Assembly: GCA_002898555.1 (NCBI GenBank) | Contig: BEHR01000013.1 | Location: 1 to 64,000, forward strand | Length of the DNA stretch: 64,000 nucleotides | Reading direction: 5' to 3' | From: a bacterium HR15 | Lineage (GTDB): Bacteria > Armatimonadota > Fimbriimonadia > Fimbriimonadales > GBS-DC | Shown here: in pieces, positions 1-64,000 of the stretch | Layout: each line of letters starts with the position of its first letter | How positions within the stretch are numbered: position 1 is the stretch's first letter | Notes under the pieces: generated by a model | Told to the model about the DNA's origin: nothing | The model's input: the letters and a program-made list of their open reading frames with translations, nothing else | Databases searched by the model: none | Made by a program: the position numbers and the translations under genes

Positions 1-579
1 GTAGTTGTACAGTCCGCCTGCTTGCAGTTCTATGAGGTTGGTGTTTTGCAGGGTAGCGCCGTTGAAGTAGGTTGCCCCTTGCTGATGCACCAAACTCCCC
101 GCGTTCACCAACAGCCCCGACAAAGAACGCGAGTAGTTGTCCACTACCCGCAACAACCCCTGATTGGTGAAAGTGCCGGGCGCATTGTTGTTCGAAGGAT
201 CTCGCAGCGTGAGGCTGCCACTTTGCCAATCAAATATCGCCCCGCTGTTCACCAGCACGCTCTTAATATCCACACTGTTCGCCAACAGAGGGTTGGTGTT
301 CGTGGGAATGATAATGATGGAGCCGGGTCCGGGCAAGCCTGGGCTAACACTGCACTGCGAATGCCCCCAGTTGTTGAAATAGCGATGAACAGGATTGTTG
401 TTCTGGTCGTAACCACAACCCGCGTAGGTATAGCAGATAGCCGACCACTCGTTAGAGGTACACTGCTGTTGCCAGGTCCAAGTGCCTTGCGCGTTAATCT
501 GCGCGTACAGCAAGCTCGCGACGAGCGCGCCTATCCAACGCGCTCCCTTCCATTCAGTTATCCGACCGATGTTTCGCAT
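1..579 (-). CDS. Secreted beta-solenoid-like surface protein, N-terminal part only
   Basis: The gene starts at the ATG complementary to 577-579 and runs off the left edge; 193 codons are visible and the frame is open throughout. A Shine-Dalgarno AGGAGGT (complement of 586-592) lies 6 nt before the start. Residues 1-31 form a signal peptide (basic start, hydrophobic RWIGALVASLLYA, then QINAQ). The mature start is rich in Trp and Cys (TWTWQQQCTSNEW). From about residue 75 there are recurring short turns such as VLVNSGAIFDW, GTFTNQGLLRV and LLVNAGSLVHQQGATYFNGA, the pattern of pectate-lyase/adhesin-like beta-solenoids. Role unknown; probably an exported surface protein. A full consensus promoter lies upstream at 651-679. 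Confidence 0.75.
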   Translation of the reverse strand, partial: MRNIGRITEWKGARWIGALVASLLYAQINAQGTWTWQQQCTSNEWSAICYTYAGCGYDQNNNPVHRYFNNWGHSQCSVSPGLPGPGSIIIIPTNTNPLLANSVDIKSVLVNSGAIFDWQSGSLTLRDPSNNNAPGTFTNQGLLRVVDNYSRSLSGLLVNAGSLVHQQGATYFNGATLQNTNLIELQAGGLYNY

Positions 580-650
580 GGTCTATACCTCCTACAGGGT
601 TTTTTATTGTTTGCCTCCCGTGAACAGGCAGGCAGATATAGGCATGCTCT

Positions 651-679
651 ATTATAGCACATTTTTGCGGGATTGTCAA
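651..679 (-). promoter_or_regulatory. Consensus sigma-70 type promoter for the solenoid gene
   Basis: On the minus strand TTGACA (complement of 674-679), a 17-nt spacer and TATAAT (complement of 651-656) form a perfect consensus. The predicted start lies near 644, about 65 nt before the ATG at 579. Immediately upstream (680-705) is the box GGATTTTCCGAACA, also found before three other promoters here. Confidence 0.85.
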
Positions 680-705
680 GGGGGAAGAGGCTGTTCGGAA
701 AATCC

Positions 706-872
706 GCCAAGCATTTGGAGGGCGAGCCTCCTGGCGAGCCGAACCCTCACCCCCAGCTCCTCTCGCAGGGCGTGGGAGAGGGGGGATTGTGTGCCCTCAC
801 CCCCAGCCCCTCTCTTAGAGGGCGAGGGGAGTGGAGGGTGAGCCTCCCGGCGTGTAGGGGCAGACCTCCGTG
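706..872. repeat. Dispersed CTC-rich and GGGGCAGAC repeat copies
   Basis: Part of the 535-base gene-free stretch 580-1114. It holds two degenerate copies of a CCCTCACCCCCAGC-CCTCTC type repeat with short inverted arms (about 745-835). A copy of the TGGAGGG...GTGTAGGGGCAGAC repeat (833-872) follows, also seen at 5373-5427 and, inverted, near 40858-40890. No coding potential beyond shadow frames. Confidence 0.7.
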
Positions 873-974
873 CAAAATTTTCTTTTCCGACCCAGCAGGC
901 AAAATTTTTTTCTCTGACCCAGACGGGTACCCCAGAGAAAAAAATTTTGGGGTACCCCGGAAAAGAAAATTTTG
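873..974. repeat. Nested palindromic element, MITE-like, inserted in another repeat
   Basis: Perfect 17-bp inverted arms CAAAATTTTCTTTTCCG (873-889) and its complement (958-974) enclose a second perfect 17-bp pair CAAAATTTTTTTCTCTG (900-916) and complement (933-949). The two spacers (ACCCAG...GGGTACCC) are homologous, so inner and outer are copies of one about 50-bp element. The whole sits between CCGTG (868-872) and TCTGCCC (975-981). Those sequences are contiguous in the uninterrupted repeat copy at 5399-5427. Confidence 0.85.
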
Positions 975-1006
975 TCTGCCCAAAAACCCATGCCAATATT
1001 CTTTAA

Positions 1007-1085
1007 CGGCTCGGCAGGAAGCCCCGTCCTCCAATCTCGGCTCGGCGGGAGCCTCGCCCTCCAATCTCGGCTCGGCAGGACTTTT
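1007..1085 (+). repeat. Short tandem repeat, 30-31 bp, 2.5 copies
   Basis: CGGCTCGGCAGGAAGCC... recurs at 1007, 1038 and 1068, each followed by CCTCCAATCT except the last, which is cut short. Units differ by a few substitutions. The same GGCTCGGC/GGCGAGCC words occur at 720-740, so this looks like a local expansion of the dispersed repeat. There is no spacer structure, hence not CRISPR. Confidence 0.75.
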
Positions 1086-1102
1086 GTCGAGTTGAAAGCG
1101 AG

Positions 1103-1108
1103 TAGAAT
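1103..1108 (+). promoter_or_regulatory. -10 box giving a leaderless apgM transcript
   Basis: TAGAAT ends exactly 6 nt before the ATG at 1115, so transcription would begin at or next to the start codon. There is no Shine-Dalgarno and no recognisable -35. Confidence 0.6.
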
Positions 1109-1114
1109 CTATCT

Positions 1115-2359
1115 ATGAGCCGAGCATTGTATCCGGCATTGCTGCTGATTGGCGACGGGATGGGTGACCGTCCTGTCATGGAACTGGGCAATCGCACGCC
1201 GCTGGAGGCGGCGCACACGCCGACGATGGACCGCCTTGCGCGGGAGGGCGAGTGCGGGCTGATGGACCCGATTGCGCCGGGCATTCGTGCTGGTTCCGAC
1301 ACGGCGCATCTCGCGCTGCTGGGCTACGATCCCTATGAGGTCTACACCGGGCGCGGTCCCTTTGAGGCGTTGGGCATCGGCATGGAGGTACGCGGTGGCG
1401 ATATTGCCCTGCGCTGCAACTTCAGCACCGTCGATGAGAACTGGCGCGTGATTGACCGCCGCGCTGGACGCATCACGCAGGGCACGGAGCAATTAGCTGC
1501 CGTGTTGAATGGGGTCGAGATCGAGGGAGTGCAGTGCTTTTTCAAGGAATCGGTGGCGCACCGGGGCGCGCTGGTGCTGCGAGGAGAGGGTTTGGGTGCG
1601 CGCATCAGCGATGTTGACCCTCACATAGAAGGCGAGCGGGTGGCGGAATGTCGTCCGCTGGATCCAGACGACGAAGCGTCGGCGCGCACTGCGCGTGTCG
1701 TGAATGCCTTCGTGCGCCTCTCCTATGAGCGGCTCAAGGACCACCCCATCAATCGGGAGCGGGTGGCGCAGGGGCTGCTACCTGCCAATATCGTTTTGCC
1801 ACGCGGGGCAGGGGTTGCACCCCATCTGGAACCCTTTCCTGCCCGGCACGGCGTTCGGGCTGCTGCCGTCGTCGAAACGGGGCTGATCCGCGGCATCGCC
1901 CGCTTCGTCGGCATGGATATCCTGGATGCCCCAGGCACCACTGGCGGGCTCGATTCGGACCTGATGAGCATGGGTCGCACCCTGGTTCAGGCGCTGCAGA
2001 CCTACGATTTTGTACTGTGTAATGTGAAGGCGCCCGACCTGTGTGGGCACGATGGGAACCCCGTCCAGAAGGTGGAAGTGATCGAGCGGATGGACGCGAT
2101 GCTGCGTCTAATGCTGGAGACGGTGGGGCACGATTTCTATCTCGCCCTCAGTGCCGATCATTCCACGCCCTGCTCCGTGCGCGACCATTCGGGTGACCCG
2201 GTGCCGCTTCTTATCTGGGGACCCGACTTGCGCGGCGACGAGGTGCAGGTCTTTCATGAACGCGCCTGCATGCGAGGCGGGCTGGGACGCCTGCGTGGAC
2301 GCGACCTGGTGCCTATCTTAACTCAGCTAATGGGCATCCAAGAGAAGTTTGGCGCATAG
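1115..2359 (+). CDS. apgM: 2,3-bisphosphoglycerate-independent phosphoglycerate mutase, archaeal type
   Basis: Interconverts 3- and 2-phosphoglycerate in glycolysis/gluconeogenesis; cytoplasmic, metal dependent. At 414 aa it has the usual length of the ApgM branch of the alkaline phosphatase superfamily, not the longer GpmI. Visible motifs are the N-terminal metal site LIGDGMGDRP, the nucleophile segment AGSDTAHLALLGYDPY, the DLCGHDGN metal segment and the C-terminal SADHSTPC...DHSGDPVP. The ATG at 1115 is preceded by a -10 box only 6 nt away and no ribosome-binding site, suggesting leaderless translation. It stands alone; the next gene has its own upstream region. Identification is firm from motif order. 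Confidence 0.93.
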   Translation: MSRALYPALLLIGDGMGDRPVMELGNRTPLEAAHTPTMDRLAREGECGLMDPIAPGIRAGSDTAHLALLGYDPYEVYTGRGPFEALGIGMEVRGGDIALRCNFSTVDENWRVIDRRAGRITQGTEQLAAVLNGVEIEGVQCFFKESVAHRGALVLRGEGLGARISDVDPHIEGERVAECRPLDPDDEASARTARVVNAFVRLSYERLKDHPINRERVAQGLLPANIVLPRGAGVAPHLEPFPARHGVRAAAVVETGLIRGIARFVGMDILDAPGTTGGLDSDLMSMGRTLVQALQTYDFVLCNVKAPDLCGHDGNPVQKVEVIERMDAMLRLMLETVGHDFYLALSADHSTPCSVRDHSGDPVPLLIWGPDLRGDEVQVFHERACMRGGLGRLRGRDLVPILTQLMGIQEKFGA

Positions 2360-2394
2360 TGGCGTGTTTGGGCGAAGCACAAGCCCCGCACCCC

Positions 2395-2436
2395 TTATCC
2401 CGTCTAAGTCGGAGAAAAAATTTTGCTCGCTGGGTC
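2395..2436 (-). repeat. Partial copy of the nested AAAATTTT element
   Basis: Read on the minus strand this gives CGACCCAGCGAG, then CAAAATTTTTTCTCCGAC, then AGACGGG. This matches the outer-spacer/inner-arm junction of the 873-974 element, with the right half missing. It lies in the leader region of the protease gene. Confidence 0.6.
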
Positions 2437-2485
2437 GTTCTTCGTCCGCAAGAGAGGGGTATACTTTCCCAATAGGGAAGAAACG

Positions 2486-4552
2486 ATGCACATCAGGACT
2501 GCGCTCTTGTGGAGTTTATGGAGCGTCTTTGCGCTCGCGGGGATTGCCCAACCGATTCAGAGTCGACGCCCGATAGACGATGCCTTGCGTCGCGATATTG
2601 AACGCGCCCGCGACCGCGTCTTTCCTGCGCTGGTCAACATTCTGACCGTGACCCGCTACTACGATGGCGGGCGCGCCCAGTACGGGCTGAGTGGTGGGAG
2701 TGGGGTGATTGTCACGCCCGGCGGCGTTGTGCTGACCAACTACCATGTGGCGGAGAACGCAGTGCGTATCTTCTGCACTCTGGGCACAGGCGAGCGGTTC
2801 GAAGCGCGTGTCGTTGCCCATGACCCACTCACGGACCTGAGCATCCTCCAGATTCAGTTCCCTAACGAGAAGGTGGGTTCCAAACGAGCGAAGCGCATTC
2901 TACCCTTTGCTCCACTGGGCGACTCCGACACGGTGAAAACAGGCGACTATGTGCTGGCGATGGGCAATCCATTGCTGCTTTCCTCTTCCGTCACCTTAGG
3001 GATTGTATCCAATCCGCGCCGTGTCTTCACCGATGTGGTCGGTTCACGGATTGAAGCCGTGGAGTTCGAGAAAGGCGACCGTTCTGGCATGCTCACCCGC
3101 TGGATTCAGCACGACGCGCTCATTTTGCCGGGCAACTCCGGTGGACCGCTGGTCAACCTGCGGGGTGAGGTGGTCGGCATCAACCAGCTTGGCGGCATGG
3201 GCGTCGGCTTCGCCATCCCGTCGAATATCGCTCGCAAGGTGCTGCGTCAGGTGTTGCGCACAGGCAAGATCGAGCGTGGATGGATTGGGATCTCCGTGCT
3301 GCCTGTGGAGAAGTTAGGGAGGCAGACGGGCACGCTCATCGCCTCCGTCACGCCCGAATCACCTGCTGAGCGTGCGGGACTGAAGCCGGGCGACATTCTG
3401 CTGAGCCTAAATGGGAAGTCGGTGCGGGCGCGTTTTCTGGAAGAGGTGCCCCTCGTCTATCAGCAGATGGCGGATCTGCCTATTGGCAAAACGGTCGTGG
3501 CCGAGGTGGAGCGCAAGGGCAAGCGCATGAAGCTGAAAATCACTGTGGAGCGCATGGAGCCGTACTATGGCAAGGAGATGGAGTTCCGCGAGCTGGGCTT
3601 CACCGCGCGGGACATCACCCGCCCCTTCGCCTACGCCCGCAAACTACCGAAGCAGGGCGTGTTCATCACAGGGATCCGACCGGGCTACCCGATGGACAGC
3701 GCGGAGCCGAGCCCCAGCCCCGGCGATGTTCTCCTTAAGGTGGGCGACCGTCCCATCCGCAACTTAGATGAGCTCCAAGCTGCCCTCAAAGCCTTTCAGG
3801 GCAAGGAGCTAATCCCCATCACCTTCCAGCGTAAGGAGGAGATTATCCTGAGTGCGGTGCGCAACAAACCGCCCAGCGAACCCAGCCCCGGCACCGAACT
3901 GCCCAAACCGTGGCTGGGAGTGCGCACACAGGTCATCACGCGCCAGGTCGCTGAATCGCTGGGCAAGCCCGACCTGAAGGGCTTCCGCATCACCGAAGTG
4001 CTGCCCTGGTCCGAGGCGAGCAAGGCGGGACTGCAGGTGGGCGATATCATTATCGCGCTAAACGGCGAGCCGCTCGAAGCGTCGCGCGTGCAGGATGCCC
4101 GCGATCTGGAGCGACGCATCGAACAGCTCACCATCGGCGAGCAGGCGAAACTGACCCTCCTGCGGGGCAACCAGCAGATGGAGATTATCGTGAGGCTGGA
4201 ACCGACACCCGCTTCCGCTCAGACCACCCGTACCATCCGCCAGAAGGAGCTGGAATTCGCCGTGCGCGATGTCACCCCGATGGACCGCATGCGCAACCGC
4301 TGGAGCCAAGACCAAACGGGCGTGATCGTGGTAGAGGTGGCGAACGGCAGCTGGGCGCAACTGGGCGGATTGCGCCTGAACGACCTTATCCTCGCCATCA
4401 ACGAGCAGCCCGTTCACGATACGAAAGAGTTTCAACGGGTGATGGACGCTCTTATCAAACAGCGACCATCCGTCATTATCCTCTTTGTTCGGCGCGAGAA
4501 CGACACCCACTTCGTCTTTCTGGAGCCGGACTGGAAACAACTCACCCCATAG
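2486..4552 (+). CDS. HtrA/DegP-type serine protease with four PDZ-like domains
   Basis: Envelope protein quality-control protease of the trypsin-like S1C family. From the ATG at 2486 (weak purine-rich site AGGGAAG upstream; an in-frame start at 2423 would add a non-signal tail before the signal peptide) it is 688 aa. Residues 1-22 are a signal peptide. The triad is intact: His87 in LTNYHVAEN, Asp117 in DPLTDLSIL, Ser218 in LPGNSGGPLVN. PDZ-like domains follow at about 275-355, 365-455, 470-575 and 585-680; two is the usual number, so it is long for the family. A TATACT box at 2460-2465 is the likely -10. It is followed after 13 nt by an inactive paralogue, apparently one operon. Confidence 0.9.
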   Translation: MHIRTALLWSLWSVFALAGIAQPIQSRRPIDDALRRDIERARDRVFPALVNILTVTRYYDGGRAQYGLSGGSGVIVTPGGVVLTNYHVAENAVRIFCTLGTGERFEARVVAHDPLTDLSILQIQFPNEKVGSKRAKRILPFAPLGDSDTVKTGDYVLAMGNPLLLSSSVTLGIVSNPRRVFTDVVGSRIEAVEFEKGDRSGMLTRWIQHDALILPGNSGGPLVNLRGEVVGINQLGGMGVGFAIPSNIARKVLRQVLRTGKIERGWIGISVLPVEKLGRQTGTLIASVTPESPAERAGLKPGDILLSLNGKSVRARFLEEVPLVYQQMADLPIGKTVVAEVERKGKRMKLKITVERMEPYYGKEMEFRELGFTARDITRPFAYARKLPKQGVFITGIRPGYPMDSAEPSPSPGDVLLKVGDRPIRNLDELQAALKAFQGKELIPITFQRKEEIILSAVRNKPPSEPSPGTELPKPWLGVRTQVITRQVAESLGKPDLKGFRITEVLPWSEASKAGLQVGDIIIALNGEPLEASRVQDARDLERRIEQLTIGEQAKLTLLRGNQQMEIIVRLEPTPASAQTTRTIRQKELEFAVRDVTPMDRMRNRWSQDQTGVIVVEVANGSWAQLGGLRLNDLILAINEQPVHDTKEFQRVMDALIKQRPSVIILFVRRENDTHFVFLEPDWKQLTP

Positions 4553-4565
4553 GAGGAAGACCGAG

Positions 4566-5375
4566 ATGAGGACCATGCTTACACTCTGGCTCATGAGCCT
4601 CTCTGTTCTGTTTGCGCAGGAGGCTCCTAATTCACACAAGCAGCTGCTGGAGAAAGTGTCGCCCAGCATCGTCACGGTGCGTGTAGTGATGAAGTACGAG
4701 TTCAAATCGGGCGACGAGAGCCAGTCGAGCGAGCAGAAGTTCAGCATGCAGGGCGCGATTGTCTCTGCCGATGGACTGGTGCTGCTCTCCGCGATGCCCC
4801 TTACCGCTGAGAGCCTCAAACAGATGATGGGCATCGAGGCGGAGCAGGAGGAGCGGTTCGACCTCAAGCTCATTCCCCAAAGCTTCAAAGTGATTTTTGG
4901 GCAAGAGAGCAAGGAGTATGAGGCGACCCTCGTGGCGACCGATTCGCAGCTGGGGCTGGCATTCCTAAAAATCAAGGACCTGGAGGGGCGCGTGCTCACC
5001 CCTATCCAGTTCAAGGAGGCACCGCTCTCGATTGGTCAGGAGCTTTACACGGTGTCGCGCCTGCCGAAGGGCTTCGATTATGCGCCCTACTTCTCCAGTG
5101 GGCGCGTGATTGGCGAGGTGAGCAAGCCGCGCAAAGCGTTCCTGATGGAGGGCAACATCAGCGAGCTGGGCTTGCCCGTCTACACGCTTTCGGGCGAGGC
5201 GGTGGGCGTCGCGGTGCTGATGGGGCACGGCTTGAAGCAAGATGACGAGAGCGACTTCGGCTTCTCCATGAGCTTCGGCGGTCAAGGCGGTACAACGATG
5301 TTCATTCTGCCCGCCACCACAGTGAAACCGCTCATCGAACAGGCAGCCAAACGCACCTCCAACGGAGAATCATAA
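4566..5375 (+). CDS. Trypsin-fold pseudoprotease, partner of the HtrA gene
   Basis: 269 aa from the ATG at 4566, with AGGAGGAAGA just upstream. The signal peptide is about residues 1-18. The body follows the HtrA layout (VSPSIVTVRV, SMQGAIVSADGLVLLSAMPL, ATDSQLGLAFLKIKD, GQELYTVSR, LPVYTLSGEAVGVAV, then an FILPA segment). The catalytic residues are gone: the LTNYHV position reads LLSAMPL, and the GNSGGPL position reads ISELGLPVYTLSG. There is no PDZ domain. It probably descends from a protease by duplication and now acts as a binding or regulatory partner in the periplasm; that role is inferred from the operon only. Confidence 0.75.
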   Translation: MRTMLTLWLMSLSVLFAQEAPNSHKQLLEKVSPSIVTVRVVMKYEFKSGDESQSSEQKFSMQGAIVSADGLVLLSAMPLTAESLKQMMGIEAEQEERFDLKLIPQSFKVIFGQESKEYEATLVATDSQLGLAFLKIKDLEGRVLTPIQFKEAPLSIGQELYTVSRLPKGFDYAPYFSSGRVIGEVSKPRKAFLMEGNISELGLPVYTLSGEAVGVAVLMGHGLKQDDESDFGFSMSFGGQGGTTMFILPATTVKPLIEQAAKRTSNGES

Positions 5376-5427
5376 ATGGAGGGCGCACCTCCTGGCGTGT
5401 AGGGGCAGACCTCCGTGTCTGCCCAAA
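5376..5427 (+). repeat. Uninterrupted copy of the GGGGCAGAC repeat (empty site)
   Basis: TGGAGGGCG...CCTCC...GTGTAGGGGCAGAC-CTCCGT-GTCTGCCC fills the gap between the pseudoprotease and the rhamnosidase. Arms GGGCAGAC/GTCTGCCC form an 8-bp hairpin. It matches 833-872 plus 975-985 without the intervening 102 bp. Confidence 0.8.
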
Positions 5428-5434
5428 ACTAAAA

Positions 5435-8107
5435 ATGAAAATCATACGCTTACGCACGGAAGGGTTGACGAACCCTCTGGGGATCGATCGCAATCCGCCC
5501 CGCCTCAGCTGGCAGCTGCAGACCAGCCGGCGTGGTGCACGCCAGCGCGCCTATCATCTGCAGGCGTCCAGCACGCGCGAACGGCTGCTGCATGACCAGC
5601 CCGACTTGTGGGATACGGGTTGGCAAGCAAGCGACGACCCGACAGGCATCCCCTATGGCGGTCCGCAGCTGCAGAGCCGACAGCGCGTCTACTGGCGCGT
5701 GCGTGTACAGGATGAGCGGGGGCAGATAAGCGCGTGGAGCGAACCTGCATGGTTCGAGATGGGCTTGCTGCACCCAACCGACTGGCAAGCACAGTGGATT
5801 GCTCCTTCGGTAGCGCGCGAGCCAGCCGTCGGTGTGTGTCGTGACCCGGTGCATCGCCCGCCTGCAACGCTGTGCCCCTGCTTCCGCTACGAGTTTGACT
5901 TGCCTGCTCCTGTGCGTTCGGCACGCGCCTATGCGACCGGGCTGGGCTATTACGAACTCTACCTGAATGGGTGCAGGGTGGGCGATGCGGTGCTGGAACC
6001 CTCTTTCACACGCTTCGAGCGGCGCGTGGAGTACGCCACTTATGACATTACCCACTTGCTGCGCGCGGGGCGGAACGCGGTCGGTGCGCTGGTCGGGCAG
6101 GGCTGGTGGCAAGGTCCGCCATGCCTGCTCGTGCAGATGGAAATCGAACTGATAGACGGCAGGCAGCTCGTCGTCGCGACCAATACCGACTGGCGCTGGC
6201 ATCCAAGCCCCATCCTGGAGAACTCGCTCTACGGGGGCGAGGTGTATGATGCGCGGCTGGATCAACGGGGCTGGGCAGCACCCAACCTTCGAATGAAGCG
6301 GGGCGAATGGAAACGCGCCCGCCTTGTGCGCATGCCACGCGCCATGCAACTGAGCGCGCGTATGCACGAACCGATCCGCGTGGTGGAAACATGGTTGCCC
6401 GTGCAGGTGCTGCAACCTAAAGCAGGCGTGCGCGTGTATGATTTCGGGCAGAACTTCAGCGGCTGGTGTCGGCTGCGTGTGCAGGGTGAAAGAGGCACCC
6501 GAATCATCCTGCGCCATGCCGAGCTGCTCTATCCCGACGGCACGGTCAATCAGGAGAATCTGCGCAGTGCGAAAGCCACCGATGTTTATATCCTGCGGGG
6601 TGGGCGCGCCGAGCAATATGAACCGCGCTTTACCTATCACGGCTTCCGCTATGTGCAGGTGGAGGTCGAACCGCCCGAAGGGCAAGCGCATGCAGCGGAA
6701 CCCGTGATTCTCGCGCTGGAGGGGCGCGTGGTGCATACCGATTTTGCTCGCCGCGGTGCCTTTGCCTGCTCCAATCCACTGCTCAACCAGATTCAGCAGA
6801 ACGCGGTGTGGGGCTATCGCACGAACTTCCATTCGATTCCGACCGACTGTCCCCAGCGCGACGAGCGACAGGGTTGGCTGGGTGATGCCCATATGACCAC
6901 GGCGGCAGGGCTGTTTAACTTCGAAGCGGAGCAGGCTTACCGCAAATTCCTGCGCGATATAGCTGATGAGCAGGGGCGCGATGGCTCCATCCCCGACACT
7001 GTTCCCTTCGTGTTCGGCTCGCGTCCAGGCGACCCGATGTGGTCGCTGGCGTACCCAATGATATTGTGGACCCTGTATGAGCATACGGGCGATAGCGCGT
7101 TGCTGCGCGAGCATTATGCAGGCGTGCGTCGCTATCTGCGCTCGCTGGTGCGCGAAGCACCCAGCGGCATCCTATCACGCTGCTACTATGGCGACTGGGT
7201 GGCAGTGGAGGAGGGCACTCCCAAACCCCTTGTCGCTACCGCTGCCTACGCGCTCACTGCGCGATTAGTGGCACAGATCGCGCATGTGCTGGGCGACCGC
7301 CGCGAGGAGACTTATGCCCAACGGGTGTTCGAGCGCGTTGCGCGCGCCTTCCACCAGGAATTTTTCAACCCGTCACGGCGGCAATATGACGAGGGCACGC
7401 AAGCTTCGAATGTGCTTGCACTCGCCATCGGGCTGACCCCACCCGAACACCGGGCGACGGTACTGCAAGGGCTGGTCGATTCCCTGCGCGAGCGTTATGG
7501 TGGGCATCTGGCAACAGGCTTCATCGGCACGCGCTTCCTGCTGGATACCCTGGTGCAACATGGTCAAGGCGAGCTGGCATACACAGTCGCCACCCAGCGC
7601 ACCTATCCGAGCTGGGGCTTTATGATCGAAAACGGCGCGACCACCATCTGGGAGCTGTGGCGACTGGCAACCGGGCCGGGAATGAACTCCCATAATCATC
7701 CTGCGTTCGGCTTCATCAGCAGCTGGTTCTACGAGACCCTCGCCGGGCTGCGCCCGTTGCAAGGCTGGCGCAGGTTCATGGTGCAGCCCCATATTTTGGG
7801 CGATCTCATCTGGGCGGAAGCGCGTGTGCAGACCCCCCTGGGGCGGGTCTATTGCCGCTGGGAGCGTCACCCAAGCCGATTGAACCTGATATTAACCGTC
7901 CCGCCATGCGCCCATGCGACGCTCTACCTGCCCACGATGGAATTTCAACGGCCCACCATTGTGGAGCGCGACATGGTAATTTGGCAAGAGGGGCGACTGT
8001 GCCGCTCGCGCCCGACCATTCGCGGTGGCGAACATGATGCCCACTGGGTGCGCTTCGAAATCGATTCGGGCACCTACGAGTTTCAGGTGCTGGGTCAAGG
8101 CGCGTAG
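5435..8107 (+). CDS. Alpha-L-rhamnosidase, glycoside hydrolase family 78
   Basis: Releases terminal alpha-L-rhamnose from glycosides or polysaccharides. At 890 aa it is full length for bacterial GH78. The N-terminal segment LTNPLGIDRNPPRLSW and fibronectin-like part (about 1-110) come first. A jelly-roll Bac_rhamnosid_N domain (YATGLGYYELYLNG) and the alpha-rhamnosidase domain (VRVYDFGQNFSGW) follow. The (alpha/alpha)6 barrel has DCPQRDERQGWLGDAH, holding the acidic catalytic residues, and a C-terminal beta-sandwich completes it. There is no signal peptide, so it is probably cytoplasmic and acts on imported oligosaccharides. No ribosome-binding site is visible; the start directly follows a dispersed repeat, so an altered leader is possible. 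Confidence 0.92.
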   Translation: MKIIRLRTEGLTNPLGIDRNPPRLSWQLQTSRRGARQRAYHLQASSTRERLLHDQPDLWDTGWQASDDPTGIPYGGPQLQSRQRVYWRVRVQDERGQISAWSEPAWFEMGLLHPTDWQAQWIAPSVAREPAVGVCRDPVHRPPATLCPCFRYEFDLPAPVRSARAYATGLGYYELYLNGCRVGDAVLEPSFTRFERRVEYATYDITHLLRAGRNAVGALVGQGWWQGPPCLLVQMEIELIDGRQLVVATNTDWRWHPSPILENSLYGGEVYDARLDQRGWAAPNLRMKRGEWKRARLVRMPRAMQLSARMHEPIRVVETWLPVQVLQPKAGVRVYDFGQNFSGWCRLRVQGERGTRIILRHAELLYPDGTVNQENLRSAKATDVYILRGGRAEQYEPRFTYHGFRYVQVEVEPPEGQAHAAEPVILALEGRVVHTDFARRGAFACSNPLLNQIQQNAVWGYRTNFHSIPTDCPQRDERQGWLGDAHMTTAAGLFNFEAEQAYRKFLRDIADEQGRDGSIPDTVPFVFGSRPGDPMWSLAYPMILWTLYEHTGDSALLREHYAGVRRYLRSLVREAPSGILSRCYYGDWVAVEEGTPKPLVATAAYALTARLVAQIAHVLGDRREETYAQRVFERVARAFHQEFFNPSRRQYDEGTQASNVLALAIGLTPPEHRATVLQGLVDSLRERYGGHLATGFIGTRFLLDTLVQHGQGELAYTVATQRTYPSWGFMIENGATTIWELWRLATGPGMNSHNHPAFGFISSWFYETLAGLRPLQGWRRFMVQPHILGDLIWAEARVQTPLGRVYCRWERHPSRLNLILTVPPCAHATLYLPTMEFQRPTIVERDMVIWQEGRLCRSRPTIRGGEHDAHWVRFEIDSGTYEFQVLGQGA

Positions 8108-8109
8108 AG

Positions 8110-8583
8110 TTATCTGGCGCTCCCTTGAGAGGAATCAGATGAGGTTTGCTTTGCCAGCAGATGGTGCAACGCCTGCAAGGCGAGAAGGTAGCCATATCCC
8201 CCAAAGCCACTGATCTGCCCGATGCATACGGGTGCAATCACCGAGTGGTGCCGGAATGTCTCGCGCGCGTAGATGTTCGTCAGATGCACTTCGATGGTGG
8301 GGATTCCGACAGCGGCGATGGCATCGCGCAGGGCGTAGCTGGTGTGGGTGAGCGCGCCCGCGTTCAGAATCATGCCATGCACACGCCCCTGCGCCTGGTG
8401 AACCGCATCGATCAATGCGCCCTCATGGTTGGATTGCAGGTGTTCAATCTCCATCTGGAGGGAAGTGGCGTGCTGGCGCACCTGCTCGACAATCTGTTCC
8501 AGCGTTTCCGCACCGTACAGATGCGGCTCGCGTGTGCCGAGCAGGTTCAGGTTCGGACCGTTCAGCACCAGCACGCGCCACAC
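8110..8583 (-). CDS. aroQ: 3-dehydroquinate dehydratase, type II
   Basis: Third step of the shikimate pathway: 3-dehydroquinate to 3-dehydroshikimate. 157 aa, slightly above the usual 145-150 because of a Ser/Gln-rich tail. The N-terminus VLVLNGPNLNLLGTREPHLYG carries the active-site Arg and Tyr; LNAGALTHTSYALRDAI and EVHLTNIYARE carry the Asn, Thr-His and His positions. The start is GTG at 8583, 5 nt after the stop of the upstream gene on the same strand, so the two are probably co-transcribed although unrelated in function. It converges with the rhamnosidase gene, 2 nt apart at the 3' ends. Confidence 0.93.
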   Translation of the reverse strand: MWRVLVLNGPNLNLLGTREPHLYGAETLEQIVEQVRQHATSLQMEIEHLQSNHEGALIDAVHQAQGRVHGMILNAGALTHTSYALRDAIAAVGIPTIEVHLTNIYARETFRHHSVIAPVCIGQISGFGGYGYLLALQALHHLLAKQTSSDSSQGSAR

Positions 8584-8588
8584 GGCTC

Positions 8589-9233
8589 TCAGCGAATATA
8601 CTTATCTGGGTCCTTGAGTGCCTTCGAGCGGCAGTTCGTGCAGCAGAAGTAGACTTTGCGCCCCTTGATCTCCGCCCAAATATCCTTGTTCACGGGTTCT
8701 CCGCTGACTGGGCAGGTGTTGATGCCATCGCCTTTGCCGGCGAACTCCTTCGTGCCGCCTTGGGTCGCCGGCTCCGCTTGGGGCGTCGGTCGGACAGGAG
8801 TGGCGGGCGTGGGTTGCCCCTGCATGCGTTGCTGCTCGTCCGCGTACTGATGGAGCATAGTGACCATCGTCGCGTCGGTGCTGGTCGCTATTAGAATCCC
8901 GCCGCGTTTGGTCTTGACAATCTCCCAATCGAGCGAGCGCAGCACGCTGCGTTGCATCTGGCACTCGCTGCACACGACGACACTCTCGTCCTTCATGGCT
9001 TTGGCAAGCGTATCCAACTGCTTTTGGATAGCTTTGCCCTCCTCCTCGTTGCGTCCCTGCACGACCCAGAGGATGCCGTCATGCACCTTCACCCAGTCGG
9101 CAGGTTGCTTCGCGTTGGTCAGAATCTTGGCGATTTCGCCGCGTGCCTCGCAGGACGGGCACTTCATCGTCTCCTGGGCAACGGCTGCACCCAGCGTCAA
9201 CAGTAAGGCGATTCCCACAGTGGCTCTTCGCAT
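8589..9233 (-). CDS. Periplasmic Cys-rich protein with C-terminal YHS/TRASH-like metal domain
   Basis: 214 aa from the ATG at 9233; GAGGAGGG is just upstream and the in-frame ATG 27 nt earlier lacks one. The signal peptide ends near AAVAQ. The N-terminal part has CxxC pairs (MKCPSCEARGE, VVCSECQMQ), and a linker rich in Pro/Thr/Gln spans about 130-165. The C-terminus, TCPVSGEPVNKD...KVYFCCTNCRSKALKDPDKYI, is the pattern of YHS/TRASH domains that bind heavy metals or occur with copper and mercury handling. Specific substrate unknown. It is upstream of and probably co-transcribed with aroQ. Confidence 0.7.
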   Translation of the reverse strand: MRRATVGIALLLTLGAAVAQETMKCPSCEARGEIAKILTNAKQPADWVKVHDGILWVVQGRNEEEGKAIQKQLDTLAKAMKDESVVVCSECQMQRSVLRSLDWEIVKTKRGGILIATSTDATMVTMLHQYADEQQRMQGQPTPATPVRPTPQAEPATQGGTKEFAGKGDGINTCPVSGEPVNKDIWAEIKGRKVYFCCTNCRSKALKDPDKYIR

Positions 9234-9306
9234 CGCATATCCCTCCTCCTCAAAGAACATTCGAGAACGCTTCTCGGTTCCCTGCTAAAATGGGTAAAAT
9301 GGTGGC

Positions 9307-9357
9307 GGATGGCGAGTGGCGAAGGGCGAAGGGCGAAAGGTGCGTGGCGAATGGAGT
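9307..9357 (+). repeat. Copy of the GCGAGTGGCGAA low-complexity repeat
   Basis: GGATGGCGAGTGGCGAAGGG with further GGGCGAA and GTGGCGAATGG words. The same family occurs at 14255-14279, 49081-49146, 52834-52913 and 61511-61540. Here it precedes the lptC-like gene and would add a spurious N-terminal tail if an upstream ATG were used. Confidence 0.65.
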
Positions 9358-9893
9358 TTAGCGCGTGGCGATTAGGAGGTGGCTGCTGGCTCCTTGCCCT
9401 CTGGCTCTGCGCGTGTCAGCCTACACAGCCCCCTCGGCAGCCCCGTCCTGACGAACAGGCGACATCAGGCAATCTGCCTGAAGCACGCTATCGGGTGGTG
9501 CAACCGTTGCTGGCACAGCAGGACGAGCAGGGCAACACGCTCTGGAAGCTGCAGGCAAAGGCGTTGCAGGGGCAATCGGACAACCAGCAGGCAGAGGGCA
9601 CGCTTACGGAGGTGCAAGGTTGGCTCTATCAGAAGGGTAAGCCCGTGCTGAAGTTCACGGCTCGCTACGCCCGCGCCCATTCCGAAAGGCGCGAGGTGGA
9701 AGCGTGGGGCAATGTGCGAGCCATCTCCAATGTCAGTCGCGCCCGCCTGCAAGCCGACCGCATCTTGTGGCAAGCACGCGCGGATAAAATCATCGCGACG
9801 GGCAATGTCATCATCCAGTGGGGCGAGTTCGTGCTGCGCGATGAACGCCTCACGCTGGACACCGCCTTACAACGCGCCTGGGGAGGAGAATGA
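9351..9893 (+). CDS. lptC: LptC-like LPS-export lipoprotein/periplasmic protein
   Basis: Likely the inner-membrane-anchored bridge that passes LPS from the LptBFG transporter to LptA. 180 aa from the ATG at 9351; an in-frame ATG at 9309 lies inside a dispersed repeat and is disfavoured. Residues 5-25 are hydrophobic and end in a lipobox-like LWLCAC, so it may be a lipoprotein. The body has the OstA/LptC order DEQGNTLWKLQAKAL, TEVQGWLYQKGKPVLKFTARYAR and VEAWGNVRAIS...ADRILWQ...IIATGNVIIQWG, i.e. repeated beta-jellyroll strands. It overlaps the next gene by 4 nt (ATGA), indicating translational coupling. Confidence 0.75.
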   Translation: MEFSAWRLGGGCWLLALWLCACQPTQPPRQPRPDEQATSGNLPEARYRVVQPLLAQQDEQGNTLWKLQAKALQGQSDNQQAEGTLTEVQGWLYQKGKPVLKFTARYARAHSERREVEAWGNVRAISNVSRARLQADRILWQARADKIIATGNVIIQWGEFVLRDERLTLDTALQRAWGGE

Positions 9894-10480
9894 CCATGCA
9901 ACGATGGGCAATCGGGATGACGCTGCTCCTCTGGCTACCCCTTCTAACGCCACAGACCCAACCCCCACAGGAGCGTGCGCGTCAAATCCAGTTCGGCAAG
10001 GTGCGCATCACTGGATATGAGCGGTACACCGCCGAGAGCCAGCCGAAAACGCGAACCTACCAGCTGAAGCTGTTTCGCAGTCGGCAACTGCCCGTGCGCA
10101 TCGAGGCGCCCGACCAACACCTGGTCATCGAAGCGAACATACTGCAGGCGCAGCTGGGCTATAACGAGCGCAACGAAGCCCTGCTGCAGCAGGCAGTTGC
10201 CGATCAGGGCGTGACGGTGCGCTATGCGCGCCCAAAACCGTTCGGCACGCTGAACGCCCGCGCCCGCAAAGCAACCTATGATGCCGAGCAATCGACGCTG
10301 ACGCTCGAAGGCAATGTGTTCCTGGAAGCAGAGGATGACTCTTATCACACCCTCGCACGCAACCATGAACGGGTCATCGTCTATCTGGGCGAGGAGACGC
10401 AGCGCGTGGAGGCATTCTCCAGCGAGCGCAACGGCATGCCGATAGGCGAACTGGTGATTACGCCCAAGCAGAAGCCCTGA
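9890..10480 (+). CDS. LptA/OstA-like periplasmic LPS-transport protein
   Basis: 196 aa with a signal peptide to about residue 22. Strand-rich body: QIQFGKVRITGYERYTAES, APDQHLVIEANILQAQLGY, NARARKATYDAEQSTLTLEGNVFLEAEDD. The last is the typical OstA motif in which a Tyr/Asp/Ala-rich stretch precedes a 'leg-N-v' turn. It probably forms the periplasmic bridge between LptC and an LptD. The coding order lptC-lptA with a 4-nt overlap is the classical arrangement; lptB, usually next, is absent here. The assignment to LptA rather than another OstA-fold protein is moderately secure. Confidence 0.68.
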   Translation: MTMQRWAIGMTLLLWLPLLTPQTQPPQERARQIQFGKVRITGYERYTAESQPKTRTYQLKLFRSRQLPVRIEAPDQHLVIEANILQAQLGYNERNEALLQQAVADQGVTVRYARPKPFGTLNARARKATYDAEQSTLTLEGNVFLEAEDDSYHTLARNHERVIVYLGEETQRVEAFSSERNGMPIGELVITPKQKP

Positions 10481-10548
10481 TCACAACTCCCGAACTATCC
10501 ACTGGCTCCTGCCGAGCCGAAGGCGCATCGCCTCCCGCAGGCAACCAC

Positions 10549-10692
10549 TTAGTCCACCGGACCATGCTGCTGGGTCAGCCGTTCCACCTCACTCGCCAGC
10601 TTCCTGGTCCGTGCGTGAAGCCACAGCAGATAGATGAAGATGCCAACCCACACGATGCCGATGCTCATGCTTAACGCGATCTGCCAGTTCAT
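10549..10692 (-). CDS. ccmD: CcmD-family small membrane protein
   Basis: 47 aa, MNWQIALSMSIGIVWVGIFI and then a basic/coiled tail LLWLHARTRKLASEVERL. A single membrane helix followed by a charged cytoplasmic helix is the signature of CcmD proteins of cytochrome c maturation, which help the CcmC/CcmE heme handover. Its start lies inside the upstream ccsA gene in another frame, overlapping it by 104 nt. Starting at the internal Met9 would still leave 80 nt of overlap. It is too short to be found reliably by similarity alone. Confidence 0.65.
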   Translation of the reverse strand: MNWQIALSMSIGIVWVGIFIYLLWLHARTRKLASEVERLTQQHGPVD

Positions 10693-11347
10693 GGATCTGT
10701 CCCTCCAATTGTGCCAGCGTGATACGCAACCGATAGAGGACCAGCGACAGCGCACCGTAAGTCAAAAAGCCCAGATAGACCCCGCTGCGATAGAACCAGT
10801 CGAGCCCTTCCTTGCGAGCCAGCACATTGCTGGGGTGCAGCGACCGCTCCGCAATCGCGGGCAAGCGCGGTAGCACAAAGACCAGCAGAGGCACCGTCAG
10901 CGCGGCAAACACCGTGTAGCCCGCGCTCAGCAACGCTCGCTGACGATCATCCTCTAATGCCGCGCGCAGGGCAAAATAGGCTGCATAAATCAACAGCAGG
11001 ATCAAAATGGTCGTCTGGCGCGGGTCCCAATGCCACGGCTTGCCCCACTGCTGACTGGCAAACACCATGCCCGTCAGCGTGGTGAGAATGGCGAACAGCA
11101 TACCGACCTCATTCGCCGCAACGGCACGGGCATCATCCAGCAGCTGCCGATGACGCAAATAGCGCCACCCGAAAAAGCCACCCGCCAAAAAACAGAACAC
11201 GCTGATCATCGCGGCGGGCACATGAAACAGGATAATCCGTGCCGAGCCAGGATCCTGAAAACCCTTCGCAGGCGGCACCCAGAAGAAGGCGAGCAGCACC
11301 AGTACAAACATTCCCAATCCAGCTATGCCAAGCGCGATTCGCATCAT
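10589..11347 (-). CDS. ccmC: Heme exporter/cytochrome c assembly protein CcsA/CcmC family
   Basis: 252 aa, six membrane segments. Handles heme for periplasmic cytochrome c maturation. The WWD-type heme motif is clear as WGKPWHWDPRQT, with flanking His residues in LFHVPAAMIS and the later RSLHPSN. After the last helix (LTYGALSLVLYRLRI) comes a polar, His-rich tail of about 45 residues that is translated from the same DNA as ccmD in another frame. The rest of a ccm system (ccmA, B, E, F) is not in the window. A GGTATACT -10-like box (complement of about 11380-11390) lies about 35 nt upstream. Confidence 0.87.
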   Translation of the reverse strand: MMRIALGIAGLGMFVLVLLAFFWVPPAKGFQDPGSARIILFHVPAAMISVFCFLAGGFFGWRYLRHRQLLDDARAVAANEVGMLFAILTTLTGMVFASQQWGKPWHWDPRQTTILILLLIYAAYFALRAALEDDRQRALLSAGYTVFAALTVPLLVFVLPRLPAIAERSLHPSNVLARKEGLDWFYRSGVYLGFLTYGALSLVLYRLRITLAQLEGQIHELADRVKHEHRHRVGWHLHLSAVASRTDQEAGE

Positions 11348-11442
11348 CGATTCATCCCCATATCCTATTGACTTTCCCTTCTGCAGTATACCTGAACCCC
11401 TGCAACGCCCGTATCCCCACCGCCCGTGAGTACAAAGAGGTG

Positions 11443-11553
11443 AACCACAGAGGACACAAAGTTCACAGAAACCTCCTTGCTTGCCTCCTCCTTGCCTTCG
11501 CTGGGTCCCCTGCGTCCTCCGTGTTCTCTTTATTCTCCGGGTCCTCTGTGATT
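11443..11553. repeat. Imperfect inverted repeat element (ACCACAGAGGAC family)
   Basis: Within the gene-free 11348-11610. The left arm AACCACAGAGGAC (11443-11455) pairs with GTCCTCTGTGATT (11541-11553); further AAAG/CTTT and ACACGGAGG words extend an imperfect hairpin. This looks like a small non-coding mobile or REP-type repeat. Confidence 0.6.
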
Positions 11554-11580
11554 AGCGCATAGAGGCTTGCCCTCGCAAGG

Positions 11581-11586
11581 TATACT
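11581..11586 (+). promoter_or_regulatory. -10 box TATACT for the HEAT-repeat gene
   Basis: GGTATACT lies 24 nt before the ATG at 11611; a purine-rich AAGGGGG at 11596-11602 serves as the ribosome-binding site. There is no clear -35. Confidence 0.45.
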
Positions 11587-11610
11587 GTACGCACAAGGGG
11601 GTATTTACCG

Positions 11611-12084
11611 ATGTCGGCACAACTGCCCGAAGTGGAAGTCAAGGTACCGTGCGTGGAGGGGCAGGAGCATCCTGTCCGATTACGCATTCACGACTGGGAG
11701 AACTGGGAGATTGTGCAGAACCCCTGCAGTGAGCTGTTGGGGCACGCTTTTGGCTTGATGTCGCCCTGCAGCGCGTATGTGCGGGAGCGTGGTCCGAAGT
11801 TGCGCAAGGCGGTGGTGGAGGCATTGGCACAGGTCGGCTCGGCTGCCGTGCCTGCGCTGAGAGAAGCGTTGGGGGATAGTGGGTGGAGGGTGCGCGAGGC
11901 AGCGTGTTGGGCGTCGGGGGAGATAGGCGATATATCTGCTGTGCCCGCGCTGAGAGAAGCGTCGCGGGATTGGGGTGTGCGCTGGGCAGCGCAGGAAGCC
12001 CTTGAGCAGATCGCTGCACGACCCGACCGATTTCAACGGCTTACCGATGCTGCGCGACGGCAGGGTGTGCTTCGCCCCGCCTGA
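11611..12084 (+). CDS. HEAT-repeat protein, 3' end derived from a MoxR ATPase gene
   Basis: 157 aa. The N-terminal unit (about 1-60: VKVPCVEGQEHPVRLRI, HDWENWEI, conserved Cys) is followed by HEAT/PBS-lyase-like helices: LRKAVVEALAQVGSAAVPAL, VREAACWASGEIGDISAVPA and VRWAAQEALEQIA. The last about 22 residues (RPDRFQRLTDAARR...) are out-of-frame MoxR sequence: the same DNA in another frame reads DPTDFNGLPMLRDGRV. The reading frame ends soon after, so the protein is probably shorter than its ancestor. Protein-interaction role assumed; no partner evident. Confidence 0.65.
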   Translation: MSAQLPEVEVKVPCVEGQEHPVRLRIHDWENWEIVQNPCSELLGHAFGLMSPCSAYVRERGPKLRKAVVEALAQVGSAAVPALREALGDSGWRVREAACWASGEIGDISAVPALREASRDWGVRWAAQEALEQIAARPDRFQRLTDAARRQGVLRPA

Positions 12085-13024
12085 GTGGGTGGAGCCGTTC
12101 GAACGGTGCCAACGGGGCATCCTGTTTCTGGACGAGCTGACCACTGCGCCGCCGACGGTGCAGGCTGCGCTGCTGCGCTTGGTGCTGGAGCGTCGGCTGG
12201 GCGCGTATGCGCTGCCGAACGAGGTGAGCATCGCGGCGGCAGCGAACCCGCCCGAAATCGCCGCCAGCGGATGGGAACTCAGCCCCCCACTGGCGAACCG
12301 TTTCGTGCATATCCACTGGGAGCTGCCCAGCGAAGCCTATCGCGCGGCGCTGGAACAGGGCCAGTTCGACCCCGCCCCACAGATTCGGATAGAGCGTAAA
12401 GACCACGAGGCGCGCCTCTTTTATTGGCGCGCGGTCGTCGCCGGCTTCCTCAAGCGCAGCCCGCAGATGCAGATGACGCAACCCGCCGAGGGCGAGTATG
12501 CCTTCGCCAGTCCACGCACATGGGACTATGCGATTGCGCTCATGGCAAGCTGCGATGTTTTGGGGCACGCGCCACACCCAAACGCGCCCGACCGCCAAAC
12601 GCGCCCCTTCGTAAACCTCGTGCGCGGCGCAATAGGCAGCGGGGCAGCCACCCCGTTCCTGACGCACCTGCGCCAACTGCGCATCCCCGACCCAGAAGCC
12701 GTGCTAAAAGGTCAAGTGCAGGTGGACACGGGACTGCGCGAGGACGAACTGATGACCCTCTTTGGCGCGATGGCGGGACTGCTGCTGCAAGCGATGAACC
12801 AGAACGCATCCCAAGCCGTCGCCTATGCCGAACGCTACCTACAGGGCGCACTGCGCGTGGCAGAAGCAGGCAAGCCGGACGCGCTCTATATGATCCTGCG
12901 CCGCCTCGTGCGTGAAGGGCACCTCCATAGTATCGCCCAACGCAATCCCGAGGTGAAACGCCTGCTGCAAGCACTGAGCCGCTATTACGGAGACATCACC
13001 CAGCAACTGGAGCATAGGTTGTAA
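12015..13024 (+). pseudogene. 5'-truncated MoxR-type AAA+ ATPase
   Basis: The open frame reaches back to 11975, but recognisable AAA+ sequence begins only near 12015 (DPTDFNGLP). Walker B is present (GILFLDELTT), followed by VQAALLRLVLERRLG, sensor-1-like AAANPPE and arginine-finger region LSPPLANRF. The C-terminal lid domain also remains. The N-terminal third with Walker A (GPPGTGKT type) is missing. The first residues of the open frame are out-of-frame HEAT-repeat DNA, so a deletion or recombination joined a HEAT gene to the middle of a moxR gene. It lacks a start and a P-loop, so it is very probably non-functional. Confidence 0.75.
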
Positions 13025-13025
13025 G

Positions 13026-13031
13026 GTACAA
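13026..13031 (+). promoter_or_regulatory. -10-like TACAAT close to the nagA start
   Basis: GGTACAAT ends 9 nt before the ATG at 13041, giving a leader of about 3 nt. It is weaker than the 6-nt examples but of the same kind. No Shine-Dalgarno is present. Confidence 0.4.
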
Positions 13032-13040
13032 TCTTGCCCG

Positions 13041-14201
13041 ATGGCGTTTCGCGTCTTTTGCGGGCAGCTGATCACCGATGGGCAGCTCTATCGGGATGTG
13101 GCGTTGCGAATCGATAAAGGGCGCATCGTGGCTTGGGAATCCTTTAATAATAGGGAGCTATCCATCGAGCCACCGGATATCGATGCGCGCACCCGTGTCG
13201 TGCTGCCCGGCATGATAGATATTCACATTCATGGGGGTGGCGGGCGCGACCTGATGGAGGGCACCGAGGAGGCGGTCCAAGCCGTTGCCCGTCATCTAAC
13301 GCGCTATGGCGTTACGGGGTTTCTGGTGACGCCCCTGACCGCGCCGTGGGAGGCGATTCGGGCGACCGTTCGCGCTGCGCAGGCGGTGCGTCAGTACGGT
13401 TCGGAAGGCGCGCAGGTGCTGGGCTGCCACTTAGAGGGACCTTTCATCAACCCCCTGCGGGCAGGCGCGCAACCGCCCGAATATATCCGCCCCGCGAGCG
13501 TCGCTGAGCTGGAGCGTGCGCTGGGTGCCCTGCTGGAAGAGGTGCGAATTGTGACCCTCGCGCCCGAAATCGAAGGGGGCTACGAATTGACCCGCTTCCT
13601 GACCGAGCAGGGCATCCTCGTGTCCATCGGACACACCGACGCCCGCTACGAAGAGGTTACCCGCGCCATCGATCTGGGCGCACGCCACGCCACCCACTGC
13701 TTTAATGCTATGCGCCCGTTCCAGCATCGCGAGCCGGGCACCGTCGGCGCGGTGCTTGCCCATCCCGAACTCAAAGCCGAACTTATCTGGGACCATGTGC
13801 ATACCCATCCCGCTGCCGCACGGCTGTTGGTGCGGGCGAAGGGGTCGGAGGGCGTGCTGTGCATCTCGGATGGCACGACGGGCGTCGGCATGCCCGAAGG
13901 CTACCGATTCGAGCTGTGGGGGCATGCGGCGGTGGTGCAAGCGGGTGCTGCCCGCCTCGTGGAAAATGGCTCGCTGGCAGGCAGTACCGTCGCGATGGAC
14001 ACCTGCCTGCGCCACTGCAGCGAAACCTTCGGACTAACGCTCGCCTCGATGCTCTGCTGCGCGAACCCGGCACGCGCCTTAGGACTGGAAGGACGAAAAG
14101 GCACGCTGCGCCCCGGCGCCGACGCCGATTTTATTCTCTGGAACGCTGAACACCAACAGGTCGAAGGCACATGGATTAACGGTCAACGACGATTCCCATA
14201 A
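13041..14201 (+). CDS. nagA: N-acetylglucosamine-6-phosphate deacetylase
   Basis: Removes acetate from GlcNAc-6-P to give GlcN-6-P in amino-sugar/peptidoglycan recycling. 386 aa, the normal length. Amidohydrolase landmarks: PGMIDIHIHGGGG (first His pair), GCHLEGPFINP (metal Glu), VSIGHTDA and ATHCFNAM (metal His residues) and LCISDGTTGVGMP (catalytic Asp). The C-terminal GTLRPGADADFILW strand closes the beta-sandwich. A SIS-domain protein of the amino-sugar type lies far downstream at 45852-46901 and could use the product, but is not linked. It starts 16 nt after the truncated ATPase frame. Confidence 0.93.
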   Translation: MAFRVFCGQLITDGQLYRDVALRIDKGRIVAWESFNNRELSIEPPDIDARTRVVLPGMIDIHIHGGGGRDLMEGTEEAVQAVARHLTRYGVTGFLVTPLTAPWEAIRATVRAAQAVRQYGSEGAQVLGCHLEGPFINPLRAGAQPPEYIRPASVAELERALGALLEEVRIVTLAPEIEGGYELTRFLTEQGILVSIGHTDARYEEVTRAIDLGARHATHCFNAMRPFQHREPGTVGAVLAHPELKAELIWDHVHTHPAAARLLVRAKGSEGVLCISDGTTGVGMPEGYRFELWGHAAVVQAGAARLVENGSLAGSTVAMDTCLRHCSETFGLTLASMLCCANPARALGLEGRKGTLRPGADADFILWNAEHQQVEGTWINGQRRFP

Positions 14202-14254
14202 GCATTCCAAGAGGAAGAGGCAGGAATCGGGAACAACGCGACGAATCCTAAAAA

Positions 14255-14330
14255 AAGCGAGTAGCGAGTTGCGAGCCAGTGCAGACACAGGGTCTACCCA
14301 GAGGGGTACCTTGGAGAAAAAAAAACTTTG
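14255..14330. repeat. Two dispersed-repeat fragments upstream of rpsA
   Basis: 14255-14279 carries AAGCGAGTAGCGAGTTGCGA, a copy of the GCGAGTGGCGA family. 14290-14330 carries AGAGGGGTACC followed by GGAGAAAAAAAAACTTTG, a decayed right half of the 873-974 palindromic element. Confidence 0.55.
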
Positions 14331-14349
14331 CAGACGAGGAGGTTAGAAC

Positions 14350-15942
14350 ATGATGCCATACGACGAGCAACAACCCGTGCAAGAGACGACAAGTACCGAC
14401 GCGCCTGAAAGGCTCCCCACTTCGGGTGAAGCCGAGAACGCGATGGACGAGTCGCCTGGTGTCTCGGCATTGACGACAGCCAGCGAATCGGCGAAGGCGA
14501 CGCCCGCAGCTGCCGAAACGGTCGCTGCCGACACCAACGCCCCTTCGCAAGCAAGCGAGCCACCCAGCAAGCCGCGACCCCAAGAAGAGGACATCTCGAT
14601 GGAGGAAGCGCTGGAGCAGAGCTTCCGCTCCTTCGAGGAGGGCGAGATCGTGCGGGCGACCGTTGTGCAAGTGGACCGCGAAGGCGCGCTGGTGGATGTC
14701 GGCACCAAGACGGAGGTGCGAATCCCCCTGCCCGAACTCTCGCAAGAGCCGATTAGCTCCGCATCGGAAGTGGTGCAGGTGGGCGACGAGATCGAGGTCA
14801 TGGTCGTGCGCCCCCGCGGGGAAGAGGGCGGTCCCGTGCTGTCCAAACGGCTGGCAGATTTCGAACGGCTCTGGCAGAGCATCGTGGAAGCCTACGAACG
14901 CCAAGAGACGCTGGAGGCGATGGTCACCGAGCGGGTCAAGGGTGGCGTGGTGGTCGATATCGGCGTGCGCTGCTTCGTGCCCGCCAGCCTCATCGCCCGC
15001 AAAATACCGCCCCAACAACTGGATCGCCTCATCGGGGAAACACTGCCTATCAAGATTATCGATCTGGACCACGAGAAGCGCAAGGCGGTCGCATCCAACA
15101 TCGCAGCGGAAGAGGAGCGGCGTCGCCAGCGAGAGCAAGCCGAGCGGGAACAGCGGGAGCGTATCTTCAGCCAACTCCAAGTGGGACAGCGGCTCAAAGG
15201 CAAGGTCAAACGCTTCACCGGCTACGGCGCGTTCGTCGATATTGGCGGCTACGAGGGGCTGCTCCATGTCAGCGAAATCAGCTGGACACGCATCGGGCAT
15301 CCCCGCGAGGCGCTCAAAATCGGCGAGGAGATCGAAGTGGTCGTCATCCGTCTGGAGCCGGATCGGGGCAAAGTGGCTCTGAGCCGCCGCCAGGTGCTGC
15401 CCGACCCATGGTCCGAAGTCGCCCAGCACTATCGCGAAGGCGAAACCCTGGAGCTGCCTATCTCGCGTGTGGAACGCACCGGCGCCTTCGCCAAGCTGCC
15501 TGAAGGGATCGAAGCCTTCATCCCGCTCTCGGAGCTGACCAGCAAGCGTGGCGTCCGTAGCGCGCAGGAGGTGGTCTCACAAGGTGAGACCGTCAAGGCG
15601 CGTATCATCGAAATCGACCCACGCCGCCGACGCATGGTGCTGAGTGTCCGCGCCGTGGAAGACCAACGCGCGATGCAAGAGCATGCACGCCAACGCGCGG
15701 CGCAAGGTGGACGAAGCACCGGCTTCACCATCGCCGAACGGCTCCAGTCCCAACTGCAGGAGCTTCAGCAGAGCCTCACCGCCGAGCCAAGCAGCGACAG
15801 CCCCTCGGAAACACCTGCGCAAACAGTGGAATCGGCTGATGCTGAAAAACCTGCACCAATCGCCACCGAGGAGCAGGAATCGCGCACGCAAGCAGGAATC
15901 GAGGAACAGGCTGGCGAACAAGAGGCGACAAATGCTGAATGA
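14350..15942 (+). CDS. rpsA: 30S ribosomal protein S1 with four S1 domains
   Basis: RNA-binding protein that helps the ribosome load mRNA. 530 aa from the ATG at 14350, preceded by GAGGAGG. An N-terminal acidic, Ala/Ser/Thr-rich tail of about 90 residues precedes four S1 OB-folds at about 96-165, 180-250, 277-347 and 362-432; the third is the clearest (GYGAFVDIGGYEGLLHVSEI). The C-terminus is again low-complexity and charged (about 450-530). Six domains are usual in E. coli, four in many other phyla. In a genome that appears to use leaderless mRNAs, a shortened S1 is compatible with less dependence on leader binding, but that link is speculative. Confidence 0.9.
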   Translation: MMPYDEQQPVQETTSTDAPERLPTSGEAENAMDESPGVSALTTASESAKATPAAAETVAADTNAPSQASEPPSKPRPQEEDISMEEALEQSFRSFEEGEIVRATVVQVDREGALVDVGTKTEVRIPLPELSQEPISSASEVVQVGDEIEVMVVRPRGEEGGPVLSKRLADFERLWQSIVEAYERQETLEAMVTERVKGGVVVDIGVRCFVPASLIARKIPPQQLDRLIGETLPIKIIDLDHEKRKAVASNIAAEEERRRQREQAEREQRERIFSQLQVGQRLKGKVKRFTGYGAFVDIGGYEGLLHVSEISWTRIGHPREALKIGEEIEVVVIRLEPDRGKVALSRRQVLPDPWSEVAQHYREGETLELPISRVERTGAFAKLPEGIEAFIPLSELTSKRGVRSAQEVVSQGETVKARIIEIDPRRRRMVLSVRAVEDQRAMQEHARQRAAQGGRSTGFTIAERLQSQLQELQQSLTAEPSSDSPSETPAQTVESADAEKPAPIATEEQESRTQAGIEEQAGEQEATNAE

Positions 15943-15985
15943 GACCTTTGCACTCTGCATCAAAAAAGCTTTCCTCCAACCCACA

Positions 15986-16024
15986 TGCAAAATTTTGCGC
16001 TGGGTTGGAGAAGAAAAGTTTGGG
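15986..16024 (-). repeat. Decayed copy of the nested AAAATTTT element
   Basis: Read on the minus strand: AAACTTTTCTTCTCCAACCC, then AGCG, then CAAAATTTTGC. This is the outer-arm, spacer and inner-arm order seen at 873-916. It fills the rpsA-coaE gap. Confidence 0.55.
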
Positions 16025-16073
16025 CTATCGTGGAGGCAAAGATTTTATCGCCGCTTCCTCGCCACCGCGCGAG

Positions 16074-16661
16074 ATGGGAGTGCGCATTGCGATCACAGGC
16101 GGCATCGCCGAAGGCAAGACAACGGTCTTGCGTCTGTTCGAATCGCTGGGTGGCCAGACGATCAGTAGCGATGCGATCGTCGCCACCCTGTTGCGTCCAG
16201 GGACGGACCTATGGCAACAACTGCGCAAGGAGTTCGGAGAGACGATTATCACGGCAACGGGCGAGCTGGATCGCGAGCGATTAGCGCAGCTTGCTTTTGG
16301 CGACCCGTTCATGCGTCGGCGGCTCAATCGGCTACTGCATCCCGCCGCTTTCAATGCCATTCAGCCATATCTGGAGGGCGAAGCGTCTGCCGCGCCGCTC
16401 TTTATCGAGGTGCCCCTGCTGATCGAGGTGTGCTTGCAGAACTGGTTCGATCGGATTATCGTGGTGCAGGCGACACCGGCATTACAGCAGGCGCGTTTGC
16501 TGGCACGAGGGATTGCACCAAGCCTTGCCCGCCAGATGCTGCGCTCACAACTGCCCACCCGCGCCAAAGTGCCCTTTGCCGACTGGGTGGTGCGCACCCA
16601 CTGCTCGTTGGACGAGGTGGAACGGCAAGTGCGCCGCATCTGGGCATCCATCGGTCGATAG
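16074..16661 (+). CDS. coaE: Dephospho-CoA kinase
   Basis: Last step of CoA synthesis: phosphorylates the ribose 3'-OH of dephospho-CoA. 195 aa from the ATG at 16074, the normal length. An upstream in-frame ATG at 15939 would prepend 45 residues encoded by a dispersed repeat and is rejected. The P-loop is GGIAEGKTT, followed by LGGQTISSDAIV (substrate Asp) and the FIEVPLLIEVCLQNWFDRI core motif. No good ribosome-binding site is visible. panC, of the same pathway, lies at 34.3 kb and is not linked. Confidence 0.9.
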   Translation: MGVRIAITGGIAEGKTTVLRLFESLGGQTISSDAIVATLLRPGTDLWQQLRKEFGETIITATGELDRERLAQLAFGDPFMRRRLNRLLHPAAFNAIQPYLEGEASAAPLFIEVPLLIEVCLQNWFDRIIVVQATPALQQARLLARGIAPSLARQMLRSQLPTRAKVPFADWVVRTHCSLDEVERQVRRIWASIGR

Positions 16662-16674
16662 AGCGGGTTTGGGG

Positions 16675-16680
16675 TATACT
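16675..16680 (+). promoter_or_regulatory. -10 box for the surface-protein cluster
   Basis: GGGGTATACT lies 13 nt after the coaE stop, giving a 5' leader of about 107 nt before the GTG at 16795. The -35 region is poor. Confidence 0.45.
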
Positions 16681-16794
16681 TGCTGGGCGTCCAGTGCTTG
16701 GTAAGGCGCAACCTTTGGAGCGGTTCATCCGTCAAAAAGGAACAAGAGAACAGCTGTCGAAGTGGAAACGCGGAGAAGAGGAGGTTTAAGCACA

Positions 16795-19700
16795 GTGGTC
16801 AAACGATGGTGGCTGATTCTAACGGCACTGATCATTGGCACGGTCGCCTTCGGGCAACAAGATAATGCGAACCAGCGCCCGTGGGAAGAGGTCTATCGCA
16901 ACCGACCGAATCGGCACACGCTGCCGAACCAGCGTCCGCGCACGATCCCACGCCAGAACTATAAAGAGGTTCCTCTTTTCTCATCTTTTGAAGGGAACCT
17001 TCAATGGCAAAAGAGCGGGCTGTTCGACCCACGGCGATTTCATGAGATACGCCGGACACAATCGGGGCAGCGCACACGCGCTCCCCGCTGGGACCGCGAC
17101 CTGACGAACGCACCCACCGATGAGCTGCACCCTGTCTATGCCTCGCGTGCCACCCGCATGTTCTTTGCCAGCAACGCGACCGGCGTGGACACCAGTGGGC
17201 GACTGGCTAACCCCGGCCCTTTTTACCACATCTGGCGCGGTGATCTGGACGATGGCAGCAATCCAGATCTGGGGCAGCTCACAAACTATGTGCGGATTAC
17301 AGGCGACACGCCCGATGAACAGTTCTCTTCCCAGATTCAGCCGAGCGTGAATCAGAACGGGCATATCTTAGCCTATGCCTCCCGCTCCGCCGCTGGCAGC
17401 TATAATATCGTCATTCGCAATCTGACGACCAATCAGCGCGTACTGCTGACCACCGACAACGATGGCGTGACCCAAAATCTGCATCCGACACTCAGCCCCG
17501 GGGGCAATCTGGTGGTCTTTTCATCGAACCGATTGGAGGCAGGTGAAACGCCTGCCGATCGTCGGTTCCGCCTGTACATGGCGCGCACCGATGGGCGACC
17601 CTTTGACGACGGGCGCTTCTTCCGCCGCATCACCCACCCTGATCCGGGGCAAAACGATATCGAACCTTCTTGGTCGCCCGCGGGCGACCAAGTCGCCTTC
17701 GCACGCACCTTCGCCGATGGCGGCAGCTATATCTTTCTTATCAACACCCAAACACTCAATATCGTGCAGTGGACAAACTTCGTAGATAACGGCGGCAACC
17801 GCCCCCAAGATCGCCAGCCAACATGGGTGACAACCGCAGCGGGAGCGACCCTCATTCTCTTTGCCTCCAACCGTAAATCGCTGGACAACTTGGGTCGCCA
17901 CCAGCGACTGGCACCGGCAAACAGCATCGATGTGTTGAATAACATCTTTGATATCTACCGCATGAGCGCACTCATTTCCGAAGAGCTGGGCGCGGTGCCT
18001 GTGTCCCTGACAACAGACACCAGCACGCCCGCCTTAGCACGCCCAAACTACCCAGGCGACCCAGAGACCTTTGCCGGTGCGCAATATCCCACTGCCGCCA
18101 TCATCGAGCGTAACCGAATCGCCTACCATTCCACCCGCCTAAACGAAGCGCAAAATCAGGGTCCGCACGACATTTGGGAAACATTTGCCAGCGACACCAT
18201 CGCCCCCACGATGGAGATCCTGCCGGTGGTCCATCCAAAGGAGATGTTTCCCGGGGATGAGGTCACCATTCGCATTCGCGTGGTCGATTTTCAAAGCGGC
18301 GTGCAGTTCGTGAGGGTCCAGTTCAAGGATCCCGACAGCGCGGAGCAGGATGCTGAGGGGCTGGAACACAAAATCTACCTGCTCAGCTCGGCGGAGGTGG
18401 TGGATAACCAGAACATTGTTATCCCCGTGTTCATCGAAATCGGGCAACAGGCGATTCACCCTGAAACTTACGAATACAAAGACCCTTATGTACTGTCTTT
18501 TCTGGGCTTCAACGGGAGTCTGGACGATACCTTAGCCTTGCGCTATGTGCCTGACGATCCTAACAATCCCGACCCGACCCAATCGGGCTGGTGGGAAATC
18601 ACCTGGCGTACGCCCGATGTGGAAAGCGACTTCTACCTCGATGTGATTGTGCGCGATAATGCGGGTAATGAGTTCATCTACGACAACATTTCGGGCTTCA
18701 CCACCAAACGGTTTGTTGGCGCGAACAAGATCCTGCTGGTATCCGACTACGCAGCGGGGCAGATGTTTGTGCAGAATCGCATCGGATTCATTGGTAGCCC
18801 CGACTCGGCAGGTGGGCGCCCTACATGGCTGCCAGTAGAGAGCTATTGGACGGATAACCCCACTGGAAAGCCCCCTTATGATATAGGGGTTAGTCCACCA
18901 GAGCCTATCATTGGCGATGGCGCGATCCCAAGTCCGACAGTGTTCCTTGCCAACATCCGCTCGGACACGCTGGGCGGGAATACAACCTACGGCAATCTGT
19001 ACGACATCTGGCGCGTGCAGTGCCGCAATCCGATTTCGCCTCAGGTGCTGGCAGGCTATCTGCCGCGCTACGAGCAGGAGCCAACTGACCTACGGGGCGG
19101 CACGCGCTCGAAGCTGCACGCGGAACGCATCGTCATCTGGGCAAGCCCCTACACAGGCGACTTGTGGGCAGGCCCAGGACACCTCCTGGACCCCGAGGTG
19201 CAGACCACGCTGCGCAACTTCTTGGCAGGAGCAGGGCGACTGGTGGTCAGTGGTCAGGATGTCGCTTGGGCGCTGACGCTGGCAGGAGGAACCGCGAACC
19301 AGTTCCTACAACAGGTGCTGCAAGCCCAGTTCGATTTCGATACCGCGGAGGATGTCGTGCTGCCTATTCCTTATGCGCGTCTGCGCCACCAGCTGGATGC
19401 CGATGGTCTTGAAGACAACCCGGACCGCCCCGGCGCACTCAACCCGGATGTGTTCGACCCGAACCCCATCGCATTCAACCCTGCAGGGATACCCATCTGG
19501 TTCATTCTGGATAACGGCGTTAAGAACAATCCCGACGAATTGCAAATTGCCGATCCTGCCACTCTGCTGCCCAATGGGATCATCCGGCGCATTACGCCCC
19601 CCGGGCAGCCTGGCATCAATAGCGACGGCGCGTGGAACCAGATCTGGCTGGACACGGTTTTCAGCACGAACGACAGACGCGCCCCCTATAAATACACCAA

Positions 19701-22299
19701 TCCGGGTACAGCAACGAACAACCGTGAGCGCCAGCGCGCAGGCACTTACTACGAGAACCCCACCAACAAATCCAAGATTGTCTTCTTCTCATTTGGGCTG
19801 GAAGGGGTCGATTCGGGCTACGAGGAGACCAGCGGCGTTATCTGGTGCAACGCGTTTCGCAATAAGGTGTTGCACAACGCCTATGCGTGGATGACGCATA
19901 GCATCCTGCGCGGGCGCGTGTTGGAGTATGACCCTGAAACACGCACTTTCAGCCCGCTGCCGCGTGCCTTCGTGCGCGTCACAGGGCTGCAACCACCCAG
20001 CCTTCAGGGAGTGGAGGTCGGTTATGCCATCACCGACTCGGCAGGCGAATATACGATCTTCGGGCTGGAAGCCGGCATCTATCTCGTCGAAGCGGAACGC
20101 CCCGGCTATCGCGTGCAGCACCCAGAGACGGTCGTGCTGGTGGCGGAAGACACCGCAGTGAATCTGGTCATGCTCAAAATCCCACCCGGGCAGATTAGCG
20201 GGCGCGTCATCGATATTAATAACCAGCCTGTTCGATACGCGCTGGTGCGGGCAACCAATGTGGATGACCCATCCCTTACAGTGGAAACCCTGAGCGATCC
20301 CGATGGGACCTTCCTGCTCCCGCGGGTGCCGGTGGGCAACTGGAATGTGGAGGTGGTCTCGCTGGCATTAGGTGGCTATCGGCTGCCGCCAGTGCGTCCG
20401 CAGCCCGACGGCGTGTTCCGCAATGTCCAGGTGCAAGGGGGTCAGACCACCACCCTGCCGGAAGACTTCGTGCTGGAGCCGTTGCCCGGCACGATACGAG
20501 GACGCGTGACTCGAGCTGATAATGGGCAGCCTATTCAGGGCGCGCGGGTGGTTGCCGTCGCCAATAATGTGGAGCGTGGCTCCGCCCTCACCGACGCCAA
20601 CGGCAACTACAGCTTCCAGGTGCCCGGTGGTGAGTATCAGGTGACCGCCACCGCGCCGGGCTTCGCGCCGAATACGCAGACCGTCACGGTGCCACGCGAG
20701 GGCGAGGTGGAGGTCAACTTCCAGCTGGCGAAGCTCCCGCCCGGGCGCGTGACGGGCAGGGTGGTACGCAAGTTCGGCGGCGCGCCCGAACCCGGTGTAA
20801 CCATCGAGCTGATCTTTGGTGGCAATCCCGTCTACAGCGCGACCACCGGTGCGGACGGAACTTACACCATCGACCCGGTAGAGCCGGGCGATTATGAGGT
20901 GCGCCCAAGCAAAACAGGGTTCACCTTCGAACCACCCACACGCACGATCACCGTGAATCCGAATCAGACGACGACCGTGCCCGACTTCAAGTCGCAGCCG
21001 TTGCGCACCTTCTTCCGTGGGCGCAGCTTGGTGTCGGCACCGTTCGACTACACGCAGGACATTGCCGACCTGCTCGATGTGCCGCCCGACCAGCGCCGCT
21101 TCCCCGACTTCCGCTTCTTCACCTGGGACACAGCGAGCAGCCGCTACATCTTCTATCCCGATGCGCCCGCCAATCGCTTCGCGCTGGGACGCGGCTACTT
21201 CATAGAGACCACCCAGGACCTACCGCTGGCGACTGAGGGCACACCCGCCGATGAGACGCGCAACTTCGAGATTCCACTGCGACGCGGCTGGAACCTGATT
21301 GGTACGCCGTTCCGCTTCGATATCGACTGGGAGCAGACTCAGGTGATCGACCCCGACACGAACACCCCCGTGTCTAATGCGACAGCGGTGGGTAAGCAGA
21401 TTATCGCGAATGCGCTGTGGAGCTATGCCTTCGGCACCTACAACGCTACCCGCCGCATGAAAATCTGGGAAGGCTACTGGGTCTATGCCTATAAGGACAC
21501 CACACTCATCATCTCGCCGTCGGCACGGGCGCGTTCAGCAGCAAGCCGCAGCATCACATCGCCCACCTCATCGGGCTGGATGCTCACACTGCAGGCACAA
21601 TCGGGCGACTTGATGGATCAAGCCTATATCGGGGTTTCACGGGGTGCATCGCCCAACTACGACGCGGAGCATGACCTGCTCAAGCCGCCACCCGTCGGAC
21701 GCGACTATGTCTATATCAGCCTGCCACGCCTCCACTGGGGCGATCAAAGCGGCTACTATGGTGTGGATGTACAAGCGCCCTCTCGCAGCGCGAGCTGGGA
21801 GTTCACCGTGGAAACCACCCAGCCCGGGCGCGAAATCACCCTGCACTGGCCGAATATCCACCAGCTGCCACGCTCGGTGAACCTCGTGCTGGTCGACCTG
21901 CAAACGGGCGCGCGCCGCTATCTGCGCACCACCGGCTCCTACACCTTCCGCAGCCCACAGGGCGGTGTGAGCCGATTCCGAATCGAGATGGCGTCCAGCG
22001 CGGGACTGCTGCGCATCGCGAATGTGCAGGTGACCACTGGGCGCGGCAACCAGCGCACCATTGCCTTCACCCTCACGGGCGACGCGAGCGTCGAGGTGAC
22101 GGTGCTGGCAGGTGGCAAAGTAGTGCGCCAGCTGATGAGCGGCACGGGGCGCAGCGCAGGCATGCAACAGGTGAGCTGGGATGGGCGCGACCAACAGGGC
22201 ATTGCGCTGCCACCCGGCGCCTACACCATCGAAATTCGGGCTGTCAGCGAGGATGGACAGGTGGCGCGCGCCGCCACGACCATCATCCTGACCCGATAG
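16795..22299 (+). CDS. Giant secreted protein: PD40 propeller, CarboxypepD-reg repeats, shared C-terminal module
   Basis: 1834 aa from GTG 16795, preceded by AGAGGAGGT; an in-frame GTG at 16762 lacks one. Signal peptide 1-25. A TolB-like PD40 propeller occupies about 105-380 (HPTLSPGGNLVVFSSNR, PSWSPAGDQVAFAR). Ig-like segments follow, then a region near 800-840 with GRLVVSGQDVAWAL that resembles amidotransferase-like folds of secreted proteins. Four carboxypeptidase-regulatory-like beta-sandwiches come next (about 1040-1395; GTIRGRVTRADNGQPIQGAR). The last about 430 residues, with RRGWNLIGTPF and a final FlgD-type Ig domain ending VARAATTIILTR, are shared with two downstream genes. Function unknown; probably exported to the cell surface. 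First gene of the cluster. Confidence 0.75.
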   Translation: MVKRWWLILTALIIGTVAFGQQDNANQRPWEEVYRNRPNRHTLPNQRPRTIPRQNYKEVPLFSSFEGNLQWQKSGLFDPRRFHEIRRTQSGQRTRAPRWDRDLTNAPTDELHPVYASRATRMFFASNATGVDTSGRLANPGPFYHIWRGDLDDGSNPDLGQLTNYVRITGDTPDEQFSSQIQPSVNQNGHILAYASRSAAGSYNIVIRNLTTNQRVLLTTDNDGVTQNLHPTLSPGGNLVVFSSNRLEAGETPADRRFRLYMARTDGRPFDDGRFFRRITHPDPGQNDIEPSWSPAGDQVAFARTFADGGSYIFLINTQTLNIVQWTNFVDNGGNRPQDRQPTWVTTAAGATLILFASNRKSLDNLGRHQRLAPANSIDVLNNIFDIYRMSALISEELGAVPVSLTTDTSTPALARPNYPGDPETFAGAQYPTAAIIERNRIAYHSTRLNEAQNQGPHDIWETFASDTIAPTMEILPVVHPKEMFPGDEVTIRIRVVDFQSGVQFVRVQFKDPDSAEQDAEGLEHKIYLLSSAEVVDNQNIVIPVFIEIGQQAIHPETYEYKDPYVLSFLGFNGSLDDTLALRYVPDDPNNPDPTQSGWWEITWRTPDVESDFYLDVIVRDNAGNEFIYDNISGFTTKRFVGANKILLVSDYAAGQMFVQNRIGFIGSPDSAGGRPTWLPVESYWTDNPTGKPPYDIGVSPPEPIIGDGAIPSPTVFLANIRSDTLGGNTTYGNLYDIWRVQCRNPISPQVLAGYLPRYEQEPTDLRGGTRSKLHAERIVIWASPYTGDLWAGPGHLLDPEVQTTLRNFLAGAGRLVVSGQDVAWALTLAGGTANQFLQQVLQAQFDFDTAEDVVLPIPYARLRHQLDADGLEDNPDRPGALNPDVFDPNPIAFNPAGIPIWFILDNGVKNNPDELQIADPATLLPNGIIRRITPPGQPGINSDGAWNQIWLDTVFSTNDRRAPYKYTNPGTATNNRERQRAGTYYENPTNKSKIVFFSFGLEGVDSGYEETSGVIWCNAFRNKVLHNAYAWMTHSILRGRVLEYDPETRTFSPLPRAFVRVTGLQPPSLQGVEVGYAITDSAGEYTIFGLEAGIYLVEAERPGYRVQHPETVVLVAEDTAVNLVMLKIPPGQISGRVIDINNQPVRYALVRATNVDDPSLTVETLSDPDGTFLLPRVPVGNWNVEVVSLALGGYRLPPVRPQPDGVFRNVQVQGGQTTTLPEDFVLEPLPGTIRGRVTRADNGQPIQGARVVAVANNVERGSALTDANGNYSFQVPGGEYQVTATAPGFAPNTQTVTVPREGEVEVNFQLAKLPPGRVTGRVVRKFGGAPEPGVTIELIFGGNPVYSATTGADGTYTIDPVEPGDYEVRPSKTGFTFEPPTRTITVNPNQTTTVPDFKSQPLRTFFRGRSLVSAPFDYTQDIADLLDVPPDQRRFPDFRFFTWDTASSRYIFYPDAPANRFALGRGYFIETTQDLPLATEGTPADETRNFEIPLRRGWNLIGTPFRFDIDWEQTQVIDPDTNTPVSNATAVGKQIIANALWSYAFGTYNATRRMKIWEGYWVYAYKDTTLIISPSARARSAASRSITSPTSSGWMLTLQAQSGDLMDQAYIGVSRGASPNYDAEHDLLKPPPVGRDYVYISLPRLHWGDQSGYYGVDVQAPSRSASWEFTVETTQPGREITLHWPNIHQLPRSVNLVLVDLQTGARRYLRTTGSYTFRSPQGGVSRFRIEMASSAGLLRIANVQVTTGRGNQRTIAFTLTGDASVEVTVLAGGKVVRQLMSGTGRSAGMQQVSWDGRDQQGIALPPGAYTIEIRAVSEDGQVARAATTIILTR

Positions 22300-22350
22300 G
22301 AAACACGCATCAACCGAAGAAAATAGACACTGATAGGAGGAGCGACCAGA

Positions 22351-24153
22351 GTGAGAACACGGAAGCGACGAATCTGGGCAACACGCTGGAGCATGGTAGG
22401 CGTCGCCAGCATGCTCCTTGTCTGGCTGCTACAGCCGCTGAGCATGTTGACGGCACAAACGCAGGTTGTGCAACTGCCGCGCATCGCCGTGATCGATTTT
22501 CAGAACAAAAGCGGCTACGGTGGGGGTAGCATCGCGCGTGCCGCCACCGATGCTGTGGCGGGCGAGTTCCAGAAAACAGGACGCTACGAGGTGCTGGCAC
22601 GCGGCGAAATTGAGCAACAACTCAAAGACCTCGATCTATCGCCACCGCTGAGCAAGACAGGCTACCTGCGTCTGGGACGCGCGCTGCAACTCGAATCGAT
22701 TGTCGCCGGCGATGTGGAGGCAATCACCTTTGTCGGATCGCCGAAGCAAGCCCAAGTGACACTCACCGTGAAGGTCATCGACATCGCTTCGGGCGAGCCT
22801 GTGAATGGCGCGGTAGTGACCGGCTTCAGCAACCCACGCCCGGGTTATAGCGGTGATGACGATACCCTGGTGCTGGAAGCCATCCGTAACGCCGCGTTCG
22901 AAGCCGTACGCACCATCCAAAACTATACCATTCCCGAAGCGACCGTGCTGACTACCCGCGCGGGCAAGGAGGTGCTGCTCAACCGCGGCATTCGCGGTGG
23001 GCTGAAGCCCGGCATGGAGATGATTGTCATTCGGCGCGGCGAGGAAGTGGGGCGTATCCGTATCACGGAGGTGTCCGACAGCGACGCAGTGGGGGTTATC
23101 CTCGAGTCGCTGAAGGGCATTCAATCCGAGGATAAAGCGCGTGCCGTGTTCGAGGTGCCCTCCGTGAAGGTCAAAGCGGGCAAAGTGGTTAAAGAGGAGC
23201 CTCGTACCCGCGCCGAACGCAACAAAGCACTGCGCGCGCTCGGTCCTCTGCTTATTCTGGGGCTAATCGCCTTCGGTGTAGCACGCGCTTCGTCAGGGGG
23301 CAACACGCCCGTACAGGATGTGATCGCTGAAGCAAGCACCGATGGCAACTTCGACCCCATCATCCGCATCTCATGGAAAACCACCCTGTTTGCGAAAAGC
23401 AATCGGGACCAAATTCAGTGGCAAATCTATCGCTCCGACTTTATTGATGTCGACGGCAACGGCAATCTAATCCCCATCGGCGTGGTGCCAGGCAATCAAC
23501 ACTCTTTCATCGACACGACGGTTCCCCGCGTGGTAAACTACGCCAGTCTGCCGCGCGAAGGGAGTGAGGACCTGTCGCTGGAAGAAGTAGACACTGCTCC
23601 TGGCATTGCGCCTGGGCGTTCCTATACCTACCAGCTCGCGCTTGTCTACCGTGAAGTGCGTGATATTGCCGGTGGTGGAGGTGGCGGTGGTGGCGGTGGG
23701 CAACAACAGATTGTCTTCTTGCTGTCAGACCGCGTACGCTCCGGGCAAGCAACCGCAATTGCGCCCGTGCAACTGCTGACCCCTGTTCAGCGCAGTGAGG
23801 ATGTGGACCCGAAAGAGGTCATCTTCAGCTGGCTGGCGGCCGAAGGGGCGAACGCCTATCGGGTCGAGGTTTCTGCCGATCCCACCTTCCGCGACCGCAA
23901 CCGCACTTTTGTCTCCCCTGAGATTCTTTCCACCGCAGCAGGTGGTAGCCCCGTCAGTACGGAGCGCCTGAACATCGAAACGGGGCTGCTTGCCCGATTG
24001 GGGCTGGTCGGGCAGCGCGTCACGCTCTACTGGCGCGTGGGCGCACGCAACCTGAACGATAACCCAGGACCCGTTCCTGGACCGGGCGGATTACGCTATG
24101 TGTGGAGCCGACCCTTTGAGTTCACTACACAAGAGCTGCCGCCACCACCCTAA
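22351..24153 (+). CDS. CsgG-like secreted protein with FN3-like C-terminal half
   Basis: 600 aa, GTG start at 22351 with TAGGAGGAG upstream. Signal peptide to about residue 36. Residues 45-200 match the CsgG/TolB-N fold: IAVIDFQNKSGYGG, a strand-helix pattern, LGRALQLESIVAGDVEAI, VTLTVKVIDIASGEPVNGA. Residues 205-260 (LLNRGIRGGLKPGMEMIVIR, GRIRITEVSDSDAVG) resemble the C-terminal domain of FlgT/CsgG-associated proteins. A hydrophobic stretch at about 300 (LGPLLILGLIAFGVA) follows, then fibronectin-III-like segments with a poly-Gly run. CsgG forms a secretion pore for curli; whether this one forms a pore is not shown. Confidence 0.72.
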   Translation: MRTRKRRIWATRWSMVGVASMLLVWLLQPLSMLTAQTQVVQLPRIAVIDFQNKSGYGGGSIARAATDAVAGEFQKTGRYEVLARGEIEQQLKDLDLSPPLSKTGYLRLGRALQLESIVAGDVEAITFVGSPKQAQVTLTVKVIDIASGEPVNGAVVTGFSNPRPGYSGDDDTLVLEAIRNAAFEAVRTIQNYTIPEATVLTTRAGKEVLLNRGIRGGLKPGMEMIVIRRGEEVGRIRITEVSDSDAVGVILESLKGIQSEDKARAVFEVPSVKVKAGKVVKEEPRTRAERNKALRALGPLLILGLIAFGVARASSGGNTPVQDVIAEASTDGNFDPIIRISWKTTLFAKSNRDQIQWQIYRSDFIDVDGNGNLIPIGVVPGNQHSFIDTTVPRVVNYASLPREGSEDLSLEEVDTAPGIAPGRSYTYQLALVYREVRDIAGGGGGGGGGGQQQIVFLLSDRVRSGQATAIAPVQLLTPVQRSEDVDPKEVIFSWLAAEGANAYRVEVSADPTFRDRNRTFVSPEILSTAAGGSPVSTERLNIETGLLARLGLVGQRVTLYWRVGARNLNDNPGPVPGPGGLRYVWSRPFEFTTQELPPPP

Positions 24154-24231
24154 CGGCGGCACGATTCGAATGCCATTTCGGATTTTCTGCCGAAACGGCA
24201 ACCCGATTCAAGCGTCTGAACAATTCTGGAG

Positions 24232-24256
24232 TAGGGGCGCAGGCGCCGCGCCCCAT
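24232..24256 (+). repeat. Small hairpin repeat GTAGGGGCGC
   Basis: AGTAGGGGCGC-AGGCGCC-GCGCCCC, with 7-bp arms, lies in the 129-nt gap before the subtilase gene. It is a relative of the GTAGGGGCAGAC hairpins. Confidence 0.5.
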
Positions 24257-24282
24257 AACCGAACTAATCGGGAGGGAAGCTG

Positions 24283-27213
24283 ATGAGATCGATGTGGCGA
24301 TTGTGGCTTGGCTGGCTGCTGATCATCGGATGTGCAGTGGCACAAACACTCACACCCGACGATGTGGTGCCGGGTGAGATGCTGCTCACTATGCGGGCAG
24401 GTACATCTATCGAAAAAGCGCGTGCCTTAGCCAACAGTGTGGGAGCCGATCTGCGCCCTATCCGCGTGCCCGATACCTATGTGCTGCGCCTGCGCGACCA
24501 ACAAGGGGCAACCCCTGTGCAACTGCTCGAACGGGTGCAGCGTGCCGTCGATCAACTCAAAACGGACGCGGATGTGCTGTATATCCGTCCACATTGGGTA
24601 CGCCGACCGTTTGATGTGCCTAATGACCCACGTTATGGCGAGCAATGGGCTTTACCCATGATCCGCGCTCCTGAAGCATGGGATCAAGAGAAGGGACAGC
24701 AGGGCATTCGGATCGCCATCATTGATACCAATTTCGATCGCAACCATCCCGATCTAACGGATCGGTATGATCCGCTTTCGCGGAACTTTGTCGCCGATCC
24801 GCCTGATGGAAACCTTAATCCAGATCCAGGCGCACCTTTCTCGCATGGCGCAAGCGTGATGGGGGTTGCTGTCGCCAGCACGAATAATGGCATCGGAATT
24901 GCAGGACTTTGCTGGGAGGGGGTCACCGCCGTCGCTTTGAAGACCACAGGGCAATCTTTCTTCCTCCCTCTCGATAATATTCTTGAAGCGATGCAATACA
25001 TCATTGATAATGCCCAAAGTGGCGGTAATCAGGTCATTCATGTTGTGAACATGAGCTTCGGGAGCTTCTTTCCCGATCCCCAAGAGAACGATCTGATCCA
25101 GCAAATGTTTCAGCGTGGTGTAATCCCTGTTGCGGCTGCGGGAAATGAAAGCACATCCTTGCCTGTGTATCCTGGTGATTATGACAATGTGATTCGCGTT
25201 GCGTCTGTGGGTCCATCGGGTCTAAAAGCATCTTATTCGAACTTTGAGCGCATCGATCTAGCAGCGCCAGGGGGTGATCAGCAGACACGATTGCAGGATG
25301 GTATCCTTACCACGGATCTTGGCGGTCGTTATGAATATGTGCAAGGTACTTCCGTCGCCTCACCGTATGTTGCCGCGGCCCTGGCACTGGTGCTTTCCGC
25401 GGGGGCGCCCGTGCATGGTCCCAACAATCCTATTCCGCCGGCTCAAGAGGCGTTGCAGGAAACCGCTAACTCGATGGGGCGCACTGTGCCTGATCCCGAG
25501 CTGGGATGGGGCATCATTGATGTGGGGGCAGCCTTGCGAGGGTTTGGCGGCGCGAGCGTGACCATCGTGAACCCAGCCAATAACACCTTTACCGACACTA
25601 AGCGCGTGCGTATCCATGTGATTGTGCGGCGCAGCACCATCCCGCAGATCCGACTCTTCTTTGCAGGGGATGAGATTCCGCGCGAGCAGTGGCAGCCATT
25701 TGCAGGCGTCTCATCGGATGGCAAAACCATCACCATCGCGGGCTACGAACTGGTGCTCCCCGGGGAAGGGCGTTTCGATTTCACGGTGACGGCGGTCGGA
25801 CAGGATGGCAACCCGGTAAGTGCGACCTCGACCATTATTGTGCGTCCGCGCCTGCAGCCTGCGGGGCTAACGATGTTCGCCACGCCCTACCGTGTAGATC
25901 GCGCTCCCGAAGAGCTTTTCGGTGCGGACGCGATCCTGGCGCGCTATCTGCCTTCGCAGGGACGCTATGCCCGCTATTCAGGCAGCGGCGTGCGCGAACC
26001 CGAAGCCAGCTTCAACCCGCCCGGCGTGAATGTGCGTCCAGAGGGAAGCAACACGCCCACACCACCGCGTGGACTGGGCTACTTCCTGCGCACGAACACC
26101 CCCGCCTTCATCCTGGGCGACGAGTTCATCGATCCCAACACTGCCTATATGATCCCGCTGGAGCCCGGCTGGAACATGATTGGCAACCCGTTCCCCTATA
26201 ATGTGCCGTGGAGCGCGTGCGAGATCGAAATAGAAGGGCAAGCCGGCGTGCGACAGCGGTTGAGTATTCTGGAAGCTGCGGACAAGGAGTACATCCGCGC
26301 GCAGATCTATCGCTATATCATGCTGACAGGGGAATACACTTGGCGCACCGCGCCGCTGGGCGAGCTGTTGCCATGGCAAGCACACTGGATTCGCGTGCTG
26401 AAACCCTGCACGCTGATTGTGCCGCCTTTGGGTACAACGCGCAGCCAGAGTGAAGCGTCCGACAACCCGCGTGTTGCCCCGCCCAACGGCGATGGCTGGC
26501 TGATACGCCTCATTGCTCGCAGTGGCGACCGTGAAGATGCTAACAACTTCATCGGCACCAGCACGCGGGCACGCGACGAGCTGGACGCCCAGGATGTGGA
26601 GAAGCCTCCCAGTTTCCAATCCTATGTGCAGCTGCGCCTCCTGGAGCCGCGCAGTCGCGCTGCACTCGCCCAGGACCTGCGCCGTGCCGGTAAACGCCCC
26701 ATGCGGTGGGAGCTGGAGGTCACGACCGATAAGCCGAATGCGGAGGTCACGCTCCGCTGGCAGCAGGAGGTACCGCTGCCGCCAGGCATGCGCTTGACAC
26801 TCATCGATAATCTCACAGGGCAGCGTGTCTCCATGAATCGCCAAAGCGCATATACCTTCCGCACCGATGAAAACAGCCGGCGACGCTTTGTGATCGAGGC
26901 GCAGCCCGCTCGCCTGAGTCAACTGCGCATCACCAACTTGAATGTGGTCAGCACGCGCGGCAATCAAATCACTATTCAGTATGCACTGAACACCTCTGCC
27001 AGTGTGCAAGTGGTGATTCAGGACGCAACGGGCAAACCTATCGCGCGACTAACAGGCGGCACGCGCGCGGCAGGGCTGAACACCGTCACATGGACAGGGC
27101 GCACCGATACGGGCATCGCGGTGCCACCCGGTACTTATCAGGTTCAAATCATTGCGACGGGCGAGGAGGGCGAGATCGCACGCGCCGTGCGCCCGCTCGT
27201 CATCACCCGCTAA
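24283..27213 (+). CDS. Secreted subtilisin-family protease with shared C-terminal module
   Basis: 976 aa; ATG at 24283 preceded by GGGAGGGAAG. Signal peptide 1-21. A propeptide-like I9 segment (about 28-105) precedes the S8 catalytic domain: Asp148 in IAIIDTNFDRNHPD, His188 in FSHGASVMGVAVAST, Asn288 in AAAGNES and Ser357 in GTSVASPYVAAALAL. All catalytic residues are present. An Ig-like segment (about 430-525) and the about 430-residue module common to its neighbours follow: PGWNMIGNPFPYNVPW, NNFIGTSTRAR, then an FlgD-type Ig domain ending IARAVRPLVITR. It may process the neighbouring secreted proteins; this is inferred from position only. Confidence 0.88.
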   Translation: MRSMWRLWLGWLLIIGCAVAQTLTPDDVVPGEMLLTMRAGTSIEKARALANSVGADLRPIRVPDTYVLRLRDQQGATPVQLLERVQRAVDQLKTDADVLYIRPHWVRRPFDVPNDPRYGEQWALPMIRAPEAWDQEKGQQGIRIAIIDTNFDRNHPDLTDRYDPLSRNFVADPPDGNLNPDPGAPFSHGASVMGVAVASTNNGIGIAGLCWEGVTAVALKTTGQSFFLPLDNILEAMQYIIDNAQSGGNQVIHVVNMSFGSFFPDPQENDLIQQMFQRGVIPVAAAGNESTSLPVYPGDYDNVIRVASVGPSGLKASYSNFERIDLAAPGGDQQTRLQDGILTTDLGGRYEYVQGTSVASPYVAAALALVLSAGAPVHGPNNPIPPAQEALQETANSMGRTVPDPELGWGIIDVGAALRGFGGASVTIVNPANNTFTDTKRVRIHVIVRRSTIPQIRLFFAGDEIPREQWQPFAGVSSDGKTITIAGYELVLPGEGRFDFTVTAVGQDGNPVSATSTIIVRPRLQPAGLTMFATPYRVDRAPEELFGADAILARYLPSQGRYARYSGSGVREPEASFNPPGVNVRPEGSNTPTPPRGLGYFLRTNTPAFILGDEFIDPNTAYMIPLEPGWNMIGNPFPYNVPWSACEIEIEGQAGVRQRLSILEAADKEYIRAQIYRYIMLTGEYTWRTAPLGELLPWQAHWIRVLKPCTLIVPPLGTTRSQSEASDNPRVAPPNGDGWLIRLIARSGDREDANNFIGTSTRARDELDAQDVEKPPSFQSYVQLRLLEPRSRAALAQDLRRAGKRPMRWELEVTTDKPNAEVTLRWQQEVPLPPGMRLTLIDNLTGQRVSMNRQSAYTFRTDENSRRRFVIEAQPARLSQLRITNLNVVSTRGNQITIQYALNTSASVQVVIQDATGKPIARLTGGTRAAGLNTVTWTGRTDTGIAVPPGTYQVQIIATGEEGEIARAVRPLVITR

Positions 27214-27226
27214 CGGAGGAGGGAAC

Positions 27227-29944
27227 ATGAAGCGATTCAGAGTGATTGGATGGATGGTCGGTATTCTCACAGGCGTGATGAGCTTGACGCCTCTGCAGGG
27301 GCAGCGTGTGTATGACCCTTTCAGTCCCCCCTGCTGCTGTCCGCAACAACAGGGCGGTTGTGTTGAGAACCCAGTGAGCGATGATTACCTTCATATAAGG
27401 GTATCGAATGGGGTGCTGGGAGCTGTTCTTGGGCTGAGCGGCACCATCCAGTGGCTCACTGGCTGTTTCCCGATGACCAATACCCCATGCATCACGCTTC
27501 AGGCGGAAGGCAGCATCCAGATTGGCACGACAGGAGGCACGAGCCTGCTGCGCGATGGCAACATCGCGATGACCTCCGGCTATCCATGGGGAGTCTATCC
27601 GGGTGGGATCTATATCAGCATGCGTGAGACGCGTGGCAATCAGACCCGCACCTTTGTGTGGGGGCGTTCGCAGGGCGCACCGAATGTAACTTTTGACAAG
27701 GCATGGCCAGGCGCCAGCGGCGTCTATATCCGGCGCCAGTGGTATGTGGAAGGCTGGCAAACCGATATGCGGATCGAGCTGATCCAGACGGTGGCGCGCA
27801 TCGAGTTGAAGGTAAGAAACACGGGCACTGAAACCGCATCGCTGGCGCTGCGACTCGCCTCCGATGTGGAGGTGGGGGTAGAGGAGGGCGTCGATCCCAA
27901 CGGTGCATCACTCCCTCCCTATGTCTATGTGCAGGGGCAGCGCCCTATCCGCGTGGACACGGACCTCAGCGGGGTTCAAGTGCCGCCTGCTGTCGAATTC
28001 TATCTCTCGCGCGGTGACCTGAACGGGGCGTCACGCTACATCCTGCGCCCTACCACCGGCTTCGAAGACGCAACCCCCATCGACCGCCTCGTATTTGGCG
28101 AGTGGTTCTTTATTCAAGCAACAACCAACTGGGATCCAGTGCTGTTTCCTGACAAATTTATCGGGGATGTCGCCATTAATCTTTTTACCAACCCGCGCAA
28201 CTTCGCGCCGGGACAGGAGCGCACCTTCGTCTTCTATGTCACCATGACCCCTGTAAACATCGATGTGCAACCGCCGATCGCTGTGGGCGTTGAAACGCTG
28301 CCCGTGATCGAGCCAGACCAGCAGGACTTGTCGCAGCTGGCGGACGGTGGCGTTTTTGAGGTGATCGCCTCCGTTACCAACATGTTCCAAGTGGTGGGCA
28401 AAGAAATTGATTTGAACAATGTGGCTGTCGATTTGTCCCTACCTTCCGGTATCGCTTTAGCATCGGGTGAGACACGCACGAAGACGATTGCCCGTATCCA
28501 ACCTGAATCCACCAGTTCCGTGCGATGGCGTGTGGTCGCGGATCCGAGGGCGGTTGGGTTTGCTACGATTCGCGTCTCGGTAAACGCACCACCCGCACCG
28601 CCAAAGACTGTCAGTCGCACGATTCTCATCTCAGCGACCGCCAGCCGCGAGCTGAAGAAGGGATTCCAGATAATCTCTATCCCCTTCACCGCCACGGCGC
28701 CGCTGGTCGATGTGCTGGGACTGCCGGAAGGCACCTATCTGGCAAAACGCTGGAACCCTGACCGAGAAGTGTACGAAACGGTGGACACGCTGCGGCCTGG
28801 TATGGGCTTCTGGCTCTACCTGCCGAACGAAGGCACCAACATCACAATGAGCAATGTACGCTTCCCGCAATCGGTGTTCACTGCCAGTGTGCCCATTCGC
28901 CTGAATCGTGGCTGGAACCAAATCGGCAACCCCTATCCCTATCCACTGGTGCTGGGGCAGGTGGTGATAGTGAGTGCGAACGACCCACGCAGCAGCCTGA
29001 GCTTCTTTGAAGCAGCGCAGCGTGGCGTGATTCGCGGCGTGATCTACTACTGGGATGAGTTCTCTGGAGAATATAAATTCACTTCCGATCCGAACATGCC
29101 CCTCATCCCGCATCGCGGCTACTGGCTTAAGTGCAACGACGATATCGAGCTGGTGTTTCCGCCGGTGTTTATGCCGGGCACTGGGTTTGGCGGTGTGATT
29201 GGTCGTTCCGCAACGGAGCCGCCCAATCGCCCCAACGAGTGGCGATTGCAGCTGATTGCACGCACCGCCCGCGGCGAGGACACTCAGAACTTCATTGGCA
29301 TCACCAGCGGTCGCACCGCCGGTGAGGTGGAGGAACCGCCCACCCCGTTGGCGGAGGTACCGGTGCGCCTAACCATTCTCAAGGCGGGTGTGCCACTGAT
29401 GCAGGATGTGCGCCCGGCGTCGGCCACGCGCCACACTTTCGAACTGCTGGTGGAGGCGCCCGCGGGTGAGGAGGTCAGCCTGCGCGTGCCCAATGTGCGC
29501 AGCGTGCCCTCTGGCTATCGCCTGCGCTTGACCGATGAAAGCACCGGACGCACCGTTGACCTGCGCTACACTCCCGAATATCGCTTCACCGCCAGCGGGC
29601 GCAATCGGTTCACCCTGACGGTGGAGCGTGGCGCGCGCGGTGGCGCATTAATTACCAGCATCACCGTCGGTTCCGCTGGGCGCGGCGCCAATAGCGTCTC
29701 CATCTCCTATGTGCTGGCGCAGGATGCCCAGACCGAGGTGACGATCCTGGGTGCGGATGGGCGCGTGATTGCCAGTTTGCAGCGTGGGCGTGCCGCCACA
29801 CGCGGAGTAAACACTGTGGTGTGGAACCTGCGGGATAATGCAGGGCGCGTGGTACCCCCAGGCACTTATCGTGTGCAGGTCGAAGCGCGCGATTCAGAAG
29901 GGCAGGTAGCACGCGCGGTGCGACCGCTTGTCATTACGCGCTAA
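27227..29944 (+). CDS. Large secreted protein of unknown family with shared C-terminal module
   Basis: 905 aa from the ATG at 27227, with GGAGGAGGG upstream; the longer frame from 27152 overlaps the protease gene and has no signal. Signal peptide to about residue 26, then a Cys cluster (PPCCCPQQQGGC). Residues 45-370 are a beta-rich domain not recognised. Residues about 375-475 look like an Ig/CARDB-type sandwich (KEIDLNNVAVDLSLPSG). The C-terminal about 430 residues (RGWNQIGNPYPYPL, IPHRGYWLKC, TQNFIGITSGR, final VARAVRPLVITR) match the protease and the giant protein. It starts 13 nt after the protease stop, so the two are co-translated. Confidence 0.7.
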   Translation: MKRFRVIGWMVGILTGVMSLTPLQGQRVYDPFSPPCCCPQQQGGCVENPVSDDYLHIRVSNGVLGAVLGLSGTIQWLTGCFPMTNTPCITLQAEGSIQIGTTGGTSLLRDGNIAMTSGYPWGVYPGGIYISMRETRGNQTRTFVWGRSQGAPNVTFDKAWPGASGVYIRRQWYVEGWQTDMRIELIQTVARIELKVRNTGTETASLALRLASDVEVGVEEGVDPNGASLPPYVYVQGQRPIRVDTDLSGVQVPPAVEFYLSRGDLNGASRYILRPTTGFEDATPIDRLVFGEWFFIQATTNWDPVLFPDKFIGDVAINLFTNPRNFAPGQERTFVFYVTMTPVNIDVQPPIAVGVETLPVIEPDQQDLSQLADGGVFEVIASVTNMFQVVGKEIDLNNVAVDLSLPSGIALASGETRTKTIARIQPESTSSVRWRVVADPRAVGFATIRVSVNAPPAPPKTVSRTILISATASRELKKGFQIISIPFTATAPLVDVLGLPEGTYLAKRWNPDREVYETVDTLRPGMGFWLYLPNEGTNITMSNVRFPQSVFTASVPIRLNRGWNQIGNPYPYPLVLGQVVIVSANDPRSSLSFFEAAQRGVIRGVIYYWDEFSGEYKFTSDPNMPLIPHRGYWLKCNDDIELVFPPVFMPGTGFGGVIGRSATEPPNRPNEWRLQLIARTARGEDTQNFIGITSGRTAGEVEEPPTPLAEVPVRLTILKAGVPLMQDVRPASATRHTFELLVEAPAGEEVSLRVPNVRSVPSGYRLRLTDESTGRTVDLRYTPEYRFTASGRNRFTLTVERGARGGALITSITVGSAGRGANSVSISYVLAQDAQTEVTILGADGRVIASLQRGRAATRGVNTVVWNLRDNAGRVVPPGTYRVQVEARDSEGQVARAVRPLVITR

Positions 29945-29950
29945 CGCTCA

Positions 29951-29978
29951 GGGGGCAGCGACATAAAAAGCTGCCCCC
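29951..29978 (+). terminator. Strong intercistronic hairpin without T-run
   Basis: GGGGGCAGC (29951-29959), a 10-nt loop, then GCTGCCCCC (29970-29978), located 7 nt after the stop of the upstream gene and 22 nt before the next start. There is no U-tract, so it is more likely a 3'-end stabiliser or partial attenuator than a full terminator. Confidence 0.6.
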
Positions 29979-29999
29979 AATCCAAAGGAGGCTCACAGG

Positions 30000-30692
30000 G
30001 TGAAAAAGGGAATGCTTATCGGGGCTTTGCTGAGCGGCTTGCTGCTCGTTGCTGCCGGTCAGAACACACGCGAGCTGGTCATCTTCCCCTTCGGCATGGG
30101 CAGCAATGTGCAAGCGCCAGAGGATTTCAACCTGAACGCCGAGTTAATGAACGCGCTCTATGCCCAGTTGAAGGAGATACCAGGGCTGTATGTGATGCGC
30201 TTCAAGGAGACGAACCCTGCCGTGCGTCGCGCACTGGACGAGAATCGCCTGCGTCGCGACCGTTTGAATCCACCCTTCAATGTCAAGGAAGCAGACGGCA
30301 CATGGCGCTCCGCTCGCATCGGGCAAATCCTCGGCGTGAACTATGTGCTGGCAGGTAGTATTGAGGAGTTCCGCTATGACCCGACAACAAAGCGGGCGAC
30401 CCTTACCGTCAGCTTAGATCTGGTGCAGGTGTCGGATGGTACGGTGGTGGTCTCGCTGGCGGAGAGCGGGCAGGGGCGTCTTGGCGAATCGGGCGACCCG
30501 AACACCGCTTATGTAGCAGCCATTGCAGATGTCGTGCAGAAGGTGGGCACTGCCCTTCGCGAACGGCTTACACCGCCTCCCCCTGCTGAGCCGACTCAGA
30601 CACGCAGATCGCCCTCGCGCCGCCAGGAGGGAGCTGCGTTTTCTCTCTTTGGATTGCTTATTCTGGTTGGCATCCGATTGGTCGGATTCTGA
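30000..30692 (+). CDS. Small CsgG/TolB-N-like secreted protein
   Basis: 230 aa, GTG start at 30000 with AAAGGAGG upstream. Signal peptide 1-20. The fold signature is ELVIFPFGMGSN, a helix with NALYAQLKEIPGLYV, then IGQILGVNYVLAGSIEEFRY and TLTVSLDLVQVSDGTVVVSL. The 'lGv-yvl-GsI' and 'd-G-vv' elements are those of CsgG-like/TolB N-terminal proteins. The C-terminus is Pro/Arg-rich and then hydrophobic (FSLFGLLILVGIRLVGF), a possible membrane anchor. Its stop overlaps the start of the next gene (TGATG), so the two are translationally coupled. It is the second CsgG-like gene of the cluster. Confidence 0.68.
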   Translation: MKKGMLIGALLSGLLLVAAGQNTRELVIFPFGMGSNVQAPEDFNLNAELMNALYAQLKEIPGLYVMRFKETNPAVRRALDENRLRRDRLNPPFNVKEADGTWRSARIGQILGVNYVLAGSIEEFRYDPTTKRATLTVSLDLVQVSDGTVVVSLAESGQGRLGESGDPNTAYVAAIADVVQKVGTALRERLTPPPPAEPTQTRRSPSRRQEGAAFSLFGLLILVGIRLVGF

Positions 30693-32668
30693 TGCGGGAA
30701 CAGGTGCTGCTCACAACGCGCCCCTCATTACTCGCCCATCCTTATAGGCGATGGGTGAGTGTTGCGGTTCTGTCCGCTCTCTGCATGCTGGCTTATGGCG
30801 GCTCAGGCACGATTCGGCTGACCGCCTACCCCGCAGCGGTGGTTGCTGACGGCGCGTCTCAGATTACCTTGACGGCGGAGGTGCGCACGGCGCAGGGTAA
30901 GCCTGCACCGGATGGCACCCAAGTCGCCTTCAGCACCACATTGGGTGCTTTGCGCGAGGCGGTCGTCCCAACAGAAGGAGGTTCTGCACGCGCGACCCTG
31001 ATTGCCAGCCAGTTGCCGGGCGTTGCCACCGTCACCGCCACCGTGCTGGGGCAGGGGCTGGTGGGGCAAACGCAGGTGCTGATGGTGCGCGACGCCCATG
31101 AACTGCGCACGGCAGCCGACTATGTGCAGGTGTCCGCCCGCAACTATCTCGCCTACGCGAACGAACAGCGTATTATCGCCGCCAGCGGCACGCAGAAAGG
31201 CGCACTGGTGCAATTCGGCTTCGTTCGAATCGAAGCGGATGACCTTCAACTGCTGGTGGATGAGCTGCTGGTCAAGGCACGCCATGCCACCCTGCGCTAC
31301 GGACCCGTGGAGCAGACCTTTGATGAACTGGTGTATCGCCTTCGCACTGGCGAGGGCTATGGCGTCGCGGAACGCGAGGGACGCTGGCAAGTGATGCGCG
31401 TTCAGGGCGCTCAAGCCACGCCCGTGCAGGAGCCGCTCCCACCCAAACTGTTTCAGTTCGCTGACATCTCACAGTCGGAGATGGTCATCAAGGCGGAGCA
31501 GATCTGGTTCTATCCGGGCGAGCGTCTGCAGTTTCATCGTGCCGATTTTTATGTGGGTGCAGTGCGCGTGATGAGCCTGCCCCTCTATTCGCACAGCCTC
31601 TGGGGTGGGGGTGTGGGCACAGACACCCTGATCGGGGTGCAAAGCGGGCAGATTTTTCTCGATGTGCCCTACTACTACGCGCTCAAGCCCGGTCAAGTGG
31701 GGGCGTTGCGCTTGCGCACCGCGCAGCGCGGCGGACGCGGCATCAGCACCGCGCGGGGACTGTTTCTTGATCTGGAACACGAGTACCGCTTCGGGCTGGG
31801 CAAGGGCAACCTCACCCTTTCCAGTCTGGCACGCAGCGATTGGAGCGCGAGCTGGCGCCATTATCAGCCTCTGAATAATACGACTTATCTCCATCTCTGG
31901 CTCGATTCGCCCGCACACAAGGGATTATTCGCCTCCGCGCAGCTAAGCCATCAGGGGCGGGGCTACTCCACTGGGCTGACCCTTGCAGGCAGCACTTTCT
32001 GGGAAGGCGCAAGCGCACGCACCCTGCGCAGCGACCTCTACATCGAAAGCACACCACGCAAAGTGGCAGGCTGGCCGCTGCGCCAGAGTTTTTCGCTGAA
32101 CCTCAGCACCGCACGCACCGCCCTCAGCGGCGGCTCTATCGTGCGGCGCGAGGGCATAGGGCTGCGCGCCCGCTGGACGCTCATTCCGCTCGACTTGGAT
32201 AGCCGCACCAGCCTCACAGGTGGCATCAGTGTCGGACGATTCGTCGGCAATCTGTCCAATACTGGTTGGGAGTTAATCGGCTCGCTCGGAATCTCCCATG
32301 CATTGGGGGGGCAGGGCGCGCTCACCCTGACCTATGACTATGCGCAGGATCCGCTCGGCGTGAACTTGTTGGGGCGACATCGCCTATCAGGCAGCCTTAA
32401 CTGGTCGACCGGCGATCGCCTCTACGCCACCGCCTATTTCAGCCATGCCTTGGACCGCGAGGCAACCAGCCTCATCGGTGACCTCTCATGGCGGCTGAGC
32501 GGGCTTTGGCGTGTGGGCACTGGCATCACCTGGCAGCGGTTTGGCGGCTCTATCGGGTGCGACCAAACCTATACGATTGCTTACCGACTGGGCTTTCGTG
32601 AACTCGCGCTTACATGGTCAACTGCGAGCCGCCGCTGGAGCTTCGACATCCTGACCGTCTTTTATTGA
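30692..32668 (+). CDS. Outer-membrane protein: N-terminal Ig-like (Big_1) domain fused to LptD/OstA-like barrel
   Basis: 658 aa, ATG at 30692 overlapping the previous stop. Basic N-terminus with a signal-like helix to about residue 36. Residues 38-130 are an invasin/Big_1-type Ig domain (YPAAVVADGASQITLTAEVR, AFSTTLGALREAV). Residues about 135-290 have OstA-like strands. VGAVRVMSLPLYSHSL and VPYYYALKPGQ resemble LptD landmarks. The rest is alternating beta-strands ending in ...SFDILTVFY, an aromatic C-terminus typical of BAM-inserted barrels. An Ig domain on an LptD-like barrel is unusual. It may be a dedicated outer-membrane port or anchor for this cluster; the function is not shown. Confidence 0.65.
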   Translation: MREQVLLTTRPSLLAHPYRRWVSVAVLSALCMLAYGGSGTIRLTAYPAAVVADGASQITLTAEVRTAQGKPAPDGTQVAFSTTLGALREAVVPTEGGSARATLIASQLPGVATVTATVLGQGLVGQTQVLMVRDAHELRTAADYVQVSARNYLAYANEQRIIAASGTQKGALVQFGFVRIEADDLQLLVDELLVKARHATLRYGPVEQTFDELVYRLRTGEGYGVAEREGRWQVMRVQGAQATPVQEPLPPKLFQFADISQSEMVIKAEQIWFYPGERLQFHRADFYVGAVRVMSLPLYSHSLWGGGVGTDTLIGVQSGQIFLDVPYYYALKPGQVGALRLRTAQRGGRGISTARGLFLDLEHEYRFGLGKGNLTLSSLARSDWSASWRHYQPLNNTTYLHLWLDSPAHKGLFASAQLSHQGRGYSTGLTLAGSTFWEGASARTLRSDLYIESTPRKVAGWPLRQSFSLNLSTARTALSGGSIVRREGIGLRARWTLIPLDLDSRTSLTGGISVGRFVGNLSNTGWELIGSLGISHALGGQGALTLTYDYAQDPLGVNLLGRHRLSGSLNWSTGDRLYATAYFSHALDREATSLIGDLSWRLSGLWRVGTGITWQRFGGSIGCDQTYTIAYRLGFRELALTWSTASRRWSFDILTVFY

Positions 32669-32692
32669 ACCAAAATCGCCATGGAGGGCAAG

Positions 32693-33196
32693 ATGCAGCA
32701 GTGGCAGGAAATCACTGTTGGTCCAGCAGAGCCACCGTTCCCTGCAATGCGACGCCTGACACTGGGTGCAGGGGTGGGTGTTGCTCCCTTTGAATTGGTT
32801 GCCTTTGATCGCGCGCTGCGGGCGGCGGGCTTTGCCGATTACAACCTGGTGCGCATTTCCAGCATTGTGCCACCGGGTGTCATCATACGCCCTCAGGTCG
32901 AGCTGCCCAAAGGCTTCCCATTGCCCATCGCCTATGGTGTACTGACCTCGCATCAACAGGGGGAGCGAATTGCTGCTGCTGTCGCGGTGGCGCTGCCCAC
33001 CGATTCCCAAGCAATCGGCGTGATTATGGAGGTATCGGGCTCCATGACCAGGCGCGAGGCGCATGCGCAGGCGGAAGCAATGGCGGAGCTGGCAATGCAC
33101 GATCGTCATCTCAGCATAGCGCGCATCGAAGTGGTGGCGGTGGAGGCAATCGTGGAACAGTTCACCTCAGTATTCGCGGGAGCCGCGCTCTGGTGA
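32693..33196 (+). CDS. Pyruvoyl-dependent arginine decarboxylase
   Basis: Converts arginine to agmatine and CO2, feeding polyamine synthesis. 167 aa from the ATG at 32693, which has GGAGGG 6 nt upstream; the ATG at 32681 has none. The self-cleavage segment is clear: YNLVRISSIVPPG, with cleavage expected between Ser56 and Ser57, the latter becoming the pyruvoyl group. VLTSHQQGERIAAAVAVALP and the acidic VIMEVSG follow as in archaeal and chlamydial enzymes. It lies 24 nt after the outer-membrane gene on the same strand and ends at a strong terminator, so it appears to be the last gene of the cluster although metabolically unrelated. Confidence 0.88.
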   Translation: MQQWQEITVGPAEPPFPAMRRLTLGAGVGVAPFELVAFDRALRAAGFADYNLVRISSIVPPGVIIRPQVELPKGFPLPIAYGVLTSHQQGERIAAAVAVALPTDSQAIGVIMEVSGSMTRREAHAQAEAMAELAMHDRHLSIARIEVVAVEAIVEQFTSVFAGAALW

Positions 33197-33238
33197 GTTC
33201 GAACACGCCCCGGTCCTCTCTCCAAGCGGGTCAAAGAC

Positions 33239-33270
33239 AGAGGGGTGGGTATGGATATACCCACCCCTCT
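33239..33270. terminator. Bidirectional hairpin terminator
   Basis: A perfect 14-bp inverted repeat, AGAGGGGTGGGTAT (33239-33252) and its complement (33257-33270), with a 4-nt loop. It lies between the convergent decarboxylase and MerT-like genes. There is no long T-run on either side. Confidence 0.7.
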
Positions 33271-33319
33271 GCTGGGCGTGGAGAGGGCATCCCTGCCAGC
33301 AGGTGTCAGGGCACCAAGC

Positions 33320-33972
33320 TTATCGGGTTAGTGCGTTCTGTCGGGCAGTGTCTTGTCGGGCAATTGGGAGAGCTTCTGCCGGGAAGCCCGCCTGTTCCAG
33401 CGCTGCTTGAATCCGCGATGGCTGGACACGGTGGGGGTCATAGTGGACCAGCACCTGACGCTTGGGAATGTCCACTTCCACCATGTGAACGCCAGACACC
33501 TCTCGCAGGCGTTGCTCGATCACGGCAGCACATGAGCGGCAGGCGATACGGTCCACACGGAGCAGTACGGTCTGCAGCGACGCGGTGACAGGTACTGAGA
33601 CAGCCCCATGCTCGGCTCGCCGTGCCAGGAGCTGGGGCACCAGCAAGGTGAACAGGGCAAACAGGGTCACCAACCACAGCACCGCCTTCTGGAAGCGTTT
33701 GAGGGAAGGACTGGGCAGAGTGCAGCAGTCGGCGGGTGCATGTTCCGGGCGGTAAGTGAGATAGAATGCGACGGCAAGGAACGCGAAGGTCAAGCCGATC
33801 AGATAGGGGCGCAATGGCTCCAGTGCGGTGCCCAGCCCCAGTGTGCTGGCACCTGCGCTGCCCAGCACGATGGGCAGCCAGTGGTGGTCTGCGCATGCAC
33901 CGTACCAGCTGTCAGAAGGCACACTACCAAACCCACCATGCCTATCTTCGCAACTCGGTCGATGGTTGTCAT
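33320..33972 (-). pseudogene. MerT-like transporter fused to HMA domain, apparently frameshifted
   Basis: Downstream of about 33905 one frame encodes WLPIVLGSAGAS, ALEPLRPYLIGLTFAFLAVA, a second helix pair and then a heavy-metal-associated domain (LLRVDRIACRSCAAVIEQRL). This is the layout of MerT-type mercuric transporters with a fused MerP-like domain. The promoter-proximal ATG (complement of 33970-33972) opens a different frame: MTTIDRVAKIGMVGLVVCLL, the expected first membrane helix. The other frame's only ATG (33991) lies upstream of the -10 box. So one base appears to be lost, or a -1 slip is needed, at roughly 33890-33930. A GGGTTTG heptamer in slip-compatible frame is present. A sequencing error is possible. 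Confidence 0.65.
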
Positions 33973-33982
33973 GGCACTCCCA

Positions 33983-34042
33983 AGTATACACCCTGCAGTC
34001 GAGTGGAGAGTCAAGGTGGCTGGGAAGGCGTTCGAAAATTCA
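33983..34042 (-). promoter_or_regulatory. Promoter of the MerT-like gene with GAATTTTCGAAC box
   Basis: On the minus strand: GAATTTTCGAAC (complement of about 34030-34041), TTGACT (34009-34014), a 20-nt spacer, TATACT (33983-33988), then 10 nt to the ATG. The upstream box is shared with the promoters at 651-705, 34195-34257 and 40947-41002. Confidence 0.6.
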
Positions 34043-34049
34043 CAAGGTT

Positions 34050-34190
34050 CACTGGATCGCTTCTCCCCAACCCTCCCTGCACGCGGGGCAGGAGATAGCT
34101 CCTCCCTTCCCTCCACGCACGCGGGGGTAAAAACTCCGCAAGGCGTACCACCTCCCCTCTCCCTCTAAGAGAGGGGCAGTGGGTGAGGGC
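34050..34190. repeat. Repeat-rich divergent intergenic region
   Basis: The middle of the gene-free stretch 33973-34314. It contains CTCC/GGAG-rich short repeats and a hairpin CCCCTCTC-CCTCTAA-GAGAGGGG (about 34154-34176). These words are also present at 745-835. Promoters for the MerT-like gene and panC point outward from its two ends. Confidence 0.55.
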
Positions 34191-34194
34191 ATTC

Positions 34195-34257
34195 GGATTT
34201 TTCGAACACTCTCCAGCCCCCTTGATAAGAACTTGACAAAGCATCGGTTGGTATAAT
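34195..34257 (+). promoter_or_regulatory. panC promoter region with the TTTTCGAACA box
   Basis: GGATTTTTCGAACA (34195-34208) is followed by CCCCCTTGATA (34217-34227), a second TTGACA (34233-34238) and TATAAT (34252-34257). The TTGACA spacing of 13 nt and TTGATA spacing of 24 nt are both non-ideal, so the -35 is uncertain, while the -10 is perfect. Confidence 0.55.
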
Positions 34258-34314
34258 ACCAGTCGTGGCGTCTGATGGGTAATCCTGGCGGACGCTAACA
34301 GAGGGAGGAACGAT

Positions 34315-35166
34315 ATGCAAATCTTACGAACGATTCGTGAGGTGAGGGACTGGGTACGAGCGCAACGAGGTGCAGGGTACGCGATCCATTTTGTGCCGAC
34401 GATGGGCTATTTGCACGAAGGACATCTGAGCCTGATGCGGCGTGCCAAAGCGGACGGCGGGGCGGTGATGGCGAGCATCTTCGTCAATCCGCTGCAGTTC
34501 GGTCCGCACGAGGATTACGAGCGCTACCCGCGCGACTTCGAACGCGACCGCCAGATGGCGGAATCGGTCGGCGTGGACGCTATTTTTTACCCCGAAGTGA
34601 GCGAGATGTACCCGCCGGATTTCCAGACTGAGGTGCGCGTGAAGCAACTCTCGCAGCCCCTGTGCGGACGCTCGCGACCAGGGCACTTTGAAGGCGTGGC
34701 AACCGTCGTGTTAAAGTTATTTAATATCGTCACGCCTGACCGCGCCTACTTTGGTGAAAAGGACTACCAGCAACTGCGCATCATTCAGCAGATGGTACGC
34801 GACCTCAACCTGCCTGTAGAAATTGTGCCGTGCCCCACCGTGCGCGAGTCCGACGGGCTGGCGATGTCTTCGCGAAATGCCTATCTCTCGCCAGAGGAAC
34901 GCCAAGCGGCAACGGTGCTCTATCGGAGCTTGATGTGGGCGCAGCAGCAGGTGCAGACAGGGGAAAGAGACCCTCTGCGCATTCAGCGTGGGGTCTATGA
35001 AATGCTCACTCGCGAGCCGCTTGCTCAGATCGATTATGTGGAGCTGGTGGATGCCGAAACACTGGAGCCTGTTAGCCGCATCGAGCGTCCGACGCTGCTC
35101 GCGCTTGCCGTCTACTTCGGCAAGGCACGCCTGATTGATAACACGGTGCTCCACCCGCCGGGCTAA
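34315..35166 (+). CDS. panC: Pantothenate synthetase
   Basis: Condenses pantoate and beta-alanine with ATP, the last step of pantothenate synthesis. 283 aa, normal length; GAGGGAGGAACG precedes the ATG at 34315. HIGH-type motif [15 protein letters not shown], substrate-binding [34 protein letters not shown] and the KMSKS-like [16 protein letters not shown] are all intact. panB and panD are not adjacent. Its TAA stop shares bases with the TAG stop of the convergent hutU gene. Confidence 0.95.
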
Positions 35167-36845
35167 ACCCATCCGCACAGATCGACGCCGTGCTCGCGAG
35201 CGATCTGCTTCGCCTTCTCATAGCCTGCGTGCGCATGGCGCATGATGGCGGTGCCGGGATCGTTTGTCAGCACACGCTCGATGCGCCATGCAGCCTCATC
35301 CGAACCGTCCGCCACGCACACCTGCCCCGCGTGCAGCGAGTAGCCCATGCCGACACCACCGCCGTGATGGAAGCTGACCCATGCTGCGCCCGATACAGCG
35401 TTCAGCGCGAAATTGAGCAGGGGCCAATCGGCAATTGCATCGGAGCCGTCAAGCATCGCTTCCGTCTCGCGATAAGGGCTGGCGACGCTGCCGCCGTCCA
35501 GATGGTCGCGCCCAATCACGATAGGTGCTTCCAGCTCGCCCCGTCGCACCATCTCATTAAAAAGCAGCCCTGCTTGAGCGCGTTCCCCATAACCCAGCCA
35601 GCAGATGCGGGCTGGCAGCCCCTGAAACTTGAACTTCTTTGTGCCCTTTGTGAGCCAACGGTGTAGCCCCTCATCCTCGGGGAATAGCTTCAGAATCGCC
35701 TCGTCCGTTTTGTAAATATCTTGAGGGTTGCCCGACAACGCGACCCAGCGGAAGGGGCCACGCCCCTCGCAGAACTGGTCGCGAATGAAGGCAGGCACGA
35801 ATCCTGGGTAGCTGAAAGCATCGGCAAAACCGCCCTCCTTCGCGAACGCGCGTAGGTTATTACCGTAATCAAAGGCAATCGCGCCCGCCCGCTGCATCTG
35901 TACAATTGCCTCGCAGTGTATTGCCATCGATTCGAGCGCACGCTTGCGCACGCCTTCGGGGTCGGTGCGACGCAGCGCCTCCAAATCCTCACCCGGCTTT
36001 AGCAGCGGTACATAGCCATACAGCGGGTCATGCGCACTGGTTTGGTCGGTCACCAGGTCGGGAATGAAGCCGAGTTTGACCATGCGGGGCAGCACATCGG
36101 CGGCGTTGCCAAGCAGCCCGATGGAGAGTGGCGCGCCCTTACGCTTCGCCTCCTCTGCCATACGCAGTGCGTCTTCCAGATTATCTGTCCAGGTGTCCAG
36201 GTAGTTCGTTTCGAGGCGTCGCTGGATGCGGTGGGGGTCTACTTCGACGATTATCGCGACGCCTTCGTTCAAAGTGATGGCTAAGGGTTGGGCGCCGCCC
36301 ATTCCACCCAGCCCGGCGGTGACGGTAATGGTGCCCTGCAGTGTGCCGCCAAAATGCTTCTTGGCAGCAGCGAGGAAGGTCTCGTAAGTGCCCTGAAGAA
36401 TGCCTTGTGTGCCGATATAAATCCAGCTGCCGGCGGTCATCTGCCCGAACATGATGAGCCCGGCGCGCTCCAACTCGTCGAACACCTCCCAAGTTGCCCA
36501 TTTGGGCACCAGGTTGGAGTTCGCGAGGATGACGCGCGGGGCGAGGGGATGGGTTTTGAACACGCCGACGGCGCGCCCAGACTGTACCAGCAGCGTCTCG
36601 TCGTTTTCGAGCCGTTCCAGCACCTGCAAGATGCGCTCCACATCGTCCCAGCTGCGGGCAGCTTTGCCCCGCCCACCATACACAATCAGTTCTTCGGGCT
36701 TTTCTGCCACTTCGGGGTCTAAGTTATTCAGCAGCATTCGCTTGGCGGCTTCCTGAATCCAGCCTTTAGCGGTCTTGTGTGGACCGCGCGGCGCGCGTGC
36801 TCTATGCCTCGTTGCGACCGTTCCTGCCTGCAGCATAGTCATCAC
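35163..36845 (-). CDS. hutU: Urocanate hydratase
   Basis: Second step of histidine degradation: urocanate to imidazolone propionate, with tightly bound NAD+. 560 aa, the expected size. Recognised by [59 protein letters not shown] (nucleotide-binding glycines), [14 protein letters not shown] and the C-terminal [15 protein letters not shown]. The exact start is uncertain: GTG 36845, ATG 36842 or the ATG encoding MLQAG are a few codons apart. hutH, hutI and hutG are not in the window. Divergent from the Uma2 gene. Confidence 0.94.
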
Positions 36846-36962
36846 CTACCGGGCACAGGGCGCGTCAGCTACCCCTTGCCTGCTATGGATTTTACCATAA
36901 AAAAACCTTCGGCAAGGCTTGCTCCAAGGCTCCTACGGAGTCGTCGGTGTTTTCCCAACTCG

Positions 36963-36995
36963 TTGGAAGATGCGTTCCAAGATTTCAGGTATACT
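36963..36995 (+). promoter_or_regulatory. Palindrome and -10 box upstream of the Uma2 gene
   Basis: TTGGAA-GATGCG-TTCCAA (36963-36980) covers the position where a -35 would lie; TATACT (36990-36995) follows, 17 nt before the ATG at 37013. The palindrome could be an operator. Confidence 0.45.
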
Positions 36996-37012
36996 CCAAA
37001 GGGTGAGGGAGT

Positions 37013-37996
37013 ATGCCTAAGACCATCGAGAAACCAGAAGCACCGCCACGCAAAAGAGGCACGAGGGCAGCTGCACCTATGCCGCCCCTGCCCCGAATCA
37101 AGCTGCTGGAAGGAGATGGTGAGCCGTTGGAAAGCGATTGGCATGTCGTGCAAATCCATCTGCTGGACGAACTGGTGCGCCAACTCTGGAGCGGACGCAC
37201 CGACTTTTTCTGCGGCGGCAATATGTTCATCTATTACAGCCTGAAGCAAGCTCGCAGCGTGCTTCGAGGAAAACCGCTCTACAAAGGTCCCGACTTTTTC
37301 GTGGTCAAAGAGGTGGATGGAACAAAGCCGCGCAAATACTGGGCGGTATGGGAGGAGGAGGGACGCTATCCGGATGTGATAGTGGAGCTGCTTTCTCCGA
37401 CCACTGCCAAGAAGGACAAGGAGGACAACTTGCGGTTGTATGCGCGCACTTTTCACACTTCGGAATATTTTTGGTACGATGTGGAGACGGGGGAGTTCGC
37501 GGGTTTTCGGTTGAATAACGGGGAGTATGTGCCGATTGAACCCAACGAGCGAGGTTGGCTCTGGAGTCGGGAGTTGGGTGCTTGGTTGGGCATTTGGGAG
37601 GGGGTTTATCAAGGGCGTCGCTACCCCTGGCTGCGCCTCTATGATGAGAACGGCGCCTTGGTGCCCACCGCGGCGGAAGCGGAGCGACAGCGGGCAGAGC
37701 AAGCCCTGCAACAAGCCGAAGCGGAGCGACAGCGGGCAGAGCAAGCCCTGCAACAAGCCGAAGCGGAGCGACAGCGGGCAGAGCAAGCCCTGCAACAAGC
37801 CGAAGCGGAGCGACAGCGGGCAGAGCAAGCCCTGCAACAAGCCGAAGCGGAGCGACAGCGGGCAGAGCAAGCCCTGCAACAAGCCGAAGCGGAGCGACAG
37901 CGGGCAGAGCAAGCCCTGCAACAAGCCGAAGCGGAGCGACAGCGGGCAGAGCGCCTCGCGCAGCGCCTGCGAGAACTGGGCTATGAGCCAGAGTAG
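37013..37996 (+). CDS. Uma2-family PD-(D/E)XK nuclease with repeat-built coiled-coil tail
   Basis: 327 aa. An N-terminal basic, Pro-rich tail of about 30 residues precedes the Uma2 (DUF820) domain at about 45-200. Active-site elements are GPDFFVVKEVDG, YPDVIVELLSPTTAKKDK and the later EYFWYDVETGEFAGFRL. Family members are fast-multiplying restriction-like nucleases of uncertain role. From about residue 221 the protein consists of six exact 14-residue repeats AEAERQRAEQALQQ plus a seventh truncated one, then RLAQRLRELGYEPE, giving a long heptad-based coiled coil. ATG 37013 follows a -10 box after 17 nt, and GGGTGAGGGA may act as the binding site. Confidence 0.82.
   Translation: MPKTIEKPEAPPRKRGTRAAAPMPPLPRIKLLEGDGEPLESDWHVVQIHLLDELVRQLWSGRTDFFCGGNMFIYYSLKQARSVLRGKPLYKGPDFFVVKEVDGTKPRKYWAVWEEEGRYPDVIVELLSPTTAKKDKEDNLRLYARTFHTSEYFWYDVETGEFAGFRLNNGEYVPIEPNERGWLWSRELGAWLGIWEGVYQGRRYPWLRLYDENGALVPTAAEAERQRAEQALQQAEAERQRAEQALQQAEAERQRAEQALQQAEAERQRAEQALQQAEAERQRAEQALQQAEAERQRAEQALQQAEAERQRAERLAQRLRELGYEPE
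37673..37954 (+). repeat. In-frame 42-bp tandem repeat array
   Basis: Six near-identical 42-nt units starting at 37673, 37715, 37757, 37799, 37841 and 37883, plus a partial seventh from 37925. The first differs only in GCG for GCC at its first codon. Near-absence of synonymous differences points to recent expansion or ongoing homogenisation. Confidence 0.93.
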
Positions 37997-38003
37997 ATGA
38001 GTT

Positions 38004-38516
38004 TCACCGCTGCACCGGCAAAGGCTGTGAGATATCCAGATGACCGCCGATGCTTTCCGTGGGTTTTCCTTCTATCAGAATCTGCACCTTCTGCACGGCG
38101 GGGAAGCTGGACGCGCTACGGGTGATGGCGTTAATCAGCGCGGCTTCGGTATCCGAGCCACCTTCAAAGTTCTGAACCAGCTCCGCTGAAAAATTGAGCT
38201 CCAGTGTATCGCCTTTTAGCTCGGCGTTGAGCAAGCGCGTGCCTTTGGGAAAGACTGGTGTCTGGTGAATAAGGTGTTCGAACGCTTCGCGATAAGCGTT
38301 TGCGCGGTTGCTAATGGCGACTGTTTTCGGCTCATAGCGCAGTTCGCCCTGATCGTTGATATGGGGGATATAGAGGCGGACCGTGGGCGGCAAGGGAGGG
38401 GGCGGAGCGGGGGTAGGGCGTGTCAGGCGTAGCCAAATGCCCACCCCCACGGCAGCAAGCGCGATCACGATGAAAAAGCCTCCCAGCAAGGTTTGCACGC
38501 GCCGTGCCTCACTCAC
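38004..38516 (-). CDS. GerMN-domain membrane-anchored protein
   Basis: 170 aa from the GTG at 38516. A membrane helix (TLLGGFFIVIALAAVGVGIW, about residues 8-27) is followed by a Pro-rich linker. A GerMN domain then spans about 50-165: VRLYIPHINDQGELRYE, ANAYREAFEHLI, KGTRLLNAELKGDTLELNFS and AVQKVQILIEGK. GerMN was named in spore germination proteins but is widespread in lipoproteins of non-spore formers. The start overlaps the last codons of the FHA gene (GTGAGTGA), so the two are translationally coupled. Confidence 0.8.
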   Translation of the reverse strand: MSEARRVQTLLGGFFIVIALAAVGVGIWLRLTRPTPAPPPPLPPTVRLYIPHINDQGELRYEPKTVAISNRANAYREAFEHLIHQTPVFPKGTRLLNAELKGDTLELNFSAELVQNFEGGSDTEAALINAITRSASSFPAVQKVQILIEGKPTESIGGHLDISQPLPVQR

Positions 38517-39435
38517 CGCTCTGCACCTCCACATCGGGATTGCCCTGTACATCGGGACTGTCAGACGAGTGAGATGTGTCCGACGGGGTAGGTTCTTCGG
38601 TGGGAGCTGATGCCCATTCCACGACAAACTGGCTCTTGCCCAGCGTCAGAATGGCACCCGGTTCCACAGGGGCTGGCAGGTTCGGTGTCAGACGTACCTC
38701 GCCAATAAAGGTGCCGTTCGTGCTGCCCAGATCGGTGATGCGCACCTCGTTGCCCACGATCTCGATGGTTGCGTGGCTGCCCGATACATAGGGATCGGGA
38801 ATCACAATATCGTTGTCCGTACGCCTGCCTATTTTCAGGGGGCGTGCATAGAGAGGGTAGCGCTGGCTGGGATCCTGTGGATTGACCAGGTACGCCAACG
38901 GTGGGGCGACCTCTTCTGCCACGACGGGCGTTTCGAAGCCTTCGGGCAGTTCAAGGGTCAGGGTAACACTACCCAATTGCAACTCTGCTTGCTGAGGCAG
39001 TGGCACACGCTGACCCGGCGACACAGATTGCCCATTTAGCCGTGTGCCGTTCGTGCTACCCAGGTCCTCCAGATAAGCAGTATTGCCCTCGATCACGATT
39101 CGGGCATGACGACGGCTGACCGTGCCATCATTCAGCAACACATCGCTGCTGGGATCGCGCCCGATCAAGTTTTCACCTGCCTTGAGCAAGAACTCGCGCC
39201 CGCTGGCATCGCGCAGCTTCGGGAACACGCCCTCGGCAGTGGGCGCTTCTGCAGGTATCTCACTCGTGAGCAGAAAGCCGCACTCGATGCAATACATCTC
39301 GCCAGGTGGGTTCATCTGCCCACAGATAGGGCACTGCGTCGGTGCGATTGCTTGCGTCGCGCTCGGCGCAGGCGTCATCTGAATCGTTGCCTGCGGCGCG
39401 TTGCTGCCCGTCAAGATCGTCGATTCCTCCTGCAT
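38509..39435 (-). CDS. Zinc-ribbon protein with two FHA domains
   Basis: 308 aa from the ATG at 39435, which sits 10 nt after a TATAAT box; the longer frame to 39726 has no support. Residues about 35-60 hold a zinc ribbon (CPICGQMNPPGEMYCIECG). FHA domain 1 (about 80-165) has LIGRDPSSDVLLND, VSRRHARI and LEDLGSTNGT; FHA domain 2 (about 195-280) has KIGRRTDNDIVIPD, VSGSHATI and ITDLGSTNGTFIG. FHA domains bind phosphothreonine peptides, so a Ser/Thr kinase partner is expected but none is in the window. Coupled to the GerMN gene. Confidence 0.88.
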   Translation of the reverse strand: MQEESTILTGSNAPQATIQMTPAPSATQAIAPTQCPICGQMNPPGEMYCIECGFLLTSEIPAEAPTAEGVFPKLRDASGREFLLKAGENLIGRDPSSDVLLNDGTVSRRHARIVIEGNTAYLEDLGSTNGTRLNGQSVSPGQRVPLPQQAELQLGSVTLTLELPEGFETPVVAEEVAPPLAYLVNPQDPSQRYPLYARPLKIGRRTDNDIVIPDPYVSGSHATIEIVGNEVRITDLGSTNGTFIGEVRLTPNLPAPVEPGAILTLGKSQFVVEWASAPTEEPTPSDTSHSSDSPDVQGNPDVEVQSGE

Positions 39436-39445
39436 AGCAACAGAG

Positions 39446-39451
39446 ATTATA
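39446..39451 (-). promoter_or_regulatory. -10 box TATAAT of the FHA gene
   Basis: Complement of 39446-39451, 10 nt before the ATG at 39435, leaving a leader of about 4 nt. No ribosome-binding site. Confidence 0.5.
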
Positions 39452-39575
39452 CTCCAAAAGAGGCAGCCATAGGGGTACACCTGTGTGTTTCCTCTACAGG
39501 GTTTGGAATTCGGGGAAGAGGTGGGCTTGCATGTGTACCCCTGTATTCCATGCACGGCTGATCTTTGAGCGAGGG

Positions 39576-39581
39576 TATACT
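39576..39581 (+). promoter_or_regulatory. -10 box giving a leaderless acyltransferase transcript
   Basis: TATACT ends exactly 6 nt before the GTG at 39588. Confidence 0.55.
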
Positions 39582-39587
39582 GGGGAT

Positions 39588-40481
39588 GTGCTTTGGAAGC
39601 GGATAGAGCGGGCGCTGGGTAGGTTCGGGTTGAAGCTGGCATGGCGAATTTTTCAGGCGTTGCCCCACGAGGTGGCCATTCGGCTGGGCGCAGCCGTTGG
39701 ATGGTTGGGGTACTATCTCTCGGCACGCTATCGGCGGGTGGCGATTGCTAACTTGGCGCGTGCCTTTCCCGAATGGAGCCGGGCGCGTGTGCGTGCCACT
39801 GCAAGACGCACCTTCCGCAATTTTGGAGTCGCGCTCGCAGAGTTCCTCAAAGCACCCTCCATGACGCGCGATCAACTGGAACAGCGCATCGAACTGGTAG
39901 GGCGCACCCATCTCGACACCGCCCTCCGCGAGGGGAAAGGCGTTCTGCTGCTGACGGGACACTTTGGCAACTGGGAGCTGATGGCACGCTATTTGGTGCT
40001 GCTGGGTTATCCGATTGCTGTGATTGCGCGACCGACGGAGGACCCGACGACCACCGAGCTGGTGACCATGCTGCGGGAGCGCAGTGGCTATCGGGTGTAT
40101 GCGCGAGGAAATGCGGCGCGTGCCGTGTTAAAAACGCTTCGTGCAAATGAAGCCGTCGGCATCTTACCTGATCAGAACGCGGGCGATGTGTTTATTGAGT
40201 TCTTTGGTCAAAAGGCGGGCTGCGTGGCGGGTCCCGCGATTTTTCACCTGCGCACGGGCGCACCTATCGTGCCGCTTTTCAATGTGCGCTTGCCAGGCGA
40301 CTATCACCGCATCGAGATTTTGCCTCCGATGCATTTCGAACCGACAGGCGATTTTCAGGCAGATGCTCAGCGCATTATGCAAGCATGGCACGATATTTTG
40401 GAAAGCTATGTACGCCGCTACCCGGATCAGTGGCTATGGCTGCATGACCGCTGGAGGTCAGCCCGCAAACGAGGAATGTAG
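39588..40481 (+). CDS. Lipid A acyltransferase, LpxL/HtrB family
   Basis: Adds a secondary acyl chain to lipid A precursors at the inner membrane. 297 aa from GTG 39588; the frame is open to 39483 but the promoter lies between. Motifs: N-terminal amphipathic start (LGRFGLKLAWRIFQAL), NLARAFPEW, the HX4E catalytic box LTGHFGNWELMARY, ILPDQNAGDVFIEFFGQKAG and PDQWLWLHDRWR. The length is normal. Together with the Lpt proteins it supports an LPS-containing outer membrane. No neighbouring lipid A genes. Confidence 0.87.
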   Translation: MLWKRIERALGRFGLKLAWRIFQALPHEVAIRLGAAVGWLGYYLSARYRRVAIANLARAFPEWSRARVRATARRTFRNFGVALAEFLKAPSMTRDQLEQRIELVGRTHLDTALREGKGVLLLTGHFGNWELMARYLVLLGYPIAVIARPTEDPTTTELVTMLRERSGYRVYARGNAARAVLKTLRANEAVGILPDQNAGDVFIEFFGQKAGCVAGPAIFHLRTGAPIVPLFNVRLPGDYHRIEILPPMHFEPTGDFQADAQRIMQAWHDILESYVRRYPDQWLWLHDRWRSARKRGM

Positions 40482-40511
40482 GGGGAGAGGCGGTTAGTAT
40501 TAAAGGTCGGT

Positions 40512-40594
40512 GTGCGCTGGCATCATCCCCTACACAGGCAGGTTCCTGCAACAAGACCCGCGGCTCGGTTCGCTCTACGCCCTGCTCACGCTGA
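40512..40594 (+). pseudogene. Possible RHS-repeat C-terminal scar
   Basis: One frame reads IIPYTGRFLQQDP, then LGSLYALLTLNAY. This is close to the conserved end of RHS core domains (Y-tGRFl-qDP...lNaY). There is no start or upstream homology, so at most a relic. Confidence 0.3.
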
Positions 40595-40768
40595 ATGCTT
40601 ACCAGAGGGTTATTCGCGGTCTATCTGCTTTTTGTGGGGTTGCCTGTTGGGCTGCTGGCGTTAGGGGGCTACTGGGCGCTTGGCATGCCCGGTCTTTTGC
40701 TGGGCGCACTGGCCGGTGTCCCCATTGGCTGGCTCTGGATGCGCCGAGCTTTGGGAAGGAGTAGATGA
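40595..40768 (+). CDS. Small two-helix membrane protein
   Basis: 57 aa, not recognised. Two hydrophobic segments, FAVYLLFVGLPVGLLALGGY and GMPGLLLGALAGVPIGWLW, are followed by a basic end MRRALGRSR, a topology with the C-terminus in the cytoplasm. No good ribosome-binding site (ACGCTGA precedes). The hydrophobic pattern and positive tail make it more convincing than the overlapping frames. No functional clue. Confidence 0.5.
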   Translation: MLTRGLFAVYLLFVGLPVGLLALGGYWALGMPGLLLGALAGVPIGWLWMRRALGRSR

Positions 40769-40946
40769 TATGCGAGGTTGTTGTAAATAGGCGAGTACAA
40801 CGCCCGAAACGCCGTGTCGGAATTCGTGGCTTCCCGCCGAATCGTTGGGAGGTTTTTGGGGCAGACACGCAGGTCTGCCCCTACAAGGTTGCGGGATGGG
40901 GTGTAGGGGCGGACCTGTGTGTGCGCCCTTATTTTCCCTGCACCAC
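40769..40946. repeat. Dispersed hairpin repeats upstream of the HAF gene
   Basis: Part of the gene-free 40769-41109. GGGGCAGAC-ACGCAG-GTCTGCCCC (40858-40881) is an inverted, uninterrupted copy of the repeat at 5399 and 854. A second degenerate copy (GTGTAGGGGCGGACC...GCGCCC) follows at about 40901-40930. Confidence 0.7.
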
Positions 40947-41002
40947 GAATTTTCGAACACCCTCTGAACCCCTTGACAAATGCCCCAGAAACTGGATATA
41001 AT
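40947..41002 (+). promoter_or_regulatory. Promoter with GAATTTTCGAACA box for the HAF gene
   Basis: GAATTTTCGAACA (40947-40959), TTGACA (40973-40978), an 18-nt spacer and TATAAT (40997-41002). Predicted leader of about 100 nt to the ATG at 41110. Confidence 0.82.
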
Positions 41003-41109
41003 ATGGGGTAGTGTTGTGGAAAGTCTAACTCTCACGCACGCAAAAAGCAGCAGGTGGCTGCAGCGTCGTCGCTGCGGGGAAGAGACAGACTGAAAGAGGA
41101 GTGGATACG

Positions 41110-42246
41110 ATGAAACTGTGGACATTTGCTTGTGTAGCAGTACGATTGGTGGCGCTGAGCGTTGGGCTTGGCGTGTACGTGAGAAGTGAGGCACAGAGTA
41201 TACGGTGGTTACCAGAAATAGGCCGCCCTTATGGGATCTCGCCAGATGGGCGTGTGGTAGTAGGCGTTGGTTCCAGAGGAGCTTGCCGCTGGACAGCAGA
41301 AACCGGTACTCAGTTTATCGTGAACCTCCCCCTTAGTGGCAGTAGTGAAGCTAGGAGTGTCTCCGCAGATGGCAGTGTAGTTGTTGGCACGGTTAATATA
41401 TACGACAACGGTTATTATCGGGAGCGTGGATTTGTTTGGCGGAACGGAGAGGTTACACTTCTTAATTTTCCCGTTAGCACCCAGACCAGGGCTTACGACG
41501 TGTCAGCAGATGGCTCAATTGTTGTTGGAGGTGCTGTTTTGCTGTCCTGGTCCGGGCAACCTGTCAGGCATGCATTTCGCTGGACAGCGGAGACGGGCAT
41601 GCAAGATCTTGGTCCTATTGGTTATGCTCGTGCTATCGCTGCAAATGGTAGAGTGATTGTCGCTGGTTCTGGACGATGGATCGACGGAGTGGGATATCAA
41701 GACATCGGGATAGAGGGGGTCGACACATCAGCAGATGGCAGTGTGATTATTAGCTACCGTGTTTATTGGACAGAATCGGGCGGTACACAAGGGATTGGTG
41801 GCGGCGGCGATGTGTATGGCATTTACGCTTATGGTCTATCTGGGGATGGAAGGGTAGTAGTAGGAGGAGCAATGAGAAATGCACAAGATTTTGCTTTCCG
41901 CTGGACCCCAGAGACAGGTATGGTTGATTTGAATATAATCTACGCAAGCTTACTGGGAGATGGCTCCAAATTATTAGCGGCTACGGCTGTCTCTCAAAAT
42001 GGTCGCTACATCGTAGGCTATGGAAGAAGACCTAATGGGTATGTAGAAGCGTTTCTTCTGGACACCTGTACGCACAGCGTGGATGTATATCAGGATGGTT
42101 GTGTGGATGATCTGGATGTCTTGACTGTTCTCTTTCGTTTTGGTGCGTCAGGTTCGAATGTTGGTCGCGCTGATGTGAACTGTGATGAGGTGGTAGACGA
42201 CGCGGACTTGCTGATGGTGTTGTTCAACTTTGGCAGCGGGTGTTAG
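41110..42246 (+). CDS. Secreted HAF-repeat protein with dockerin-like C-terminus
   Basis: 378 aa from the ATG at 41110, preceded by AAAGAGGAG; the GTG at 41101 overlaps that site. Signal peptide to about residue 29. Repeats of the HAF type: GISPDGRVVVGVG, SVSADGSVVVGTV, DVSADGSIVVGGA and ALSGDGRVVVGGA, each with an RWTAETG partner. This is a beta-propeller-like arrangement. The end (DVYQDGCVDDLDVLTVLFRF, then ADVNCDEVVDDADLLMVLFNF) is a pair of Ca-binding loops as in dockerin type I. Codon use is visibly more AT-rich than in neighbours (many GTA, TTA, AAT), so it may be recently acquired. Confidence 0.78.
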   Translation: MKLWTFACVAVRLVALSVGLGVYVRSEAQSIRWLPEIGRPYGISPDGRVVVGVGSRGACRWTAETGTQFIVNLPLSGSSEARSVSADGSVVVGTVNIYDNGYYRERGFVWRNGEVTLLNFPVSTQTRAYDVSADGSIVVGGAVLLSWSGQPVRHAFRWTAETGMQDLGPIGYARAIAANGRVIVAGSGRWIDGVGYQDIGIEGVDTSADGSVIISYRVYWTESGGTQGIGGGGDVYGIYAYGLSGDGRVVVGGAMRNAQDFAFRWTPETGMVDLNIIYASLLGDGSKLLAATAVSQNGRYIVGYGRRPNGYVEAFLLDTCTHSVDVYQDGCVDDLDVLTVLFRFGASGSNVGRADVNCDEVVDDADLLMVLFNFGSGC

Positions 42247-42280
42247 TCTCGGTTCTTTCTGCTTGTGGCGGTATACCCCC

Positions 42281-42358
42281 TCAGGTGCGTAGGTGTCTGG
42301 CATCGTCACGCAGAATTACTTCAAATTCCGCTTCATCCAGTAAAGAGGGGGTGTCCAT
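42281..42358 (-). CDS. Short ORF, 25 aa, unassigned
   Basis: Reads MDTPSLLDEAEFEVILRD then DARHLRT. Charged and helical. It lies just downstream of the methylase remnant on the same strand, in the gene-free stretch 42247-42577. No ribosome-binding site is visible. It may be another gene fragment rather than a functional peptide. Confidence 0.25.
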   Translation of the reverse strand: MDTPSLLDEAEFEVILRDDARHLRT

Positions 42359-42375
42359 ACCGACCTTCGCGCGTA

Positions 42376-42525
42376 TCACAGGGAGCAGCTGACCACCAGA
42401 TGGACCGATTGGTCAGCCACTTCCGCCATATTCTGGGCGTCGCCAAAAAGAACACGGTACTGGCAACGCCGAAGTGGTTCCGCAAGATTCGCCTGTCCTA
42501 CTGGGAGACCATCAGTATCGTGCAT
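42376..42525 (-). pseudogene. N-terminal remnant of a DNA (N4/N6) methyltransferase
   Basis: 49 codons: after a short leader it reads RVLFGDAQNMAEVADQSVHL then VV. This is the hallmark start of beta-class DNA methylases, in which 'GD-r-m--l-d-SVhLvvTSPPY' leads into the catalytic TSPPY. Here the frame breaks immediately before the catalytic motif (VVSCSL, stop). No downstream methylase sequence remains in any frame before the HAF gene. Probably a scar of a lost restriction-modification gene. Confidence 0.6.
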
Positions 42526-42577
42526 GGCGTTGCCTCATCTTTTTATGTCATGCCCTCTGTCGCGGCTTCTCGGGTCG

Positions 42578-43666
42578 CTATGCCTTGCGCTGCAGAAAGT
42601 CCCGCATGAAGTCGCGCAGCGCATGCACGCCTTCGAGGGGCATGGCGTTGTAGATCGAGGCACGGCAACCACCGACGGAGCGATGCCCCTTCAGCTCATA
42701 CAGCCCATGCGCCTGCGCCTCCTGCAGGAACGCCTTCTCCAGTTCCTCGTTTGGCAGTCGCCAGGTGACATTCATCACCGAGCGGCACTCCGGGTGCGCA
42801 TGCCCGCGATAGAAGCCGTTGCTCTGATCGATGACCTCGTACAGCAAGCTTGCCTTCTGGCGATTAATCTGTTGCATCCGTTCCAGCCCGCCAATCTCAT
42901 TGATCAGCCAGCGCGTGACCAGCATCACCAGATAGATAGCGAACACTGGGGGCGTGTTATAGACCGATTTATGCTCCGCTTGCAGGCGATAGTCCAGCAT
43001 GGCGGGCATGTTGGGCGGTGTGCGCTCCAGCATGTCCTCGCGAATAATCACGATGGTGACGCCCGCGGGTCCGGCGTTTTTCTGGGCGCCTGCATAGATC
43101 AGCGCGTAGCGTTCGATGGGCAGTGGGCGCGACAGGAAGTCGGAAGAGGCATCACACACCAGAGGCACTTCACCCACAGGCGGCTCCTGCTGGAACTCCA
43201 CGCCTTGAATGGTCTCGTTCGAGGTGAAATGGACATAGGCGGCGTTGGGGTCTATGTCCAGCTCATCGGGTCGGGGCGTGCGCACAAAATGCTCGCTCTT
43301 ACCTGTCCATGCGATTCGCGCCTTGCCGATTTTGACCGCTTCCTGAAACGCCTTTTCGCCCCATGAACCGGTAACGATGTAGTCGGCAGAGCCGTCGCCG
43401 AGTAAGTTCATGGGCACCATCGCGAACTGCAGGCTCGCACCGCCCTGTAGGAACAGCACGCGGTAATGGGCGGGGATGTTGAGCAGCTGGCGCAAGTTCG
43501 CTTCTGTCTCCTCCAGAATCGCGTCGAACCACTTGGAGCGGTGGCTTATCTCCAGAACCGAGATGCCGACGCCGGGCAGCGCGAGCAGGTCGCGCTGCGC
43601 CTCTTGCAGCACGGGCAGGGGCAGCACCGCCGGCCCCGCCGAAAAGTTCCACACTCGCTCGGTCAT
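42578..43666 (-). CDS. serC: Phosphoserine aminotransferase
   Basis: Transfers the amino group from glutamate to 3-phosphohydroxypyruvate in serine synthesis (also used in vitamin B6 synthesis). 362 aa, normal length; AAGGAGG precedes the start. Motifs: NFSAGPAVLP, ISHRSKWFD, LFLQGGASLQFAMVPMNLL (phosphate/PLP loop), CDASSDFLSRPL, the PLP-lysine segment YAGAQKNAGPAGVT and LKGHRSVGGCRASIYNAMP. It is 30 nt downstream of hslU on the same strand. serA is at 59.9 kb. Confidence 0.95.
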   Translation of the reverse strand: MTERVWNFSAGPAVLPLPVLQEAQRDLLALPGVGISVLEISHRSKWFDAILEETEANLRQLLNIPAHYRVLFLQGGASLQFAMVPMNLLGDGSADYIVTGSWGEKAFQEAVKIGKARIAWTGKSEHFVRTPRPDELDIDPNAAYVHFTSNETIQGVEFQQEPPVGEVPLVCDASSDFLSRPLPIERYALIYAGAQKNAGPAGVTIVIIREDMLERTPPNMPAMLDYRLQAEHKSVYNTPPVFAIYLVMLVTRWLINEIGGLERMQQINRQKASLLYEVIDQSNGFYRGHAHPECRSVMNVTWRLPNEELEKAFLQEAQAHGLYELKGHRSVGGCRASIYNAMPLEGVHALRDFMRDFLQRKA

Positions 43667-43696
43667 GGTTATCCTCCTTAGGGTTCCGAGACTCGT

Positions 43697-45130
43697 CTAA
43701 AGAATATAACGGCTGAGGTCCACATCTTTGACGATATCGCTCAACTTGGCGCGTACATAGTCCACATCAATCACGATGCGCTCGCCGGCATGCTCAGGCG
43801 CTTCGTAGGAGATGTCCTCCATGAGCTTCTCCATCACCGTATGCAGGCGTCGCGCACCGATGTTCTCAGTGCGCATGTTCACCTCGTAGGCGATACGCGC
43901 GATCTCTTCGATTGCCTCATCGGTGAACTCCAACTCCACTCCTTCGGCGGCGAGCAGTTGCTGATACTGTTTGGTGAGCGCGTTGCGCGGCTCTTTCAGG
44001 ATGCGCACGAAGTCGGCAGCGGTGAGCGGCTCCAGCTCCACGCGGATGGGCAGTCGCCCCTGCAGCTCGGGAATCAGGTCAGAGGGTTTACTCATATGGA
44101 ACGCGCCCGCCGCGATGAACAGAATATGGTCGGTGCGTACGGGACCGTACTTGGTGATGACGGTGGAGCCTTCAATAATGGGCAGCAGGTCCCGTTGCAC
44201 GCCTTCACGGCTCACATCGGGTCCGTACTGACTGCGCGCGCCAGCGATTTTGTCGATTTCGTCCAGAAAGATGATGCCTGTTTGCTCCGCGCGTTGTACC
44301 GCTTCCCGAATCACGCTGGAGCGGTCAATCAGTTTGCGTGCCTCCTGCTGGGTGAGAATCTCGCGTGCCTCTTTGACGGTGACCACGCGGCGGCTGCGGC
44401 TATGTGGCAGGAACGGATTGGCGAAAGTGTCCGTGTCCATTCCCATCTCTTCGATGCCCTGCGGTGAGAACACCTGCAGGAAAGGGATGACAGGCTCTTC
44501 CACCTCGATTTCGACCGTTTCGTCGTCGCGCAGTCCGGCACGGATCTGTTCCGTGAGCGCGCGCTTGAGACGGCGGCGATCGGTTTCCGCGCCTTCTTCC
44601 GCCTCTTCAGGCTCCTCCGGCTGCTCCATGCCCAGGGCTTGGCGCAGGATTTCGAGGGGAGGTGGCACAGTTTGGCGGCTGCGTCGACGGCGCGGGCGCA
44701 ACATCAGCTCCACGAGGCGTTCCACTGCGCGCGCCTCGGCACGCTCACGCACCTCCTCCATCTTCTCCTGCTCCACCATGCGCACCGAAACATTCACCAG
44801 GTCGCGCACCATCGAGTCGACATCGCGCCCCACATAGCCCACTTCGGTGAACTTCGTCGCCTCCACCTTGATGAAGGGGGCGCGCACGAGCGCGGCAAGC
44901 CGACGCGCAATCTCGGTCTTACCAACACCCGTGGGACCAATCATCAGGATATTTTTGGGCATCACCTCGTCGCGCAGCTCGGGCGGCAGCTTCTGCCGAC
45001 GATAGCGGTTGCGCAACGCGATGGCGACCGCACGCTTCGCCTTCGCCTGACCCACAATATATTTGTCCAGCTCCGCCACAATCTGGCGCGGGGTCAGTTC
45101 CTCAACAGGTACAGTAAGTTCGGTTTGCAC
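43697..45130 (-). CDS. hslU: HslU, ATPase subunit of the HslUV protease
   Basis: Unfolds substrates for the HslV peptidase. About 477 aa from GTG 45130; TTG 45136 lies only 1 nt after the -10 box and cannot be leaderless. Landmarks: [20 protein letters not shown], Walker [38 protein letters not shown], the HslU-specific I-domain (about 110-240), Walker [12 protein letters not shown], and [12 protein letters not shown]. The C-terminus SRYIL is the type that docks into HslV. hslV normally lies directly upstream but here the upstream gene is divergent, so hslV is elsewhere or absent. Confidence 0.95.
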
Positions 45131-45137
45131 ATGCAAG

Positions 45138-45143
45138 AGTATA
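45138..45143 (-). promoter_or_regulatory. -10 box of a leaderless hslU transcript
   Basis: TATACT on the minus strand, 7 nt before GTG 45130. No ribosome-binding site is present. Confidence 0.5.
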
Positions 45144-45186
45144 CCCGTTCGGGGACCACCTGCTCACAAGGAGGTATTCTTTTACT

Positions 45187-45855
45187 GTGCAGAAGCGACG
45201 GCTGGGGCGGACCAACCGCTGGGTGTTCCCACTGTGGGTGCGGGGGACACTGCCCAAAGCAGAACCGACTGACGCGCAGATGTCCGCATTTTTTGAACAG
45301 TTGCTATCGCTTGGGGTGGAGGTACTGGACATCACTCCCTCGCACGGTTTCTGGGGGCGCTACCTGCGCGAATTCCAGCTACCTGTGCAGGTAGCCATCG
45401 TCGCACCGGAGACCCTGCTGGCTTACGCGCCCGATAGCACACGCGCCGCACGCGCCGTGCAAGCGCATCTCATCGAGACTCTTTGCGCCATCGGACGCGA
45501 GCAATGCGACTACTACTTTTTGAACTTTACCTACCTGCCCAGCGAGGCGTTATTGAGCGGCGCATTAGAGGCGTTAGAACTTGCGCGTCAAGAGGGACAT
45601 ATTGGGGCTATTGGGCTGGCAGCGTATGGCGACCCACTGCGTATCCTTGCGCTCTGGCACACGCACGATGCGTTCGAAGTCGCTTTGTTGCCGAATCGCC
45701 CCGAAACACTGCAGGTGCTATTGCCCGAAGCGCGGGCACGGCGTGTGGGAACAGTCGCGGATTGCACCCACCTCACGATGCCCAATCCCCTATCCCTCTT
45801 GGACCATCTCGGCACAGACGCGCTGCTCATGGCGGGTACAATCCTGACGGCATGA
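45187..45855 (+). CDS. Degenerate aldo/keto reductase-like protein
   Basis: 222 aa, GTG start with AAGGAGGT upstream. The family start (QKRRLGRTNRWVFPLWVRGT) and later barrel strands (REQCDYYFLNF, ALEALELARQEGHIGAIGLA, FEVALLP) are clear. The catalytic Tyr segment, normally D-T-A-x-x-Y-G, reads DITPSHGFWG, and no clear catalytic Lys/His pair is seen. It is also about 80 residues shorter than active enzymes and lacks the NADP-binding end. Probably a non-enzymatic or altered family member. It overlaps the SIS gene by 4 nt (ATGA), implying a joint role. Confidence 0.6.
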   Translation: MQKRRLGRTNRWVFPLWVRGTLPKAEPTDAQMSAFFEQLLSLGVEVLDITPSHGFWGRYLREFQLPVQVAIVAPETLLAYAPDSTRAARAVQAHLIETLCAIGREQCDYYFLNFTYLPSEALLSGALEALELARQEGHIGAIGLAAYGDPLRILALWHTHDAFEVALLPNRPETLQVLLPEARARRVGTVADCTHLTMPNPLSLLDHLGTDALLMAGTILTA

Positions 45856-46901
45856 GTGCAAATGGACACTTTATGCGAGCGGAGATTTATGAGCAGCCCG
45901 CCGTGTTGCGCCGAATCGCCGAACGCGAATGGCAGGCGATTCGGGAAGCTGCGGCGCGTATCCAGCAGGAGAACATCGACTATGTGCTGCTTGCGGCACG
46001 GGGCACCTCCGATAATGCCGCCAAATACTTCCAATATCTCCTCCAGATTGAGAACGGTCTGCCATGCGGATTAGCCACACCTTCGGTCGTCACACTCTAT
46101 CGGGCGCAGCTGAACTTACGGGGCGGTCTGGTGGTGGGTATCTCCCAGTCGGGTGAAGCCCCCGATGTCGTGGAGTATGTTGTCCATGCACGCGAGCGCG
46201 GTGCGCTGACCCTTGCCATCACGAACAACCCCGATTCACCGCTGGCACAGGCAAGCCATTTCCATCTTTTTGTGCATGCGGGCGAGGAGCGCAGCGTCGC
46301 AGCGACCAAAACCTATACGGGCACGCTGGCTACCATCTACCTGCTTTCACACGCGCTGAAAGGGGCAAGCAACGCGCCCGATGAACTCTGTGCCACCGCT
46401 GAGCGCATGGAGCATGCTCTCCAGCAGGAGGGGGTTATTCGGCAAGCGGTGGATCGCTATCGCTATGTGCGCGAGTGCGTCTCGTTGGCGCGTGGCATTA
46501 ATCAGGCGACAGCGGAAGAGACCGCGCTGAAGCTGATTGAGACCTGCTATGTGGTGTGCAAAGCCTATTCAGTTGCCGATTTCATGCATGGTCCTTTCGC
46601 ACTCATCGAGCCAGGCTTCCCATGCCTGCTCTTTGCGCCCGACGGCGCGACCCTTCCCACCGTGCGCGAATCGGCGGCGCGGTTGCGCGAGCATGGCGCG
46701 GAGACCATCCTCTTTGCGCATGACCCCGACATCCTGCACCTTGCCCGCACGCCGATCGAGCTGCCCGTCGATGTGCCCGAAAGCGTCTCGCCCATTGTCT
46801 ACATCGTGCTGGGGCAGCTGTTTGCCTATCATCTTGCTCTTACACGCGACCTGAACCCTGATCAGCCGCGCGGATTGCAGAAGGTCACCCGCACCTTTTG
46901 A
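45852..46901 (+). CDS. Tandem-SIS sugar-phosphate isomerase/deaminase (GlmS-isomerase-like)
   Basis: 349 aa from the ATG at 45852 (the longer frame to 45483 overlaps the previous gene). Two SIS domains bind phosphorylated sugars: YVLLAARGTSDNAAKYFQYL, VVGISQSGEAPDVVEYV and AATKTYTGTLATIYLL in the first; ETALKLIETCYV, DFMHGPFALI and the ending DLNPDQPRGLQKVTRT in the second. This matches NagB-II/AgaS-type proteins that deaminate or isomerise amino-sugar phosphates rather than full GlmS, since the glutaminase domain is missing. It could follow NagA (13.0 kb) functionally. Coupled to the AKR-like gene. Confidence 0.82.
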   Translation: MSANGHFMRAEIYEQPAVLRRIAEREWQAIREAAARIQQENIDYVLLAARGTSDNAAKYFQYLLQIENGLPCGLATPSVVTLYRAQLNLRGGLVVGISQSGEAPDVVEYVVHARERGALTLAITNNPDSPLAQASHFHLFVHAGEERSVAATKTYTGTLATIYLLSHALKGASNAPDELCATAERMEHALQQEGVIRQAVDRYRYVRECVSLARGINQATAEETALKLIETCYVVCKAYSVADFMHGPFALIEPGFPCLLFAPDGATLPTVRESAARLREHGAETILFAHDPDILHLARTPIELPVDVPESVSPIVYIVLGQLFAYHLALTRDLNPDQPRGLQKVTRTF

Positions 46902-46969
46902 CCCCGCAGGGTGATAGGGCACAGCCTTCGGCTCATCGGGATATGTCCTTCTGCCAGCCCCTCTGGGGG

Positions 46970-46975
46970 TATCAT
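46970..46975 (+). promoter_or_regulatory. -10 box of a leaderless small gene
   Basis: GGTATCAT ends 7 nt before the ATG at 46983. Confidence 0.4.
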
Positions 46976-46982
46976 GGCATCG

Positions 46983-47285
46983 ATGAAACGCATCGACCTG
47001 CAAACATTCAAGGCAAGTTTAGGTCAGGAGTCGCCGCCTGAGCTACCCATCCCCCTGCTTGCCCTCTGGTACGAGGCAAAAGGGGACTGGAATCGGGCGC
47101 ATGAACTGGTGCAGAGTGACCCAACGCGCGAAAGCGCATGGGTGCATGCCTACCTGCATCGCAAGGAGGGCGATCTGGGCAACGCCCGCTACTGGTACAG
47201 CCGCGCGAACCGCCCGCCCGCCGATGGCTCGCTGGAGCATGAGTGGGAACAGATTGCCGAGACGCTACTGCAACTTAGCCAATAA
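46983..47285 (+). CDS. Conserved hypothetical protein, about 100 aa
   Basis: 100 aa, MKRIDLQTFKASLG then PPELPIPLLALWYEAKGDWN, RAHELVQSD, SAWVHAYLHRKEGDLGNARY and WYSRANRPP. A helical, Trp/Tyr/His-rich protein of a type I recall as widespread and uncharacterised, with TPR-like helix pairs. No signal peptide or membrane segment. The start at 46983 is chosen over the frame's first ATG (46911) because of the -10 box. Its 3' end overlaps the convergent acyl-CoA dehydrogenase by 11 nt. Confidence 0.7.
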   Translation: MKRIDLQTFKASLGQESPPELPIPLLALWYEAKGDWNRAHELVQSDPTRESAWVHAYLHRKEGDLGNARYWYSRANRPPADGSLEHEWEQIAETLLQLSQ

Positions 47286-49041
47286 GGGGGTTATAGCTTC
47301 CACCCCATTGCAACACGAACTCCGCTAAGCGATGGCGTGCGGCGACCGCGTTGAAGCGTGGCAAGCATAGCATGCGCTCGGCAAGGTGGAACAGATCAGG
47401 CGTTGCCCCCAGCGCGTTCAGCACCAGATCGAGCCTCTCGCGCAGGGCGAATGCGCCCTCACGCGCAAACAGCATCGCCGTCAGTTCGCCAGCTTCCGCC
47501 GCTGCGCCGCGGAGCTTGGGCAACCGCGCCACAATACTCTCCAGCCCATACAGAGAAGCCGTCATATCGGCGATGGCGGCAGCGACCTCCTGACGCTGCT
47601 CGCGCAGATGCTCCCCGTAGGCTTCCCATGCCAATCGGAAAGCGAAGAGGGTGGCTTGACGGAACTGTTCGACGAGCGCAGCAAGCATCTCCCGTGGATG
47701 GCTGGGCAGGGTTTCCACGGGATGCGCCTCGCGTGCCCGTGCCTCCTCGATCAGGGGCAAACCCGCCCGCTGCATCTGCCGAATCAGGTGCTGCGTCAGG
47801 TTCAGCCGATTAATTTCGTTGGTCCCTTCATAGATGCGAGGGACGCGCGATTCGCGAAAGAGCTTGGCAATCGGGAAATCTTCCGTGTATCCGTAGCCAC
47901 CGTGAATTTGCAGCCCCTCATCTGCGCAGAAATACTGCACCTCCGTGCCGTAAAACTTGAGCAGGGCACACTCGCCCGCATACTCCGCAGCGGCGGCGCG
48001 GTAATGCAGGTGCAGCTCGGGATAATCCGGTGGCAGGTGATGAATAGGCTCAAACCATGCCTGCATCAGCGCGCCCGTGCGATAGAGCATGCTCTCCAAC
48101 GCGAACAGGCGGGTGAACATCTCGGCAAGTTTCTGACGGATCAGCCCGAAATTGGCAATCGGTTGACCGAACTGATGGCGTTCCTGGGCGTAGCGTGTGG
48201 CGAGTTCCAACGCATATTTGCCCGTGCCCAGCGCGCTGGCTGCCATCTTGTAGCGACCCAGATTGAGCGTGTTAAGCGCGATATAGTGCGCCTTGCCCAC
48301 CTCACCCAGCAGATTCTCGGCAGGCACGAAGACATTCTCGAAAGCGACGCGGCGCGTGCTGGAACCATGTAAGCCGATTTTATGTTCCTCACGCCCCAGA
48401 TTCACGCCGGGGAAGGTGCGCTCCACCAGAAAAGCGGTGAACTGGTCGCCATTCAGCTTCGCGAACACGGTGAACAGGTCAGCGAAGCCGGCGTTTGTGA
48501 CCCACATCTTTTCACCGCTCAGAATATAACCTTTGCCATCGGATGAGGGCATCGCGCGAGTGCGCATCGCCAGCGCGTCGGAGCCACTCGCCGGTTCGCT
48601 CAAACAGAAGGAACCACACCACTCGCCCGACGCCAATTTGGGCAGGTAGCGCAGCTTTTGAGCATGCGTGCCTTCCAGCACCAGTGGCAAGATGGCAAGC
48701 CCCGCATGCGCCTGCAGGGTCAGACAGGTGGCAGGCTCCGGACCCAGTTTTTCCACCAGCAGGGCGACGGTGGTCTTGGGTAGGTCTAACCCGCCATAGT
48801 GGATGGGCACTTCCGCTGCAGTGAAACCCAGCGCACCCATCTGGCGGTCTAACTCACGCATCAAGCCCTCATGCGCCTGTTCAATCTCAGGCAAGCGCGG
48901 GAGAACCTCGTTGCGAATGAACTCCTCGGCCGCTTTGCCGATCATGCGCGCTTCCTGGTCAAAATCTTCGGGTGCGAAAGTGCTTCCCGCTTCCGTGCGC
49001 TCAATCAGAAACGCGCCGCTTCGTCGCTTCTGCTCGCTCAT
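47275..49041 (-). CDS. Acyl-CoA dehydrogenase, long form
   Basis: FAD-dependent alpha,beta-desaturation of acyl-CoA. 588 aa from the ATG at 49041 (GGAGGAGG upstream; -10 TATAAT at the complement of 49063-49068). Core 1-400: LTLQAHAGLAILPLVLEGT, GSFCLSEPASGSDALAMRT (flavin-binding), YILSGEKMWVTNAGFADLF, HKIGLHGSSTRRVAFENVFV, DEGLQIHGGYGYTEDFPIAK and YEGTNEINRL. The catalytic Glu is probably in this last segment. A C-terminal helical extension (about 420-588) places it with the 580-600 aa FadE-type enzymes. It follows a biotin-carrier gene on the same strand, hinting at fatty-acid or branched-chain amino-acid breakdown. Confidence 0.9.
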   Translation of the reverse strand: MSEQKRRSGAFLIERTEAGSTFAPEDFDQEARMIGKAAEEFIRNEVLPRLPEIEQAHEGLMRELDRQMGALGFTAAEVPIHYGGLDLPKTTVALLVEKLGPEPATCLTLQAHAGLAILPLVLEGTHAQKLRYLPKLASGEWCGSFCLSEPASGSDALAMRTRAMPSSDGKGYILSGEKMWVTNAGFADLFTVFAKLNGDQFTAFLVERTFPGVNLGREEHKIGLHGSSTRRVAFENVFVPAENLLGEVGKAHYIALNTLNLGRYKMAASALGTGKYALELATRYAQERHQFGQPIANFGLIRQKLAEMFTRLFALESMLYRTGALMQAWFEPIHHLPPDYPELHLHYRAAAAEYAGECALLKFYGTEVQYFCADEGLQIHGGYGYTEDFPIAKLFRESRVPRIYEGTNEINRLNLTQHLIRQMQRAGLPLIEEARAREAHPVETLPSHPREMLAALVEQFRQATLFAFRLAWEAYGEHLREQRQEVAAAIADMTASLYGLESIVARLPKLRGAAAEAGELTAMLFAREGAFALRERLDLVLNALGATPDLFHLAERMLCLPRFNAVAARHRLAEFVLQWGGSYNPLIG

Positions 49042-49080
49042 CGATGTTCCTCCTCCAGCGCGATTATACCTGGTGATCAA

Positions 49081-49146
49081 GTAGCCAGTAGGGAGTGGAG
49101 CCGTAGCCACTCGCCGCTCGTCAAAAATTTCACTGACTACTGGCTA
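49081..49146. repeat. Inverted GCGAGTAGCC repeat overlapping the end of the biotin-carrier gene
   Basis: Perfect 10-bp arms TAGCCAGTAG (49082-49091) and CTACTGGCTA (49137-49146). The minus-strand word GTGAGTGGCGAGTAG supplies the last codons and stop of the biotin-carrier gene. Confidence 0.7.
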
Positions 49147-49644
49147 CTCGCCACTCACTATTTCCACGAGGATCACGCCCTCCTGCACGATGTCGCCCTC
49201 GCGACAGTTAAGCGATTGCACCACACCGGCATAAGGCGCGCGCAGTGTCTGCTCCGTTTTCATCGCCTCCAGCACAACTAAAGGCTGCCCTGCCTCTACC
49301 TGCTCACCCACCTGCACCAGCACCTTGCGGATCAGCCCCGGCATCGGCGCGGTGAGCATGCCTTCGGCAGTGGAATGTTGTGTCGCCCCGTGCCTGCCAA
49401 TGGCGCGTTGAAAGCGGTACACGCGCCCTTGATAGCTCAGCATAATTTCGTCGCCGTTAATGTGAAAGAACAGCTGCCAGGCGCGCGTAGGCGTGCGCAC
49501 CGTCATGGAGCCGTCCTCATGCAGCTCCGCTTGTAGCCCCGCAGCCTCGGAGCCATCTGGCAGGATGACGCGCCAGCCCGCGCGCTCTGGCATCACTTGC
49601 AGCGCGATTTGCTCACCCTGATACAGAAATTCCAGTCGTGTCAT
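49144..49644 (-). CDS. Biotin carboxyl carrier domain protein (acyl-CoA carboxylase type)
   Basis: 166 aa from the ATG at 49644. Residues about 1-85 form a beta-rich lead-in like the C-terminal part of acetyl/propionyl/methylcrotonyl-CoA carboxylase alpha subunits. Residues 95-163 are the biotinyl domain, with the modified Lys in VVLEAMKTEQTLRAP. As a free-standing carrier it needs separate carboxylase and transferase subunits, which are not in the window. The last residues (VSGE) come from a dispersed repeat, so the original end may have differed. It lies 28 nt after the MacB-like gene on the same strand. Confidence 0.8.
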   Translation of the reverse strand: MTRLEFLYQGEQIALQVMPERAGWRVILPDGSEAAGLQAELHEDGSMTVRTPTRAWQLFFHINGDEIMLSYQGRVYRFQRAIGRHGATQHSTAEGMLTAPMPGLIRKVLVQVGEQVEAGQPLVVLEAMKTEQTLRAPYAGVVQSLNCREGDIVQEGVILVEIVSGE

Positions 49645-49672
49645 CGATGTGTTAGCCAACCGTCGGAGCGGC

Positions 49673-50899
49673 TCATTCGTAGCGCAGGGCTTCAATCGGT
49701 TGGAGTTGGGCAGCGCGCCATGCGGGATATAACCCGAAAAAGACGCCTACCAGCGCGGCGAAGCTGAAGGCAAGCACCACACCCTCCACCGGGACCAAAA
49801 CCTTCCAGTTCGCCTGCTGGCTAATATAGGTTGCCGCACCGTAGCCTAACCCGATCCCGATTAGCCCACCCACGACGCTGATAACCACCGACTCGATGAG
49901 GAACTGCGTCAGAATATTTACCCGAGTCGCACCGATTGCCTTGCGCAAGCCGATCTCGCGTGTGCGCTCCGTGACGGAGACCAGCATGATGTTCATAATG
50001 CCGATCCCCCCGACAATCAGCGATACCAGGGCAACTCCCGCCAGCAGGAAGGTGAAGGTGCGCGCCGTCTGCTCCACCGTCTCCACGAACTCACCCTGAT
50101 TGAACACGCGGAAATCGGGATCGCCCCATGATGGGATTCGATGCACGCGCATGAGCGTCTCCTCCACGCACTGTTGCGCGGTCTGCATCACCTCCCCGCC
50201 TGAGACCGCCTGCACGCTCAGCCCGTCCACATGCTCCACGCCCATCAGGCGGCGCATGGCGGTAGATAGGGGCACATAGATGCGGTCGTCGAAGCTGCGG
50301 AAGCCCGTGTCGCCCTTGTAGGTCAGTCGCCCGATGACCCGAAACGCCTGACCATTGATGCGGATGGTCTTCCCAATGCACGCGCCGCCTTGGAATAGCT
50401 CCTCCCAGACCGTGTGCCCGATTACAGCGACACGCGCTTTGGCATGCTCTTCCGACTCGTTGTGGAACCTTCCTTCCGCAAGGGTCAGGTTGCGAATGGC
50501 AGCATATTCGGGCAGCGCACCTGTGACGCTGGTGCGCATGTTGCGATTGAAATATTTCACCTGAAAGGCGGAGGAGATTTCGGGCGAGGCACGGATAACC
50601 AGTCCGCTACAGCTTTTGAGAATGGCATCAGCGTCGGAGGGTTTCATGGTCTGCACGCTGCCGAAGCCGAGGAACGCGCCGCCGCGTCGCGCCTGCCCAG
50701 CACGCACGGTCAACACATTGGCGCCCAGCTTCTGAATCTGTTCGAGGGTGTAGGCGCGTGCTCCCTGCGCGATGCCGATCATCGCGATGACCGCCCCCAC
50801 ACCGATAATGACACCCAGCATGGTCAGCAGGGTGCGCATTTTGTTCGCACGCAGGCTCTCTAATGCTGAGATGAAGCTTTCGATCAGGTTCACGCGCAT
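49673..50899 (-). CDS. MacB-like ABC transporter permease (no ATPase domain)
   Basis: 408 aa. N-terminal helix in SLRANKMRTLLTMLGVIIGV, a periplasmic MacB_PCD domain (about 45-270), then three helices of the FtsX domain: TFTFLLAGVALVSLIVGGIG, VSVTERTREIGLRKAIGATR and VISVVGGLIGIGLGYGA, ending GLYPAWRAAQLQPIEALRYE. This is the permease of MacB/LolCDE-type mechanotransmission exporters. Its start directly abuts the adaptor gene's stop (TGAATG). The ATPase, normally adjacent or fused, is missing from the neighbourhood. Confidence 0.9.
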   Translation of the reverse strand: MRVNLIESFISALESLRANKMRTLLTMLGVIIGVGAVIAMIGIAQGARAYTLEQIQKLGANVLTVRAGQARRGGAFLGFGSVQTMKPSDADAILKSCSGLVIRASPEISSAFQVKYFNRNMRTSVTGALPEYAAIRNLTLAEGRFHNESEEHAKARVAVIGHTVWEELFQGGACIGKTIRINGQAFRVIGRLTYKGDTGFRSFDDRIYVPLSTAMRRLMGVEHVDGLSVQAVSGGEVMQTAQQCVEETLMRVHRIPSWGDPDFRVFNQGEFVETVEQTARTFTFLLAGVALVSLIVGGIGIMNIMLVSVTERTREIGLRKAIGATRVNILTQFLIESVVISVVGGLIGIGLGYGAATYISQQANWKVLVPVEGVVLAFSFAALVGVFFGLYPAWRAAQLQPIEALRYE

Positions 50900-52645
50900 T
50901 CACCTCCCTGCGGAAGGCGCGCCCCCGCCGGTGCGCCCGAATCGCGGCATACTGCCTGTTCCACCTCCACCGCCCGAGCGCGGCTGTTGCGAGCGGCGCG
51001 GTCCAAACGGACTGCCAAATGGCGAGCCAGGACCCTGTTGATCCAGCTGCGGAAAGATTCGCCCCGCAATGACCATCTCGCCCGCACGCAGCCCCTCGAT
51101 AATCTCGGTTAGCTCATTGCCCTGAACGCCGATCTTAACGGGTCGGCGCTGGGGTCGCCCCTGCACCAACACCTCCACATAGTTGCCCTCAGGCGATTCT
51201 TGTACCGCCTCATTTGGCACCGCAAGTACATCGGGCTTACGTGCCACGAGAAACTCACAGGTGGCGTTCAAGCCGGGCTTCAATCGCGGGTCGGGTCTCA
51301 GCACCTCCACGCGCACTTTCACGACCGTTACATTCTGCTCCAGCACCGCCTGTGGATCGATTCGACTGACACGACCGCGAAACCGTTCTGCGGGGAAGGC
51401 ATCGATCATTATCAGCACAGGTTGACCGATTCGCACCAGCCCAATATCGGCTTCATCGACGGAGACCTCGACATACATGCGTGAAGTGTCGGCAATTTGG
51501 AGGAGGGTCGTGCCTTGTGAGAAGAGCGAGGTGCCCGGTGGTACGATGGTGCCTTCCTCCACATTGCGCGTGATGACCACGCCGTCGCGCGGTGCCACAA
51601 TCGTGGTGCTATCCAGCTGAACTTGCGCGTTATAGAGTTGCGCCTCGGCGCGGGCACGCTGCGCTTTGGCGGTGGCGATGTCCGCTTCGCGCAAGCGGAT
51701 CTGGCGCAGGTTCGACCGTGCCTGCTCGAGCGCGGTTTCGGCTTGCTTATATTGGGCGCGCGCCTCCTCTAACGCCTGTTGGGCAAGTACCACCTGGTTT
51801 CGGTTCGCTTCCGCAGATTTCAGGTTGGCTTCGGCTTCCTGCACCCGTGCGCGCGCAGTCGCCAGTCGTGTCTGGATGTCCTGCTCCAGTGTCTGCAATC
51901 GCTTCTCCGCCGCAATGAACTGGCTGCGTGCGCTTTCTAACTGGCTGGCCGCGTTGTCCACCTGCTGTTGCGACACATAGCCTTTCTGTAGCAGTTCGCG
52001 CAGGCGGTCATAGTTGCGCTGCGCCGCTTCGAGCGACTTGCGGGCAGCGTCATAGTTTGCTTGCGCCTGAGCCCGCTCCTGCGGTATGGTCACCTGTTCC
52101 AGCTGTTCCAGCGCTTTGCGAGCGGTTTCGAGGTTGGTACGCGCTGCTTGCCATTGTGCCTCCGTGAGCGCAGGTTGTGCCTTTGCGCGCTCCTCTGCCT
52201 GTTGCAAGCGTGCTTTGGCTGCGCGCAAGTTCGCCTCTGCCTGCTGCAACGCCAGCGTGCTTTGCTCCCTTTGTAGGCTTAAGCTCTCCTGAGCCTGCTC
52301 GATGCGGGCGTTGGCAGCTTCCAGATCGGCTTTCGCTTGATTGTAAGCCGCGAGGGTATCCGCCGGGTCGATTCGCGCCAGCAATTGCCCTTTCTTGACC
52401 ACATCCCCCACATCCACATAGAGCTTGCTGACGATACCACCTGCCTTGGACTTCACATCGACGATATTGTAGGTGCGCAATACACCCGTAGCGGTGATGG
52501 AACGCACCACTGTCGTGCGCTCCACTGCCACAGTGCGATAAAGGGGTTGATCCGTGGGTGATGACTGCGCACGCCCGCGCCACCACCAGATGACCACTAC
52601 CAGCAAAACAACGAGACCAATCCCGATTAAAACACGCCTTTTCAT
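50900..52645 (-). CDS. MacA/HlyD-type periplasmic adaptor (membrane fusion) protein
   Basis: 581 aa from the ATG at 52645, with GGAAGGAAC upstream; the longer frame to 52708 has no signal. An N-terminal membrane anchor (RVLIGIGLVVLLVVVIWWW) precedes the first lipoyl half (VKSKAGGIVSKLYVDVGDVV). A very long Gln/Ala-rich coiled coil (about 100-310) follows, then the second lipoyl half and beta-barrel (TTIVAPRDGVVITRNVEEGT, VSVDEADIGLVRIGQ). The Gly/Pro/Arg-rich tail (about 545-581) is unusual. It connects the inner-membrane permease with an outer-membrane channel; no TolC homologue is present here. Confidence 0.9.
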   Translation of the reverse strand: MKRRVLIGIGLVVLLVVVIWWWRGRAQSSPTDQPLYRTVAVERTTVVRSITATGVLRTYNIVDVKSKAGGIVSKLYVDVGDVVKKGQLLARIDPADTLAAYNQAKADLEAANARIEQAQESLSLQREQSTLALQQAEANLRAAKARLQQAEERAKAQPALTEAQWQAARTNLETARKALEQLEQVTIPQERAQAQANYDAARKSLEAAQRNYDRLRELLQKGYVSQQQVDNAASQLESARSQFIAAEKRLQTLEQDIQTRLATARARVQEAEANLKSAEANRNQVVLAQQALEEARAQYKQAETALEQARSNLRQIRLREADIATAKAQRARAEAQLYNAQVQLDSTTIVAPRDGVVITRNVEEGTIVPPGTSLFSQGTTLLQIADTSRMYVEVSVDEADIGLVRIGQPVLIMIDAFPAERFRGRVSRIDPQAVLEQNVTVVKVRVEVLRPDPRLKPGLNATCEFLVARKPDVLAVPNEAVQESPEGNYVEVLVQGRPQRRPVKIGVQGNELTEIIEGLRAGEMVIAGRIFPQLDQQGPGSPFGSPFGPRRSQQPRSGGGGGTGSMPRFGRTGGGAPSAGR

Positions 52646-52833
52646 AGTTGTTCCTTCCGCTGGGGAATCGCGGCTTACGGGCTGGGTATCCTGCCCAGCC
52701 GCGCCCATAAGATTGCCTGTTGCAAAAGTTTACCCATTTTGCTGAAGCCAAGCTGTCCGAACCGTCCAGGCACACCTGCGCCCATTACGGGGATAGACGC
52801 TGAAACGCGCGGGATGTTCACTAAGCCCATTGG

Positions 52834-52920
52834 GTGCGTGGCGAGTAGAATTTAGGCGAGCGGTGGATGGACTCTACTCGCCATTCGCGACTCGCCACTC
52901 CCTACTTGCTACATGCTGGA
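52834..52920. repeat. GCGAGTGGCGA repeat reaching into the 3' end of trpB
   Basis: GTGGCGAGTAGAATTTAGGC is followed by ACTCTACTCGCCATTCGCGA and CTCGCCACTCCCTACTTGCT. The minus strand of this repeat encodes the last residues of TrpB. Confidence 0.7.
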
Positions 52921-54076
52921 CATCTTTGTCACCTCTGCCTGAGAGGTTAATCAGGATAACGGAGTTAGGCGGAAGTTGCGGAGCCAGTTCCTGCAGATAG
53001 GCGAAAGCATGCGCGCATTCCAGCGCGGGAATAATTCCTTCATGTCGTGCCAGCCATGCGAATGCGCCGAGCGCCAGTTCATCGGAGACAGCCACATACT
53101 CCGCACGCCCGCTCTCTTTTAGATAGGCATGCTCAGGTCCCACGCCCGGATAGTCCAGCCCTGCCGAAATGGAGTGGGTGCGACGAATCTGTCCGTGCTC
53201 GTCTTGCAAGACGAGGCTTGCGCTACCGTGCAAAACGCCATATTCGCCCGCCACGAGGCTGGCGGCATGCTCACTCGTCTCGATGCCTTTGCCCGCCGCT
53301 TCCACCCCTATCAGTCGCACGCCTTCGTCTTCAATAAATGGATAGAAGATGCCGATGGCATTACTACCCCCACCCACGCACGCCAGCACCACATCGGGCA
53401 GTCGCCCCGCGTAGGCGAGGATCTGCTCGCGTGCTTCGCGCCCGATCACCGCCTGAAAATCACGCACCATCATTGGGTAAGGGTGCGGCCCGACGCAGGA
53501 GCCGATGATGTAATGCGTGGTGCGCACATTGGTCACCCAGTCGCGGATCGCCTCGCTGGTGGCATCTTTCAGGGTGGCGGTGCCGCTATGCACAGGGTTC
53601 ACCTTCGCGCCGAGCAGGTTCATGCGGAACACATTTAACGCCTGCCGATGCATATCCTCAGCGCCCATATAGATTTCGCATTCCAGCCCTAACAGGGCGC
53701 ATGCGGTCGCCGTCGCGACGCCATGCTGTCCCGCGCCTGTCTCGGCAATGATGCGCCGTTTGCCCATCCGCTTCGCCAGCAACGCCTGCCCCAGCGCGTT
53801 GTTAATCTTGTGCGCGCCCGTGTGGCATAAATCTTCCCGTTTAAGATAGACTTGATGTCCTGTCGCGCGGCTGAGGTTGAGCGCGAAGTAGAGCGGCGTG
53901 GGACGCCCCGCGAAGGTGATGAGATAGTAGTTCAGCTCGCGCTGAAAATCGGGGTCGTCGCGCAGGTGCAGGTAGGCGTCGGTCAGCTCCTCCAGCGCAG
54001 GAATGAGCGTTTCGGGCACATACCGCCCCCCATAGCGACCAAAATAGCCTTTTTCATCGGGCATCGTATAGCGCAT
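52874..54076 (-). CDS. trpB: Tryptophan synthase beta subunit
   Basis: PLP enzyme condensing indole with serine. 400 aa. Motifs: [54 protein letters not shown] (PLP-Lys), [34 protein letters not shown] and [20 protein letters not shown]. It is the TrpB1 type with the full length of partners of TrpA, but trpA and the other trp genes are not adjacent. The natural C-terminus is expected near SGRGDKDV; the following tail [14 protein letters not shown] is repeat-derived. The TAGAAT box 6 nt before the ATG at 54076 suggests a leaderless transcript. Confidence 0.95.
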
Positions 54077-54082
54077 GACTCC

Positions 54083-54088
54083 ATTCTA
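54083..54088 (-). promoter_or_regulatory. -10 box of a leaderless trpB transcript
   Basis: TAGAAT on the minus strand, exactly 6 nt before the trpB ATG at 54076. Confidence 0.55.
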
Positions 54089-54090
54089 CC

Positions 54091-54189
54091 TCAGGGGCCT
54101 ACCACAGGAGGTGGCATGTACTGCCACATAGTGTGCCCTGCTTGACGCGCTTGCGGCTCCATTTCCGCCAGCGCGCTCTTTATGCACAC
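54091..54189 (-). CDS. Possible 32-aa leader ORF upstream of trpB
   Basis: From GTG 54189: VCIKSALAEMEPQARQAGHT then MWQYMPPPVVGP, stopping just before the trpB -10 box. A TAAAAT box (complement of 54203-54208) lies 13 nt upstream. It holds a single Trp and no run of Trp codons, so a classical attenuator is unlikely. It may be spurious. Confidence 0.25.
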   Translation of the reverse strand: MCIKSALAEMEPQARQAGHTMWQYMPPPVVGP

Positions 54190-54261
54190 GCCTGGTGAGT
54201 CGATTTTACCTTAAAAAAGCCCAGTGTGCCCCGCCCCTAGCGACAGGAGTAGAGGCGCGCC

Positions 54262-55932
54262 GTGTCGAAATCGGGTGATGCGGAGGTTTTGCACCAGATG
54301 GAGAGCTATGTCGTGGGTGTAGATGTGGGTACAGCGAGCGTGCGGGCAGGGCTATTTGACCTGCAAGGCAATCGGCGGGCAATCGCCACCGAACCCATTC
54401 AAATTCACCGTCCCCAACCCGATTACGCCGAGCAGTCTTCCGAGGATATCTGGCGAGCGGTGGGTGTGGTCGTGCGGCGTATCGTGCAGGAGGCGAGTGT
54501 TCCCCCTGAAACGGTAATCGGGATCGGCTTCGATGCCACCTGCTCGCTGGTGGTGCTGGATCGCGCTGATCGCCCACTTAGCGTCTCGCCCACGGGCGAC
54601 CCCCGCTGGAACATTATCATGTGGATGGATCATCGTGCCACGCGCGAAGCGGAAGAGATTAACGCGGGTGGATACGAGGTGCTGCGCTATGTGGGTGGGG
54701 TCATTTCGCCCGAAATGGAGACGCCCAAGCTCCTTTGGCTCAAACGCCATCTGCCCGCGGTTTTTGAGAGCGCAGGGAAATTCTTTGACCTTGCCGATTT
54801 CCTGGTGTACCGCAGCACAGGCAACAACATCCGCAGTGTTTGCACGAAGGTCTGCAAGTGGACTTACTTGGCGCATGAATCGCGCTGGGACATGCATTAC
54901 CTGCGTGCGCTGGGCATCGAGTCGATTCTGGAGGCGGGACGCGCCGGCGACGCGATTCGCCCTCTGGGCGAGTCAGCGGGCAAGTTGACACGCGAAGCGG
55001 CGAACCATCTCGGTCTCACGGAGCGCACGCAGGTCGCGGTGGGCATCATCGACGCCCATGCGGGCACGGTGGGGTTGCTGGGTGCGGTCTGGAGTGGGCA
55101 ACCGCGCCCCGAGCTCGCCCAGCTGGAGCGGGCGATGGCGCTGATCGGAGGCACCTCCTCGTGCTTAATGGCGCTTTCACGCGAGGCTCGCTTTGTGCCC
55201 GGCGTGTGGGGACCTTACTACGGCGCGGTGCTGCCAGAGATGTGGATGAATGAGGGGGGGCAATCCGCGGCAGGCGCGCTCATCGACTACACCTTGCAGC
55301 ACCATGCGCAATATGCCACTTTGGAAGCGCAGGCACAGGCAGAAGGTATCAGCGTCTACGAGGTTGCTAATCGGCTCATCGACAAAATGAGTGCAGGGCT
55401 ACCCTTCCCCGCGTTGCTCACGCGCTGGCTCCATGTCTATCCTGACCATTATGGCAACCGAAGCCCCTATGGCGACCCATACTCGCGGGGAATTGTCGAT
55501 GGCTTGACACTGGATACCAGCCCCGAATCGCTCGCACTGCTCTATTATGCCACATTGCAGGCCCTGGCATACAACATCCGAGATGTGCTGCGCGCTCTCC
55601 GTGAAGCGGGCTACCACATTGACCAGATTTATGCGACGGGTGGCAGCATCCGTAACCGCTACTGGCTCCAGGAGCACGCGGATGCCACAGGCTGTCGCGT
55701 GATCATCAATCGGGAGCCGGAGGCAGTGCTGTTGGGCGGAGCGGTTCTTGGCGCGGTTGCCGCTGGCGCGTACTCCGACATGCCCAGCGCGATGCATGCC
55801 ATGAGCCGTCCAGAGCGAGTGGTCGAGCCGAACCCTGCCACCGCCGAGTATCACGCCGTGCGCTTCGAAATCTTTCGCGAAATGTATCAACAGCATTTGG
55901 AACGGCGGCGCCGAATGGCACGATTTATTTAA
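54262..55932 (+). CDS. FGGY-family carbohydrate kinase (D-ribulokinase-like)
   Basis: 556 aa, GTG start at 54262 with GACAGGAG upstream. Phosphorylates a ketose or polyol, probably D-ribulose. FGGY-N: VVGVDVGTASVRAGLFDL, DIWRAVGVVVRRI, GIGFDATCSLVVLD, MWMDHRATREAEEIN. FGGY-C: VGIIDAHAGTVGLLGAV (catalytic Asp), MALIGGTSSCLMAL, IYATGGSIRNRYWLQEHADA and PEAVLLGGAVLGAVAAGAY. The length and the MWMDHRA/IIDAHAG motifs match the YpCarbK/FGGY ribulokinase branch rather than AraB or xylulokinase. It converges with and overlaps the epimerase gene by 8 nt at the 3' ends; both act on sugars. Confidence 0.87.
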   Translation: MSKSGDAEVLHQMESYVVGVDVGTASVRAGLFDLQGNRRAIATEPIQIHRPQPDYAEQSSEDIWRAVGVVVRRIVQEASVPPETVIGIGFDATCSLVVLDRADRPLSVSPTGDPRWNIIMWMDHRATREAEEINAGGYEVLRYVGGVISPEMETPKLLWLKRHLPAVFESAGKFFDLADFLVYRSTGNNIRSVCTKVCKWTYLAHESRWDMHYLRALGIESILEAGRAGDAIRPLGESAGKLTREAANHLGLTERTQVAVGIIDAHAGTVGLLGAVWSGQPRPELAQLERAMALIGGTSSCLMALSREARFVPGVWGPYYGAVLPEMWMNEGGQSAAGALIDYTLQHHAQYATLEAQAQAEGISVYEVANRLIDKMSAGLPFPALLTRWLHVYPDHYGNRSPYGDPYSRGIVDGLTLDTSPESLALLYYATLQALAYNIRDVLRALREAGYHIDQIYATGGSIRNRYWLQEHADATGCRVIINREPEAVLLGGAVLGAVAAGAYSDMPSAMHAMSRPERVVEPNPATAEYHAVRFEIFREMYQQHLERRRRMARFI

Positions 55933-56746
55933 ACACCACGCGCAGCGCGTCGGCAATATGGCGCAGCCCCAGCTCCGGGAAGGTACGATAGCCACTCACT
56001 TCCGCCGTGATATAGCCTGTATAGCCGACCGATTCCAGCGCGGCGCGCACCTCCATCCAAGGCAGATCGCCCTGCAGGGGATTGACAAAACCCTGAATAT
56101 TGCCGATGTCCAGGCGGAAGTCCTTCACATGCACGCGCTTGATACGCTGCCCCAAAATACGGATCCACTGCTGGGGATAGCCAAAAGCGAGCACATTGCC
56201 CGCGTCGAAGTAGACGCCTACCCACGCGCTGCCAATCTCGTCAATAAAGCGCGCCATCTCCAGGGGGCTAAGCAGGAAGCGGTTCCACACATTCTCCACC
56301 GCGATAAAGACTCGCTGACGCTCGGCTTCAGGCGCAAGTTGCTTGAGTGCCTCCTGCGCACGGGTGTAGGCGACATCGTAGGGCACATCGGGCGTCACCA
56401 TGCCGGGCACCACCAGAATCGCGTCCACGCCCAGTGCGCTCGCCAAGCGTAGCTGATGGCGGCATAACTCAAGGGCTTGTTCGCGCACCGCTGCGTCGGG
56501 ATGGGTGAAAGGCGCGCTCCAGTAAACGCCTGTGGAGAGCGAGCTGAGCTCGATACCAATCTCACTTGCCATCTGGCGAATGGCGTGCGCATCGGCGTCG
56601 CTGGTCTGCGGGCTGAGCGTACCCTCCCTCTCCATGTTGAACTCGATCGCGTCAAAGCCCGACTCTTTCGCCGTGCGCAGACAAGTTTTCACATCCCAGT
56701 TGCCCGGCAGCGTCCATCGATTAATCCCGATTTTGAAGGACGACAT
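55925..56746 (-). CDS. Xylose-isomerase-like TIM-barrel sugar-phosphate isomerase/epimerase
   Basis: 273 aa. KIGINRWTLPGNWDVKTCLR, GFDAIEFNMEREG, ELSSLSTGVYWSAPFTHPD, VDAILVVPG, VFIAVENVWNRFLLSPLEMA, VGVYFDAGNVLAFG, IKRVHVKDFRLD and YITAEVSGY. The metal-binding Glu, Asp, His and Glu of the AP-endonuclease-2 fold are all in place. Candidates are L-ribulose/xylulose-5-phosphate 3-epimerase (UlaE-like) or hydroxypyruvate isomerase; the substrate cannot be fixed from sequence. A TAAAAT box lies exactly 6 nt before the ATG. Together with the facing FGGY kinase it could form a pentose catabolic pair. Confidence 0.85.
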   Translation of the reverse strand: MSSFKIGINRWTLPGNWDVKTCLRTAKESGFDAIEFNMEREGTLSPQTSDADAHAIRQMASEIGIELSSLSTGVYWSAPFTHPDAAVREQALELCRHQLRLASALGVDAILVVPGMVTPDVPYDVAYTRAQEALKQLAPEAERQRVFIAVENVWNRFLLSPLEMARFIDEIGSAWVGVYFDAGNVLAFGYPQQWIRILGQRIKRVHVKDFRLDIGNIQGFVNPLQGDLPWMEVRAALESVGYTGYITAEVSGYRTFPELGLRHIADALRVVFK

Positions 56747-56752
56747 ACCGCT

Positions 56753-56758
56753 ATTTTA
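56753..56758 (-). promoter_or_regulatory. -10 box of a leaderless epimerase transcript
   Basis: GGTAAAAT on the minus strand, the TAAAAT ending 6 nt before the ATG at 56746. It directly follows the T-run of the upstream terminator. Confidence 0.6.
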
Positions 56759-56761
56759 CCG

Positions 56762-56788
56762 AAAAAATAGGGCTCGCAAAGCGAGCCC
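56762..56788 (-). terminator. Intrinsic terminator of the small Gly/Pro-rich gene
   Basis: On the minus strand GGGCTCGC-TTT-GCGAGCCC (complement of 56770-56788) is followed by TATTTTTTC, a classical stem plus U-tract. Confidence 0.85.
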
Positions 56789-56879
56789 CTGGCAGAGATG
56801 CTCTCCGGTTGAGAGCAGGACGACCCTTGCACTGCTCTTAGACGATGCATCTTCGCCCATGTTCTGCCTTCTGGGGGAT

Positions 56880-57233
56880 TCACATCTCTTCTTCGCCGCC
56901 GCGTCCACCCATGCGCAGCCCGCGTCGTCCACCGCCGCCACCTGCCTCTTCAGGCGCTCCAGCTCCCGGACCGCCTGCTGGTGGCGCAACGGATGGGGGC
57001 GGTCCACCGAATCCACCCATGCTCGGTGCGCCAAATCCACCGCCTGCCGGCGCACCGGCGGGCGGCGCCGCCATCGGGTTCTCAATCTGGGCACGCACAC
57101 TCGCCAGATCAGGCATCTGAACCGCTGGCAACGGATCCGGCATCATGTTGTTGCTGAGCACAAACAGCACAATGAGCACGACAACGCCCAGCGCAATCAC
57201 ACCAATCGCGATTGCATCGACACCTTTTTGCAT
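56880..57233 (-). CDS. Small single-pass membrane protein with Gly/Pro-rich tail
   Basis: 117 aa, not recognised. Start ATG at 57233 with GGAGGAGCG upstream. One membrane helix (AIAIGVIALGVVVLIVLFVL, about 7-26), then DPLPAVQMPDLASVRAQIEN and a low-complexity Gly/Pro/Ala tail (GGGFGAPSMGGFGGPPP) ending acidic (GGEEEM). The tail faces the periplasm if the positively charged N-terminus stays inside. A TATAAT box lies upstream at the complement of about 57284-57289, and an intrinsic terminator follows, so it is a monocistronic unit. Function unknown. Confidence 0.6.
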   Translation of the reverse strand: MQKGVDAIAIGVIALGVVVLIVLFVLSNNMMPDPLPAVQMPDLASVRAQIENPMAAPPAGAPAGGGFGAPSMGGFGGPPPSVAPPAGGPGAGAPEEAGGGGGRRGLRMGGRGGEEEM

Positions 57234-57360
57234 AGTGTTCGCTCCTCCGTGTAAGGGCGGATCTATGGGTCAGCCCTTTAGATTATTATAGCATGCCGAT
57301 TCGGAGGCGAACCTCCCTTTCCTGCAGGAAGGTGTTCAGACGGGGCGAACCGATATTTTT

Positions 57361-58248
57361 ATGCTACGACAGAAGGAGCCATCACCCTATAATTTAGAAA
57401 TTGGTGACCCTGCGCGGCGCGTTCGATGCCTACGAATCCGCCCAGGCGAGCTGGTCGAGACTCGGCGTGGGCGCAAACTCACGCTGAAGCAGTTGACTCA
57501 AGCGGTGGAGCCATACGCTTTTCTGCTCATTGGTGAGGAACATAGCGAAGCGCGCCATCACCAGTTTCAGGCAGCGGTCATCGACGCGCTGGTGCAGGCA
57601 GGTCGTTCGGTTATTGTCGGCTTGGAGATGTTTGACCGCACGAAGCAACATCCGCTGAACCTCTGGACGCTGAACCGCCTGAGCGAAGCGGAGTTCATTG
57701 AGCAGAGCGACTGGCAGCGTCAGTGGGGCTTCGATTTTGCCCTGTATCGCCCCATCTTCGAAGTGGTTGCTCGTCATCGGCTGCGTCTGGTTGCGCTGAA
57801 TCTGCCCCGTGCGATGGTGCGGCAGGTCGCCCTCAAAGGCTGGGCTTCGCTGCCTGAATCGGAGCGAATGGGCATTGCTCAGCTCGATCTGAACCAGACC
57901 GACCATCGTCAGCTGTTTAATATACTGATGAGCGGTCATCCGGGCACGGAGCATGCGGGTCATGAGGGGCATGCGGACCCTGCGCATGAACGGTTCTATG
58001 AGGCGCAGGTGCTGTGGGACACCGGGATGGCGGACAGCGCATTGCGCTATCTGGAGCGCACGGTGCCCTCACCCCGCCTGATTTTCGTCATTCTGGCGGG
58101 CAACGGGCATGTGATGTATGATGTGGGGATTGCTTTGCGCTTGCGCCAGCGCACCTCTTGGCCTGTGGCGACCATAGTCTGTCTGCCCGTGAGCGACGAG
58201 CCGATAGAGATTCGCGCCTCGCTCGCCGATTTCGTCTGGCTGCCGTGA
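57361..58248 (+). CDS. ChaN/DUF399-family protein
   Basis: 295 aa. Motifs of the ChaN/Tiki-like heme-binding uptake fold: FLLIGEEHSEARHHQFQAAV, VIVGLEMFDRTKQHPLN, QWGFDFALYRPIFEVVARHR, LVALNLPRAMVRQVA and VILAGNGHVMYDVGIALRLR. A His-rich insert (HPGTEHAGHEGHADPAHE, about residues 198-215) could bind heme or metal. Family members are often lipoproteins; no signal peptide is visible at this ATG, and no ribosome-binding site either. Function in this organism unclear; iron or heme acquisition is the family hypothesis. Confidence 0.78.
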   Translation: MLRQKEPSPYNLEIGDPARRVRCLRIRPGELVETRRGRKLTLKQLTQAVEPYAFLLIGEEHSEARHHQFQAAVIDALVQAGRSVIVGLEMFDRTKQHPLNLWTLNRLSEAEFIEQSDWQRQWGFDFALYRPIFEVVARHRLRLVALNLPRAMVRQVALKGWASLPESERMGIAQLDLNQTDHRQLFNILMSGHPGTEHAGHEGHADPAHERFYEAQVLWDTGMADSALRYLERTVPSPRLIFVILAGNGHVMYDVGIALRLRQRTSWPVATIVCLPVSDEPIEIRASLADFVWLP

Positions 58249-58266
58249 GGCGGGCGAGAAATGGGG

Positions 58267-58272
58267 TAGAAT
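58267..58272 (+). promoter_or_regulatory. -10 box of a leaderless permease transcript
   Basis: GGGTAGAAT ends exactly 6 nt before GTG 58279. Confidence 0.55.
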
Positions 58273-58278
58273 TACCCA

Positions 58279-59103
58279 GTGAATAGTGGTAATTACCCGA
58301 TGCTTCGCGTGTTGCCCAAGATTTTCGCGCTGCTGCGTATCTATGTGGAGGACAGTCTCGCCTATCGCGCCAGCGCGTTCATCTGGATGCTGACCGATGT
58401 GGTGCAATGCCTCGTGATGCCGCTGGTATGGCTCTCTGCCTACCATGGACGCGAGGCGATTGGTGGTTATCAGCCGGGCGAGATGGTTAGCTACTATGTA
58501 GTGATGGCGCTCGTCTCCAATTTCATCGTCAGCCACCTGATGTGGGATCTGGCGTGGGAGATTAAGGAGGGCATTCTGTCGCAGTGGCTGCTACGCCCCG
58601 TGCCCATTTTCTGGATGCTGTTTGCCCGCAACATCTCATGGCGACTGCTGCGGATGGTGCTGTTTGTGCCCGTGGCACTCTTGGCGGGCTTCTACTACGG
58701 GCGGATGGTGACGCTGGGCTCGATGGAGCTGGGTGCGCTTTTCTGGCTTAGCGTGTTGTTGGGGCATCTGGTGTCGTTCCTGGTCGCCTTTGCGCTGGCG
58801 TGTCTGGCGTTTTGGTTGCAAGAGGTGCAGAGCGTGTTCTCGCTGTACTACGCGCCGATGCTGCTGCTGTCGGGCTGGGTTGCGCCCATCGGGTTGATGC
58901 CGGGCTGGCTGCAAGCGTTGGCGTTCCTGATGCCGTTCCGCTACACCACCGCCGTACCGGTGGAAATCGCGGTCGGTAAACTCTCAGGCGAGGCGATGTG
59001 GCTGAGTATGGCAGGGCAGTTGGTCTGGATTGGGTTGGCGGGATTACTGAGCTGGATCTTGTGGCGAGCGGGCATTCGGCAATATAGCGGGGTGGGCATG
59101 TGA
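58279..59103 (+). CDS. ABC-2 type transporter permease subunit 1
   Basis: 274 aa from GTG 58279. Six predicted membrane segments, e.g. AFIWMLTDVVQCLVMPLVWL, MVSYYVVMALVSNFIVSHLM and LFVPVALLAGFYYG; the last loop is ALAFLMPFRYTTAVPVEIAV. The 'MPFRYt--pvei--G' signature marks the DUF990/ABC-2 subfamily of paired permeases. The usual cognate ATPase gene is not upstream (a ChaN-like gene is) and not downstream. It overlaps subunit 2 by 4 nt (GTGA), so both form one heterodimer. Substrate unknown. Confidence 0.87.
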   Translation: MNSGNYPMLRVLPKIFALLRIYVEDSLAYRASAFIWMLTDVVQCLVMPLVWLSAYHGREAIGGYQPGEMVSYYVVMALVSNFIVSHLMWDLAWEIKEGILSQWLLRPVPIFWMLFARNISWRLLRMVLFVPVALLAGFYYGRMVTLGSMELGALFWLSVLLGHLVSFLVAFALACLAFWLQEVQSVFSLYYAPMLLLSGWVAPIGLMPGWLQALAFLMPFRYTTAVPVEIAVGKLSGEAMWLSMAGQLVWIGLAGLLSWILWRAGIRQYSGVGM

Positions 59104-59897
59104 AACGGCTGCGCTTCTATCTGAATCTCTATCGGGCGTTTTTACGCTCCAGCTTGGTGCGTGAGATGGAGTTTCGCGCCAACTTCTGGGCAAAGGTGCT
59201 TTTCAACTTGCTCTGGCTCGGCTTCTTCCTGGCAACGCTCAAGATTATTTATCGCCACACCGAAGCGATTGCAGGCTGGAGAGAACCCGAGGCGCTGGTG
59301 CTGGCGGCAACGCTCTATTTTTTGGACGCGCTTATCTCTACCCTGTTTTACTTCGGGCTATCGGAGTTGCCGACGATGGTGCGGCAGGGCACGCTCGATT
59401 TCGTGCTGGTCAAGCCTGTCGATTCGCAGTTCTGGCTCTCGTTGCGACGCGTGAATCTGGACCAGCTCGGCTCGTTGGTGGTGGCGGTGCTGCTGGGCAT
59501 CTACGCGCTCCTGAGGCTGGGCTATATGCCGTCCTTGACGAATATTCTGCTCTATATGGGCATGATTGTGATGGGCGTGCTGATGTTCTATTCGTTCCAC
59601 TTTATGATGATGACGCTGAGCATTTGGCTGGTGCGGGTGGAGAATCTGTGGGTATTGTCGGATGTGTTCGCGCAGATTGGGCGGTTCCCGACCGATGTGT
59701 TCGATGCGGTGCTGCGCCGGATATTCACCTATGTGTTGCCAGTGGCGTTTTTGGCGACGATTCCGGCGAAGGCACTGTTGGGCAAGGCATCCGGCGGATT
59801 TTTGCTCGTTGCGGCGGGGTGGGCGCTGGCATTTTTCGTTGCCGGGCGGCTCTTCTGGCAATTCGCGCTGAAAAGCTACACGAGCGCAAGTTCATAG
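59100..59897 (+). CDS. ABC-2 type transporter permease subunit 2
   Basis: 265 aa, GTG start at 59100 overlapping the previous stop. Six membrane segments. The DUF990-like landmarks are FRANFWAKVLFNLLWLGFFL, ELPTMVRQGTLDFVLVKPVD, QFWLSLRRVNLDQLG and GRFPTDVFDAVLRRIFTYVL followed by PVAFLATIPAKALLGK. The last segment, with P-a--L-g at the sixth-helix entry, is diagnostic for the second permease of this family. Together with the previous gene it forms the membrane part of an exporter. It faces serA, 18 nt away. Confidence 0.87.
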   Translation: MKRLRFYLNLYRAFLRSSLVREMEFRANFWAKVLFNLLWLGFFLATLKIIYRHTEAIAGWREPEALVLAATLYFLDALISTLFYFGLSELPTMVRQGTLDFVLVKPVDSQFWLSLRRVNLDQLGSLVVAVLLGIYALLRLGYMPSLTNILLYMGMIVMGVLMFYSFHFMMMTLSIWLVRVENLWVLSDVFAQIGRFPTDVFDAVLRRIFTYVLPVAFLATIPAKALLGKASGGFLLVAAGWALAFFVAGRLFWQFALKSYTSASS

Positions 59898-59915
59898 CCA
59901 TTCACCCTGCCTAAG

Positions 59916-61499
59916 TTAGAACACTACTACCCGCGCGCTTTCCACGCCTTCCAGTTGGCGAATCTGCGCCAGCACATCGGGCGGGATAGGATCGTCCACT
60001 TGCAGCATCATCACTGCGCGTCCGCCGATCCGCTCACGACCCACATGCATGCCCGCGATATTAATCTGATGGCTGCCCAGCAAAGTGCCCACGCGCCCGA
60101 TGATGCCCGGACGGTCGTGATGCTCCGTCACCAGCAAGATACCTTCAGGCTTGATGTCCACAAAAAGATCGTCCAGATGGGTGATGCGCAGGTCGTGTCG
60201 CCCGAACACGGTGCCGGACAGTCGCTGCTCGCCTTGCGCGGTGGTCGCGCGGGTGGTAATCGTGTCGGGATAAAGTTCCGATTCGGCTCGATGGCTCCAT
60301 TCCAATTTTAGCCCGCGTTGTTGCGCGATCAGCGGCGCATTCACCAGATTCACGGGTGCATCGGTTGTATGGGCGAACAGCCCGACCAGCGTGGCGCGCG
60401 CGATAATATCAAGCGGCATGCCCTCCCAATCGCCTGAAAAGCGCACCTGGAGGCTTTCCACGGGCGCGCTGAGCAGCTGGGCGTGCAGGCGTCCCATGCG
60501 CTCGGCAAGCTGCAGATAGGGCTGTACGCGCTCCAGCTGCTCCGGGGGGATGGGTGGCAGGTTGACCGGGCTGCGTGGCACGCCGCCCCTCAACACCGCC
60601 ACAATCTGCTCCGCCACATCGATAGCCACCTTCACCTGCGCCTCCTCCGTGGATGCGCCCAAATGGGGCGTCAGCACATTCTGGGGCTGGTGCAACACGC
60701 GCGAATCGGGTGGCGGTGGCTCCTGCGGGAACACATCGAGCGCCGCCCCTGCTACATGCCCGGAATCGATCAGCTCTGCCAGCGCGTCCACATCGATGAG
60801 CTCGCCGCGGGCACAGTTAATAATCCGCACGCCGGGCTTGGTCCTCGTGAGACGCTCGCGATTGAGCAGATGGTGCGTTTCGGGCGTGAGGGGCGCATGC
60901 AAGCTGATAAAGTCGCTACGCGCAAGCAGTTCGTCCAGGTTCACCGGCTCCGCGCCCAGTTGCTGCACATGGGCGGATGGCACGAAGGGGTCATATGCCA
61001 GCACTTGCATCCCGAAGGCGCGTGCGCGTCGGGCGACCTCCCTGCCAATCTTGCCGATGCCAATAATGCCCAAGGTCTTCTTGTAGAGTTCCACGCCGGT
61101 CAACGCGCTGCGTTTCCATTCACCGGCACGGAGCGAGCGGTCGGCTTGTGGTACTTTACGAGCGAGCGCGAGCAGCAACGCGAAGGTCAGTTCCGCGGCA
61201 GCGATGGTGTTGCCTTCAGGCGAGTTCACCACCACGATCCCGCGCCGTGTAGCAGCGTCCACATCGATATTGTCCACGCCAACCCCTGCCCTGCCAATCA
61301 CTTTGAGCTGTGTGCCCGCCTCGATCAGGGTGGCGTCTACCTGCGTTTGTGAGCGCACCATCAGCGCGTCGTAGGCACCGATTGCCGCGATCAACTGCTC
61401 GCGGCTCCATCCCGGGCGATAATCCACCTCGCCTGCTTGCCGCAGGATAGTTAGCCCTTCCTCCGCGATCGGATCGCTCACCAGAATGCGCGCCATCAC
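59916..61499 (-). CDS. serA: D-3-phosphoglycerate dehydrogenase
   Basis: First step of serine synthesis from 3-phosphoglycerate. 527 aa, the long form. Substrate domain (ILVSDPIAEEGLTILR, MVRSQTQVDATLIEAG), Rossmann domain (LGIIGIGKIGREVARRARAF; FISLHAPLTPETHHLLNRE; IINCARGELIDVDALAELI; Arg/Glu/His catalytic set with LTPHLGASTEEAQ). The ASB intervening domain (about 320-450) and a C-terminal ACT domain (LVTEHHDRPGIIGRVGTLLG) for serine feedback complete it. The start is GTG 61499 or the following ATG; a CATAAT box lies 6 nt before the GTG. serC is 16 kb away. Confidence 0.95.
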   Translation of the reverse strand: MMARILVSDPIAEEGLTILRQAGEVDYRPGWSREQLIAAIGAYDALMVRSQTQVDATLIEAGTQLKVIGRAGVGVDNIDVDAATRRGIVVVNSPEGNTIAAAELTFALLLALARKVPQADRSLRAGEWKRSALTGVELYKKTLGIIGIGKIGREVARRARAFGMQVLAYDPFVPSAHVQQLGAEPVNLDELLARSDFISLHAPLTPETHHLLNRERLTRTKPGVRIINCARGELIDVDALAELIDSGHVAGAALDVFPQEPPPPDSRVLHQPQNVLTPHLGASTEEAQVKVAIDVAEQIVAVLRGGVPRSPVNLPPIPPEQLERVQPYLQLAERMGRLHAQLLSAPVESLQVRFSGDWEGMPLDIIARATLVGLFAHTTDAPVNLVNAPLIAQQRGLKLEWSHRAESELYPDTITTRATTAQGEQRLSGTVFGRHDLRITHLDDLFVDIKPEGILLVTEHHDRPGIIGRVGTLLGSHQINIAGMHVGRERIGGRAVMMLQVDDPIPPDVLAQIRQLEGVESARVVVF

Positions 61500-61505
61500 C
61501 CTAAT

Positions 61506-61511
61506 ATTATG
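61506..61511 (-). promoter_or_regulatory. -10-like box near the serA start
   Basis: CATAAT on the minus strand, 6 nt before GTG 61499. Confidence 0.45.
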
Positions 61512-61540
61512 GCGAATGGCGAGTGGTGAGTAGCGCGGAG
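61511..61540. repeat. Copy of the GCGAGTGGCGA repeat
   Basis: GGCGAATGGCGAGTGGTGAG, then TAGCGCGG, in the serA-dnaE gap. A degenerate GTAGGGG hairpin repeat (about 61548-61575) follows. Confidence 0.55.
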
Positions 61541-61639
61541 TGAGCTGTAGGGGTGGAATCCCGTCTATGCCCCGCGTGTCCTAAAAGCAGGAATCCCCTC
61601 CCCGATGGCAAACCATGGGACCGCCACAGGAGGCAAGGC

Positions 61640-64000
61640 ATGGAAGCTGGGTTTGTTCATCTACATCTGCACACGGAGTACAGTCTGCTGGATGGGGCGA
61701 TCCGAATCCCCGAACTGATTAAAAAGGTGTCCGAGTTGGGGATGCCCGCCGTCGCTATCTCAGACCACGGTGCGCTTTATGGCGTGATCGATTTCTATAA
61801 TGCTTGTCAGAGCGCCGGCATCAAGCCCATTATCGGCTGTGAGCTGTACCTTGCGCCGCGCCGCATGCGCGACCGCACCCGTCAGGATCAAACCAGCTAC
61901 CACCTGCTGCTATTGGCTAAAGACGAAACGGGCTACCGCAACCTGTTGCGCCTCAGCACGATTGCCCATCTGGAAGGCTTCTACTACAAGCCGCGCGTGG
62001 ACAAAGAGGTGCTACGCCAGCATGCCGAGGGGCTGATTGCCACCTCTTCCTGTGTGGCAGGTGAAATCCCCGACGCGCTGCTCAAAGGCAACTTCGAGCG
62101 CGCGCGCCAGCTCGTCAGCGAATATTGCGAGATATTCGGACGCGAGAACTTCTATCTGGAGCTGCAGGATCACGGCTTGCCCGAACAACGCACTATTAAC
62201 GAAGGGTTATTGCGTCTGGCGCAGGAGTTCCGATTGCCCTTGCTGGCAACCAACGATGCCCACTATCTGAATCGCGAGGACGCTGCCATCCACGATGTAC
62301 TGCTCTGCATTCAGACGAACACCCATATCGATGACCCGAAACGGCTCAAATTCGGTGCCGAGGAGTTCTACCTTAAGTCACCTCAAGAGATGGCAATCAT
62401 CTTTGCCGATTATCCTGAAGCACTAACCAACACACTGGAAGTCGCCAATCGCTGCCATTTGACGCTGGAGTTTGGGCGTGTGCAGTTGCCCGCGCCCGAC
62501 CTGCCCGACGGCAAGACACCGATGGCACACCTGCGCGACCTATGCTACGAGGCGTTGCCGAAACTGGTGCCGAACACTCCCGACACCTATCTCCAGCGGC
62601 TGGAGTACGAGCTGTCGGTCATCGATAAGACGGGGTTTGCATCCTACTTTTTGATTGTGCGCGATTTCGCGCAGTTCGCGCGTCAGCAGGGCATCTATTT
62701 TGGTGTGCGTGGCTCCGCCGCAGGCAGCCTCGTCTCCTACTGTCTCGGCATCACCGATATCGACCCCATCGAGTATGACCTCACCTTCGAACGGTTCCTC
62801 AATATCGAGCGCGTGCAAATGCCCGACATCGATATGGATTTCGAAGATGCGCGACGCGATCTCGTGATTCGCTATGTGCGCCAGAAGTATGGCGAGGAGC
62901 GGGTGGCGCAGATTATTACTTTCGGCACATTGGCTGCCAAAGCGGCGCTGCGTGATGTCGGGCGCGCCCTCAACCTCCACAGCGCGCAGATAGATCGCAT
63001 CGCCAAGCTCATCCCTACCGGACCCGGCATGACCATCGACCGTGCGCTGCGAGAAATCCCAGAGTTTCGGCAGGAGTATGAGCGTTCACCCGAAGTGCGT
63101 CGGCTGGTGGACACCGCCCGACGACTGGAGGGCATCGTGCGCAACGCGAGCGTGCATGCCGCAGGCGTGGTCATCTCCAACGAGCCTTTGGTGGAGCGCG
63201 TGCCGCTTGCCCGTAGCGCAGAGGGCGAACTGGTCACCCAGTTCCATATGGGCAATCTGGAGCAGATTGGGCTGCTCAAGATGGACTTCCTGGGGCTGAT
63301 GAACCTCTCGGTGCTGGCAAAAACGGTGGAGAACATCGAGAAGTCGTGCGGGGTTCGGCTGAACCTGCGCGAAATCCCGCTGGACGATGCCAAAACCTAT
63401 GACATGCTGGGGCGTGGCGAGACCACGGGGGTGTTCCAGTTGGAGAGCGCGGGCATGCGCCGCTATATCCAGCAGCTGAAGCCGCAAAATGTGCGTGAAC
63501 TCGCCGCGATGGTCGCCCTCTATCGCCCCGGGCCGATGGAGCATATCCCCACCTACATCGCCCGTAAGCATGGACGCGAGCCAGTGAGCTATCCACACCC
63601 CTCTCTGGAACCGATCCTGAAGGAGACCTATGGTGTGATTGTCTATCAGGATCAGGTGCTGAAGTGTGTGCAGGCATTAGCGGGCTTCTCGCTGGGCAAA
63701 GCGGACATCTTGCGTCGCGCGATGGGCAAAAAGAAACCCGAAGAGATGAAGCGCATGCGTACCGAGTTTGTTAAGGGCGCCGCTGAAAAAGGCATCAGCG
63801 AACAGGAAGCCAATCGCCTGTTTGACCTCATCGAGCCGTTTGCAGGCTATGCCTTCAACAAGGCGCACGCCGTCTGCTACGCCCATATCGCCTATCAGAC
63901 CGCCTACCTGAAAGCAAACTACCCCGTGGAATACATGGCAGCACTGATGGCTGTCTACAAAGACAAGGCGGACAAAATCGCCAACTGCATCGAGGAGTGC
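61640..64000 (+). CDS. dnaE: DNA polymerase III alpha subunit, first 787 residues
   Basis: Main replicative polymerase. Starts at the ATG at 61640 with CAGGAGG upstream and runs off the right edge (usual length about 1150-1200). PHP domain: FVHLHLHTEYSLLDGAIRIP, VAISDHGALYGVIDF, ATNDAHYLNREDAAIHDVLL; metal residues are retained. Palm: FGVRGSAAGSLVSYCLGI and MPDIDMDFEDARRD, with the catalytic Asp pair. Fingers: GVFQLESAGMRRYIQQLKP, ALYRPGPMEHIPTYIARKHG and FAGYAFNKAHAVCYAHIAYQ. It follows the DnaE1 type, not PolC, with no intein or insertion in the visible part. Confidence 0.97.
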   Translation, partial: MEAGFVHLHLHTEYSLLDGAIRIPELIKKVSELGMPAVAISDHGALYGVIDFYNACQSAGIKPIIGCELYLAPRRMRDRTRQDQTSYHLLLLAKDETGYRNLLRLSTIAHLEGFYYKPRVDKEVLRQHAEGLIATSSCVAGEIPDALLKGNFERARQLVSEYCEIFGRENFYLELQDHGLPEQRTINEGLLRLAQEFRLPLLATNDAHYLNREDAAIHDVLLCIQTNTHIDDPKRLKFGAEEFYLKSPQEMAIIFADYPEALTNTLEVANRCHLTLEFGRVQLPAPDLPDGKTPMAHLRDLCYEALPKLVPNTPDTYLQRLEYELSVIDKTGFASYFLIVRDFAQFARQQGIYFGVRGSAAGSLVSYCLGITDIDPIEYDLTFERFLNIERVQMPDIDMDFEDARRDLVIRYVRQKYGEERVAQIITFGTLAAKAALRDVGRALNLHSAQIDRIAKLIPTGPGMTIDRALREIPEFRQEYERSPEVRRLVDTARRLEGIVRNASVHAAGVVISNEPLVERVPLARSAEGELVTQFHMGNLEQIGLLKMDFLGLMNLSVLAKTVENIEKSCGVRLNLREIPLDDAKTYDMLGRGETTGVFQLESAGMRRYIQQLKPQNVRELAAMVALYRPGPMEHIPTYIARKHGREPVSYPHPSLEPILKETYGVIVYQDQVLKCVQALAGFSLGKADILRRAMGKKKPEEMKRMRTEFVKGAAEKGISEQEANRLFDLIEPFAGYAFNKAHAVCYAHIAYQTAYLKANYPVEYMAALMAVYKDKADKIANCIEEC

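Follow-up and report, generated by a model that had tools for sequence, protein, structure and literature searches.

A C-terminal tail shared by secreted proteins across the Armatimonadota, a possible outer-membrane sorting or anchoring unit

Introduction

Why should three neighbouring genes for secreted proteins whose N-terminal parts have nothing in common all end in the same domains? The question is raised by a locus of the bacterium HR15 (Armatimonadota), whose genome of 3.04 Mb is assembled in 72 contigs and from which one stretch of 64,000 nucleotides, the start of contig BEHR01000013.1, was analysed here as the window. A preliminary description of the window had proposed that a giant PD40 protein, a subtilase and a Cys-cluster protein share a C-terminal module of about 430 residues, and that this module works in sorting, secretion or anchoring in a manner analogous to but different from the C-terminal domains (CTDs) of the type IX secretion system (T9SS). 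A survey in 2016 found the T9SS restricted to Bacteroidetes and expected unknown secretion systems in clades where few had been found (PMC4793230). In the literature that we searched, there was no description of a route that places large Armatimonadota proteins on the surface, and a search of open-licence papers for Armatimonadota together with the T9SS or with sorting domains found none on the tail.

Results

Similarity and architecture of the tails

The three tails align end to end (21004–22296, 431 residues, in the PD40 protein; 25855–27210, 452 residues, in the subtilase; 28643–29941, 433 residues, in the Cys-cluster protein), and every motif quoted in the preliminary description was found in frame. 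The N-terminal parts gave no match to one another in BLASTP, in agreement with their having been called unrelated. The most likely start of the Cys-cluster protein, judging from GGAGGAGG directly 5' of it, is the ATG at 27227 rather than the mechanically assigned TTG at 27152. With the database size fixed at 5e6, BLASTP between the tails gave E values of 5e-54, 2e-29, and 3e-51 for the three pairs, and values of 6e-28, 2e-10, and 3e-27 when the FlgD domain was removed. The tails still match without this domain, and the similarity therefore extends beyond a generic Ig fold; a restriction to such folds was an outcome that the preliminary description had named as speaking against its proposal. 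Shuffled tails reached a maximum of 25.8 bits in 400 comparisons, as against 117–185 bits for the real tails.

Ahead of the 'GW-IG-Pf' motif lies a second, degenerate GW domain (FRGRSLVSAPF, GLTMFATPY, and KKGFQIISIPF in the three proteins), and the tail unit is therefore GW1-GW2-IG-FlgD (Table 1). The alignment places both the 'GW-IG-Pf' motif and the 'W--yW' segment in GW domain 2. An AlphaFold2 (AF2) model of the subtilase tail, calculated from 68 sequences, had a mean pLDDT of 92.5, and GW1-GW2-IG modelled without the FlgD domain reached 92.7. A Foldseek search with the latter model gave no match at E<=0.001, and the best Z score in a second look was 5.5; the three domains may nevertheless have a known fold. 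The last domain belongs to PF13860, with scores of 41.2, 52.9, and 37.5 bits for the three window tails against a gathering score of 27, and 67 of the 68 tails match this family. GW1-GW2-IG is also found without the FlgD end, and the GW-GW and GW-GW-IG forms that lack this end are themselves C-terminal. Because of this separate occurrence, the last domain alone qualifies as a good signal candidate.

Table 1. Tail carriers, tail domains and operon neighbours in the window
Feature	Position	Strand	Details and basis
PD40/carboxypeptidase-regulatory-like secreted protein, tail carrier	16762..22299	+	1845 aa; ORF; Pfam: PF13620 (four stretches), PD40, FlgD_ig
PD40 protein tail, GW domain 1, degenerate copy	21004..21264	+	alignment; boundary transferred from AF2 model of subtilase tail
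PD40 protein tail, GW domain 2, RRGWNLIGTPF	21265..21561	+	alignment
PD40 protein tail, IG beta-sandwich	21562..22002	+	alignment, AF2 model
PD40 protein tail, FlgD-type Ig domain, ending in ARAATTIILTR	22003..22296	+	PF13860 E=1.7e-10
CsgG-like protein, tail-less operon neighbour	22351..24153	+	600 aa; PF03783 20.3 bits, cut-off 20.8
Subtilase (S8), tail carrier	24283..27213	+	976 aa; PF00082 E=1.1e-37
Subtilase tail, GW domain 1	25855..26145	+	alignment, AF2 model
Subtilase tail, GW domain 2, PGWNMIGNPF	26146..26469	+	alignment, AF2 model
Subtilase tail, IG beta-sandwich	26482..26910	+	alignment, AF2 model
Subtilase tail, FlgD-type Ig domain, ending in ARAVRPLVITR	26911..27210	+	PF13860 E=3.8e-14; PorU C-terminus Z 12.0
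Cys-cluster secreted protein, tail carrier	27227..29944	+	905 aa; probable ATG start with GGAGGAGG upstream
Cys protein tail, GW domain 1	28643..28888	+	alignment
Cys protein tail, GW domain 2, RGWNQIGNPYPY	28889..29233	+	alignment
Cys protein tail, IG beta-sandwich	29234..29647	+	alignment
Cys protein tail, FlgD-type Ig domain, ending in ARAVRPLVITR	29648..29941	+	PF13860 E=2.3e-9
Small LpoB/CsgG-like protein, operon neighbour	30000..30692	+	230 aa; sub-threshold LpoB/CsgG; synteny
Big_1/Invasin_D3 domain and likely outer-membrane beta-barrel, operon neighbour	30692..32668	+	658 aa; PF09134 4e-13; barrel read from sequence

Distribution and C-terminal place

A search of the host genome confirmed the three tail proteins of the window and raised the total to six. 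The other three are a WD40 protein (contig C15), a protein of ~1046 residues (C18), and a TPR protein (C36), the last of which carries the tail end without the GW domains; an ARA-type last strand followed by T-R terminates all six. The tail is present in 190 of 201 Armatimonadota genomes and is absent mainly from one family (f21) and from two reduced genomes of 1.5 Mb; outside the phylum, its distribution was sampled through few genomes. In UBP13-like genomes, the PD40 protein is present without any tail, and the subtilase possesses GW-GW-IG and ends ~50 residues further on, without the FlgD domain. The tail thus consists of parts that can occur separately.

The fetched loci contained 143 tail-bearing reading frames, of which 141 are closed. 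The stop codon follows within 4 residues of the tail in 140 of the 141, and the sole exception is an interrupted gene. Of 126 distinct full tails, 122 have Arg as their terminal residue, the consensus end being G-x-x-A-R-x-V-x-P-hhh-T-R, and the last two strands are the best conserved stretch, with a mean of 2.19 bits per column versus 1.38–1.85 in the other parts compared. N-terminal parts among the carriers comprise the PD40 propeller, subtilase, WD40, TPR, LVIVD, and inactive metallopeptidase; in other genomes, 20 further carriers (for example with LVIVD, WD40, or other subtilase parts) are also terminated by the tail. Carriers whose start is clear exhibit either secretion-type N-termini, judged by eye, or extracellular-type domains, and the three window carriers have N-termini that look hydrophobic by eye. 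The preliminary description had named internal positions and cytoplasmic carriers as observations that would speak against a signal, and neither was found among the tail proteins. From these sequence features, we infer that the tail may have a role in sorting, secretion, or anchoring: the strict C-terminal place, the secreted type of the carriers, and the conserved end agree with the original proposal, which has to be narrowed in that the last domain alone is a good signal candidate.

How the last domain relates to T9SS signals

Among solved structures, the sequence profile of the tail matched FlgD with E=1e-10 and the PorU C-terminus with E=0.0012. The NCBIfam PorU model matches 52 of the 68 tails (best, 1.6e-8) and the TIGR04183 model 13 of them (best, 4.4e-6); in 10 of 61 genomes the latter model scores above its cut-off, with tail proteins as the top matches. 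Among the window tails, that of the subtilase scored 14.6–15.6 bits with TIGR04183, below the cut-off of 23, and the other two gave no match. The closest fold to the last domain is that of the Bacillus serine peptidase Vpr (Z 14.4, rmsd 2.1, 97 aligned residues), followed by residues 1054–1157 of PorU (Z 12.0, rmsd 2.3, 95 aligned residues). GH2 enzymes and others come next at Z 10–12, and the fold alone is therefore not specific. In the AF2 model (pLDDT 92.5), the last domain is a seven-stranded Ig-like beta-sandwich like that of T9SS type A CTDs. The export signal of the T9SS consists of the last 22 residues, that is, the last two strands (PMC4804311), and the distribution of T9SS CTD proteins tracks that of the core genes (PMC4804311, PMC10202324).

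The search for porU and sov homologues suggested in the preliminary description gave the following results. Sov/SprA was above its cut-off in none of 151 genomes, which showed only partial matches of ~95 residues. PorV was above its cut-off in none of 101 genomes, with sub-threshold PorV-like matches in 39 of them and no match in the host genome. Peptidase_C25 (the PorU sortase) was absent from the host genome, and C25 peptidases above the cut-off occurred in 20 of 101 genomes. None of SprA, PorV, and C25/PorU passes in the host genome, and on these components straight membership of the T9SS was rejected. The claim that the tail differs from type IX CTDs is thus upheld as regards the core proteins, but not as regards the last domain, which is detectably related to the PorU/TIGR04183 CTD. 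A signal fold akin to that of the T9SS, at the equivalent position but served by other machinery, is nearer to the data, and TIGR04183 matches in Armatimonadota should not be taken as proof of a T9SS.

The operon and its neighbours

The gene order rpsA, coaE, PD40 protein, CsgG-like protein, subtilase, Cys-cluster protein, LpoB-like protein, and Big_1/barrel protein, in which the PD40 protein, the subtilase, and the Cys-cluster protein bear the tail, recurs throughout the phylum. The CsgG-like gene is found in 186 of 201 genomes and the Big_1/barrel gene in 191 of 201. The CsgG domain (PF03783) of the window protein is borderline, slightly below the Pfam cut-off. In its passages on the gene cluster, Eloe-Fadrosh 2016 describes six conserved Armatimonadetes genes, among whose products are a CsgG-like transporter, a subtilase, and a secreted protein in which PF13620 is repeated four times; a functional amyloid is proposed for them (PMC4737851). 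Judged by the gene content described there, the window operon is apparently this cluster.

On that proposal, the operon would export and assemble an extracellular fibre, for which the tail would be a co-polymerisation or docking unit and the subtilase a maturation protease. The described content of the cluster fits the window operon, and Vpr, the structure whose fold comes closest to the last domain, is a serine peptidase in its fibril form. Against this stand the many tail carriers that lie outside the cluster and the score of the CsgG-like protein just under the Pfam cut-off; moreover, the CsgG-like gene persists in genomes without the tail, and therefore tail and cluster can separate. We regard this account of the tail as improbable. 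The same persistence rules out the CsgG-like protein as a tail-specific partner, and the Big_1/barrel protein at 30692–32668 is ruled out by its presence in the tail-lacking family f21.

A candidate barrel that co-occurs with the tail

The sub-threshold SprA matches led to a protein of 900–1200 residues that was read as an outer-membrane barrel from its sequence. A stretch of ~95 residues in this protein matches SprA positions ~590–690 with E about 1e-10, far below the cut-off. The protein is not a true SprA, because the match covers ~95 residues only and no SprA emerged when the barrel profile was run against the PDB. The copy of the host genome lies outside the window, on contig C31. A true but very divergent T9SS whose components escape current models would explain the related C-terminal domain, the short SprA-like stretch, the sub-threshold PorV-like matches, and the C25 peptidases over the cut-off, but it seems to us very improbable: neither SprA nor PorV was over the cut-off in the genomes searched, the host genome is without PorV-like protein or C25, and the barrel has less than about half the length of SprA.

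Co-occurrence was evaluated with thresholds set after the data had been seen (E<1e-45 for a strong tail and E<1e-40, with our own barrel profile, for a strong barrel). A strong barrel was found in 138 of 145 strong-tail genomes, 2 of 45 weak-tail genomes, and 0 of 11 tail-less genomes, the last two groups together giving 2 of 56 (Fisher p=1.5e-38 over 201 genomes, kinship ignored). Four of the seven strong-tail genomes without a strong barrel are assemblies that are at most 73% complete. Full tails without a strong barrel match occur in G120, G166, and G093, and G177 has the barrel without a full tail. In the barrel-lacking families that were read (f5, f8, f9, f18, f19, f20, f24, f36, and part of f37), the tail homologues end after IG or GW2; exactly the FlgD domain is missing, and the CsgG-like and Big_1 genes stay strong. 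Two further genomes without the barrel, G123 and G004, retain the FlgD domain and lack the hhh-T-R end. Traced on a CsgG-gene tree that covers 72 genomes, the tail shows 7 changes and the barrel 11. Of six independent pairs on this tree, four were concordant, none was opposite, and two were without difference (p=0.125); this kinship-corrected test is weak, and the link between tail and barrel therefore rests on few independent events.

The surroundings of the barrel were read for about one genome per family (26 regions from 25 families, 24 of them with enough contig). In 14 of these 24 regions (f2, represented by G177, and f12, f13, f16, f22, f23, f25, f28, f29, f31, f38, f39, f40, and f42), the barrel gene is directly followed, on the same strand, by a tail- or GW-bearing gene; the count becomes 10 of 20 when four linked regions glimpsed beforehand (G177, G024, G033, and G135) are dropped. 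If each region is generously given a 5% chance of such linkage, 14 in 24 would be reached with a probability of 7e-13. The two open frames are at most 4 bases apart in f12, f28, and f39, and linkage had been found earlier, by eye, in families f4, f11, f14, and f15 as well. Except for two f11 cases, the linked protein is a homologue of the host C18 protein (1e-35 to 1e-85), with a gluzincin-like N-terminal part in which HExxH is swapped for HAFHD-like residues and W-E-G is retained. Eight of the 14 linked proteins have the full tail, and six (f13, f28, f29, f31, f39, and G177) lack the FlgD end. The barrel and this partner are encoded on separate contigs of the host genome.

These results also bear on the alternative that GW1-GW2-IG-FlgD is a passive modular surface domain, a stalk or a glycan or S-layer binder copied between secreted proteins, which would come last because binding modules often stand at chain ends and would have no role in crossing the outer membrane. 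The C-terminal GW-GW and GW-GW-IG forms without the FlgD end and the UBP13-like subtilase with GW-GW-IG only are consistent with such a domain, near-invariant tryptophans and tyrosines would suit a binding surface, and Vpr, from a bacterium without an outer membrane, also ends in a FlgD-type domain. The near-fixed terminal Arg, the fact that lineages without the barrel lack precisely the FlgD domain, and the pairing of barrel and tail genes are left unexplained, and we consider a purely passive domain unlikely.

Discussion

Given its observed place, conservation, and distribution, the kinship of its last domain to T9SS signals, and its co-distribution and gene linkage with the barrel, we favour the reading that, in Armatimonadota, the tail serves a route of outer-membrane export or surface display as its C-terminal sorting or anchoring unit, and assign a probability of roughly 0.4 to this explanation in full. 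The carriers would cross the inner membrane by means of an N-terminal signal peptide. The recognised part would be the terminal FlgD-type Ig domain, above all its last two strands, R-x-V-x-P-hhh-T-R-COOH; we infer this from the conservation and from the T9SS parallel. This domain may then be handed to an outer-membrane apparatus, for which the best candidate is the barrel-like protein of ~900–1200 residues with the SprA-like stretch, acting as a translocon or anchor for the last domain. The conserved inactive-metallopeptidase-like tail protein, often encoded by the next gene (in the host, on contig C18), could aid the barrel, and GW1-GW2-IG would be a surface-exposed spacer, stalk, or binding unit. 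The last domain would thus act like a T9SS type A signal domain, with other machinery.

A more specific version, in which Armatimonadota possess an outer-membrane sorting system of their own with the FlgD-type signal, the barrel with the SprA-like stretch, and the inactive metallopeptidase as a dedicated partner, and share only the ancestral signal fold with the T9SS, is possible but somewhat doubtful. The tail is best classed with C-terminal outer-membrane sorting, as a variant other than the T9SS. A phylum-wide C-terminal tail together with a candidate outer-membrane partner provides named genes for the question of surface display in Armatimonadota.

The known systems resemble the present one in different respects. 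The Armatimonadetes cluster (PMC4737851), in the passages describing it, shares with positions 16762–32668 of the window the protein with four PF13620 repeats, the CsgG-like protein, the subtilase, and the number of six genes; a functional amyloid is proposed there, and its main text, in those passages, does not mention the shared tail. The Sov/SprA translocon (TIGR04189) has in common with the candidate barrel the stretch of ~95 residues, whereas its length is ~2300 residues and the barrel does not match solved SprA. T9SS type A CTDs (TIGR04183, PF18962; PorU, PorZ, and RgpB) are likewise Ig-like beta-sandwiches that end secreted proteins with unrelated N-termini, with a basic last residue and a hydrophobic last strand, and the PorU C-terminus matches the Armatimonadota last domain by both sequence and fold. 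In contrast to them, the Armatimonadota end sits behind GW1-GW2-IG and the window members score below the family cut-off, and in place of the SprA, PorV, and C25/PorU of the T9SS, none of which passes in the host genome, a smaller barrel co-occurs. With the Ig-like domain of FlgD (PF13860; FlgD and the fold match Bacillus Vpr), the last domain shares family membership, but the tail carriers are not flagellar hook proteins, and in them the domain has a fixed C-terminal place and a conserved Arg as its last residue.

Variants of the tail and its carriers

The tail-profile search gave 16-21 matches per genome in G005 and G107 (family f8), and most of these matches stop directly after the GW1-GW2 pair; this shorter C-terminal unit is apparently expanded in the two genomes. 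In UBP13-like genomes (L096-L098), the PD40/PF13620 homologue of the window's giant protein has no tail at its end. The split of the Cys-protein gene in genome G044 is a frameshift or an assembly error.

Loci of tail and barrel-like proteins outside the window
Feature	Locus	Genome
Cys-protein gene broken into one reading frame of 621 aa and another of 274 aa	L050:13872-16545	G044
Inactive-gluzincin-like protein with tail (homologues in other genomes)	L009:6682-9819	G000, contig C18
Second barrel-like paralogue, 1171 aa	L053:5631-9143	G000, contig C5
Sixth tail protein (TPR) and neighbourhood	L010:5864-11408	G000, contig C36

Neighbours and paralogues

In the conserved, tail-bearing inactive-gluzincin-like protein and its homologues, HAFHD..DAWEEGF replaces HExxH..W-EG, and in many families a protein of this type is encoded next to the barrel gene with the SprA-like stretch, on its downstream side. 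The second barrel-like paralogue has a SprA-like stretch of about 37 aa, and paralogues of this type may be the source of the weak barrel matches in tail-poor families. Next to the TPR tail protein are a protein with a PAAR motif and another that combines GH108 lysozyme with Peptidase_M91, which looks like contractile-injection cargo.
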